Source: a virus. From it: DNA of 32,006 bases. How positions within the stretch are numbered: position 1 is the first letter of the stretch; every line of letters begins with the position of its first letter. The translations under genes were made by a program, and so were the position numbers. The stretch is taken from the IMG/VR virus record IMGVR_UViG_3300037069_000924, positions 1-32,006 of that record. One strand, written 5' to 3'. Positions 1 to 32,006 of this stretch are shown piece by piece. The notes under the pieces were generated by a model. The model saw nothing but the letters and a program-made list of their open reading frames with translations, had not been told where the DNA came from and ran no database searches.

Positions 1-482
1 CCGGCACCACGAAGCGCCTGTGACTTAGCTAAGTTTTCTGAATACTTATCGGCATAGTTGTAATTCCATGCGTTTTGTTTAGCACCCGCCAATATGCCCC
101 GTTGTTGCATTAAAGCCAATGTATTGCGGTTACGGGCGGCGGCATCTTCTGCGTTTAGGTTATTGGTAGCATCATTGGATGCCCTCACAAGGGATGCGAT
201 ACCAGACCCTGTTTCTCCGCTCATATTAAGCGCCTGTATACCACCCGCCTGATTAGCATTTATGCCGTTAAGTTGGTTAAGGTACTGTTGTTGTGGTAAG
301 CCTCCACGAGCCATTTGCTCGGCCAACCTTACATTCTGCTCATATTCTGGTTGTACTGTTTGGGTGGGACGAATATTGTTTCGCTCAATAGCGGAGGCTT
401 TAGCATTTTGGGTAGCCCCATATATGCCCTTAGCAAGCGCACCCGCACCAACTAACGCTATTCCACCAACTAATGCACTCAT
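1..482 (-). CDS. Virion protein, N-terminal part (runs off the left edge)
   Basis: An open frame begins with ATG at 482 and stays open to base 1, so only about 160 N-terminal residues are visible. The first residues (MSALVGGIALVGAGALAKG) form a glycine/alanine-rich hydrophobic segment. Glutamine-, asparagine- and alanine-rich sequence follows (EYEQNVRLAEQMARGG, NAEDAAARNRNTLALMQQRG). This composition is typical of internal virion or DNA-ejection proteins of podoviruses, and the gene is downstream of the tail genes where such proteins lie. The start overlaps the stop of the preceding cupin-like gene in an ATGA. The function is inferred from position and composition only; a tail-associated structural protein is the main alternative. 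Confidence 0.7.
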   Translation of the reverse strand, partial: MSALVGGIALVGAGALAKGIYGATQNAKASAIERNNIRPTQTVQPEYEQNVRLAEQMARGGLPQQQYLNQLNGINANQAGGIQALNMSGETGSGIASLVRASNDATNNLNAEDAAARNRNTLALMQQRGILAGAKQNAWNYNYADKYSENLAKSQALRGA

Positions 483-961
483 TTTTGTAATTCTTTAAGT
501 TTATTCAAAGGTATAAATCTGTTGCTGTACTTTTCAAGTAAAATGTGCTCCATTTCAGCTACATCTGTTACGTTATCAGGATTGGCATGGCACGTAGTCC
601 ATACAACATCCGTAATGGCATATACAATGCGCTTAGTGCCAGCCTTGGTTATACCCCTGCATGGGGCTATAAAATGTGACCACTCGCCTGTTGTTACGTC
701 AAAAATCATTAACTCACCAAGATTACAGAAATAGGGATGTTCGTGTTTCCACGTATAGGTAGTAAACAGCGTACCCATAGGTATCATTCGCTCCCTGATA
801 TACATACCATCAATAAACTCATGTTGTATTGGACAATCTACCTGCTCGCCACTGAGAATAACGGCATCCAACTGCTCTATCCTATCTTTTAATTCAGGCG
901 AACTAAGTGCATCAACAATCTCAGAAAGTTCTATTTGGGTCGTAATTTCTGTTTGGCTCAT
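479..961 (-). CDS. Cupin-fold-like phage protein
   Basis: This 160-residue protein has a helical N-terminus (residues 1-40) and then a compact beta-rich core. The core shows cupin-like features: MGTLFTTYTWKHEHP at about 62-76, with His73 and His75 as possible metal ligands, then FIAPCRGITKAG at 97-108 and VVWTTCHAN at 119-127 with His125. The stretch GTKRIVYAITDVVWTTCH resembles the final strands of small cupin-like proteins often encoded in phage virion modules. It lies between a tail protein and a putative ejection protein and is coupled to the latter by ATGA. A structural or assembly role is more likely than metabolism. No substrate can be assigned. Confidence 0.55.
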   Translation of the reverse strand: MSQTEITTQIELSEIVDALSSPELKDRIEQLDAVILSGEQVDCPIQHEFIDGMYIRERMIPMGTLFTTYTWKHEHPYFCNLGELMIFDVTTGEWSHFIAPCRGITKAGTKRIVYAITDVVWTTCHANPDNVTDVAEMEHILLEKYSNRFIPLNKLKELQK

Positions 962-984
962 TGAACAAATGTAATTAAAAAATA

Positions 985-1914
985 CTATCGTGCACCAATC
1001 TTGCTGATTGAGGTATTTACAGCGACCGTATAAAGCGCCATTGGAACAGACCCATCAATCGTGGTCAACTCAATGATGATGAAGTTACCTTTCAATGGTG
1101 TGCCGTTAATTAAGCCCCCATAGGAGTTAATATCATTCAGCATCGAGGCACTATATACCCCCTCCTGTGCATACACCCTTACCGATGTAGCGCCGTTGGT
1201 TAGCGTTGACTTTAAAAAATCCAAGTCTGACAATTCTGATACCTGACCGAGCGATGTAGTGATACCAGCGGCAGTCGTTACCAATAACTCATTAGCCTGC
1301 AATACCAGCGAATTATAGCTTTTAATCATAGCTGGTTCTTTAGCCTCTATGAGTTTAAATAACGACTGATACTGCGTACCTAACAGGTAATTCCTATTGG
1401 TTGAGCCGTTCTGCTGGCTGTATAGGATACCGTATTGAAATACCAATGTCCTAATAAACATGCTAAACCCATAGTCGGGTGCCATGGTATAGAATGATGT
1501 CCACTTGCTAATGACGGGCGAATAGGCTATCGTGTTTTGCTGGGTATTACTCGTATCGACAAAGGTATCCCTGATATTAAAGGCTTTTATCTGGCAATTG
1601 GCGTTGGATGTGAAATACAATATCGGGTTAGCGCCAGTTGCGGTAATGGTTTCTAAATAACTACCAGCGGTAGTTCTGGACACACCAGTTGCAGTACCTG
1701 CGTGCATCTGCACAAATCCACTAGAGATACTAATTACCTGATAGCTGATTTGATAGGTGTGTCCTGCTTCAATGGCAAAACCCCGCAATTGAATATTGCC
1801 AGTATTACATGAGGTATGGATTGCTACATCGCCAGATATGCTCCATCCTGTGTCCTTTGTGGCTTGCACAAGGTCAACCACTATCGGTGTGTTCTCAATT
1901 GCTGTGTAACTCAT
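985..1914 (-). CDS. Tail-associated structural protein with jelly-roll-like N-terminus
   Basis: A 309-residue protein without transmembrane segments or obvious catalytic motifs. Residues 10-115 are rich in Ser, Thr, Gly and beta-branched residues and contain WSISGDVAIHT, GHTYQISYQVISISSG and YLETITATGANPILYFTS. This pattern is seen in carbohydrate-binding-module-like jelly rolls of phage adsorption proteins. The C-terminal half is mixed alpha/beta. It starts two bases after the stop of the 1313-residue tail gene, so the two are probably translated together. The best inference is a tail tip or adsorption-apparatus component; the carbohydrate-binding idea rests on composition and pattern only. 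Confidence 0.55.
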   Translation of the reverse strand: MSYTAIENTPIVVDLVQATKDTGWSISGDVAIHTSCNTGNIQLRGFAIEAGHTYQISYQVISISSGFVQMHAGTATGVSRTTAGSYLETITATGANPILYFTSNANCQIKAFNIRDTFVDTSNTQQNTIAYSPVISKWTSFYTMAPDYGFSMFIRTLVFQYGILYSQQNGSTNRNYLLGTQYQSLFKLIEAKEPAMIKSYNSLVLQANELLVTTAAGITTSLGQVSELSDLDFLKSTLTNGATSVRVYAQEGVYSASMLNDINSYGGLINGTPLKGNFIIIELTTIDGSVPMALYTVAVNTSISKIGAR

Positions 1915-1916
1915 TT

Positions 1917-4900
1917 TTATGATGGTGGAAGTGAGCAGTAAGTTAAATCAACGTTGATGACGAAATAAACCAACACAGAACCAGTCATGCCGCAAGATGA
2001 CAAATATATACTATACATCGGATTAACGCAGTTTATTGTATCCCCTCCATGACCTGTGTCGGTTGTTATTGTGGTGTCTCCTGCTGCGATACTTAGGTTT
2101 TGGGTTCTGGTAGCTGTCCCACCTACCGCTTTATTTGCCGTCCACGTAATTGTAAAGTTCAACACACAATCTATTGCCATGGCTAATGTAATAGTCAACT
2201 GCTCCCCTGCATCGGTTATTAATGCCTGCACCTCTAAACCCGGGGCTGTAGTCGTTGTTGAAACATTAAAATCAGCAGAATACCCGCTGACTGTAAGCGT
2301 TGTTGTAGTGGTCGTATTATACGAGGCGGAACTTGTCTGCCTTACCTGCACCACATCCCCGGCGTTAACAGAGCCAGAAACAGATGTCCATGACCCCATA
2401 TTGATGGAGTACTGGCCGCCAGTTATACTTATGGGCACGGGCACGGTATTACCTGATATAGAAACCGTATTGCTGCTTAATAGCGTTGATAATGGCTGAT
2501 TAACCAATGCAACAAAATAGAAAGGATTGATACCCGTCACCCCAGCAGTCCAATTCAGACAAACATTTTTTGTGACCGTACCAACCCCTGTCGGAAACGA
2601 GAATGTGGCTACATCGCTACCCACATAATTGGTTGCGGGGGTATAGGTGGCTATACCCGTAGTGCTGTTATACGACACCGTGGAGTGCACACCATTATTA
2701 GCAGTTATATCCGCTGGTGCTATGGTGTAATCGTCCAGTATATTCCAATTCAGCGCATTAAAAGGTATAATGGATAATACGCCCCCTTCGGTCTGCGTAG
2801 CAAAAATCAGTTCTTTATAATAGCGGTCATAATACATGACAAGTTTAAGTCCCGCAGCATACGATTCCTGAATAGTTTGCTTGAAAAACTTATTCATCTT
2901 ATAGCTGATGTCGGTTATGCCATCCAATCCTATTTGTATAGGAACGGACTTTAACGGGTCGATAAACCAACCCATATTGTCATAAAAGCAGAAACTTTCT
3001 TTGGCTGTACCGCACCCGATGTTGCCAGTTTGGTTATATCTGATATTGTTAAATAGTTTTTCTGAAATGGCATATTGCTTTTGTTGTGCGGCATCTTCCA
3101 ATATCGACAAGTTGATAGGCACATACCCTGTATTGTTTTCCTGCACTACCACCAATATATCCCCCCGTTGCCACAACACCTGAATAGCGCCATAAGATGA
3201 TGAGGTTTGCCCATCTGCTTCTCCGTAGATAGCCTCAGCAAAGAAACGTGTCAATCCGTTATTTCTGCTACCCAATATAAAGTTTTGGCTATACCTTGTG
3301 ATAGCCTTGCGTTCTGTTGCCTCTAATTCATCATTATAAGCCCGTGGGCGACCGTATGACGTAAATGCACTATCATAGTAGTCGGAGAAGTTAAAGTCTG
3401 TTGCAAGCAATGGATAGGGCACATCGGGGTCAATAGCGCCTTGGTATTGCCTTGTCTTAAAGTACACGTCCCCGTCCGTGATATTGCCCGTTAGGGTATT
3501 GTGTAGCCCGTTAGTAATCGTAAACCTTTCGCCTATCTCATACCAAACTGTTTCATTGGTGGTGGATGTATCTGCCGCAGTTTGCTGCTTAGGCGAATAA
3601 AGCCTGATATAAATGTTTTTCCCAGCAATGGTTGTCGGGTTAAGACTTGGCGACTTTGTTACTTTCACTAAAAAAGTAGTCGGGTCATATCCTACAACGC
3701 CCAAATCTATACAGGGCGAATTTAAGTAGGTTGGGGTAGCACCAGTGTAATAAGCATGTATCGTACACCTGTCATTTTCTGAAAAATCATAGTTTAAGAT
3801 AGTGTTTAACCCGCTATTGGTATATTCCGTATTAAAGATATTAAGCGGATTGATTTTGATAACCATGATATTGCTGGTACTGGTCATGTCCGCAAACTCT
3901 TTAGAAACCACGTCCCAGCTTTTGCCATTATTCACTACGTAATCACCTGTATTGTACTGAACGGTGCCGTTACCTAAGTTAAGTGGCGTATCAGTAGGTA
4001 GATTTGGTGTGCCAACCTGAAAGGTGTCGCCTACGGCAAAGGCGCTATTGGGTGCCAATAACGGTGAGTTTGTGTGGGCGTTCCATATCCCCTGATAGCT
4101 AATGATAGCCCCAAGCACATCAAGCGCACTCGATGTAGTATTATTCTTAGTGATTAACCATTGGTAATCAACTGCGCTTGCTGGTGCCGCTGGATTATTA
4201 ATCGTCCATGAAATGCCGACCGCTTGCCCTGATAATTGAGCAAATGATGGTGTTTTTACAATGAAGTTATTGTTGGTATCCAATGGGAAATAGCGACCAT
4301 AGGCATCCCTGTATGACAAAGCCAGTTGATAAGAGGAGTTGTCTAAAACAGCGTGTATAGATTTGCTTACAGTAGCACCAGCATGGAATAGCACGACTGC
4401 GGCATTAAACAAGCCGAAATAGGGGTCTCCCCTGAACTCTACCCTTATGGTGCCATCGCCGTTATCATAAACATTGGATGCTTGTAATTGCAGGGAAAGG
4501 CTACCAACAACAGCCCCCAGATTACCATCCTCTCCACTTGGTACGGTATAGGTAATGGTTTGCGTATTGGAAGCATCCCGTATATCCGCCATTTCCACGA
4601 TTATCTCATCCCCCGTGTGAGGAACACCGCCATAAGCGATTATCATAATCCTTACGTGGTTACCAGCACCACTACCACTGTCTCCCGGAAACTCATAAGT
4701 TACCCGTAATGGGTTGGTTTCTCCGCCACCAGAAGGAATAGTTAGGTTTGGGTTATAGCCTACCGCCTTAATAGTAACAGCGGTATCAGGGCGTACATAT
4801 CCCTCTGTACAGTCCGCAAGTGCGATAATGTTGGTGTTAATCAATTCTGCTACACCAGCCTTTAACGGCACACGGTCATACGCCAAATCGGTATCTGTTG

Positions 4901-5858
4901 GCGCTACGGGTATAGCCACACTGTCGTTATAAAATACAAAGGAATAAAGCCCCGTTGCGGGGTTATAAGCCTCGAAAACCTCTGTGGATATATCTACTGC
5001 GGTATGAGGCAAAGCAACCACATACGCCCTGTCTACAGACTTAATAATGCTATAGCCGAAGTCACCATAACGAGCGCCTACATTAATGGTTTGCACCCTA
5101 TTTGAGCCAACTGGCACATTTAGAACAATGCAGTTGTTCACGGTTACATCAGTGCCCACAGTTGGGGTTGCTTCTTCTGCGGGTATAATACGCTTAGACC
5201 ATGTAGACCATGCCGATGAGGTAAAATCCTGACCAAACCACATGGTGTTAAACTGGAACAGCTTATTCTTGCAGAAGTTGGATGCCTTACCAGCATCTGA
5301 GGCATAAACGCCTGTAATTGGCGGTAACGCCTGTGGTTTAATCAGTGAGAAGTCCTCTGCGGTAATTGTGCCGTAAGCACCGCTGGCTAATTTGTCAATG
5401 TCAGTAAAGCCAATGGTGATATTCCCATCTGTCCACACGGCATATTGGTCGTTTACCAGTAATATGTAGTTGACGTAAAACTTTGGGTCTAATGGCATTA
5501 ACGCTATTCCTGCGCTATCTACTAAGTCGGTATAGATAGCCTTTAAGGTGTCTGCCTGATAGTCGTAGATTAATATTTGGTGGTGACCAAAGGCGTTGTA
5601 TCGAAAGGCAATTACCTTTTTGATGTTCTCAAACTCTTTACCACCTATGCCTTTATTGATACCTGTAGGTGCAGAACCTATTTCGGTGACAAGTTCGGTG
5701 CTTTCTATGTTGGTGATATATCCTGCTTCGCCTTTGGAAGTACCGCTGTTTCTAACGTTAAAGGCGCTTCTAAAATCATTGGGTAAAACGAACTCGGGGG
5801 CGCTATCGCTGTCCATGCCTCCCTGAGCAAAATTCCTGATATCATCAATGTGTGCCAT
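1917..5858 (-). CDS. Very large tail protein (crAss-like muzzle/stabilization type)
   Basis: At 1313 residues this is the largest protein in the window. The N-terminus (MAHIDDIRNFAQGGMDSD, then LPNDFRSAFNVRNSG) resembles the large 'stabilization' or muzzle-type tail proteins of crAss-like podoviruses, which sit directly downstream of the ring proteins, as here. The middle is beta-rich and the region around residues 890-1040 is rich in aromatic residues. The last 260 residues look like Ig-like modules: one at about 1054-1105 (TYTPATNYVGSDVATFSF), a second at about 1110-1200 containing a Thr run, and a Cys-containing end. Start choice: the first ATG follows a TATCTTTG box by five bases. The role is inferred from size, order and N-terminal resemblance. 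Confidence 0.65.
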   Translation of the reverse strand: MAHIDDIRNFAQGGMDSDSAPEFVLPNDFRSAFNVRNSGTSKGEAGYITNIESTELVTEIGSAPTGINKGIGGKEFENIKKVIAFRYNAFGHHQILIYDYQADTLKAIYTDLVDSAGIALMPLDPKFYVNYILLVNDQYAVWTDGNITIGFTDIDKLASGAYGTITAEDFSLIKPQALPPITGVYASDAGKASNFCKNKLFQFNTMWFGQDFTSSAWSTWSKRIIPAEEATPTVGTDVTVNNCIVLNVPVGSNRVQTINVGARYGDFGYSIIKSVDRAYVVALPHTAVDISTEVFEAYNPATGLYSFVFYNDSVAIPVAPTDTDLAYDRVPLKAGVAELINTNIIALADCTEGYVRPDTAVTIKAVGYNPNLTIPSGGGETNPLRVTYEFPGDSGSGAGNHVRIMIIAYGGVPHTGDEIIVEMADIRDASNTQTITYTVPSGEDGNLGAVVGSLSLQLQASNVYDNGDGTIRVEFRGDPYFGLFNAAVVLFHAGATVSKSIHAVLDNSSYQLALSYRDAYGRYFPLDTNNNFIVKTPSFAQLSGQAVGISWTINNPAAPASAVDYQWLITKNNTTSSALDVLGAIISYQGIWNAHTNSPLLAPNSAFAVGDTFQVGTPNLPTDTPLNLGNGTVQYNTGDYVVNNGKSWDVVSKEFADMTSTSNIMVIKINPLNIFNTEYTNSGLNTILNYDFSENDRCTIHAYYTGATPTYLNSPCIDLGVVGYDPTTFLVKVTKSPSLNPTTIAGKNIYIRLYSPKQQTAADTSTTNETVWYEIGERFTITNGLHNTLTGNITDGDVYFKTRQYQGAIDPDVPYPLLATDFNFSDYYDSAFTSYGRPRAYNDELEATERKAITRYSQNFILGSRNNGLTRFFAEAIYGEADGQTSSSYGAIQVLWQRGDILVVVQENNTGYVPINLSILEDAAQQKQYAISEKLFNNIRYNQTGNIGCGTAKESFCFYDNMGWFIDPLKSVPIQIGLDGITDISYKMNKFFKQTIQESYAAGLKLVMYYDRYYKELIFATQTEGGVLSIIPFNALNWNILDDYTIAPADITANNGVHSTVSYNSTTGIATYTPATNYVGSDVATFSFPTGVGTVTKNVCLNWTAGVTGINPFYFVALVNQPLSTLLSSNTVSISGNTVPVPISITGGQYSINMGSWTSVSGSVNAGDVVQVRQTSSASYNTTTTTTLTVSGYSADFNVSTTTTAPGLEVQALITDAGEQLTITLAMAIDCVLNFTITWTANKAVGGTATRTQNLSIAAGDTTITTDTGHGGDTINCVNPMYSIYLSSCGMTGSVLVYFVINVDLTYCSLPPS

Positions 5859-5863
5859 TGCAA

Positions 5864-5871
5864 CAAAGATA
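5864..5871 (-). promoter_or_regulatory. TAnnTTTG -7 box before the large tail gene
   Basis: The minus strand reads TATCTTTG-TTGCA-ATG. TATCTTTG is a perfect match to the Bacteroidetes -7 consensus and lies five bases before the start codon, so the transcript would begin at or next to ATG. No TTG is found at the expected -33 position. Confidence 0.45.
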
Positions 5872-5893
5872 TGGCTTTAGGGTATCTTTATTT

Positions 5894-6679
5894 TTATGAT
5901 TTAGCCGTGAGTTTGGTACCTCTACGGATAATGTCATTCATTTCAGATAGGTGGAAGCCATTTAGCCGAACTTTGGCCTTGCGCTTCTCGTTGCAAAATT
6001 GCTTATAATACATAGTCACCATATTGGCAGGAAACTTTTTTGGTTGGTCTACTGCGTTTGCGTAACGAACCCATGCCAACATAGCCCCAGCAGCCCTACT
6101 ATCTATGCTATAATCATCCTCGCTTTCGTCATAGCCGTCAGACAGATATTCTAACAGAATTTGCGGATAGGCGAACTCGGGATTAAGCAATATCACATTA
6201 GCGCCAACGTCCACTTTGTAGGTGCCAATAGTAGCCGTGCCGCTGTCAAGCCCGTACAGGTTGAAACTGGTGCCTTGGTTCCAAAAGTTATAGAAATACA
6301 GGTTGTTATACCCATTGGTAGCATTAAGCCCTAAGAAGTCTCCAAATGAGTTAATAGACGGCACTCCCGCATTACGGTTGGTCTGGTCGTAGTAAATAGC
6401 ATGGAAGTTGCTTAATTGGTCATTCCGCTTTAACACGACAAACTCACCCGATTGGTTAACAATACCTATTTTGGAGTAGTTAAGGTAGCCAACAGGTAGT
6501 TGAACTGTTTTATTTGGTTCCACGTCAAGCAAAGCCGTTACGAAGTGCCCACAGACATCAAGATTAAACTCATTTTCCAAACCCTGAACAGCTAAGTTTA
6601 GACACCGCCTGAACTGATGACTTGACTGGTCTGCACTATCAACGAATTGTGCCACTATTTTCTTCAAAGGGGTCTGCAT
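5894..6679 (-). CDS. Neck/ring protein (tail tubular-like)
   Basis: This 261-residue soluble protein begins MQTPLKKIVAQFVDSADQSS and has a helical N-terminus, a beta-rich middle (NLYGLDSGTATIGTYKVDVG) and a helical C-terminus (WVRYANAVDQPKKFPANMV, YKQFCNEKRKAKVRLNGF). It is the third of three successive 200-300-residue genes between the capsid genes and the giant tail gene, where podoviruses encode the ring proteins joining portal and tail. The C-terminal motif with basic residues and ending in IIRRGTKLTAKS suits a protein packed in a ring. Its start lies two bases after the upstream stop. The assignment to ring protein is by order and size; a tail-hub role is possible. Confidence 0.55.
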   Translation of the reverse strand: MQTPLKKIVAQFVDSADQSSHQFRRCLNLAVQGLENEFNLDVCGHFVTALLDVEPNKTVQLPVGYLNYSKIGIVNQSGEFVVLKRNDQLSNFHAIYYDQTNRNAGVPSINSFGDFLGLNATNGYNNLYFYNFWNQGTSFNLYGLDSGTATIGTYKVDVGANVILLNPEFAYPQILLEYLSDGYDESEDDYSIDSRAAGAMLAWVRYANAVDQPKKFPANMVTMYYKQFCNEKRKAKVRLNGFHLSEMNDIIRRGTKLTAKS

Positions 6680-6681
6680 AT

Positions 6682-7317
6682 CTAAGCGGTTAATTGTTGA
6701 GCATCATTAATAATATCCCGTGGCTTATTGGCTGTTTGTAGCAACCTTGCAATCACATCAGTACTTAGCTTTGCCTCGTAGTTCTTTGGCATCAGCACAG
6801 GTTGGTCAAGCAACTCTCCCGCAGGCATAGCCCCGATAAGATTTACGTTAACAGCAGGAAAGTCAAACATGGTTGGGTTGTCAAACACGATATTGCCATT
6901 CTCAATGTAATACAGTATAATCCCCCTTAACGGTGGCAGCATATCCTGAGCAAACTTGCTACGGTTATTCATGGGGATAATGGTTACCTTTTTGGCTCCC
7001 ACCGGCCATACCTTTTCTACTTCCTGATTAGAGGGTAACGCAGTGGGCATGGCCGGTAGCGGAATGTATTTAACGCCGAGAACGGTATCTGTGAGTACAG
7101 AAATATTTTTATAGGTGACAATGAATGTATCGTTGCTGTAGGTACTTTCACCCATGTTGCTATTCTCAATAGCGTTGATGTGGGCGAATTGCGATAACTC
7201 CTCACTAATCAATTGGGCGACGTGACGTTGCGTAAAGGTGCTATCATCGCTTTTCGTGCCGCGATAATATGTGGTTAGTATCTTCTCACTCAGGGTTCTA
7301 TACGTCTGGATACTCAC
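6682..7317 (-). CDS. Neck/ring or hub protein with GTG start
   Basis: A 211-residue protein beginning with GTG; the G is shared with the TAG stop of the preceding gene (TAGTG), which indicates translational coupling. An N-terminal helical part (MSIQTYRTLSEKILTTYY, HVAQLISEELSQFAH) is followed by beta strands with several Pro-rich turns (LGVKYIPLPAMPTALPSNQ) and a C-terminal helix. It lies between two other ring-type genes, so it is probably part of the connector between portal and tail. Nothing in it suggests an enzyme. Confidence 0.55.
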   Translation of the reverse strand: MSIQTYRTLSEKILTTYYRGTKSDDSTFTQRHVAQLISEELSQFAHINAIENSNMGESTYSNDTFIVTYKNISVLTDTVLGVKYIPLPAMPTALPSNQEVEKVWPVGAKKVTIIPMNNRSKFAQDMLPPLRGIILYYIENGNIVFDNPTMFDFPAVNVNLIGAMPAGELLDQPVLMPKNYEAKLSTDVIARLLQTANKPRDIINDAQQLTA

Positions 7318-8207
7318 TATGATTGTGTTTTAAATTGTACTTGTGCAAAATTCTCTGCTTCCTGATCTCGGGAGAATATACCGAAATCCTGCATAATAAG
7401 GTAGCATATCGCATCCACGTCGTCGGAACTCCATACTGGTTGAACAGAATTAACAGGGTCGTATACGGGTCGATTAGCTGTCGTAGTAGCTACTTTAACA
7501 GTAAACCCACTCCCTGTGCCACCCAGATTAGCAGTCGTAACTGTAAGGGTATCACCTACGGTATAATTAGAACCGGGGACGTCTATGGCAACGTTTGTTA
7601 CCACGCCACCTACGACACTGATACTACCCTTTGCACCTGTTCCTGTCCCACCGACGAAAGGTACATTAGTATAAATACCTGTCGTATAACCAGAGCCACC
7701 AACCAATGTGTTCGTGGTAGCCACGCCAATTAATGTATATGCCCAAAAAGAAGATACAGGCTGTTTAAGGTACGTTAAAATAGCAGTGGCGAGCGTAATA
7801 GGGTAGAACTGGAAATAAGTGTTATACCTAACATAAATCGGAAACTCCTCATTGGGGGCATCGTAATCACTGGATAGCTTATTGGCTAACCTATCATCTT
7901 CAAACTCTACAACTTCTCTTTGGGTGCCTTGATACGTATGCGTAATACTACTTTCGTGCAATAGGTCGGTAGGGAATGTGTATTTACCAGCATTATCAAC
8001 AGTAATGGCAATAGGTGCCGACTTTACCTTTGATAGGGTATCGTTAATCTTTTTTGTTAACCCGTACTCTTTATATTTTGAGTTAAAAAACCTTAACTCA
8101 GCTTGCGGCCATAGCAAATTAAAATCATCTGGTGATATACCTGTCAAGTATCCTGCTTTATTGCAGCGATATATTAAAAGATTATAACATTGATTAATTG
8201 TTGCCAT
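7317..8207 (-). CDS. Ring protein with an inserted glycine-rich beta domain
   Basis: With the start at 8207 (MATINQCYNLLIYRCNKAGY) the protein has 296 residues; an upstream ATG at 8222 adds five residues but lies across a TACATTTG promoter-like box, so it is less likely. Residues 1-156 and 245-296 form one unit: helical N-terminus, beta section with YNTYFQFYPITLATAILTYL, then VYDPVNSVQPVWSSDDVDAI and a C-terminal helix, as in crAss-like ring proteins. Between them, residues 157-244 are a Gly/Thr/Val-rich insert with the repeated pattern GGSGYTTGIYTNVPF, GTGTGAKGSISVVGGVVTNV and PGSNYTVGDTLTV. Similar patterns occur in surface domains of other phage structural proteins. It is the first gene after the terminator at 8411-8446. 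Confidence 0.6.
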   Translation of the reverse strand: MATINQCYNLLIYRCNKAGYLTGISPDDFNLLWPQAELRFFNSKYKEYGLTKKINDTLSKVKSAPIAITVDNAGKYTFPTDLLHESSITHTYQGTQREVVEFEDDRLANKLSSDYDAPNEEFPIYVRYNTYFQFYPITLATAILTYLKQPVSSFWAYTLIGVATTNTLVGGSGYTTGIYTNVPFVGGTGTGAKGSISVVGGVVTNVAIDVPGSNYTVGDTLTVTTANLGGTGSGFTVKVATTTANRPVYDPVNSVQPVWSSDDVDAICYLIMQDFGIFSRDQEAENFAQVQFKTQS

Positions 8208-8211
8208 GTCA

Positions 8212-8219
8212 CAAATGTA
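8212..8219 (-). promoter_or_regulatory. TAnnTTTG -7 box before the ring-protein operon
   Basis: The minus strand reads TACATTTG, then TGAC, then ATG at 8207. It follows a strong terminator and a 250-base gap between leftward genes, so a new transcript beginning here is reasonable. The -33 TTG is not at the expected distance. Confidence 0.4.
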
Positions 8220-8255
8220 CAAAAACCAATATCTGTTTTATAGGTTATTACGTAC

Positions 8256-8417
8256 ATGAACATCACACACATTTTTATATCGGCAAGCACAGTGCTTTTT
8301 ACGCTATTGAGTTTCGTATTGCCAGTCCCACAACCTTATTGGTGGGGATACCGGGGCTGTTGCATCATTCTTGGGATAATTGGCTGGCTAATTTGCTATT
8401 CTATCTTCTTTAAATAA
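8256..8417 (+). CDS. Possible small two-helix membrane protein, rightward
   Basis: A 53-residue frame fills much of the 250-base gap between two leftward genes. It begins MNITHIFISASTVLFTLLSF and has two hydrophobic segments, at about residues 4-24 and 35-52. They are joined by a Pro/Trp/Tyr turn (PVPQPYWWGYRG), and the protein ends in FFK. A helical hairpin of this size would fit a holin, antiholin or superinfection-exclusion protein, but no family is recognised. Its stop lies just before the A-tract of the opposite-strand terminator. No clear rightward promoter is seen, so a chance ORF remains possible. The main support is the hydrophobic pattern and the otherwise unexplained gap. Confidence 0.35.
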   Translation: MNITHIFISASTVLFTLLSFVLPVPQPYWWGYRGCCIILGIIGWLICYSIFFK

Positions 8418-8446
8418 AAAAAGGGGCATACCTCACGGCATACCCC
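8411..8446 (-). terminator. Intrinsic terminator after the gene downstream of MCP
   Basis: On the minus strand GGGGTATGCC-GTGA-GGTATGCCCC folds into a 10-bp stem (with two G-U pairs) closed by a GNRA-type GUGA tetraloop, followed by TTTTTTTATTT. The wobbles form only on the minus strand, so it is orientation-specific. Confidence 0.85.
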
Positions 8447-8471
8447 ACTATCAACAATAATAAACAGAAAT

Positions 8472-9389
8472 TTATTCTTGCTGCGCCTGCACAGGGGCAG
8501 ACAGTATCTTCTCTAAGTGGTCATACAACGCCATCGCATCGTTATCACGCTGGATATACAAGGTAGCGAAGTAATCTGCCACATCTACACCTTCACGGAT
8601 ATCAAAGTAGGCTTTGCCTGTATCTACCAACACTATTTTGCCTGGAACTACGTCAGTAGAAATCACATGCTGGCGCAATGCCTGCGTGATGTTGTACTTG
8701 TACACGTTCTTAGGGTTCACCATTTGACGGGTAAACTCTGCTGGCACCTGTTTTGATTTCAGGATAAACTCGGTGCGTATCCTGTCCTCGTTTTCCTCGG
8801 GGTTGTCGCAGTTAATACCGAACGCCTGAGCAACTGGTATCATTTCTTCAAAGGTTGCCTCACGAGCCGCCTTTTCAGCCTCAAACGCCAAGTCAGCACT
8901 GGTACGCAGGCTATCTCTCACCTTATCATCGTTCACCAGCGTAAATACCGATGGCGTAATATTTACGGGGCTTTTCACCTCGTCATAAATATCTTGTATG
9001 GTCAGGGCGTCAAGCAACGCTGTATTGTTGCCTTGCACAAATAACGAACCGTTCCTGAAAACAATGTCGTTACGTGGGTTCTCCAATTGCTGTTTTGAAG
9101 GTTCCGGCTTTTGCTGTTCCTTTACCCAAATAGAGGAGTAGCCAAACACATACCGCCAGTTCTCAATCTCTTTTGTTTTGGGGTTAACACCGACACCGCT
9201 GTTTAAGCCAATGTAGATGGGCGGATAAGGGTTATCCAATATCTCACCAGTATCCTTATCACGGGGTTTTGCCTTTTCATGGCTTTGGGTTAGTTTGAAT
9301 TGATACCTTTTTGACGGGTCCCAACCAATGATAACCGGCTTTTTACCAAAGTTTGGGTTACCTGTTCTTTTTTTTTCTGTTGTTTCCAT
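8472..9389 (-). CDS. Head-module protein of unknown function, downstream of MCP
   Basis: This 305-residue soluble protein begins METTEKKRTGNPNFGKKPV. Basic, Pro-rich N-terminal residues are followed by a segment with repeated Asn/Pro turns (residues 35-110). A helical region comes next (ADLAFEAEKAAREATFEEM, about 170-190), then a C-terminal alpha/beta part ending in SAPVQAQQE. No catalytic motif is seen. The gene stands alone between two terminators, one after MCP and one just after its own stop, so its expression can be set apart from its neighbours. That, with its place beside MCP, suggests a capsid or cement protein, a portal accessory or an assembly factor. I do not recognise a family. 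Confidence 0.6.
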   Translation of the reverse strand: METTEKKRTGNPNFGKKPVIIGWDPSKRYQFKLTQSHEKAKPRDKDTGEILDNPYPPIYIGLNSGVGVNPKTKEIENWRYVFGYSSIWVKEQQKPEPSKQQLENPRNDIVFRNGSLFVQGNNTALLDALTIQDIYDEVKSPVNITPSVFTLVNDDKVRDSLRTSADLAFEAEKAAREATFEEMIPVAQAFGINCDNPEENEDRIRTEFILKSKQVPAEFTRQMVNPKNVYKYNITQALRQHVISTDVVPGKIVLVDTGKAYFDIREGVDVADYFATLYIQRDNDAMALYDHLEKILSAPVQAQQE

Positions 9390-9413
9390 TATTGTTTTTG
9401 TTGAGTTTATAAA

Positions 9414-9444
9414 TAAAGCCCGTAACGATTTGCTACGGGCTTTT
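9414..9444 (-). terminator. Intrinsic terminator after the major capsid gene
   Basis: A perfect 10-bp inverted repeat, AAAGCCCGTA (9415-9424) and TACGGGCTTT (9434-9443), encloses a nine-base loop. On the minus strand it ends in TTTATTTAT. It is symmetrical enough to act in either direction and sits 22 bases after the MCP stop. Confidence 0.85.
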
Positions 9445-9465
9445 GTTGATTTAAAGTGATGCTAC

Positions 9466-10821
9466 TTAAATGCCCTGCATCGTTACGTACTGCTGCGCAC
9501 CTTGCACCATGTTACCCCAATAGCCGATGGTAGTCATTACCTTTTCAGCTTTTGTTGAGGTTGGGGTATCGGCAAATAAGCCAGTATCGGCCATGTGCCA
9601 TTTGTTACCGCCAAATGGTGTTTGGTAAGTGATTTGCAGACGTGGTACAGTAACGGTAGTGCCACGCTCGTTAACCGCACCTGTTTTACCTTGTGGAATA
9701 AACAGAGAGAAACGATAGCGTTTACCTAAACCGCTTGAACTGTACATGGCTTGCTCATCAAACAGACCGTAGTTGGTGAAGTTATATTTACGTTTGTAGA
9801 TTTTAAGTGAATCAAAATCACGTGACAAATCAATGCCACCACGTTTACCGGCGTTGTCGGCATAAACAATCGCACCGTTGTTAATCTCGGTGAATACTGA
9901 GTTTTGCATCTCAATGTACGATTGATTGTCGCTTAACACGTCATACTCTTTCGGCGCACCTACAGAACTTAACGCACGCTCTAACTGGGCGAAAGTGGTG
10001 GTTACACCCCAGTTGTTATAAGTACCGTTGATACCGTTAGCCTGTACCTGAGTAATCACGCCGTTAGAACCTTCTTCTACGTAAGGCAGGTTGTTGGTCT
10101 GAGTGGCTTCCATGATAAGGAACTCACGTTCCAATAGCAATGACAAGTCATCATCCTGTTTCTGCTTGTAGGTAAATGAATAGCTACCGTTGATCTGGAA
10201 ATCGACCCTTTCAGCGTCGGCTAAGTCACCGATGGTGGTATCCTTACGTAACTGAGTACAGTAGTTACTGTATTTGTCGATGTTACGGATGATGGTAGCG
10301 GTTTTATCCGACTGTTCACCTAAGTATTTAAAGCCACGGTTTAACAGTTCGTCACCAGCTAATACCGAAACGTTCTGGCCTGTAACAACAGGGGTCAACA
10401 CGAATGTGTGTGCGTTTGGTGTAGTGGTATTAGGCGCTGTTACACGACCCTCTACGCCTGTACGTGAGTTATAGAATATCAAACCAGCGGCAGGCAGTGA
10501 TTTTGTGCCCGACTGTGAGTAACCACCAGCACCTACGGTAATTGTAGCAGGGGCGCTATTGGCAACGGTTACGGCAGCTGAGGCAGTAACAAAGCCCATG
10601 AATGAACCCCTGTTTTGATACCATAAGAATTGTTTGTGGTCTACCTTAAGCGTATTACCTGCTAATTCATTAACAAGCACATAAGGCACGAAATTGCGGG
10701 TTTCGATGAATTTATTGTAAGGTGCTACCGTTACAATGTTAAGTCCGCTTATCAGACCGTACCGGGTTACCGATGGGTCGGAGTACTGAGCGGGTGTTGC
10801 CAATGGAGTAGTTATAGCCAT
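9466..10821 (-). CDS. Major capsid protein
   Basis: A 451-residue protein with the make-up of a capsid subunit: no Cys-rich or catalytic motifs, a Gly/Ala/Thr/Asn-rich beta-heavy sequence and a typical capsid length. It begins MAITTPLATPAQYSDPSV. The region around residues 95-165 is rich in small residues (TVGAGGYSQSGTKSLP) and could be an inserted surface domain. The middle carries acidic helical segments (KQKQDDDLSLLLEREFLIM), and the C-terminus ends WGNMVQGAQQYVTMQGI. It is directly downstream of a scaffold-like gene and portal and is followed immediately by a strong terminator. The start has the A-rich leader AAAACTTAAAACAAA expected for a highly translated Bacteroidetes gene. A HK97-type fold is expected from the context but cannot be shown here. 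Confidence 0.8.
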   Translation of the reverse strand: MAITTPLATPAQYSDPSVTRYGLISGLNIVTVAPYNKFIETRNFVPYVLVNELAGNTLKVDHKQFLWYQNRGSFMGFVTASAAVTVANSAPATITVGAGGYSQSGTKSLPAAGLIFYNSRTGVEGRVTAPNTTTPNAHTFVLTPVVTGQNVSVLAGDELLNRGFKYLGEQSDKTATIIRNIDKYSNYCTQLRKDTTIGDLADAERVDFQINGSYSFTYKQKQDDDLSLLLEREFLIMEATQTNNLPYVEEGSNGVITQVQANGINGTYNNWGVTTTFAQLERALSSVGAPKEYDVLSDNQSYIEMQNSVFTEINNGAIVYADNAGKRGGIDLSRDFDSLKIYKRKYNFTNYGLFDEQAMYSSSGLGKRYRFSLFIPQGKTGAVNERGTTVTVPRLQITYQTPFGGNKWHMADTGLFADTPTSTKAEKVMTTIGYWGNMVQGAQQYVTMQGI

Positions 10822-10848
10822 TTTGTTTTAAGTTTTAAAGTTCGTTTT

Positions 10849-10856
10849 CAAATTAA
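10849..10856 (-). promoter_or_regulatory. Near-consensus -7 box before MCP
   Basis: The minus strand reads TTAATTTG, one mismatch from TAnnTTTG, 27 bases before the MCP start in the short gap after the scaffold-like gene. It could give MCP its own transcript that ends at 9414-9444. This is weak evidence on its own. Confidence 0.25.
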
Positions 10857-10860
10857 GTGA

Positions 10861-11928
10861 TTATCCCCAAACCAAATCACCAGCATCGGCAGGAACGGAG
10901 GCTACTGAATTTTGCCTGTTTGGTTCCAAGTCGATGTTTTTAATTTCAGCAACAGTGCCTTTCTTGCCTTTATTCAAACCTTGGGTGTATGCTGATTTAG
11001 CGACCTTGGCGATATTCTCTAAAGCATGCTCATCCTCGGCAATCTTTAGAAGATTAAAACTTCCGTCCTCATTCTGCCACCCACGGCGTTTCATAAAGTC
11101 TGCGCCAGTCCATGTTTTCATGGCTTCCACCCTTTGCGCCTTTTCTTCTGGCGTAACTGCAAACACCACTTCCTCGGGTGTTGTGCTGTCACCTACCTGA
11201 AATTTAAAGTCGGTAAGGTTGGGAACCTGTGCTTGTGCATCATTAGCCCATTTTAGCTTCAATTCGTCAATCTCTGCTTGTGTCGGACCCGCTGCTGGCG
11301 CTGGCGCTTCTTCTTTGCTTATTTTTGGTAATTCGATGGTTTTTTGTTTGTCTTTAAGGGCAATGCGGAAATCCCTTGCGTGCCTTTCAAGGCGCAGGGT
11401 ATTGGCATCAACCTTTTCATTATGGGCTACTGCGGCTTTATACTCGTCAGGCTCCAATTCTTTGTCAATATCAGCCAGATTGTATTTCTCCAATTCCTGA
11501 CCATATTCAGCACGTATCTCTAACTCAATATCCTGTTTAGTCCAGCCGGGGTTCTTATCGGCTAACCCTTCCCGTACTACGTCAAGGTGCGACATGGTGC
11601 CGTAATCCTTTTTAATGGCGGTTAAGTAGTTGTACACCGCATCGGTATCGCCGTTTACAAAGCGTTCGTAAAGTTCCTTTGCGCTTTCATCTTTAAACTC
11701 AGGATACTTCTCTACGATTTTCTCTACGACTGTTGGCTCAACTATTGCTGGCGCTTCAACAACTGGCGGGGTTTCTACTACGGGTTCAGTTGTTGTTGTT
11801 TCTGCAACAACTGGTGCTGCTTGCTCAGGGGCTGCTTCTGTGACAGGCGCTGGTGCAGCGATTGGTTTGGTTTCGGCGACAGGCGTTTCTGAAACACCTG
11901 ATTCTTCACCCATTCCCATGTAACTCAT
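10861..11928 (-). CDS. Scaffold-like capsid assembly protein
   Basis: This acidic 355-residue protein has a low-complexity N-terminus rich in Pro, Ala, Glu, Thr and Val (residues 13-70). A long mostly helical section follows (KYPEFKDESAKELYERFVNG, IRAEYGQELEKYNLADIDKE, HARDFRIALKDKQKTI), then another Pro/Ala linker at about 208-215 and a conserved-looking basic C-terminus (TQGLNKGKKGTVAEIKNIDL). Acidic, helical, low-complexity proteins between portal and MCP genes are usually scaffolds. Their C-terminus binds the capsid protein, which agrees with the basic end here. It follows a TATCTTTG box. A capsid-associated internal protein is the alternative. Confidence 0.65.
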   Translation of the reverse strand: MSYMGMGEESGVSETPVAETKPIAAPAPVTEAAPEQAAPVVAETTTTEPVVETPPVVEAPAIVEPTVVEKIVEKYPEFKDESAKELYERFVNGDTDAVYNYLTAIKKDYGTMSHLDVVREGLADKNPGWTKQDIELEIRAEYGQELEKYNLADIDKELEPDEYKAAVAHNEKVDANTLRLERHARDFRIALKDKQKTIELPKISKEEAPAPAAGPTQAEIDELKLKWANDAQAQVPNLTDFKFQVGDSTTPEEVVFAVTPEEKAQRVEAMKTWTGADFMKRRGWQNEDGSFNLLKIAEDEHALENIAKVAKSAYTQGLNKGKKGTVAEIKNIDLEPNRQNSVASVPADAGDLVWG

Positions 11929-11959
11929 AAATTTTCTGTTTTTGTTATTATTGTTGCCT

Positions 11960-11967
11960 CAAAGATA
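11960..11967 (-). promoter_or_regulatory. TAnnTTTG -7 box before the scaffold/MCP unit
   Basis: The minus strand reads TATCTTTG 31 bases before the scaffold start, in the gap after the portal gene. It is a perfect -7 consensus without a -33 TTG. It could start the scaffold-MCP transcript that stops at 9414-9444. Confidence 0.45.
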
Positions 11968-11992
11968 ATTGAGTTTATTTAACTTTTTATCA

Positions 11993-14455
11993 TTATGCTG
12001 CTACTTGTTCCTCTGGGGCTGGCATCGGTTGTTGCTGGGCTTGTTGTTGCGCCTGCTGCTGCATTGCCATTTGTTGCTGTTGTTCTGCCATTGCCTGTTG
12101 CTGTTCCGCATCCTGTTCCTGATGTATGGAGTTCACCATTAGCTGCTTTTCGCTCTGGTCAACAATACCCATACCCTCCAAAATAACTGGTGGCAACGAA
12201 GTGATAGACGCCCCCGGTTGTGCCAGCATGGACTTAGCCACTTCTTCTTTAATCGCATTAACAGATTTAAGAATGGTATTTTCTTTCTCGTTCTTAGACT
12301 TCTCAGCCTCCAACTCCATCGCATAGGAGTGAAGTTCGGCGTTAACCTTACTATCCGCATCGCCCTTGGCGTTTGCAGCGGCAATAGCGGCTTGGGTATT
12401 ATCCTGTGAGTTCTGTGCCGCCTGTTTAGCTGCTTCTTGTTTACGGCGCTCTATACGTGCTGATAGCATATACGAAGCATAGTCCACATCAATAACCGCC
12501 AGTTTTCTTACATCAATAGCGTCAGCCAACGTAATTTCCTTGGCGGTTAATGAGGTAGCAATATTCTGTTCTAAGAACGCCTGTGCTTGGTCATCAATAA
12601 TGGCTTTAATCTCCACATCGAAATTGGTTTTTTCAAAGTCATCGGTTGCCTCTAATTTCAGGTATTCCACTTTTTGGGAACCCAAAGCCTTTCGGTACCC
12701 GTCATAGCTATTCTTTTTACCGAACACCAATATATCCCACCCACGCAGTTGAACTAACTTAGCAGTTCTTTGCAGGATGTTCAGGAAAGAGTTATAAATG
12801 TAGTTGGAGGCACTTTCGCCTGTTTGCTGGGCTTGTTTAACGACTTGCTGGCTTACTGCCTGATTGGTAATAGTACCATTATCCAAATTATTGCTGCCTG
12901 TTATTTTAAGTAGCGTATCATAGTGCATATTCCATTGATTGCTCAATTGCTCTAACTTACCACTGAAAGGCACATTGTTGGCGGTAATAGGCTCACGGCG
13001 TTGTCCCGTGCCGTCATCTTCCAAACGTTTGTAAAACCCTATACCTGTTTGTTTCTTGATTTTGTATAGTTCAAAAGGCGACAATGTACCCTCACCCAAG
13101 CCGAGGTCAATATCACTCATAGTAGATATATCCACATCATAACCATCGGGCATAGCCGCAGCGATAATGTTCTGCTGTTTAAGGTCAATTAACTGCATCG
13201 CCTTGATGGTAGGTATCATGGTTTCCATCATTGGCTTATTCACCATTTGCTGGTTGCCATACATATATAGGGCGAAAGAGGAGATGATTTCCTGCAGGTT
13301 ATCTTTCGGCTTAACCATGTTCTTAGACAAGCCCCACTCCAATACATATTCCGTATCGGCAATCATTACGCCTGTATAGCTTACATAGTAGGGGTTGCTG
13401 GCTAAGGTTTTCTTTGGGTCGGTAATAACCTTAATCCTGTCCAGTGTTTCCTTGCCAAACCTATCTTCGCCGGTTTTATATTTCAGGCTGTACAGGGTTT
13501 TCATATCCAGTTCCATCACCTCTACACGCCAGCCATCATAAGGACGTGCTAATGCAGTGGTATAGGCATAATCCCATCCATAACTAAAGTCAGTCGGATT
13601 GCCATATTTACCTGTAAACGTTTGGGCAAGTTGCCATAGTTTTTCTTCGGATATCTTTTCAGGATACTTAATGCGTATCTCGGCTATGCTCATGTAAAAC
13701 ACTTCGCCTGTATATTGCCAGTCACGAAAATCATTCCACTCTGAGTAGGAAGTAATTAGGTTTTCAGGCTTAATGAAGCGTATCTTGATTCGACCGCTAC
13801 CGTCGATATAGACTTTGGTGCCAGCATAACCGCAATTGATAAGGTCATCCATAATTCGGTCTTTAATGACCCCCGACATGTCGTTATCGTAGAATACAAG
13901 GTTTATCAACTCCTGCATGATAACTTCTTCACGCTCTTTATAGTTATGCCCGAACTCTATCTCAATCTCACGGATGCTTTGCGGGTCGTCGTCATCATAA
14001 CGCTCAATCTCTACCCCTGCATCCTGTTGTAGCGCCTGTACCTTTTCCTTTTCAACCAACTTAAAAATGGCATTATCCTTAGCCTTTTTCTTTTTCTCGG
14101 TAGTAAACGGGTCAATGGCATTACAGGATATTTTTTCCTGGCGCTGGTTGTACCTGTCCTTGGTACGGGCAATAAAAGGGATGGCGATGGGTAATGGTTC
14201 GTAGATAAGCTGGATAACGGAATTTTCGCCGTCAAGGTCAAGGATGTCCTTGTATTCCTGCATCGGCTGGCGACCCATGGCAAAGGCTCTATTATAGTCA
14301 AAACGGGCTTTTCTACCCGACCTTGTTTCTCCATTATAACCCGTATTCCACGCATCATAAGCGCCCTGCATAAGTTTTCTACCGAACTCGGGTTTATCCT
14401 TTTCGGTATCGTTGCTTAAAATATTAGGGAGGGTACTTACGCCGCTGATGCTCAT
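11993..14455 (-). CDS. Portal protein
   Basis: This 820-residue protein lies between TerL and the scaffold-like gene. The N-terminal third is rich in Arg, Lys and Asp (RSGRKARFDYNRAFAMGRQ at about 46-64, ARTKDRYNQRQEKIS at about 95-109). The middle contains long stretches typical of portal wing and stem regions (DRIMDDLINCGYAGTKVYID, about 200-220; RFIKPENLITSYSEW). Residues 550-590 carry TNQAVSQQVVKQAQQTGE, which resembles the portal crown/stem helix. The last about 120 residues are coiled-coil and end in a Gln/Met/Ala-rich tail (about 770-820), a plausible barrel or crown extension. The length fits crAss-like portals. The stop lies 64 bases before the scaffold start. Confidence 0.8.
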   Translation of the reverse strand: MSISGVSTLPNILSNDTEKDKPEFGRKLMQGAYDAWNTGYNGETRSGRKARFDYNRAFAMGRQPMQEYKDILDLDGENSVIQLIYEPLPIAIPFIARTKDRYNQRQEKISCNAIDPFTTEKKKKAKDNAIFKLVEKEKVQALQQDAGVEIERYDDDDPQSIREIEIEFGHNYKEREEVIMQELINLVFYDNDMSGVIKDRIMDDLINCGYAGTKVYIDGSGRIKIRFIKPENLITSYSEWNDFRDWQYTGEVFYMSIAEIRIKYPEKISEEKLWQLAQTFTGKYGNPTDFSYGWDYAYTTALARPYDGWRVEVMELDMKTLYSLKYKTGEDRFGKETLDRIKVITDPKKTLASNPYYVSYTGVMIADTEYVLEWGLSKNMVKPKDNLQEIISSFALYMYGNQQMVNKPMMETMIPTIKAMQLIDLKQQNIIAAAMPDGYDVDISTMSDIDLGLGEGTLSPFELYKIKKQTGIGFYKRLEDDGTGQRREPITANNVPFSGKLEQLSNQWNMHYDTLLKITGSNNLDNGTITNQAVSQQVVKQAQQTGESASNYIYNSFLNILQRTAKLVQLRGWDILVFGKKNSYDGYRKALGSQKVEYLKLEATDDFEKTNFDVEIKAIIDDQAQAFLEQNIATSLTAKEITLADAIDVRKLAVIDVDYASYMLSARIERRKQEAAKQAAQNSQDNTQAAIAAANAKGDADSKVNAELHSYAMELEAEKSKNEKENTILKSVNAIKEEVAKSMLAQPGASITSLPPVILEGMGIVDQSEKQLMVNSIHQEQDAEQQQAMAEQQQQMAMQQQAQQQAQQQPMPAPEEQVAA

Positions 14456-14471
14456 GGATTTTCTTTGATTA

Positions 14472-14479
14472 CAAATCTA
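14472..14479 (-). promoter_or_regulatory. TAnnTTTG -7 box before portal
   Basis: The minus strand reads TAGATTTG 16 bases before the portal start, within the 43-base AT-rich gap after TerL. It matches the -7 consensus; no -33 TTG is seen. Confidence 0.35.
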
Positions 14480-14498
14480 TATATTCTTTATTATTTAT

Positions 14499-16586
14499 TT
14501 ATTGGTATTTCTTGCTTCGCTTCAACTGCATAAATTTCAAAGGTTTTAGAACAATCTTCTCCATTAGCTTCCATTCCTTTATACCCATTAAAGCATAACC
14601 CCATGCCATACAGGTGTCAAACTCACCCCTATCGTCAATATCAAATTTCAGCATGTGCCGCAGTAGTGATATGAACTTAATCTTGTGCATGTTATTCTCA
14701 GCATACTCTACCATTTCAGTTAGGTGCTGTTCCCTTGCTTCTTTATCCTGTGGGTAGATACCATACACCTCTGTGCCATTCGCACGCTTGGTGGGGATAA
14801 GGTAACCATGTTTAATAGGGTGGTTTTCATCGGAGGCTAATCTTACTTTCGGGTCTTGGGCATATTCTATCCAATCCGTAGGTGCACGTTCCCCCAATAG
14901 GCGGATGCCGTAATATTCCAAGCCCCAATACATTTGGTCATAAAATTCCTGCTTTTTGGTTGGTCTACCCAAAAACATCGCCACGGGTAGATTGGATGTT
15001 TCAGGATTTAAGGCATCATATCGCTTGTGCACCATTACACAGGCGTCAGAACCAGCATCTACCGCTGCTATGGAGTGAGCGAAAGGGTCCAACCCCGCAG
15101 CGCCATAGATGGCATTTGCAGGGCATTTAACATTGCCATTATAGAAGTATTTGTTATTGTCGTCAATGAAGTCAAGTATCCACCACATCCCATCTTTGGC
15201 ATCCTCAAAGTACTTATCGCCATTATCCCGCTTTTTAGCCACACACCGACGACCCATTTCCTTTTGACCAACCTTGCGTAGTTCTTCTTCAATCAGGGTT
15301 ATCTGCGCATTTAGCTTTTCAAGTTTAAAGGCACATCGGTTGTTAGCCCCTTTGAACACTTCTTTCCAGTTGAACGGGTTTTTAAGAATTTCCTCCAATA
15401 ACATTTCTGGGTCATCTTCCAGCATCTTCCTGTTTTCTTCCAGATAGGTTTTGGCACCGATTTTAGGGTCTGGACACGGCAAGCCAGTTCCTGGGTCGAT
15501 AAATGTTTTTAGGAACTCTGTTTGTTCACGGGTTGGCTTTTCAACGATAGATTCACCATACTTGCCCACATAGCCTAAAAACCCTTTATAAGCCGGTATG
15601 AAGAACCTTTTTAGTTTGGTGGTAGTACGACCGAACCTGTCCTTTTTGCCGTTGATGTGGTCAGAACCGTCCCAAATAGACCTGAAATTATCGCCACCTT
15701 CATCTCCTTTGTTAACTGTGGTAAATAGGGAAACGTGCCCACCAATCATAGCGCCTACCACAAGAGTATCACTGATACGGGTTAAGCACTTCTGCACATT
15801 TGACTTTTTCCATTTTCCAGCTTCGTCAATCGTAACGTGGCGCACACGGCGACCATCATAAGCGTTTTCAGAGGTATCCAGCCAATTAACACGGTTGTTC
15901 TTGCCTTTGTCTCCACTGGCTTTTGTGTTGTTAGCAGAAATCTTTTTAGATGGTTTGGCTATATGTATCTCTCCCTCTGTAACCTTGTTTAAGTCCGGCA
16001 TAAGGAAGATGGGCAGGCGTTCAAGGGCGTTCTTTACGAAAAAAAACATCTCCTGCGCATCCGTACCTGTTTTGGATACAATGCCCTGAATAGTGTTACT
16101 TTCAATAATAGCAATCAGTAACTTGATTGCGGCTGACATTGATGACAAACCCAAGCGCCGACCCTTAATACCGCAATCGCCTAAGCAAAATGGGTCTTTC
16201 TCGCATAGTTCAAAGAAGCGGCAGTATTCAAGTGATGTTTCTTTGTAAATAGGATAATGGTCAATTTCCAGTTTATACCACTGGTGGAAGAAATAACAGT
16301 AGTTGTTAAAGAAAGTAGGGGTGCCATTTATCATTATCCAGTCCCCTGAGTGTAGGCGCTCTATCTCCTCATCGAACCATTGCTTTTGCTCTGGACTGGC
16401 GACATCCCACCAAACGGGTCCTTTTTTAGGGTCGGTATTCCAGTTATCCCATTTCTCCCATTCTTTTCGCCTATACCAAACTTGCTCTTTTTTTGGCAAA
16501 TGAGAACCCCTGATGGTTTCAATATCAGGGGTGGGTGGGCAGATATAAGTTAGCCCTTGTACTTCAATTTGTATGTTTTTAGCCAT
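14499..16586 (-). CDS. terL: Terminase large subunit (packaging ATPase-nuclease)
   Basis: This is the motor that translocates phage DNA into the prohead and cuts it. In the 695 residues the ATPase comes first. A deviant Walker A, CGIKGRRLGLSSMSAA (138-153), lacks the usual GK(S/T) ending. Walker B is RHVTIDEAGKW (249-259) with the catalytic Glu in DEA, and SLFTTVNKG (286-294) is the coupling motif. The C-terminal nuclease has Asp residues at about 500 and 510 (GAAGLDPF, AAVDAGSDA) and at about 649-657 (KFDIDDRGEFDTCMAWGYAL), the expected metal-binding set. The start ATG shares its A with the TAA of the preceding gene (TAATG). Length and order match crAss-like phages. A DNA end type cannot be read from the sequence. 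Confidence 0.88.
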   Translation of the reverse strand: MAKNIQIEVQGLTYICPPTPDIETIRGSHLPKKEQVWYRRKEWEKWDNWNTDPKKGPVWWDVASPEQKQWFDEEIERLHSGDWIMINGTPTFFNNYCYFFHQWYKLEIDHYPIYKETSLEYCRFFELCEKDPFCLGDCGIKGRRLGLSSMSAAIKLLIAIIESNTIQGIVSKTGTDAQEMFFFVKNALERLPIFLMPDLNKVTEGEIHIAKPSKKISANNTKASGDKGKNNRVNWLDTSENAYDGRRVRHVTIDEAGKWKKSNVQKCLTRISDTLVVGAMIGGHVSLFTTVNKGDEGGDNFRSIWDGSDHINGKKDRFGRTTTKLKRFFIPAYKGFLGYVGKYGESIVEKPTREQTEFLKTFIDPGTGLPCPDPKIGAKTYLEENRKMLEDDPEMLLEEILKNPFNWKEVFKGANNRCAFKLEKLNAQITLIEEELRKVGQKEMGRRCVAKKRDNGDKYFEDAKDGMWWILDFIDDNNKYFYNGNVKCPANAIYGAAGLDPFAHSIAAVDAGSDACVMVHKRYDALNPETSNLPVAMFLGRPTKKQEFYDQMYWGLEYYGIRLLGERAPTDWIEYAQDPKVRLASDENHPIKHGYLIPTKRANGTEVYGIYPQDKEAREQHLTEMVEYAENNMHKIKFISLLRHMLKFDIDDRGEFDTCMAWGYALMGIKEWKLMEKIVLKPLKFMQLKRSKKYQ

Positions 16587-16954
16587 TATTTGGCACCGTT
16601 TATTTTGTCTTTAATTGCCCTGCTACGTGCCTCAAATGTGTTTTCACTACTCATGGGTATGACCGCTGCACCAGCTACCGGCTCCTCATCTTCGTCAACT
16701 ACCGCTGGTTTTCTTTTATTTTCCTTAAAGACAACCGCTTCTTCCCCATTCAGCACACGCTCGAACTGTTGCAAGTTAGGCAAGTTATCCAGCATTTTTA
16801 AAACGATAGCCATAGTTGCTGCCGACACGGGGTTAGCCACCTCTTTGCCTTCACTCAAAAGCACCAAGTTATTTGCCTGTTGCGCCAGTACTTGGTTTAT
16901 TGACTGCAGCAGTGTCTGAACGGCGCAATCTTTGTTTTCTAACGACTTTTCCAT
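16586..16954 (-). CDS. Small protein before TerL, possible small terminase subunit
   Basis: A 122-residue, largely helical protein (MEKSLENKDCAVQTLLQSIN, then IVLKMLDNLPNLQQFERVL at about 71-89) with an acidic linker (VVDEDEEPVAG) and a basic C-terminus (RSRAIKDKINGAK). It is coupled to TerL by TAATG, which is the usual place for a small terminase subunit. Its first 29 codons overlap the end of the previous gene in another frame. No DNA-binding motif is recognised, so the function is inferred from position; a shorter start at a later Met would avoid the overlap. Confidence 0.5.
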   Translation of the reverse strand: MEKSLENKDCAVQTLLQSINQVLAQQANNLVLLSEGKEVANPVSAATMAIVLKMLDNLPNLQQFERVLNGEEAVVFKENKRKPAVVDEDEEPVAGAAVIPMSSENTFEARSRAIKDKINGAK

Positions 16955-17690
16955 CTTTCATGTTTACAATAAGAGAGGCCATCAAATCTTTGTAAGCCTG
17001 CTCATATTCCTTTACAAAATTAATCCCTTTTACCGAAAGTGTGTAGATAATCAATCGGCTATTTGGGAAACGCTCTAACATCCCTTTGTTCTTCAATATC
17101 TTCAATCTTCGGATGAGCATGCGTTCACTCTCTGATATCCCCCATAACGAGGCATCCTTGGGCGTGAAATGCTTAAACATCCATATTTTCATTATTAACG
17201 TGAAATTGTCTATGCTGACCTTTTTCTCCCGACAGAACCTCGATATTAGTTGATGGGTAATGATACCGCCATACATATTCTGCTTACGGTTAATAATCCC
17301 ACGCATATTGGAGATAGACTTTTCATACACCGCTTGGTTGAACTGGTCTTTTAGTTTACGACGATACCTGACATTTATCCTCGCTTGTTTGATGGCGGCT
17401 ACCTTGCTGGCTTTTTCAACCTGCTTGTTAGCCCATCTTTTCATGTGTACGGCTACACCCTTCCAAAAGTCCTTAAGCCTGGTTTGATTTTTTATCTTCT
17501 TCCTAAGTTCGGGAATATAAATCTTAACGAGGTAGTCTTTGGATTTGTCTCTAATTTTAAAATATTTTACCGATTTGGCAATTTCAACATTAATCTTTTC
17601 AAGTTGTGCCTCTTGTGGTTTGGTCAGCAGGCGCTCTACGATAATCTCGTTACTATTCCCATTTATCCAAAATATCGGTCTTTTTCCCAT
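16869..17690 (-). CDS. Basic winged-helix protein upstream of terminase
   Basis: A 273-residue Lys/Arg-rich protein. Residues 25-125 are helical and basic (LEKINVEIAKSVKYFKIRDK, RRKLKDQFNQAVYEK). Residues 160-235 look like a MarR/PadR-style winged helix: helices in SIDNFTLIMKIWMFKHFT, a turn at PKDASLWGIS, the recognition helix ESERMLIRRLKILKNKGML, and the wing FPNSRLIIYTLSVKGINFV. The tail is basic. It could be a late-gene regulator or the DNA-recognising part of the packaging machine, since terminase genes follow directly. It ends within the next gene (86-base overlap). The fold is inferred from pattern; the role is undecided. Confidence 0.55.
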   Translation of the reverse strand: MGKRPIFWINGNSNEIIVERLLTKPQEAQLEKINVEIAKSVKYFKIRDKSKDYLVKIYIPELRKKIKNQTRLKDFWKGVAVHMKRWANKQVEKASKVAAIKQARINVRYRRKLKDQFNQAVYEKSISNMRGIINRKQNMYGGIITHQLISRFCREKKVSIDNFTLIMKIWMFKHFTPKDASLWGISESERMLIRRLKILKNKGMLERFPNSRLIIYTLSVKGINFVKEYEQAYKDLMASLIVNMKDGKVVRKQRLRRSDTAAVNKPSTGATGK

Positions 17691-17695
17691 AAACG

Positions 17696-18310
17696 TTATT
17701 CTTGAACCACCATAGCTATTTCTGAGAATAGCAACTTAACATACTTTTTACCACCAAGATAATTGAACTCATAGTTTTTGTCATCTATGGTCAATACGAG
17801 GTCACCAACCTTAATCGGGTGCTCGTCGTGGTGTTTAGGCTTGTTGTGTGGGACGTGCGTAATCCTGACCTTTAGCGCCTCTTTCTTACCACCGCCAATG
17901 ATAATACCGCTTGGACGAACTTCCTCTGGTGTATACAGGGATTCGGCTAAATACAAGCCATCCACCAATTCTATACTTTCATCATCGTTGATTTTAAAGA
18001 AGATGAAGTCGGTAGATATGACCGTACCGTAGTCCATTATCTCAGCCGTTTCATAAGCCATGTAGTGAACGAACAGCCTATCTCCCTCTTTGTAGTTATG
18101 ATTGGCGCTCGGGTGTATCACAGTACAAATCTGAGGCTTTGTTTCAAGGTAATTTAAATTTTCATGATACGTTGTGGTAGCCTCCTCGTCCCCTTCTTTT
18201 GCTACCCACAAATCAGCCCTTACTATTTCTAAGCCATTTAAACCAACTGAAAGTGTTTTGTTGTGTGAGGCATCAAAATCGACAGAAATATTGTTATGAA
18301 GTAAGTTCAT
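17696..18310 (-). CDS. Tandem GroES-like co-chaperonin
   Basis: This 204-residue protein appears to contain two GroES-like units. The second is clearer. GLYLAESLYTPEEVRPSGIII (about 118-138) matches the start and mobile loop of GroES, with GIII in place of the chaperonin-binding GIVL; phage T4 Gp31 also uses III. KVRITHVPHN and then HPIKVGDLVLTIDDKNYEF (164-182) with KKYVKLLFSEIAMVV (188-202) match the GroES barrel and C-terminal strand. The first unit has ICTVIHPSANHNYKEGDRLF (61-80) and YGTVISTDFIFFKIN. A co-chaperonin would work with host GroEL to fold the capsid protein. It is coupled to the glycosyltransferase gene by ATGA and precedes the packaging genes by few bases. Confidence 0.6.
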   Translation of the reverse strand: MNLLHNNISVDFDASHNKTLSVGLNGLEIVRADLWVAKEGDEEATTTYHENLNYLETKPQICTVIHPSANHNYKEGDRLFVHYMAYETAEIMDYGTVISTDFIFFKINDDESIELVDGLYLAESLYTPEEVRPSGIIIGGGKKEALKVRITHVPHNKPKHHDEHPIKVGDLVLTIDDKNYEFNYLGGKKYVKLLFSEIAMVVQE

Positions 18311-19275
18311 GATAGTAGCCTCTCCTTTCTTAGTTCATTTATATTAGAGAGCAATAGGTTGGAGCAGATATAGTCCCATGAAGATTGATTATAACCCTTA
18401 AGGATATCTAAACTTATATCTGTTTCCATAATGTCATTGAGAAACTCAAACTTAACTGAGCCTAAATGTTGAAACTCCACCAACTCATTATTTCCAAAAA
18501 AAGCAGCGCCCACGTATGAGGCTTCAATCATTGCTATATTCGATTTACCTTCATTAAATTTAGTGTTACTTAATGGGTGCATCAATATTTGTGGATTAAG
18601 ATTATGAAGGTATTTAAAATACTGCATAAGGCTCATTTGAGATACTGGCTGGTAATTATCCCCGCACCGTTGCTCCATATAGATAAAACGGCACCCAATA
18701 AACTCAAACATCCAGTCCTTGTTGCCGTTAATAGTGGCTATCAAACTATCTGCCACTTCATACACATCAGCCTCATGGCTGCCGCCGCCACGCCATACTA
18801 CCGTCTTGCCATTGGGGTTAAATGGCTTTTTATCCTTTACGGGGAACAGATAATCATTGTGGCAATTAGGAATGATATGGATATTTGAGTTGTACATGCC
18901 AAATGATTTCTTTACGCCTGCCGTCGATACCCATATCTCATCAGCAGTCATCAGGCAATCCAAAATAATAGCCCTGTTTTGTTGGTAGTGCCCGTACATC
19001 GGGTTATACTGGTCTACATTCAGCACATCATCGTCAAAGTCTATGATAACCCTTAAACCACACTCCTTAGCCAACTTAATCAGCGCAAGGTCATTACCCG
19101 ACGAAGGGCGTTCCAATAGCAGTATATCATAGCCAATAAAGGTTGACCAATCAATCTGTCCCGCCATTGGTTTGTAGGTAACCTCAATATCCTTGGTAAG
19201 GTACTGTAATGGCGTTAAACGATAAAAAGCCGTCGCATCGGACGGCCATTGTGTGATGTATAATAGTTTCTTCAT
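18307..19275 (-). CDS. GT-B-type glycosyltransferase (GT4-like)
   Basis: A 322-residue enzyme that should transfer a sugar from a nucleotide donor. The N-terminus MKKLLYITQWPSDATAFYRL is the first beta strand and loop of a GT-B Rossmann domain. RVIIDFDDDVL (75-85) and ADEIWVSTAGVKKSFG (111-126), then HIIPNCHND (133-141), are typical of phage and bacterial GT4-like proteins. The donor domain has TVVWRGGGSHEAD (158-170) and HPLSNTKFNEGKSNIAMIEA (233-252), with a conserved acidic residue near the sugar-nucleotide site. It overlaps its neighbours by ATGA on both sides, so it is the fourth member of a coupled cassette. The acceptor is unknown. Confidence 0.75.
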   Translation of the reverse strand: MKKLLYITQWPSDATAFYRLTPLQYLTKDIEVTYKPMAGQIDWSTFIGYDILLLERPSSGNDLALIKLAKECGLRVIIDFDDDVLNVDQYNPMYGHYQQNRAIILDCLMTADEIWVSTAGVKKSFGMYNSNIHIIPNCHNDYLFPVKDKKPFNPNGKTVVWRGGGSHEADVYEVADSLIATINGNKDWMFEFIGCRFIYMEQRCGDNYQPVSQMSLMQYFKYLHNLNPQILMHPLSNTKFNEGKSNIAMIEASYVGAAFFGNNELVEFQHLGSVKFEFLNDIMETDISLDILKGYNQSSWDYICSNLLLSNINELRKERLLS

Positions 19276-19979
19276 AATTTCTGAAATACTTTGATGTGGA
19301 CTACGTTAAACAGGAACTTATAATTCTCATTGCCGTTCATATAGGCGTTAACCGCATCGGTGACGGGTTGGATACCCTGGAAGTATCCCCACTCCATGTG
19401 AAGGTCATTGGCACAGTCGTCAACAATCAGGTAGCCGCCTTTCTTAACCATAGTCCCGTAAAAGAATAAATCGCTCTCTATAACATCCTTGGTATGCCCA
19501 CCGTCAATGTAGACCACATCGTATGGCGCTGTTTCTCGTGCTTGTCTGATAATATCCAAATTGGTGCTTAAGCCGTGATATATGATGTAATCTTTAGGGA
19601 TAAAAAAGGTATCATGCAACTTTTCAATATCGGAACGGTAGTCGCTTTCCCAATGTCCATCAGAACTATCGAGCGGGGTTACTCCGTATCTGGCTATTTT
19701 ACGCCCCGTAGCAGACGATAACATCTTAACCAATGATAATATACTCGCTCTAAAAACACCAACCTCTAAGAAGCTAAAATCAGCAGGCATTTCATCAATG
19801 ATTATTTTCCATAGCCAATGAAACGACCGCTCTCCAAAACCGAAGGCGTTGGCTTCAATGAAGTCACGATGAGCCTTTAACCACTCACACTGATTAACGT
19901 TGGTGGTAAAGGCATTGTTAATCGCAGTGTGCCAAGTTGGGTCGTCTTTCCAGTTTATAGTTTCTTCGTGTACTGTCAT
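19272..19979 (-). CDS. SAM-dependent methyltransferase (class I, sugar-type)
   Basis: A 235-residue class I methyltransferase. FSFLEVGVFRASILSLVKML (69-87) is the glycine-containing SAM-binding motif I. ARYGVTPLDSSDGHWES (96-112) follows the second strand. PYDVVYIDGGHTKDVIESDL (152-171) and KKGGYLIVDDCAND (179-192) are the metal/substrate-side motifs of Methyltransf_24-like O-methyltransferases that act on sugars. It lies between glycosyltransferases and is translationally coupled to both by ATGA, so its substrate is probably a sugar added by them; modification of the virion or of the host surface are equally possible. The specific product cannot be read from the sequence. Confidence 0.75.
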   Translation of the reverse strand: MTVHEETINWKDDPTWHTAINNAFTTNVNQCEWLKAHRDFIEANAFGFGERSFHWLWKIIIDEMPADFSFLEVGVFRASILSLVKMLSSATGRKIARYGVTPLDSSDGHWESDYRSDIEKLHDTFFIPKDYIIYHGLSTNLDIIRQARETAPYDVVYIDGGHTKDVIESDLFFYGTMVKKGGYLIVDDCANDLHMEWGYFQGIQPVTDAVNAYMNGNENYKFLFNVVHIKVFQKL

Positions 19980-20623
19980 TTTAGTAATTCTAATACTTTG
20001 GTCATGTCTGTCCTACCGTTCCCGTGTATGAAGATAGGTGTATTCCCCATGATGTGTAAACGTCCGTCTTTATACTCATACTCGCCATCTTCAATAAAAC
20101 TATAGCTGTTAAACACGTTTTGAAACCTGTCTAAATGGATTCCCAAAAACGTGTTTAAATAATTTTTAGTCATCCATAATTGGTCGTCGTCTGAGTGTTT
20201 CGGTGGGAGGGTTTCAAATAACGAAATAAACGTGAGCGAATGGCTATAGTATAACCCGCTATTGATATACTTAAATGGACTTCTTGTTTCTGGGTATTGG
20301 TCTGCCAATTCTTTTTTAGGCCAACAGTTTTTCTCAGCTGAGCAAAGCATCAACTCGCTATATGGAACCTTACTCAAAAACTCTGCCTCATCTGACAATA
20401 CCACAACATCATTAGCATCGCAGAAAATAAAATGCTCTATTTCTGGGTGCTCTTTAAGATACTCGTATGTTTTGATTATTTTGGTTCCAAATCCCTGCCA
20501 AATACAAGGTATCACCTGAAAATCCCATCCGAACATAGTAAGTGAACCGATTAGGTTATGAACTCCCTGATTGGTCGGGTCGCTCGTTACGGTTATCACT
20601 TTTATCTTAGAATCCGCCATCAT
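19976..20623 (-). CDS. PLOD-like (procollagen-type) glycosyltransferase
   Basis: With start MMADSKIKVITVTSD at 20623 the protein has 215 residues; a longer frame to 20734 overlaps the preceding gene by 128 bases and its extra N-terminus is not homologous-looking. Motifs match the glycosyltransferase domain of lysyl hydroxylase (PLOD) and related proteins. They are HFIFCDANDVVVLS (64-77) with the metal-binding Asp pair, LMLCSAEKNCWP (91-102), KYINSGLYYS (118-127), SDDDQLW (144-150) and TPIFIHGNG (195-203). Known relatives add galactose or glucose to hydroxylysine or to glycan chains. This phage version lacks any hydroxylase domain. The start overlaps the previous stop by 17 bases. Confidence 0.75.
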   Translation of the reverse strand: MMADSKIKVITVTSDPTNQGVHNLIGSLTMFGWDFQVIPCIWQGFGTKIIKTYEYLKEHPEIEHFIFCDANDVVVLSDEAEFLSKVPYSELMLCSAEKNCWPKKELADQYPETRSPFKYINSGLYYSHSLTFISLFETLPPKHSDDDQLWMTKNYLNTFLGIHLDRFQNVFNSYSFIEDGEYEYKDGRLHIMGNTPIFIHGNGRTDMTKVLELLK

Positions 20624-21359
20624 AGTAGTAGTTAAGTTTACCCGACTGGTATGACTCGCATAATTGTGTGATAGTCCCAATGTATTTACCAGCTTCGTCC
20701 TGCTTCCATTTGGTATAGGTTGTGCCGCCATCATCCAAGTGCGTTATTTTGATATGTGGTAAAAAAGCATTTTTAAACCCTGCGGCTAACGACCTCGCCG
20801 AGAACAAAACATCGTCTCCGCCATAGTAATCACTCGGCTGGTTCATGTAACCTACTTTATCAAGCATCAATGGGTTGAACGCTGTGCAGGTGCCGATAAT
20901 GTCATCACATATCTCCAAATTGCCCTCCATGTGGGTACGGTAAGCGGGGTTCTCGTGGCTTGGGTTCTGCCACACATCGGAGCGTTTAAGTCCGCAAATA
21001 CCAATATCGGGTCGGTCTGTAAATACCTGTTCCAATTCTTCTACCCAACCTGATTGGTGCCACGTGATATCGTTATCCGACTTAAAACAAACCTCTCCTT
21101 CTTTTCTTTGGGATAGCGCCAAGTTAATCCCACGAGCAGTCCCGATGTTTTCTTTAAGGGTTATAAGGGTAGTATTGTATGTGCTTTTCCTAAAGCCAGA
21201 TAGAATTTTTTTTGTGGCTACGCAAGAATCATTGTCAATTAAAAATACCCGATGTTTTTGTAAATCTACCGTATCATACAGTGATAAAAGCATCTCCTGA
21301 GAATACTTTGTTCTGCCGTTTTCTTCTGTATCGAAAAAAGTGATTGCTATTAATCCCAT
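20607..21359 (-). CDS. GT2-like glycosyltransferase (GT-A fold)
   Basis: A 250-residue family-2-like enzyme. The nucleotide-binding strand (RVFLIDNDSC, about 37-46) is followed by LKENIGTARGINLALSQ (68-84), a common GT2 motif. SDNDITW (94-100) is the DxD-type metal-binding site, and GGDDVLFSARSLAAGFKNAF (180-199) includes the acidic catalytic-base region. HIKITHLDDGG near the end supplies a late His/Asp. A Cys/Thr pair at FNPLML gives the usual acceptor-loop position. It is the first large gene of the sugar-modification cassette and is preceded by a TTG-N20-TATGTTTG promoter-like site. The sugar and acceptor cannot be told. Confidence 0.78.
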   Translation of the reverse strand: MGLIAITFFDTEENGRTKYSQEMLLSLYDTVDLQKHRVFLIDNDSCVATKKILSGFRKSTYNTTLITLKENIGTARGINLALSQRKEGEVCFKSDNDITWHQSGWVEELEQVFTDRPDIGICGLKRSDVWQNPSHENPAYRTHMEGNLEICDDIIGTCTAFNPLMLDKVGYMNQPSDYYGGDDVLFSARSLAAGFKNAFLPHIKITHLDDGGTTYTKWKQDEAGKYIGTITQLCESYQSGKLNYYYDGGF

Positions 21360-21463
21360 AATGAAATAATTAATCCAGCGACCACAAGATGAGAATTATC
21401 GCGAAACAAAGCACATGATGAACAGGTCGCTGGAAAGTCTTTAATATTTTTGTCGTTCTTCAT
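21350..21463 (-). CDS. Possible very small leader protein before the sugar cassette
   Basis: A 37-residue frame starts at 21463 with a good A-rich context (AAAAAAATG) just after the promoter-like site, and overlaps the GT2 start by 10 bases. It contains TCSSCALFRD, a CxxC-type pair, then hydrophobic LVVAGLIISLW. An inverted repeat lies inside it. It could be a real small protein or a coupled leader for the GT2-like gene; a chance frame cannot be excluded at this length. Confidence 0.35.
   Translation of the reverse strand: MKNDKNIKDFPATCSSCALFRDNSHLVVAGLIISLWD
21375..21433. repeat. 9-bp inverted repeat with a 41-base loop
   Basis: CCAGCGACC (21375-21383) and GGTCGCTGG (21425-21433) are perfectly complementary. 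The structure lies between the promoter of the sugar cassette and the GT2 start, so it would be in the leader RNA and could affect translation. Confidence 0.6.
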
Positions 21464-21480
21464 TTTTTTGTTTCGCTCAC

Positions 21481-21511
21481 CAAACATACATTTTGTATTT
21501 CAAAAAAGCAA
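21481..21511 (-). promoter_or_regulatory. Promoter of the sugar-modification cassette
   Basis: The minus strand reads TTG (21511-21509), 20 bases, then TATGTTTG (21488-21481), which matches the Bacteroidetes -33/-7 consensus. It points leftward to 21463 and the GT2-like gene, in a 217-base divergent region. Confidence 0.6.
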
Positions 21512-21523
21512 ACCTATAACAAG

Positions 21524-21531
21524 TATCTTTG
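21524..21531 (+). promoter_or_regulatory. TAnnTTTG -7 box of the lone rightward gene
   Basis: TATCTTTG matches the -7 consensus on the plus strand, 45 bases before the start of the rightward gene. The leader between is A-rich with repeated CAAAA elements (AAAGCAAAATTAAAGCAAA before ATG), as in strongly translated Bacteroidetes genes. A -33 TTG is not at the usual spacing. Confidence 0.5.
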
Positions 21532-21576
21532 ATTTCAATTAACAAAATCATTTACAAAAAGCAAAATTAAAGCAAA

Positions 21577-21849
21577 ATGGCACTTTCAATCAGAATCACT
21601 CAGGTTGGCTCAACAGCCCCTACCCCTAAGCAGTACACACTGCAATCTCCGTCTTTAGACAGGTATCGTATGACCTCAACAATTGTTGATTATGGCGATT
21701 ACACCGACACTACACCGCCGCAGAATGCAGCAGGTATTGTTGCTAATGGGTTCATTTACATTCAGTACCACAAGGATAACGCATGGCAGACTGCAACTAT
21801 TTACACCGCACAAACAGGTGCTCAGTTGAACACATTGGTTGTTGCGTAA
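21577..21849 (+). CDS. Small beta-rich protein, the only clear rightward gene
   Basis: A 90-residue protein with no hydrophobic segment and no recognised family. It begins MALSIRITQVGSTAPTPKQY and is rich in Thr, Tyr, Ala and Gln. It contains many short beta-like stretches (STIVDYGDYTDTTPPQNAAG, GFIYIQYHKDNAWQTATIYT). It has its own TATCTTTG box, an A-rich leader and a terminator, so it is an independent unit pointing against all its neighbours. That arrangement suggests high or differently timed expression. A capsid decoration or other virion surface protein is an inference; nothing in the sequence proves it. Confidence 0.75.
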   Translation: MALSIRITQVGSTAPTPKQYTLQSPSLDRYRMTSTIVDYGDYTDTTPPQNAAGIVANGFIYIQYHKDNAWQTATIYTAQTGAQLNTLVVA

Positions 21850-21872
21850 TCTTTAAGAATTATTGATTTGGG

Positions 21873-21901
21873 AAAGCTATCAGAAATGGTAGCTTTTTTT
21901 T
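21873..21901 (+). terminator. Intrinsic terminator of the rightward gene
   Basis: AAAGCTA (21873-21879) and TAGCTTT (21890-21896) pair with a 10-base loop and are followed by a T run. It lies between the convergent ends of the rightward gene and the last leftward early gene. Confidence 0.75.
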
Positions 21902-22262
21902 ATGCAAACTTAAATTCAAACTTAAGTTGCCCTGTCGCCTTAACAACGGATTTCAAAACCTTTTTTAGTTTGAAGGGGACTACAACACAAGCGGGTCTTG
22001 GTGGCGGTGTAGGGAGTTTTGTGTTTAACTTTAACGGTGGCTCTACCTCACGTATGGCAGATTCTACTATCGGATAGTTCTCCAATTTATGCCTTTTAAA
22101 CGCTTTGGCGCAATTAATTGCCGTTTCTTGGTAGATGTCCAGTTGTAGCAAGTCCAGTATGAACTTTAAATCTTTGGTGTCACCGACAAGCAGTTTCTCA
22201 CATGCCTGTTTTGTAAATGGATGGTCAAGTACATATTTAGAGGTCTGTGTGATGGTTGCCAT
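21900..22262 (-). CDS. Hypothetical helical protein at the end of the early operon
   Basis: A 120-residue basic protein, helical in its first 75 residues (YVLDHPFTKQACEKLLVGDT, LLQLDIYQETAINCAKAF). A Pro-rich linker (TKLPTPPPRPA, about 82-92) and a Lys-rich C-terminus (KLKKVLKSVVKATGQ) follow. No known family is recognised. It follows the 54-residue basic gene by nine bases and ends at the convergent terminator. The small, basic character may suit nucleic-acid contact, but this is only a suggestion. Confidence 0.6.
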   Translation of the reverse strand: MATITQTSKYVLDHPFTKQACEKLLVGDTKDLKFILDLLQLDIYQETAINCAKAFKRHKLENYPIVESAIREVEPPLKLNTKLPTPPPRPACVVVPFKLKKVLKSVVKATGQLKFEFKFA

Positions 22263-22271
22263 GGTGATTGA

Positions 22272-22436
22272 TTATTTAACTTTCTTCAAATTCGGATTTT
22301 TGCTTTTAGCTGATGGGCTTGCTTTGCGTGTCGCAGATGCTAAGATTGCGCCCGCCGCTTTCTTACTCACGCCCTCTTTTTTTTGAATGTTGCTGGCTGC
22401 TGCCTTAAATCCCATTCCTTTTTTTTCTTTTTTCAT
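22272..22436 (-). CDS. Small basic protein, 54 residues
   Basis: A 54-residue frame beginning MKKEKKGMGFKAAASNIQKK and ending NPNLKKVK. The core KKEGVSKKAAGAILASATRK (19-38) resembles a family of small Lys/Ala-rich phage proteins whose central part often reads GISKKAAGAILA. These proteins are usually of unknown function; some are probably virion-associated or DNA-binding because of their high charge. The start context (Lys codons before ATG) and the terminator just upstream support a separate translated gene. About 16 Lys/Arg against two acidic residues gives a strongly positive charge. Confidence 0.7.
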   Translation of the reverse strand: MKKEKKGMGFKAAASNIQKKEGVSKKAAGAILASATRKASPSAKSKNPNLKKVK

Positions 22437-22443
22437 TCTGTGT

Positions 22444-22480
22444 AAAGTTTAAACCCCCGATACTTTTAATACCGGGGGTT
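22444..22480 (-). terminator. Intrinsic terminator after the 155-residue gene
   Basis: AACCCCCG and CGGGGGTT form an 8-bp stem. On the minus strand it extends inward by two Watson-Crick and two G-U pairs, followed by TTTAAACTTT. It lies seven bases after the stop of the 155-residue gene. Confidence 0.75.
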
Positions 22481-22487
22481 GTTAATA

Positions 22488-22955
22488 TTATGGGTTGATT
22501 GTAATGCCTTTGGCGCTTTGACCAATGTCACGAGGCCACTGTTCCTGAACTACGGATGTCCTGTCGGCGGTTGGGTATTTCCAAACCCAAGTCGAGCCGT
22601 AGCCAATCTGGTCGCCCTCTTTGTACTTGTGCTCTTTTACCAGTTCAGGGTGCTGTTCAAGGTCTGCAGCGGTAATAGTGTGTAAGTTCGGGCTGTTAAT
22701 GCCGTGGAATGGTCCCTCTTTCGGTTTTACGTCTAATGCCTCGGCAACATCTGATGCCGAAGGTGGCTCGGGTTGTACTGGTCCGATTTTAGCCTCTTGT
22801 GGGCTTACCTGTGCCTGTACTGTTGGGGTTTCGGGAACGGCAGCCGCTACAGGGATAGTCTCTGTCGGGTTGTCGTTCGCTTCCTTAACGGGCACATCTT
22901 TTAGAGTTACCACGTCTTTAGGTTTTGCTTGGGTTGTTTTCTTTTTGCTTGTCAT
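22488..22955 (-). CDS. Hypothetical protein with Pro/Ala/Val-rich linker
   Basis: A 155-residue protein with a basic start (MTSKKKTTQAKPKD). A long disordered-looking stretch rich in Pro, Val, Ala, Glu and Gln spans residues 20-80. A compact C-terminal part follows, with HTITAADLEQHPELVKEH, then YKEGDQIGYGSTWVWKYP at about 111-128. The C-terminal part could be a small folded domain attached to a flexible tether. It stands between the PAPS-reductase-like region and the small basic gene, with a terminator right after it. No family is recognised and no catalytic residues are obvious. Confidence 0.6.
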   Translation of the reverse strand: MTSKKKTTQAKPKDVVTLKDVPVKEANDNPTETIPVAAAVPETPTVQAQVSPQEAKIGPVQPEPPSASDVAEALDVKPKEGPFHGINSPNLHTITAADLEQHPELVKEHKYKEGDQIGYGSTWVWKYPTADRTSVVQEQWPRDIGQSAKGITINP

Positions 22956-23031
22956 GCCTATTTTGATTATAAATTTACGGTGAAAAATATGTAATATCCA
23001 AATTAACAGCTAATTATTATTTTTGTTCATA

Positions 23032-23157
23032 TCAAAACAACCTCAACTGCCCACCGCGCTCTTTCTCTATACACGCCAAAATCACACGTTCCAAAGTCTT
23101 TAACCCGTGGCGTCGGGAGTATGTTAGTTCGGCGTATTTAATGTCGAGGTAGGTCAT
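23032..23157 (-). CDS. Small hypothetical protein, 41 residues
   Basis: Choosing ATG at 23157 gives MTYLDIKYAELTYSRRHGLK and an end in EKERGGQLRLF. This start lies one base after the TAA of the PAPS-reductase-like gene (TAATATG). A longer version to 23247 would overlap that gene by 89 bases and is less likely. The peptide is amphipathic and Arg/Lys-rich. Its function is unknown. Confidence 0.5.
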   Translation of the reverse strand: MTYLDIKYAELTYSRRHGLKTLERVILACIEKERGGQLRLF

Positions 23158-23158
23158 A

Positions 23159-24088
23159 TTAAAAGGCGCATACGCCACAGCTTTGTTTTTGGTAGTTGGT
23201 TTCTTGCTCTGTTCTGCCAAAGTCCATGTGGAATTGGATATCTTCAATGGTTTTAGTTCCCTTAGTTTCTTTTATTAATCTGCCCCAATGCGCTTTCAGT
23301 CTTGCTGATAATGAAACAGATTTCATCCAGTAGTTGTAATAAAAAAACTCAATAGCCAAATAATCATCTTCTTGAAAGTTTTTACAGGGCAGACAATTAT
23401 TGTGACTAAATACTCTCTCTCTCTTTCCTAATTTCTTTTTTATGGATGCTTGACTTTCTTTACTTACCCTATGAAGGTTTTCTACCATAAACTTTATGAA
23501 TTTTTTGTTGTTCCATCGCAAATCATATATTGGCGGATACCAGCCGATTGCTTTCTTTACTATTGTAAAACACCATTCATTGGTCTTATCCGAAATCGGG
23601 AAAAGCTTTTTAACATCCCCTATTTGAACCGACCTACCCTCAACATCATTGTCTGTTTTTTCTGACATGTTTTTAACTCGCCTAATCTCCTCTCTAACAT
23701 AACCAACCAAGTCGGTAGTTATGCCGTTTTCTTTCATATACTCATGCATAGGTATAACCTTTAATATTCTCGTACATGGAGCAATAGCGGGATGTGGTAT
23801 CATCTTTTCTTTCTCAAAAAAGCGGAGCACGCTATTGCGAGTAATCTTAACAACAACCATTGGAAACTTTTCTCGTGCAAATTTTATGAGCGCCTTTACA
23901 AAGGCAAAACTTTCTGGACTATGTTCCTCGAAATGGGCATAATACAAATGAAGTACCTTTGGATAGTATTCTTTAGGCCATAGCGATAGCCAAACCAAAA
24001 CTGCGGCGCTATTTATTCCTGCAGATATACCCACCATGATTTCTTCTTCTGAAAAATCCTCCTGTTGTATAAACATTTCTTGTTGCAT
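23159..24088 (-). CDS. PAPS-reductase-like PP-loop protein
   Basis: A 309-residue protein of the adenine-nucleotide alpha-hydrolase type. The PP-loop is EIMVGISAGINSAAVLVWL (16-34), in which SAGINS replaces SGGxDS. After an HLYYAHFEEHSPES segment (47-60) comes APCTRILK (103-110), the site of the conserved Cys105 seen in phage PAPS reductases. Two further pairs, NNCLPCKNF (231-239) and SCGVCAF at the very C-terminus (303-309), could bind zinc or an Fe-S cluster. Relatives reduce PAPS, adenylate sulfur donors for tRNA or DNA thiolation, or act in DNA phosphorothioation. The context (replication genes) favours nucleic-acid modification, but this is inference. Confidence 0.72.
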   Translation of the reverse strand: MQQEMFIQQEDFSEEEIMVGISAGINSAAVLVWLSLWPKEYYPKVLHLYYAHFEEHSPESFAFVKALIKFAREKFPMVVVKITRNSVLRFFEKEKMIPHPAIAPCTRILKVIPMHEYMKENGITTDLVGYVREEIRRVKNMSEKTDNDVEGRSVQIGDVKKLFPISDKTNEWCFTIVKKAIGWYPPIYDLRWNNKKFIKFMVENLHRVSKESQASIKKKLGKRERVFSHNNCLPCKNFQEDDYLAIEFFYYNYWMKSVSLSARLKAHWGRLIKETKGTKTIEDIQFHMDFGRTEQETNYQKQSCGVCAF

Positions 24089-24091
24089 ATC

Positions 24092-24313
24092 TTAATCTTC
24101 TGTAGGGTTAAAAACATCGTAGAATTTTATATCTACTTCATAATCCTCTATTCGAGCCAATGACATAAAAAACTTATCATCATCACTCATTATTCCATCT
24201 ACGGGTGTAAAGTACTTATTTCTATACTCTTTTGCCAGTATCTCTGAACTAAACACACCTACGATTCCATTCCCTCCCTCGTAGCTTGTGTCGATTATTA
24301 CATATACTCTCAT
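24092..24313 (-). CDS. Small hypothetical protein, 73 residues
   Basis: The frame reads MRVYVIIDTSYEGGNGIVG and ends DVFNPTED. It has an alternating beta-strand/helix pattern (VYVIIDTS, GVFSSEILAKEYRNKY, YEVDIKFYDVF), typical of small ferredoxin-like alpha/beta phage proteins that report on a partner rather than catalyse. It begins 51 bases after the end of the 76-residue gene and ends three bases before the PAPS-reductase-like start. The function is unknown. Confidence 0.6.
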   Translation of the reverse strand: MRVYVIIDTSYEGGNGIVGVFSSEILAKEYRNKYFTPVDGIMSDDDKFFMSLARIEDYEVDIKFYDVFNPTED

Positions 24314-24364
24314 ATTATTTTTTGTGTAAAGCAGTAAATTTTTGAATAGTCGTTGGTGAATTGT

Positions 24365-24595
24365 TTAAATCTTAACCCATCTGCCGAAAGATACCATGCG
24401 ATTGATTTCTTCGATGTAGGTCGTAAATGGCTTTTTGTCTTTCGTGTCATACTTGATGTGGTATATCGGTCGTGTTAATTGAACTTTCTTGCCCTTATCA
24501 TCCTTTCCATGCGTAACAATGGTATCTACGGTTATAGTATCGCCAAAGTCGGGGCGGCGGAAGGTTTGTTGTGCGTATTGTAAGGTAGCTGGCAT
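24365..24595 (-). CDS. Small hypothetical protein, 76 residues
   Basis: A 76-residue beta-rich protein: MPATLQYAQQTFRRPDFGDT, then TVDTIVTHGKDDKGKKVQ and RPIYHIKYDTKDKKPFTTYI. It starts nine bases after the primase-helicase stop and so is read in the same transcript. It resembles no family I know. The many Lys and Asp residues and the regular strands would suit a small adaptor protein. Confidence 0.55.
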   Translation of the reverse strand: MPATLQYAQQTFRRPDFGDTITVDTIVTHGKDDKGKKVQLTRPIYHIKYDTKDKKPFTTYIEEINRMVSFGRWVKI

Positions 24596-24604
24596 TGGTT
24601 AATA

Positions 24605-26428
24605 TTAAAAAGGTGCTTCTTCTGTTGATTCGGTCGGACTATATTCAACTTCTTTTTTTGGCTCTGAATGGTTAATAGCAACAGGTGCAGAGTAATTTAT
24701 TATTTTTTGCTCCCCTCTTGGCAATATCCAGTTTGAATTATCCAAATCCTCGTCAACATTACAGAACCTGCTGTTAACATGGTTATACCTTACGTTACAT
24801 TGCCCTTGTTTTCCAAGGTGGGCATACTTCATCTTCTGAACATGTATCTGGCTTAATTTAGTTTCATAGTTTCGGTAAAAGGTAATGCCAATATCTGGTT
24901 TATTAAACCAGTTACTTGACCCTGATATATCGTAAAGGTTTGGCACCTCGAACTGTCCCCCCTTGTCTTTTCTAATCTTTGTCGGGTGAGCAATAACTAT
25001 TGTAAAAACCCCATGGCGCTGGTCAAATTTTATAATTTTATCAAGTTGTTTTGAAATATACATGGTTTCATTATCGCCCCTATCCATGTTATGTTCTAAC
25101 TTATTCCACGGGTCGATAAGTAAACCTTTTATACCATACTTCACTACAAGGGTCTTACTCTTTAAGATAATATTATCAAGAGTTGTATCATCATCTTCGG
25201 GCTGAATAAAATAAAAATGTTCATTTATAAAAGCCTTTGCCAACTCTCTCTCTCGTGCTGAAAAAGTAGTCCCCTTTCTAACATACCTACCAAGTAAACA
25301 TTCGCAAATCATAACTATAAATATCGGCAATGGCTTATGCTCAGGAGTAAATAACCCCCATTTGTACCCATGCTTAATTGATAGTGCGCACATAATCATA
25401 AGGGCAAAAGGGGATTTACCATGGTTAGGTATTCCAGTCAAAACCATTAAGTGCCCCGGTGTAAATGACACTAACTCATCAAAATCCTTTAGAACACCAG
25501 TAGTATCACCCTTAGGTAGCCCGTTGTCCATATAGTTTTCTACCTCATCCCATATTGAATCAACTGTTATAATACCACTAAGCGGAAAGTCAACAAGATT
25601 TTTAGGCTTTATAAGGTCTATAAGCGATTGTTTTCCTTTAGCAACTAACATTTCGTTCCCGTCTTTAAACGAGCCATAATCGACCTTATAACACCGTTCA
25701 TAACCAAGTCTACGGGCTAACTCATCCCTTAGTGACAAACCTGGTCCATCATTGTCAGTAGCAATTATAATTTTCTTTTTGTTATCAAAGTAACTTATGC
25801 AGTTGTCGAGATATTCAAGGTTACCATTACCTTTACTTGCGCCATTAGGAACGCTTATAACCTCGTTGATACCAGCCTCAATAAAAGATAGACAATCTAT
25901 CTCACCCTCCACAATAACACACCAATCAGATTCTTCAATGGCATCAAGATTGTAAAATATTAATTCGGCATCCTTTACCAACCTGAATTTTTTATCGGCA
26001 GTACGGTACTTTATGTTTATCAGTTCATTTTTTCTGAAATAATTAAACTGTACCGTATTTTCCTTTTCTTCTCCACCAAAAAACACCAACCCCTCAGAGA
26101 GTTTTGTATCTGTAAGAACTTTTTGAGATATTCCTCTTTTAAAAAAATACTTAACAACTTTGTCAGATAGTTGGGTATTGTTGATATAAACTGGCTTTAC
26201 GTAAACTTTGGTTCTCGGAACAAAGTTTGTCTTGTTTCTTACCTGACCATGAAACCCACAGTCATTATGGCAATTGTAAACGCCAGTATCCAAATCTATA
26301 CTTAAGCATTTGTCTTTTTTGTTTTTCCTTTCAGAACTGCACTTTGGGCATAAAACCTTATCGCTACCTGTGTTTCTTGTAGTTACAGCGCCAATGTCAG
26401 CGAATAATTCTTTAATCGTTTTTTCCAT
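24605..26428 (-). CDS. Bifunctional DNA primase-helicase (T7 gp4-like)
   Basis: This 607-residue protein makes primers and unwinds DNA at the phage fork. Its N-terminal zinc-binding domain has Cys27/Cys30 (VLCPKC) and Cys53/Cys57 with His60 (YNCHNDCGFH). A TOPRIM domain follows with VIVEGEIDCLS (171-181) and IIATDNDGPG (221-230), whose Glu and Asp pair bind metal. The RecA/DnaB-type helicase has Walker A TGIPNHGKSP (331-340), Walker B GLLIDPW (435-441) and the sensor-like IAHPTK (479-484). The C-terminus ends STEEAPF, with an acidic residue pair and a terminal Phe, like SSB-type tails. It follows the initiator-like gene by one base. No DNA polymerase is in the window, so it probably works with a host polymerase. 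Confidence 0.85.
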   Translation of the reverse strand: MEKTIKELFADIGAVTTRNTGSDKVLCPKCSSERKNKKDKCLSIDLDTGVYNCHNDCGFHGQVRNKTNFVPRTKVYVKPVYINNTQLSDKVVKYFFKRGISQKVLTDTKLSEGLVFFGGEEKENTVQFNYFRKNELINIKYRTADKKFRLVKDAELIFYNLDAIEESDWCVIVEGEIDCLSFIEAGINEVISVPNGASKGNGNLEYLDNCISYFDNKKKIIIATDNDGPGLSLRDELARRLGYERCYKVDYGSFKDGNEMLVAKGKQSLIDLIKPKNLVDFPLSGIITVDSIWDEVENYMDNGLPKGDTTGVLKDFDELVSFTPGHLMVLTGIPNHGKSPFALMIMCALSIKHGYKWGLFTPEHKPLPIFIVMICECLLGRYVRKGTTFSARERELAKAFINEHFYFIQPEDDDTTLDNIILKSKTLVVKYGIKGLLIDPWNKLEHNMDRGDNETMYISKQLDKIIKFDQRHGVFTIVIAHPTKIRKDKGGQFEVPNLYDISGSSNWFNKPDIGITFYRNYETKLSQIHVQKMKYAHLGKQGQCNVRYNHVNSRFCNVDEDLDNSNWILPRGEQKIINYSAPVAINHSEPKKEVEYSPTESTEEAPF

Positions 26429-26429
26429 T

Positions 26430-27098
26430 TTAATGAACTGCTTTAAGTCCTATTACTTTATTGTTTTTTTTAGCCTCGTTTAAATAACTCTCAAATTTAT
26501 TCCCGAATAATGTTTCTGGACGAAGATATTGGCTCATAGCGGCATCGTTTAACCATTTCTCTGATTTTATATCAATAACCTTTTTAAAATCTTCTAAACC
26601 ATATCCCTCGTTAATCCTCGCCTCAATAAATTTCTTTGTAGAAATGGTAGTTTTTTTAAAACTGGACGACACTATTTGATTTAAATAATCAACAGTATTA
26701 CCAATTACATTTTCATTTTCAATTAGGTTATTTTTAGGTTTGCCTACCGATAACCTATCGGTTTCTGTTAGGTTATTAACCTTAACTACTTGTGTTTTAG
26801 GTGGTCTACCACCATTTTTACCATTAATCTGGCGACTTTCTACGAATTTAGTCCGCTTTTGCACTTCTAAATCAAGGCGCTCATTATAAAATAATCCATT
26901 TTCATCGACCTTAAATTTTGCTTTTAATATTTCAGAAAATGGGCCGATTAGCATTGTCGCGGTTTGCTCTGTTATATGACCGTTCTGATGCATGAAACAA
27001 AGTAATGTTATATATCTTCCACGGTCATCAAAAGGCATTGCCATGGTGCCTACCAGAAAGTCTTGGCTATAAAAAAGGAACGCAGGGTCTTTAGACAT
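26430..27098 (-). CDS. Replication-initiator-like protein (phage O/DnaD type)
   Basis: A 222-residue protein. The N-terminal part (DPAFLFYSQDFLVGTMAMPF, then RGRYITLLCFMHQNGHITE, about 27-45) resembles the DUF1376/replication-O winged-helix N-terminus. A linker with NGKNGGRPPK (92-101) follows. The C-terminus (FIEARINEGYGLEDFKKVID, about 157-176; LRPETLFGNKFESYLNEA, about 191-208) matches the conserved C-terminal domain of phage replication proteins, where the last motif ends in FxxYL. Such proteins bind the origin and load the helicase, and the primase-helicase gene follows directly. Confidence 0.72.
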   Translation of the reverse strand: MSKDPAFLFYSQDFLVGTMAMPFDDRGRYITLLCFMHQNGHITEQTATMLIGPFSEILKAKFKVDENGLFYNERLDLEVQKRTKFVESRQINGKNGGRPPKTQVVKVNNLTETDRLSVGKPKNNLIENENVIGNTVDYLNQIVSSSFKKTTISTKKFIEARINEGYGLEDFKKVIDIKSEKWLNDAAMSQYLRPETLFGNKFESYLNEAKKNNKVIGLKAVH

Positions 27099-27105
27099 TA
27101 GTATA

Positions 27106-27567
27106 TCAGTTAAAATAAGATTGTGAAATAGCTACTGAGGTATCATAGTGGTCGATAAAACTAAATTCATCTGACAAGAAGAAAGGATAGAATTTATGGG
27201 TTAACGGTACGGGGATAAGATTATGCCCATTTCCGCCATTTAATATGGATTTAATAGGGTTTGGTTGTGGCTCGCCTATTAATTGAAGTATAGGGACTTC
27301 TACTAATAATTCTGAAAGTTGAATACATTTCAGGCGCTCTAAATATACAAAGTCATTTGGTTTCGCCTCGGCATAAACATGTATATCAGGGAAGTAAAAA
27401 TCGGGAAGATAATTTCCTGATGGAAGTTTAAAAAACGTTGGCTCATATTGCCAATCCCATCCTAAATTATCAAAAAACATAGCCCAAACCACTTCAAGTT
27501 TACTTCTAAAAGTAATACCCTTGTAGGTGGTTTTTTTAGCCTCAATATCGTATATTCTTCTGTTCAT
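27106..27567 (-). CDS. PD-(D/E)XK endonuclease-like protein
   Basis: A 153-residue protein with a recognisable nuclease core in its first half. Glu25 is in FRSKLEVVWAMFFDNLG, Pro55-Asp56 are in LPDFYFPD, and Glu67-Lys69 are in VYAEAKP, which together match PD...ExK. The C-terminal half is hydrophobic and beta-rich. Phage enzymes of this type resolve recombination intermediates or cut host DNA. It lies between the HTH gene and the initiator-like gene, within the replication operon. Whether it acts on branched, host or terminal DNA cannot be told. Confidence 0.68.
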   Translation of the reverse strand: MNRRIYDIEAKKTTYKGITFRSKLEVVWAMFFDNLGWDWQYEPTFFKLPSGNYLPDFYFPDIHVYAEAKPNDFVYLERLKCIQLSELLVEVPILQLIGEPQPNPIKSILNGGNGHNLIPVPLTHKFYPFFLSDEFSFIDHYDTSVAISQSYFN

Positions 27568-27610
27568 TTGTTTCTATGTTAGAACTTATGATAGCCAAAA
27601 AAGCGACCTG

Positions 27611-27766
27611 CTATTTGATTTTAACAAACTTTACCCCGTCTATGACAACAAGTTTAATATTCCCTTTTTTTGCCTCTTTGTAAATCCATGTAGTAGATTT
27701 CCTTTGTTCAGAAGCATAAGTGCTGATTTTCTGTAAATCAGTCCGAGTTTCATGTAATATTTCCAT
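27611..27766 (-). CDS. Small HTH DNA-binding protein (excisionase/HTH_17-like)
   Basis: A 51-residue frame, MEILHETRTDLQKISTYASE, then RKSTTWIYKEAKKGNIKLVV and a C-terminus of VIDGVKFVKIK. This is the arrangement of small MerR/excisionase-like (HTH_17) proteins: helix, turn, recognition helix (TTWIYKEAKKG) and a short hairpin (LVVIDGVKFV). It is the first gene after the promoter/repeat/terminator unit, so it or that unit may regulate the replication genes downstream. The number of residues and Lys-rich recognition helix fit a DNA-binding adaptor. Confidence 0.6.
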   Translation of the reverse strand: MEILHETRTDLQKISTYASEQRKSTTWIYKEAKKGNIKLVVIDGVKFVKIK

Positions 27767-27811
27767 TCTGTAAATGTAGTTTTAAGTTTCAAACTATGCA
27801 AATTTATTTTC

Positions 27812-27843
27812 ATAAAAAACACCGGGTTACGACGCCCGGTGTT
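27812..27843 (-). terminator. Intrinsic terminator after SSB-like gene
   Basis: AACACCGGG (27818-27826) and CCCGGTGTT (27835-27843) form a 9-bp stem with an eight-base loop, followed by six U on the minus strand. It lies about 50 bases after a promoter pointing into it, so it can terminate both the operon and a short RNA. Confidence 0.85.
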
Positions 27844-27892
27844 ATGCCAAAATACGAACCGCCGAGGTGGCGACCGAAGTGGTGACCGAAGT
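27844..27892 (-). ncRNA. Possible short RNA or attenuator leader
   Basis: From a TTG-N19-TACATTTG promoter a transcript would start near 27892 and meet the terminator at 27843-27812, about 80 bases in all. It contains near-tandem CACCACTTCGGT copies with C(UUCG)G tetraloop potential and a possible CGCC/GGCG stem. It has no reading frame of note. A stable sRNA and an attenuator for the replication genes are both possible. Confidence 0.4.
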
Positions 27893-27898
27893 GGTGAC
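27867..27898. repeat. 12-bp tandem repeat, about 2.7 copies
   Basis: GTGGCGACCGAA, GTGGTGACCGAA and GTGGTGAC follow one another without gaps. The first copy has one difference. They lie between the promoter and the terminator. Confidence 0.8.
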
Positions 27899-27927
27899 AA
27901 ATGTAATGAAATTATCTAAAATGGCAA
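27898..27927 (-). promoter_or_regulatory. Bacteroidetes-type promoter at the end of the SSB-like gene
   Basis: On the minus strand TTG (27927-27925), exactly 19 bases, then TACATTTG (27905-27898). This is a full match to the -33/-7 consensus. The -33 element lies inside the last codons of the SSB-like gene. Confidence 0.65.
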
Positions 27928-28266
27928 GTCATCATCTTGCGAACCGCTATCGTATATTGGTGCTGCTTGTGCTGGTGTAGAACTTGCGCCAAGCACATTC
28001 ACCTTCCACACCTGCAGGGTGTTGAAATAACTCACCTTACCTGCCTTATCCGTCCATTTACGACCTCTAAGGTTAAAGAACACCTCTATGTCCTGACCAG
28101 CCTTAACGTTGTCCAGAACGGCGCATTTGTCCTGTATAGCCTCGAACTTTAGGTACTCAGGGTACTGGGGATTTTCGATGTACTCAATGATTAAATCCCG
28201 TTTTTTAAGTGAATCTGTCACTTGCTGCGTGGCGCCGACTTCGGCAACTTTTCCTTTAATATCCAT
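27916..28266 (-). CDS. SSB-like protein (DUF3127 type)
   Basis: A 116-residue single-strand-binding-like protein. The body is a small OB-like beta barrel: MDIKGKVAEVGATQQVTDSL, LIIEYIENPQYPEYLKFEAI, DNVKAGQDIEVFFNLRGRKW and FNTLQVWKVNVL. This matches the DUF3127 family, found mostly in Bacteroidetes and their phages. It ends GSQDDDLPF, the acidic hydrophobic tip by which SSB recruits partners. It starts two bases after the preceding acidic-tailed gene and has a terminator downstream. It probably protects single-stranded DNA during replication and recombination, and its family supports a Bacteroidetes host. Confidence 0.8.
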   Translation of the reverse strand: MDIKGKVAEVGATQQVTDSLKKRDLIIEYIENPQYPEYLKFEAIQDKCAVLDNVKAGQDIEVFFNLRGRKWTDKAGKVSYFNTLQVWKVNVLGASSTPAQAAPIYDSGSQDDDLPF

Positions 28267-28268
28267 GG

Positions 28269-28799
28269 TTATAGTGGTAAATCGTCATCGTCATCTGTTG
28301 CGGCGAAGAAATCATCATCATCCGTATTCATCGGCAACACCTTTGCGCCGCCCTCGGCGTACTCCCCAGCTTCGTTATTCTCCTCAACCTGCTTATCCAA
28401 ATCCAGGCGTTGCTGCAGGATGTTGTAGTCACTGGCATGCAAATCTTCAACTTTAACCACCTCGCCAGTTTCTTTCAGGCGATACTCCCTTTTCTTGGTA
28501 TCGAAGTTGGCGTATAACTCACAAGCCTTATCCACGGTGGCGTACTTGTTGTTGATGTGCCCTGAGAGCAGGGTAATCTGCGCTGCCTCTTTGTCGATTT
28601 TGTTCTTAAACTCGGCGGCGTTGGTTTTCTTCTCGGCTTCCAGCTTGGCTTTGGTGGATACGCACTCGGCTATCTCGTTGGACTTTTCAAGGAGTTCTGT
28701 GTTGCTGAACTCGTGGCGGACAGGCACAATCACCATTGTGCTTAGTAGGTGTTCCGAAGTTTGGGTCGGCTCAGTAGCCGGTTCTTTTGGTTTTGACAT
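28269..28799 (-). CDS. Coiled-coil protein with SSB-like acidic tail
   Basis: A 176-residue protein. Residues 35-85 are a probable coiled coil (ELLEKSNEIAECVSTKAKLE, EFKNKIDKEAAQITLLSGHI), followed by a beta hairpin (TKKREYRLKETGEVVKVED, about 101-119) and an acidic low-complexity end, TDDDDDLPL. Similar proteins with a NEIAECVS-type coiled coil occur in Bacteroidetes phages next to SSB-like genes. The tail is nearly the same as the SSB-like neighbour's DDDLPF. It may compete for or bridge the same replication partners. The family is otherwise uncharacterised in what I can tell. Confidence 0.65.
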   Translation of the reverse strand: MSKPKEPATEPTQTSEHLLSTMVIVPVRHEFSNTELLEKSNEIAECVSTKAKLEAEKKTNAAEFKNKIDKEAAQITLLSGHINNKYATVDKACELYANFDTKKREYRLKETGEVVKVEDLHASDYNILQQRLDLDKQVEENNEAGEYAEGGAKVLPMNTDDDDFFAATDDDDDLPL

Positions 28800-28851
28800 T
28801 GTTGTTGTTTTTAAAATGTGTTATTTGTATAATTAAATGGTTTTTTGCAGC

Positions 28852-29163
28852 CTAAAAATCCTCGTAAAGGAATACCGCTGTTTTTGGCGTCATAACGTAT
28901 TCCTCATTTTTAATGGCATCTTCCAATGTTTCGTATTTGCCGTCAAGGTGATAGTCTTTGTCAAAATCATCCTTGCTAACACTATACTCCTCATCGTCAA
29001 ACTTGTAATGGTCATCACCAATTTCTGATGCGCATAGAATGTCAATACTGCCATCTTCTTGAATAACCTGTACCTTTTGTTCAAGTTGCTCGTCTGATAG
29101 TCGGTTACAAAACTCTTTAAGTTTAGCCCATGTGTAGGGTTCTTTAACTTCTTCTGTGTTCAT
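28852..29163 (-). CDS. Acidic hypothetical protein, 103 residues
   Basis: A 103-residue acidic protein: MNTEEVKEPYTWAKLKEFCN, RLSDEQLEQKVQVIQEDGSI, then many Asp and Glu (DDHYKFDDEEYSVSKDDFDK). The first part (WAKLKEFCNRLSDEQL) resembles a family of small acidic phage and prophage proteins of Bacteroidetes. No motif indicates catalysis. Its acidity suggests a protein- or DNA-mimic partner. The gene ends 52 bases before the start of the coiled-coil gene. Confidence 0.6.
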   Translation of the reverse strand: MNTEEVKEPYTWAKLKEFCNRLSDEQLEQKVQVIQEDGSIDILCASEIGDDHYKFDDEEYSVSKDDFDKDYHLDGKYETLEDAIKNEEYVMTPKTAVFLYEDF

Positions 29164-29178
29164 ACTTCTGTTTTTAAA

Positions 29179-29349
29179 TTATTGATTTGTGTTAATTATT
29201 TCTATTTCCTCTCTTGAAAACACCTCTTCTTTATCATCTATGAGAACAAAAACATACTTACCGGTTCTTGATTTAAGTATTCCATGCCTCTCATGGAATA
29301 CACTATTTGGTGAGTTTATTTTTACAGTTGTATCTATTTCTAAATTCAT
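29179..29349 (-). CDS. Small protein, 56 residues, SH3/KOW-like pattern
   Basis: A 56-residue frame starts at 29349 and ends at 29179: MNLEIDTTVKINSPNSVFHE, then RHGILKSRTGKYVFVLIDDK and EEVFSREEIEIINTNQ. Three or four short strands with turns (VKIN, HGILKS, KYVFVLI, EEVFS) recall a small SH3- or KOW-like barrel. It fills the gap between the NinB-like gene and the acidic gene and keeps their direction. The function is unknown; a nucleic-acid or protein adaptor is possible. Confidence 0.6.
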   Translation of the reverse strand: MNLEIDTTVKINSPNSVFHERHGILKSRTGKYVFVLIDDKEEVFSREEIEIINTNQ

Positions 29350-29355
29350 AATTAT

Positions 29356-29814
29356 TTATTTTAAGTTAAAAGTTACTTGTTCATTTGGCAGCGGCAACGT
29401 CATATTCAGGAAGTCAAGCGCCCATATCCTAATCTCCTCCGTAAACTGCATCATTTCCACTGTACTAAGTTCGGTAGTGCTTTTATAGCGCTTTAAAACC
29501 TCACCAGAGGCTGTGTCAGCCATTATCTCTCCGTTCTTGTCTGTTATATCCTCCGACAGGAAACGGTGCCTTAAAACCCCTTTAACATCGTCAGGATGCA
29601 TACCTGTTTCGTCAGCAATGGCGTTGATATACCAATAAAGCACAGCATTTTGTTTTAACGACCGTGGCTTACGCCTACTCTTAATCGTCACCGATACTTT
29701 CGCCCCATCCGAAAACGCCAGCATTAACTCCTTAAAGCAGTATGCCTCGTTGGAGAAATGTAAGGTGGCGTCTTTGGAGGTGTGGACGACGACAGCGTCG
29801 AAGGTTCTGGTCAT
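29356..29814 (-). CDS. NinB/Orf-like recombination protein
   Basis: A 152-residue protein of the lambda NinB (Orf) type. The diagnostic block is RSLKQNAVLYWYINAIADET (51-70), GMHPDDVKGVLRHRFL (71-86) and, after a loop, STTELSTVEMMQFTEEIRIW (112-131), ending in MTLPLPNE. Orf-type proteins bind single-stranded DNA, interact with SSB and help load recombinase in place of RecFOR. The start is coupled by ATGA to the upstream gene. Nearby SSB-like and nuclease genes make a small recombination set. Confidence 0.75.
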   Translation of the reverse strand: MTRTFDAVVVHTSKDATLHFSNEAYCFKELMLAFSDGAKVSVTIKSRRKPRSLKQNAVLYWYINAIADETGMHPDDVKGVLRHRFLSEDITDKNGEIMADTASGEVLKRYKSTTELSTVEMMQFTEEIRIWALDFLNMTLPLPNEQVTFNLK

Positions 29815-30086
29815 AAACTATCAAATTCGTTTTGCACTTCTAAAACCCGTTCCTTTAAGAACTCAACATACGACTGAAAGAACTCCCGAGCCTTTGCGCT
29901 ATAAGGATGGTTATCGTCAAGAGGAATATCAAAATTAACCCCCTTGTGCGAACCGTCCCACTTTTGCGTTTGGAAAAGTTTAATCACATTTACGTGCTGT
30001 ATGTTTTCTATTTGCGCATTCAGTGATGCTATTTTCTTTTTTAGTTGAATGCCTTTTGACAGTCTGGCTATATCTTCATCTTTCAT
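29811..30086 (-). CDS. Small hypothetical coiled-coil protein, 91 residues
   Basis: A 91-residue protein with heptad-like N-terminal residues (RLSKGIQLKKKIASLNAQIE, 9-28) and helical C-terminus (FFQSYVEFLKERVLEVQNEF). The middle contains WDGSHKGVNFDIPLDD. It is coupled to both neighbours by ATGA. It could be a partner of the NinB-like protein, which follows it directly; this is position-based. Confidence 0.6.
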   Translation of the reverse strand: MKDEDIARLSKGIQLKKKIASLNAQIENIQHVNVIKLFQTQKWDGSHKGVNFDIPLDDNHPYSAKAREFFQSYVEFLKERVLEVQNEFDSL

Positions 30087-30211
30087 TTTGGTTCGTTATT
30101 TATTTTGGCTTTAGTTAATTTCTCTTTCGCCTCGGCGGCAAACACCCGCTCCCGAGCAGCGATGTACAGTTCGGAGTTGGTCGGATTGGCGGCTGGCTTG
30201 GGTTTCTTCAT
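30083..30211 (-). CDS. Small basic protein, 42 residues
   Basis: A 42-residue frame: MKKPKPAANPTNSELYIAAR, then ERVFAAEAKEKLTKAKINNE and PK. It is helical after residue 12 and basic. The ATG shares its A with the TGA of the upstream gene (TGATG) and its own stop overlaps the next start (ATGA), so it is a credible translated link in the chain. No function is known. Confidence 0.55.
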   Translation of the reverse strand: MKKPKPAANPTNSELYIAARERVFAAEAKEKLTKAKINNEPK

Positions 30212-30456
30212 CAGTGTGGTTTACTTGTGTCAAATCTTTTTATTTTGGCTTGTAAATCGGTTATTAGGTAAGCAAAAAACATTAACTCGCCCTCATCATC
30301 ACGGCACCCATTTTTGCACGTTGCTGAATATCCATAGTGCTTATTCCTTTTGCCAGTTACGTGTTCAACTAACATTAAATTTTTACACCAAATACACTCG
30401 ATTTTTTCATCTACTTGCTCTCTGTAGCACCTTGATGTTGTTGTAAATATTGCCAT
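30211..30456 (-). CDS. Small zinc-ribbon protein, 81 residues
   Basis: Starting at the second ATG (30456, MAIFTTTSRCYREQVDEKIE) avoids overlap with the preceding gene, whose stop is two bases upstream. Cys21-x2-Cys24 (ECIWCK) and Cys47-x3-Cys51 (ATCKNGCRD) form a likely zinc ribbon. The remainder is helical and basic. Small zinc ribbons in phage early regions often bind DNA, RNA polymerase or another protein. The precise role is not evident. Confidence 0.6.
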   Translation of the reverse strand: MAIFTTTSRCYREQVDEKIECIWCKNLMLVEHVTGKRNKHYGYSATCKNGCRDDEGELMFFAYLITDLQAKIKRFDTSKPH

Positions 30457-30458
30457 AG

Positions 30459-30602
30459 TTATATGCTCCAAATTAAGTACCACTTGCCGTCCGTAACATC
30501 TCTCATCACATTGATGATTTTACCGCAGGTGGTGTTAAAGTTGTTGTCATTCACAAACTCCTTTAGTTCGTCGATGATTTTGAAGGTGAGGTAGTCTATC
30601 AT
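30459..30602 (-). CDS. Small hypothetical protein, 47 residues
   Basis: A 47-residue frame: MIDYLTFKIIDELKEFVNDN, then NFNTTCGKIINVMRDVTDGK and WYLIWSI. An amphipathic first helix (residues 4-20) is followed by a beta-like C-terminus with aromatic residues. It occupies the gap between the 68-residue gene and the zinc ribbon and is two bases from the latter. Function unknown; the conserved spacing supports it as a gene. Confidence 0.5.
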   Translation of the reverse strand: MIDYLTFKIIDELKEFVNDNNFNTTCGKIINVMRDVTDGKWYLIWSI

Positions 30603-30632
30603 GTTCGTAATTTTGGCTTTTTATGCGTTTTT

Positions 30633-30648
30633 ATTGGCGTTAGCCAAT
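30633..30648. other. Short hairpin in a 66-base gap
   Basis: ATTGGC, loop GTTA, GCCAAT. It lies just before the 47-residue gene in transcription order and lacks a T tract on the minus strand, so it is not an obvious terminator. It may be a leader or RNA-processing element. Confidence 0.4.
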
Positions 30649-30668
30649 TATTTGAATACTATTTTAAC

Positions 30669-30875
30669 TTATTTATTCTGTTTTTTATTTGAAGCGTCAG
30701 CCATAACCCACTCTCCACGTTTAGCGTATTCAAAGTCCATTTGATTTAAAAATTGAACCTTAAAAGTTTTTACACCGATTCTCAACCACATTAATCTTTT
30801 TAAAGCGTTAATAGACACAACCTCGCATTGATACTCCTTACCGTTTTTTAATATGTGCCAAAATCTAATTTTCAT
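30669..30875 (-). CDS. Small basic hypothetical protein, 68 residues
   Basis: A 68-residue protein, MKIRFWHILKNGKEYQCEVV, rich in Lys, Trp and Met. Strands at the start (RFWHIL, EYQCEVVSI) and a later KTFKVQFL suggest a small beta barrel or sheet. Its start overlaps the stop of the RepL-like gene by ATGA and it is therefore coupled to it. It might be a cofactor of the initiator, but no family is recognised. Confidence 0.55.
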   Translation of the reverse strand: MKIRFWHILKNGKEYQCEVVSINALKRLMWLRIGVKTFKVQFLNQMDFEYAKRGEWVMADASNKKQNK

Positions 30876-31366
30876 TTTTTATTGGGTTCGTCCCAGCGTA
30901 TTTTACTTTTAAACTTATTAATTCTACTTCCTTTAAAAAAGAAATGGGGGTTAATCCACAGCAAATCTGTAATGATGCCGTGTTTGGATACATAACCACC
31001 GATAGCAAGGTGACCTATGGCGTCTTTAAACGTGTTGATAGCCGTTATCTTCATCACCTCCATATACTTTACCCTATCAATCCAAATCCAATCCTTGCCA
31101 GCCTTGATATTGTGTAGGATGTGTAAATACAACTCCTTACTTCTTATCGGTAGCAGGTCAACAGGCATTGCATCCTCGGGTAGTTTCGCATCGTATAACT
31201 TCGTAAAGGGCGTTTTCTCTAACTGCGTTTCCAGAACGTCCTCAGCCCCATAAAGATTAACGACCTTCTTATGCTTCTTATTTATCCAAACCTCCAATGT
31301 TTGCTCAAAAGGGTTAAGCCCCAGTTTTTCTTCGTCTATAACAGGTATTACTCGTTTTCTTCCCAT
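30872..31366 (-). CDS. RepL-like winged-helix replication/regulatory protein
   Basis: A 164-residue protein and the first gene of the early operon. Residues 75-148 resemble the winged helix of plasmid RepL-type initiators: SKELYLHILHNIKAGKDWIW (76-95), VMKITAINTFKDAIGHLAIG (104-123), then the wing YVSKHGIITDLLWIN and the hallmark WINPHFFFKGSR (137-148). RepL proteins start plasmid replication by binding at an origin. An alternative is an autorepressor. The promoter in front contains palindromes to which it may bind. It starts at the first ATG, five bases after TATCTTTG, and is coupled by ATGA to the next gene. Confidence 0.65.
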   Translation of the reverse strand: MGRKRVIPVIDEEKLGLNPFEQTLEVWINKKHKKVVNLYGAEDVLETQLEKTPFTKLYDAKLPEDAMPVDLLPIRSKELYLHILHNIKAGKDWIWIDRVKYMEVMKITAINTFKDAIGHLAIGGYVSKHGIITDLLWINPHFFFKGSRINKFKSKIRWDEPNKK

Positions 31367-31371
31367 TGAAA

Positions 31372-31401
31372 CAAAGATAGTAATTAATTCTATACTGTCA
31401 A
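31372..31401 (-). promoter_or_regulatory. Early promoter of the leftward operon
   Basis: On the minus strand TTG (31401-31399), 19 bases, then TATCTTTG (31379-31372) and, five bases on, the ATG of the RepL-like gene. This is a full Bacteroidetes -33/-7 match. The -33 element lies inside a palindrome, so a protein bound there would block RNA polymerase. Confidence 0.7.
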
Positions 31402-31411
31402 TACATTGACG
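31395..31411. promoter_or_regulatory. Palindromic site 1 (operator or iteron)
   Basis: CTGTCAATACATTGACG: the arms GTCAAT and ATTGAC form a perfect 6-bp inverted repeat with a two-base spacer (31397-31410). It overlaps the -33 element of the early promoter. Confidence 0.6.
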
Positions 31412-31489
31412 CTAATTTATTATTTAATAATTATTGACATTCTAAATTATAATCGTTATCATGACGTGAGTAGACAAAAACAGCACTTT

Positions 31490-31506
31490 CTGTCAATACA
31501 TTGACG
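31490..31506. promoter_or_regulatory. Palindromic site 2, identical to site 1
   Basis: The same 17 bases, CTGTCAATACATTGACG, occur 95 bases to the right of site 1, about nine helical turns away, so both copies may face the same side of the DNA. Confidence 0.6.
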
Positions 31507-31522
31507 ATATGGCATCTATCGT

Positions 31523-31536
31523 GTCAATACAGTGAT
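31523..31536. promoter_or_regulatory. Degenerate palindromic site 3
   Basis: GTCAATACAGTGAT differs from GTCAATACATTGAC at two positions and lies 31 bases (about three turns) from site 2. A further half site, ATTGAC, is at 31433-31438. Confidence 0.45.
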
Positions 31537-32006
31537 TCGAGAAACCTACTCATTAACCTGTAATACAGACCGTTACGACATAATTAATTTTGACAGTATA
31601 TATACACATCGCAAATAACCTAACACACTCACGTGTACAGGTCAACAATGCACGGGTCACAGGGTATCTCAGAACCCCTTTTTAACCCCTCCCCTTCAAC
31701 CCAATAATTTCCAACAATAAAAATACTATCCCCACTATTACACCCCTTATACACTACCAAAAACAAACCATTTCTTACCAAAACAAGTTCAAACAACCCC
31801 TCAACCAGTTTAAAACAACTACAATTCATACAGCAAAATCCAAAATTTTATTTTTTTTCTCACTCTCGCTTAGGTGGGATTATCCCCCACCAATCACCAC
31901 CCCACCAAGTCGAAAGAGAACGCAACCTGTAGACCGGGGTGGCCTCGACTCGTCGTTTATCAAATCTTGTCAAGACCTAAAAACTAATTTTCATCACCAC
32001 TAATTA
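31537..32006. other. Gene-free region with G-depleted tract and structured end
   Basis: About 470 bases without a convincing gene. From 31673 to 31867 the plus strand has only three G in 195 bases, and none at all at 31673-31786. From 31873 it becomes GC-richer and can fold: GGTGGG (31873-31878) with CCCACC (31886-31891), and an H-type pseudoknot layout further right. An origin, a packaging site or a structured RNA are possible. Confidence 0.6.
31897..31950 (+). other. Possible H-type RNA pseudoknot
   Basis: CCACCCC (31897-31903) can pair with GGGGTGG (31936-31942), and AGTCGA (31908-31913) with TCGACT (31945-31950). The four arms alternate (1-2-1'-2'), which is the layout of an H-type pseudoknot. 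The complement can form the same pairs. No coding frame explains it. Confidence 0.4.

What the first reader, a model, noticed from the sequence alone, without database searches (positions are those of the whole stretch)
18307..21359. Four-gene sugar-modification cassette in the virion half of a phage genome
Seen: a GT2-like, a PLOD-like and a GT4-like glycosyltransferase and a Methyltransf_24-like enzyme follow one another, coupled by ATGA or a 17-base overlap and led by a consensus promoter. Known: these families build or methylate glycans. Inference: the phage assembles a short, methylated glycan. Because the same transcript leads into a co-chaperonin and packaging genes, a virion protein is a good acceptor; the host surface (superinfection exclusion) or hydroxymethylated bases are alternatives.
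Basis: partly seen in the sequence, partly recalled or inferred. Interest (0 to 1): 0.65.

Follow-up and report, generated by a model that had tools for sequence, protein, structure and literature searches.

The report
Phage glycan-building cassette with leader RNA
A phage carries four enzymes that most likely build a short methyl-capped sugar chain, probably on its own virus particles; the same set recurs in unrelated phages just ahead of the DNA-packaging genes, and in the window's phage family its messenger RNA begins with a folded RNA not found in the Rfam library.

Summary
Four same-strand genes, coupled by 17- and 4-base overlaps, encode a GT2 transferase (20607-21359), a collagen-type (PLOD) glucosyltransferase (19976-20623), a sugar-type O-methyltransferase (19272-19979) and a GT-B transferase (18307-19275), and run into a GroES-like gene and the terminase. 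True order: GT2-PLOD-MT-GT4. The PLOD protein keeps the catalytic residues of mimivirus R699, nearly all invariant in 83 homologues; the methyltransferase keeps its D..H and DD motif in 86 of 86; the fourth enzyme models as GT-B (pLDDT 93.7). The set recurs in about 80 viral contigs from two phage groups with different terminases, beside the packaging genes in both, and was not found in bacterial genomes. Related phages swap other sugar enzymes into the same slot. Thymidylate-synthase-type hydroxymethylases are absent, which disfavours DNA glycosylation. Best reading: a short O-methylated glycan, most likely on a virion protein; the acceptor is inferred, not shown. Beyond the finding, the operon's mRNA starts with a ~105-nt RNA pseudoknot absent from Rfam (13 of 15 pairs with compensatory changes, 0/500 shuffles), present in about 20 related leaders, nearly all heading sugar-enzyme operons.

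The parts
21481..21512 (-). Bacteroidetes-type promoter TTTG-N20-TATGTTTG
   Evidence: box position conserved 3-5 nt 5' of the leader RNA in 15 of 23 leaders
21368..21477 (-). Structured leader RNA (pseudoknot): P1 21467-21476 with 21401-21410, P2 21425-21434 with 21374-21383
   Evidence: stem scan, covariation, model hits; no Rfam family
21350..21463 (-). Possible leader ORF of 37 codons overlapping the GT2 start (weak evidence)
   Evidence: open in 8 of 9 leaders, combined shuffle p about 0.03
20607..21359 (-). GT2 (GT-A type) glycosyltransferase; D95-N-D97 motif
   Evidence: Pfam 3e-7; solved relatives to 2e-10; DxD in 78-79 of 81
19976..20623 (-). PLOD-type (collagen glucosyltransferase-like) GT
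   Evidence: Pfam 1.5e-25; R699 and LH3 at about 1e-20; catalytic residues conserved in 83 homologues
19272..19979 (-). SAM-dependent, probably metal-dependent sugar O-methyltransferase
   Evidence: Pfam 2e-6; D159, H162, D187, D188 in 86 of 86; remote PDB hits 6g7d and MycE
18307..19275 (-). GT-B fold glycosyltransferase (GT4-like)
   Evidence: phrog_7162 7e-22; AlphaFold pLDDT 93.7; Foldseek GlgM, MshA, BshA, Gtf3
17696..18310 (-). GroES-like co-chaperonin gene, coupled to GT4; first gene of the operon in cassette-free L003
   Evidence: phrog_3188 5e-5; GroES beside TerL in relatives

Best explanation
The cassette is a phage-specific glycan-assembly module expressed with the late genes. GT2 most likely places the first sugar, the PLOD-type enzyme adds a hexose (alpha-1,2-linked glucose in its solved relatives), the methyltransferase O-methylates a sugar, and the GT-B enzyme adds a further sugar. 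Donors come from the host. The acceptor is most likely a virion protein, so that progeny leave the cell carrying a short, methyl-capped glycan. Shown by computation: enzyme families, conserved catalytic residues, conserved gene order, operon position, leader RNA. Inferred: which sugars, the order of action, and the acceptor.
For: Families and folds. Catalytic residues conserved in 81-86 homologues. Same four genes in 66 loci, in two arrangements, beside the packaging genes in two phage groups with different terminases. Pairwise identities of the four proteins correlate, r 0.90-0.93 over 30 loci. Other sugar enzymes occupy the same slot in relatives. None of the four has a clear membrane segment. 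Precedents: PBCV-1 A064R and A061L build and methylate a capsid glycan (PMC9614988); mycobacteriophages Che8 and Rita carry glycans on capsid proteins (reported in PMC11256854).
Against: No virion protein has been shown to be modified. The late operon would also suit a late host-surface function. The window's PLOD copy has Asn71 where most have Tyr. The first sugar and its attachment site are unknown. No collagen-like acceptor was found in the cassette genomes.
Confidence: 0.55

Rival explanations
1. The enzymes modify a host surface glycan or its precursor late in infection, blocking superinfection or keeping progeny from sticking to cell debris.
For: Phage glycosyltransferases that alter host surfaces are common (general knowledge); a variable slot would suit a contest over receptors.
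Against: No membrane segment in the four proteins; no flippase or ligase-like gene was seen in the cassette; the genes are coupled to GroES and packaging genes.
Confidence: 0.22
2. The enzymes glycosylate a host protein or make a small soluble glycan that helps the phage inside the cell.
For: R699 can make the free disaccharide kojibiose (PMC11838735); a GT4 homologue is annotated putative disaccharide synthase in other phages.
Against: Late-operon position; four coupled enzymes including a methyl cap are more than simple diversion needs.
Confidence: 0.12
3. The enzymes glycosylate hydroxymethylated bases of the phage DNA.
For: Some viral DNA glucosyltransferases appear among structural matches of GT4 (ranks 23 and 30), but as general GT-B neighbours.
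Against: No thymidylate-synthase family enzyme in eight records, with working controls; the PLOD and methyltransferase relatives act on protein-linked or free sugars; alternative occupants of the slot are sugar enzymes.
Confidence: 0.06

Closest known systems
Chlorovirus PBCV-1 A064R plus A061L (capsid N-glycan)
   Same: Viral glycosyltransferases plus methyltransferase that build and methyl-cap a capsid glycan (PMC9614988)
   Different: Eukaryotic algal virus; fused domains; rhamnose; homology to this cassette was not tested
Mycobacteriophage Che8/Rita virion glycosylation
   Same: Phage-encoded glycosyltransferases with glycans on capsid proteins (as reported in PMC11256854)
   Different: Other phages and hosts; relation of the enzymes not tested; no PLOD-methyltransferase module described there
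Mimivirus R699 / human LH3 collagen glucosyltransferase
   Same: Direct homologue of the PLOD-type GT with conserved active site
   Different: No 2OG-Fe(II) hydroxylase family match and no collagen-like acceptor found
Sugar O-methyltransferases such as MycE (3ssm), and 6g7d
   Same: Best solved relatives of the methyltransferase, over the D..H and DD motif region
   Different: Remote similarity only (E 2e-4 and 0.013)

Membership tests
PLOD/LH3-type glucosyltransferase domain | Profile match above the curated cut-off | tested here: met
   GT_PLOD 90.3 bits against cut-off 27
PLOD/LH3-type glucosyltransferase domain | Mn/UDP and acceptor residues of R699 (K62, D83, D86, N138, D163, Q164, H216) | tested here: met
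   K48, D69, D72, N121, D147, Q148, H200 conserved in 82-83 of 83; Tyr85 is Asn in the window's copy
Collagen-modifying system | Lysyl hydroxylase and G-X-Y repeat acceptor in the same genome | tested here: not met
   PF13640 absent in eight records; no G-X-Y run of 6 or more in the genomes examined
GT2 glycosyltransferase | Profile match and DxD motif | tested here: met
GT-B / GT4-like glycosyltransferase | GT-B fold | tested here: met
Metal-dependent sugar O-methyltransferase | D-x-x-H and DD motif of the MycE/6g7d kind | tested here: met
   86 of 86; alignment; activity not tested
Phage virion glycosylation system | Glycan covalently bound to a virion protein | not testable with these tools
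   needs mass spectrometry of virions
DNA base glycosylation system | Hydroxymethylase of the thymidylate-synthase family | tested here: not met
   eight records, controls positive
Any Rfam RNA family (leader RNA) | Match above gathering score | tested here: not met
   only weak sub-threshold hits

The most novel reading that the evidence does not exclude
The leader is a new class of 5'-terminal pseudoknot RNA that controls expression of a swappable glycan locus at the head of the late operon in this phage family, so that a regulatory RNA governs how these phages decorate their particles.
Probability: 0.5. Interest if true: 0.78.

Novelty: new variant of a known kind. Interest (0 to 1): 0.64.

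Why it matters
Glycosylated phage particles are known from few systems. A conserved enzyme module shared by unrelated phages and apparently absent from bacterial genomes would give a general, testable route to phage particle glycosylation, and its swappable slot would show glycan diversification in phages. The leader RNA, backed by strong covariation and missing from Rfam, is a concrete new regulatory element to test. Phage-borne PLOD-type glucosyltransferases outside collagen systems also bear on the origin of that enzyme family.

Tried and rejected
(1) The 90-aa divergent gene as a cassette-specific acceptor: rejected as specific, since a homologue flanks the same slot in cassette-free L003; its structure model is unusable (pLDDT 47.8). 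(2) Collagen-like acceptor: not found in the cassette genomes examined; the only long G-X-Y run is in L013, a distant TerL relative. (3) DNA hypermodification: no thymidylate synthase family. (4) First idea that the leader RNA occurs only with GT2-PLOD-MT: revised; L195 and L168 carry it ahead of other sugar enzymes, L176 has a second copy leading a separate sugar operon, and G014 has a weaker second copy ahead of an HNH gene. (5) Sigma-70 promoter and terminator scans: near shuffle level. (6) Leader ORF: suggestive only, combined p 0.026 as printed (the script used slightly too many degrees of freedom, which is conservative). (7) Single-sequence RNA folding is not significant, z -0.8; that tool does not model pseudoknots. 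(8) The crossing-stem scan gives hits elsewhere (L017, G002 4845), so it was not used alone. (9) An exact-pattern scan for the RNA found only two known loci because the stems vary. (10) Host search: no cassette among the hits in the species-genome collection (best MT 28-29%) and none in 395 Bacteroidota genomes at E <= 1e-20 apart from the same Pedobacter gene.

Full report
Observation. Pfam supports the first three, and PHROGs plus a confident structure model support the fourth as a GT-B enzyme. Downstream come a GroES-like gene, two small genes, terminase, portal and further structural genes. The closest named phages (Cellulophaga phi19:3, Maribacter Panino) have GroES near or beside the terminase but no annotated cassette there. 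The window is a 32-kb record, probably a fragment of a ~72-kb genome; relatives G002 (71,951 bases) and G014 (73,284) carry 127-nt end repeats.

The enzymes. The PLOD domain matches mimivirus R699 and human LH3 at about 1e-20. Mapping the residues reported for R699 (K62, D83, D86, N138, D163, Q164, H216; PMC11838735) onto 83 homologues, with mean identity 39% among representatives, shows them conserved throughout. The stacking tyrosine is an asparagine in the window's copy, a possible local weakness. The methyltransferase keeps D159-x-x-H162 and D187-D188 in 86 of 86; its best solved relatives are 6g7d and MycE, remote; that both are sugar O-methyltransferases rests on my own knowledge of these entries. 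GT2 keeps its DxD.

The module. A scan with the methyltransferase found 82 related stretches, of which 80 were kept. Of 89 loci with any cassette gene, 66 hold all four: 52 in the order GT4-GT2-PLOD-MT and 14 in the order GT2-PLOD-MT-GT4. The second order belongs to the window's phage group (A), where the block precedes GroES, TerL, portal and MCP. The first belongs to a different group (B), mostly with a small terminase subunit gene, a different TerL, a tape measure and a head protease, that is siphovirus-like. Pairwise identities of the four proteins correlate over 30 loci (r 0.90-0.93; within group A alone 0.53-0.90). GT4 differs most between groups (20% identity), so the GT2-PLOD-MT trio is the core. 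A further GT4-based scan added more group-A loci.

A variable slot. In L003 (TerL 76% identical) the slot is empty: the divergent small gene is followed directly by the GroES-like gene. Other relatives hold GT4 alone (L036, L173, L185, L190, L192) or other sugar-type genes: a GT2-like gene plus an FkbM methyltransferase (L168), Methyltransf_23 (L195), a HAD-nucleotidyltransferase (L187), a transaldolase (L184), an extra Methyltransf_24 (L047), and in L176 a multi-gene sugar operon with a hexapeptide transferase. This argues for a glycan product and against DNA as the target. No thymidylate synthase family, NDP-sugar epimerase or 2OG-Fe oxygenase match was found in eight records, with working controls, so the donors are presumably the host's. 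Bacterial genomes gave no close copy.

Directly after the promoter, at 21368-21477, two helices cross: P1 and P2. A column scan of six aligned leaders put these two helices at the top, and pair counts gave 93% paired cells and 7 compensated pairs, 0/500 shuffles. A model built with P1 alone found 18 matches in 23 related loci; one (L005:17538) looks spurious and one (L044) is out of register. On that alignment P1 and P2 together show 13 of 15 pairs with changes on both sides, 59 such cells and a covariation score of 0.576 against 0.186 shuffled. P2, which was not in the model, stands alone at 0.444 against 0.181, 0/500; I chose its columns from this same alignment, so the six-leader result is the more independent one. 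The RNA occurs once in most of the whole records searched, ends 5-18 nt before the first ORF in most loci, begins 3-5 nt after a TAnnTTT(A/G) box in 15 of 23, and is not in Rfam. Group-B loci show no match. It is absent from the slot in L003 and in the GT4-only loci; two relatives carry it ahead of other sugar genes, and G014 has a weaker second copy ahead of an HNH gene. Its role is inferred: a 5'-terminal structure next to the first start codon suggests control of translation or of mRNA stability.

Mechanism and verdict. I commit to a glycan-assembly module (about 0.93) whose most likely acceptor is a virion protein (0.55), with host surface (0.22), host protein or soluble product (0.12) and DNA (0.06) as rivals. 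It works most like PBCV-1 A064R/A061L, viral transferases plus methyl capping on a capsid glycan (PMC9614988), and like mycobacteriophage capsid glycosylation (PMC11256854). Membership: PLOD-type GT domain, met; collagen-modifying system, not met; DNA glycosylation, not met; virion glycosylation, not testable here.

Limits. Contigs are metagenomic and partly redundant, and group-B counts include near-duplicates. Hosts are unknown; Bacteroidota is inferred from the promoter type and the TerL relatives. RNA E-values come from a short calibration, and shuffle counts do not correct for relatedness of the sequences.

Noticed in passing
21368-21477 (-); homologues in L004, L005, L024, L035, L039, L044, L046, L047, L168, L171, L175, L176, L188, L191, L193, L195, L197: Covarying pseudoknot RNA at the 5' end of the operon's mRNA, not in Rfam.
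   Followed up: yes
21577-21849 (+): Divergent 90-aa gene with its own short transcription unit; a fast-evolving homologue flanks the same slot in nearly all group-A phages, with or without the cassette. Function unknown.
   Followed up: partly
L176:2343-8392: A second leader RNA heads a separate sugar operon with glycosyltransferase-like genes, DUF5672 and a hexapeptide transferase.
   Followed up: partly
L162:2510-7173 (MW202801): Another phage has glycosyltransferase, PhyH dioxygenase, methyltransferase and NodB-like genes annotated between its major capsid protein and its stabilization protein.
   Followed up: no
23159-24088 (-): PAPS-reductase-like gene (phrog_424) in the window.
   Followed up: no
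L120:11933-12754 (-): Radical SAM protein in a close relative of the window's phage.
   Followed up: no
L013:2202-3365 (+): ORF with 32 consecutive collagen-like G-X-Y triplets in a distant TerL relative.
   Followed up: no
L005:20435-20956 (+): Three tRNA genes inside the structural region of this relative; none in the window.
   Followed up: no

Follow-up and report, generated by a model that had tools for sequence, protein, structure and literature searches.

Introduction

The closest described counterparts of the locus reported here are replicons with initiators of the RepL type. In plasmid pMOS6 of Paracoccus marcusii, Rep alone suffices for replication, and repeats are located upstream of rep (PMC3832669). 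In the lytic replicon of phage P1, the origin oriL was postulated to lie inside repL, and an AT-rich tract is needed for replication (PMC9948254). Carjivirus communis, a crAss-like phage with RepL, was proposed to be a phage-plasmid (PMC11652158, PMC7551546). In this report, we compare with these systems a group of palindromes in front of a RepL-like gene in the window, that is, the whole stretch of 32,006 nucleotides of viral DNA analysed. The window is a fragment and ends 640 bases upstream of the RepL-like gene, which bounds the searches for a repressor and for lifestyle genes described below.

Results

Palindromes and promoter upstream of the RepL-like gene

The gene, its promoter and the repeats in front of it are as follows.

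30872–31366, minus strand: 164-aa RepL-like winged-helix protein (P0001; AlphaFold model, hhalign), gene heading the leftward early operon
31372–31379, minus strand: -7 element TATCTTTG (Bacteroidota TAnnTTTG), read from the sequence, 5 bases before the ATG
31399–31401, minus strand: TTG of the -33 element, contained in the proximal palindrome; a spacer of 19 bases separates ATTG from the -7 element
31395–31411, unstranded: proximal palindrome, 14-bp core 31397–31410, centre 37 bp before the ATG, position kept in seven relatives
31433–31439, plus strand: half site ATTGACA, part of the AT-rich tract
31490–31506, unstranded: second palindrome, an identical 17-base copy, core 31492–31505
31523–31536, unstranded: third, degenerate palindrome, one mismatch to RTCAATNNATTGAY, 31 bp from the second
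31590–31600, plus strand: distal half site TTGACAGTATA, in a block shared with the relative L003 (alignment)

Upstream of the leftward early operon, the 14-bp palindrome core RTCAATNNATTGAY was present three times, twice within identical 17-base copies and once as a near copy. The exact copies of CTGTCAATACATTGACG were at 31395–31411 and 31490–31506; no further copy with three or fewer mismatches was present in the 32 kb (0.06 expected by chance), and the RTCAATNNATTGAY pattern gave a single other weak match in the window outside the cluster. The two identical copies, the degenerate third and the half site of the preliminary description were all recovered. Spacing by whole helical turns, which had been claimed for all of them, applied to the full palindromes, whose centres were 95 bp (approximately 9.0 turns) and 31 bp (approximately 3.0 turns) apart, but not to the half site ATTGACA, which was 28 bp off (2.7 turns). 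The distal TTGACAGTATA at 31590–31600 was the exact 11-nt inverse of TATACTGTCAA at 31391–31401. A block, TATATACTGTCAAAATTAATTATG, was near-identical in the window (31578–31602, minus strand) and in L003 (4826–4850) amid otherwise diverged noncoding DNA, and TATATACTGGCAAAATT, which is similar to it, was found upstream of the RepL-like gene in L007.

Promoters of Bacteroidota have the consensus TTG, about 19–21 bases and TAnnTTTG. On the minus strand, a promoter consisting of ATTG (31402–31399), 19 bases and TATCTTTG (31379–31372) could be read in front of the ATG at 31366, and the TTG of its -33 element fell inside the proximal palindrome, as the preliminary description had placed it. TAnnTTTG was located 11–13 bp before the ATG in most relatives and was absent in L011.

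Conservation of the sites among relatives

Searches of viral contigs, with either the protein or alignments as the query, revealed 17 viral loci that encode relatives. Two more, on a Bacteroidetes MAG contig and in Spirosoma oryzae, came from a single scan of contigs of bacterial genomes, and tblastn detected none in cultured phage records. A site with 0–2 mismatches was centred 36–40 bp before the start codon in the window and in L003, L005, L006, L009, L012, L015 and L016 (counted from the second ATG in L016), and one or two extra copies were present upstream of this proximal site in all eight. The proteins of the seven relatives showed 36–82% identity with P0001. In L011, the site was 23 bp before the start codon, and scanning with RTCAATNNATTGAY revealed no clear sites upstream of the gene in L017 and L018. 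Whereas the distance to the proximal site varied (25, 34, 80, 90 and 95 bp), the spacing of the upstream pair, 31–32 bp, recurred in five phages, namely the window, L003, L006 (32 bp), L015 and L016.

With up to one mismatch allowed, 19 sites were counted in nine 180-bp regions (the window, the seven relatives and L011), and 16 remained when the window was left out; in 500 shuffles that preserved dinucleotides, the mean was 0.09 and the largest count was 2. Owing to the common ancestry of the phages, these counts are not independent events. The region is AT-rich, which would favour an origin of the repeats by chance or from low complexity, but exact duplicates are not expected randomly, and the shuffle counts together with a site position conserved across phages with proteins of 36–82% identity already refute this explanation, which we regard as having practically no chance of being correct. 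In the records of nine relatives, matches away from the gene were isolated and about as frequent as those of a reversed-pattern control, and no comparable palindrome cluster was found elsewhere in the genomes searched. A search for the exact 17-mer across all viral contigs gave an isolated match in the unrelated contig L008, apparently inside a coding region, which was discarded.

Diverged relatives carried different palindromes, as would be expected if the encoded protein were the reader. In L010, the protein of which shows 33% identity, a different palindrome, TGCAGTGTGTTGCA, had its centre at -36 and was repeated 67 bp upstream, at -103, and L007 had still other palindromes, ATGCAATTTTGCAT. 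The predicted recognition helix differed as well, being VHTFLNA in L010 as against INTFKDA. At the sequence level, the joint change of site and recognition helix in L010 is suggestive of reading of the site by the encoded protein, and we consider the RepL-like protein to be the likely binder of the palindromes.

Alternatively, the sites might be operators of another regulator, either a phage repressor beyond the right end of the window or a host factor. A regulator encoded to the right would be unseen, and HTH_3 genes were present in three of the ten records searched; however, none of these was an HTH_3 repressor common to the group, the sites were confined to the RepL-like gene, and the half-site sequence changed with the diverged RepL-like proteins while its position was held in L010, unlike what a conserved host factor would leave. 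Such a regulator seems improbable. The autoregulatory switch suggested in the preliminary description and the predicted binding by the RepL-like protein are well supported by sites that are conserved across diverged relatives and stand only before the RepL-like gene. Repression of its own promoter by the RepL-like protein is the outcome that we favour, with some reserve.

Relationship of the protein to RepL

The AlphaFold model, built from 17 aligned sequences, had a mean pLDDT of 83 and a winged helix at about residues 74–138; a first structure model was too poor for use. When 12 phage proteins were compared with six plasmid RepL-type proteins by hhalign, the probability was 99% over 134 columns (the E-value refers to one comparison), and the NPF and INP-FFKG-R motifs were both aligned. 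Residues 13–150 were covered by the homology to the RepL proteins of small plasmids, among them pMOS6. The RepL-like winged helix noticed in the preliminary description accordingly holds as homology by profile-profile comparison, but Pfam RepL (PF05732) gave the window protein no score and reached distant relatives only, L022 (in G015) passing the cut-off and L007 falling just below it. If a broader RepL-like superfamily is defined by alignability over the protein and by shared motifs, the phage family belongs to it. A second, separate weak match to PF05732 was noted in the record of L010, in a 265-aa frame (G004:C1:31628–31750, minus strand).

In a Foldseek search of viral models, proteins of crAss-like phages were the best matches, one of them annotated as a RepL domain; crAss001 had no PF05732 match. 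Fold searches of the PDB returned common winged helices only, including RepE54 at Z 5, and were not decisive, and a sequence search of solved structures gave nothing meaningful. Kinship with phage phi38:1 was considered and dropped, as the portal relation was distant and PF05732 found no RepL in that phage.

Origin-type features of the intergenic region

In addition to the palindromes, the region contains the following features, and two further replication genes lie downstream.

31413–31453, unstranded: AT-rich tract (92.5% A+T), candidate unwinding element, between the proximal and second palindromes
31932–31941, minus strand: second conserved element, part 1, CACCCCGGTC, preceding part 2 by 54–56 bp in six phages
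31876–31888, minus strand: second conserved element, part 2, GGGGGATAATCCC, after CACCCCGGTC
26430–27098, minus strand: DnaD/O-like replication protein (phrog_428, E 7.5e-38; Pfam Phg_2220_C), same leftward series
24605–26428, minus strand: primase-helicase (phrog_239, E 3.1e-79), same leftward gene series

The tract adjoined by the three palindromes was the most AT-rich 40-bp segment of the whole record. Relatives also had AT-rich tracts upstream of the gene, but these were not exceptional or unique in every relative, and both palindrome spacing and tract varied among them. The two-part element, approximately 0.5 kb upstream, showed small variations across six phages, with 44 bp between its parts in L012; the window, G002 and G005 (R at one position in G005) each contained a single copy of the exact form. 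As a structured RNA it gave no Rfam match and folded no better than shuffles. The cumulative GC-skew minimum was in or beside the intergenic region in G002, G004, G005 and G006 and 4.4 kb away in G001; when the intergenic region was masked, it stayed at the edge in G002 and G006 and moved 2.5 kb in G005. Divergent transcription would explain these minima equally well. In the window, no DnaA box was found in the 640 bases upstream of the gene; single ones were found in L010 and L017.

As in a RepL-type replicon, the promoter region in front of the rep gene contained repeats in the window. In the RepL plasmids L047, L048, L049 and L052, repL was immediately preceded by direct and inverted repeats that were specific to the subfamily, and two of the RepL plasmids compared were only 1.6 and 2.3 kb. 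The AT-rich tract, the nearby skew minimum in several relatives and the RepL-plasmid layout are consistent with an origin. Palindromes over a promoter are typical of simple operators, and iterons as a rule are direct repeats with little space between them; the 95-bp gap between the palindromes is wide and speaks against an origin. We regard origin function of the region as evenly balanced.

The RepL-like protein might instead be solely an autorepressor of the early operon, with the origin elsewhere and served by the DnaD/O-like protein and the primase-helicase. A palindromic site that covers the -33 element and keeps a fixed distance in eight phages would suit this explanation, as would the presence of that separate initiator and primase-helicase and the occurrence of repressor DNA-binding domains (LexA, BlaI and CodY) among the winged-helix matches. 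On the other hand, homologues are the sole initiators of small plasmids (PMC3832669), and the AT-rich tract, the upstream pair and the second conserved element exceed the needs of simple repression. We also considered whether the DnaD/O-like gene contains the origin, in the manner of lambda O, but no repeat or iteron array was seen there. We consider a purely regulatory role rather doubtful.

Neighbouring genes and lifestyle

No integrase above the cut-off was found in ten records, with one weak match in G005, nor was a ParA-type partition ATPase (PF13614) found in these records. Episomal replication, which the preliminary description had thought fitting, therefore gained no support beyond RepL kinship: PF13614 was missing, no HTH_3 gene was shared and nine of the ten records had no integrase match. 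These results, for a window that is a fragment, lend no support to stable lysogeny or to maintenance as a plasmid. Exact end repeats were absent in G001, G004 and G005, and none was confirmed in G002 and G006.

Other minus-strand genes of the window matched phage families of PAPS reductase (23159–24088), 2OG-Fe(II) oxygenase (19976–20734), DNA methyltransferase (19272–19979) and glycosyltransferase (18307–19275), which are possible metabolic or host-takeover genes. A 204-aa protein (17696–18310, minus strand) had a weak C-terminal match to the GroES co-chaperonin family (E 5.2e-5).

Discussion

In the explanation that we prefer, and to which we give about an even chance as a whole, the RepL-like protein binds the palindromes, represses its own promoter and probably also has its origin in this region. 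The protein would bind the palindromes, probably as a dimer, and binding at the proximal site would cover the -33 element and block the promoter, so that the protein would hold down production of itself and of the replication proteins encoded behind it. The origin would most likely be made up of the two upstream palindromes, which are 31 bp apart and lie on one face of the helix, the AT-rich tract and the upstream conserved element, and the same protein would start replication there, as in RepL plasmids. A stronger version, that phages of about 72–77 kb carry a complete RepL-type replicon at a divergent early promoter region, use it as their origin and can thereby enter a plasmid-like state, is unlikely; its parts would be the autoregulated initiator, the palindromic binding sites, the unwinding tract and the second conserved element. 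An autoregulated Rep gene is ordinary in principle, and in the literature searched we did not find this version described for these uncultured phages. If the preferred explanation is right, it gives a group of uncultured Bacteroidota phages a short origin and switch that can be tested, and the palindrome could be used for detecting and comparing origins in related contigs. It would also tie the group to RepL plasmids and to the debate on plasmid-like lifestyles of crAss-like phages.

With the RepL plasmids pMOS6, pMTY1887_Col, pPS1M3 and pRGI01450, the phages share initiator homology, NPF near the N terminus, the winged helix, the closing motif INP-x-FFxG-x-R and subfamily-specific repeats in the promoter region. 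They differ in that the phage gene heads a replication series that includes a primase-helicase and a DnaD/O-like protein of the phage, that 14-bp palindromes spaced by 31 and 95 bp take the place of tandem iterons, and that the window protein is below Pfam RepL detection. The crAss-like phages are likewise Bacteroidota phages with RepL-domain proteins and provided the best viral structure matches of the model, whereas tblastn gave no sequence match to cultured phage records, and the parallel in plasmid lifestyle is putative here. P1 resembles the window in its AT-rich tract and in the name of its phage initiator, RepL; its oriL is postulated within the repL gene, whereas the palindromes of the window lie upstream of the gene.
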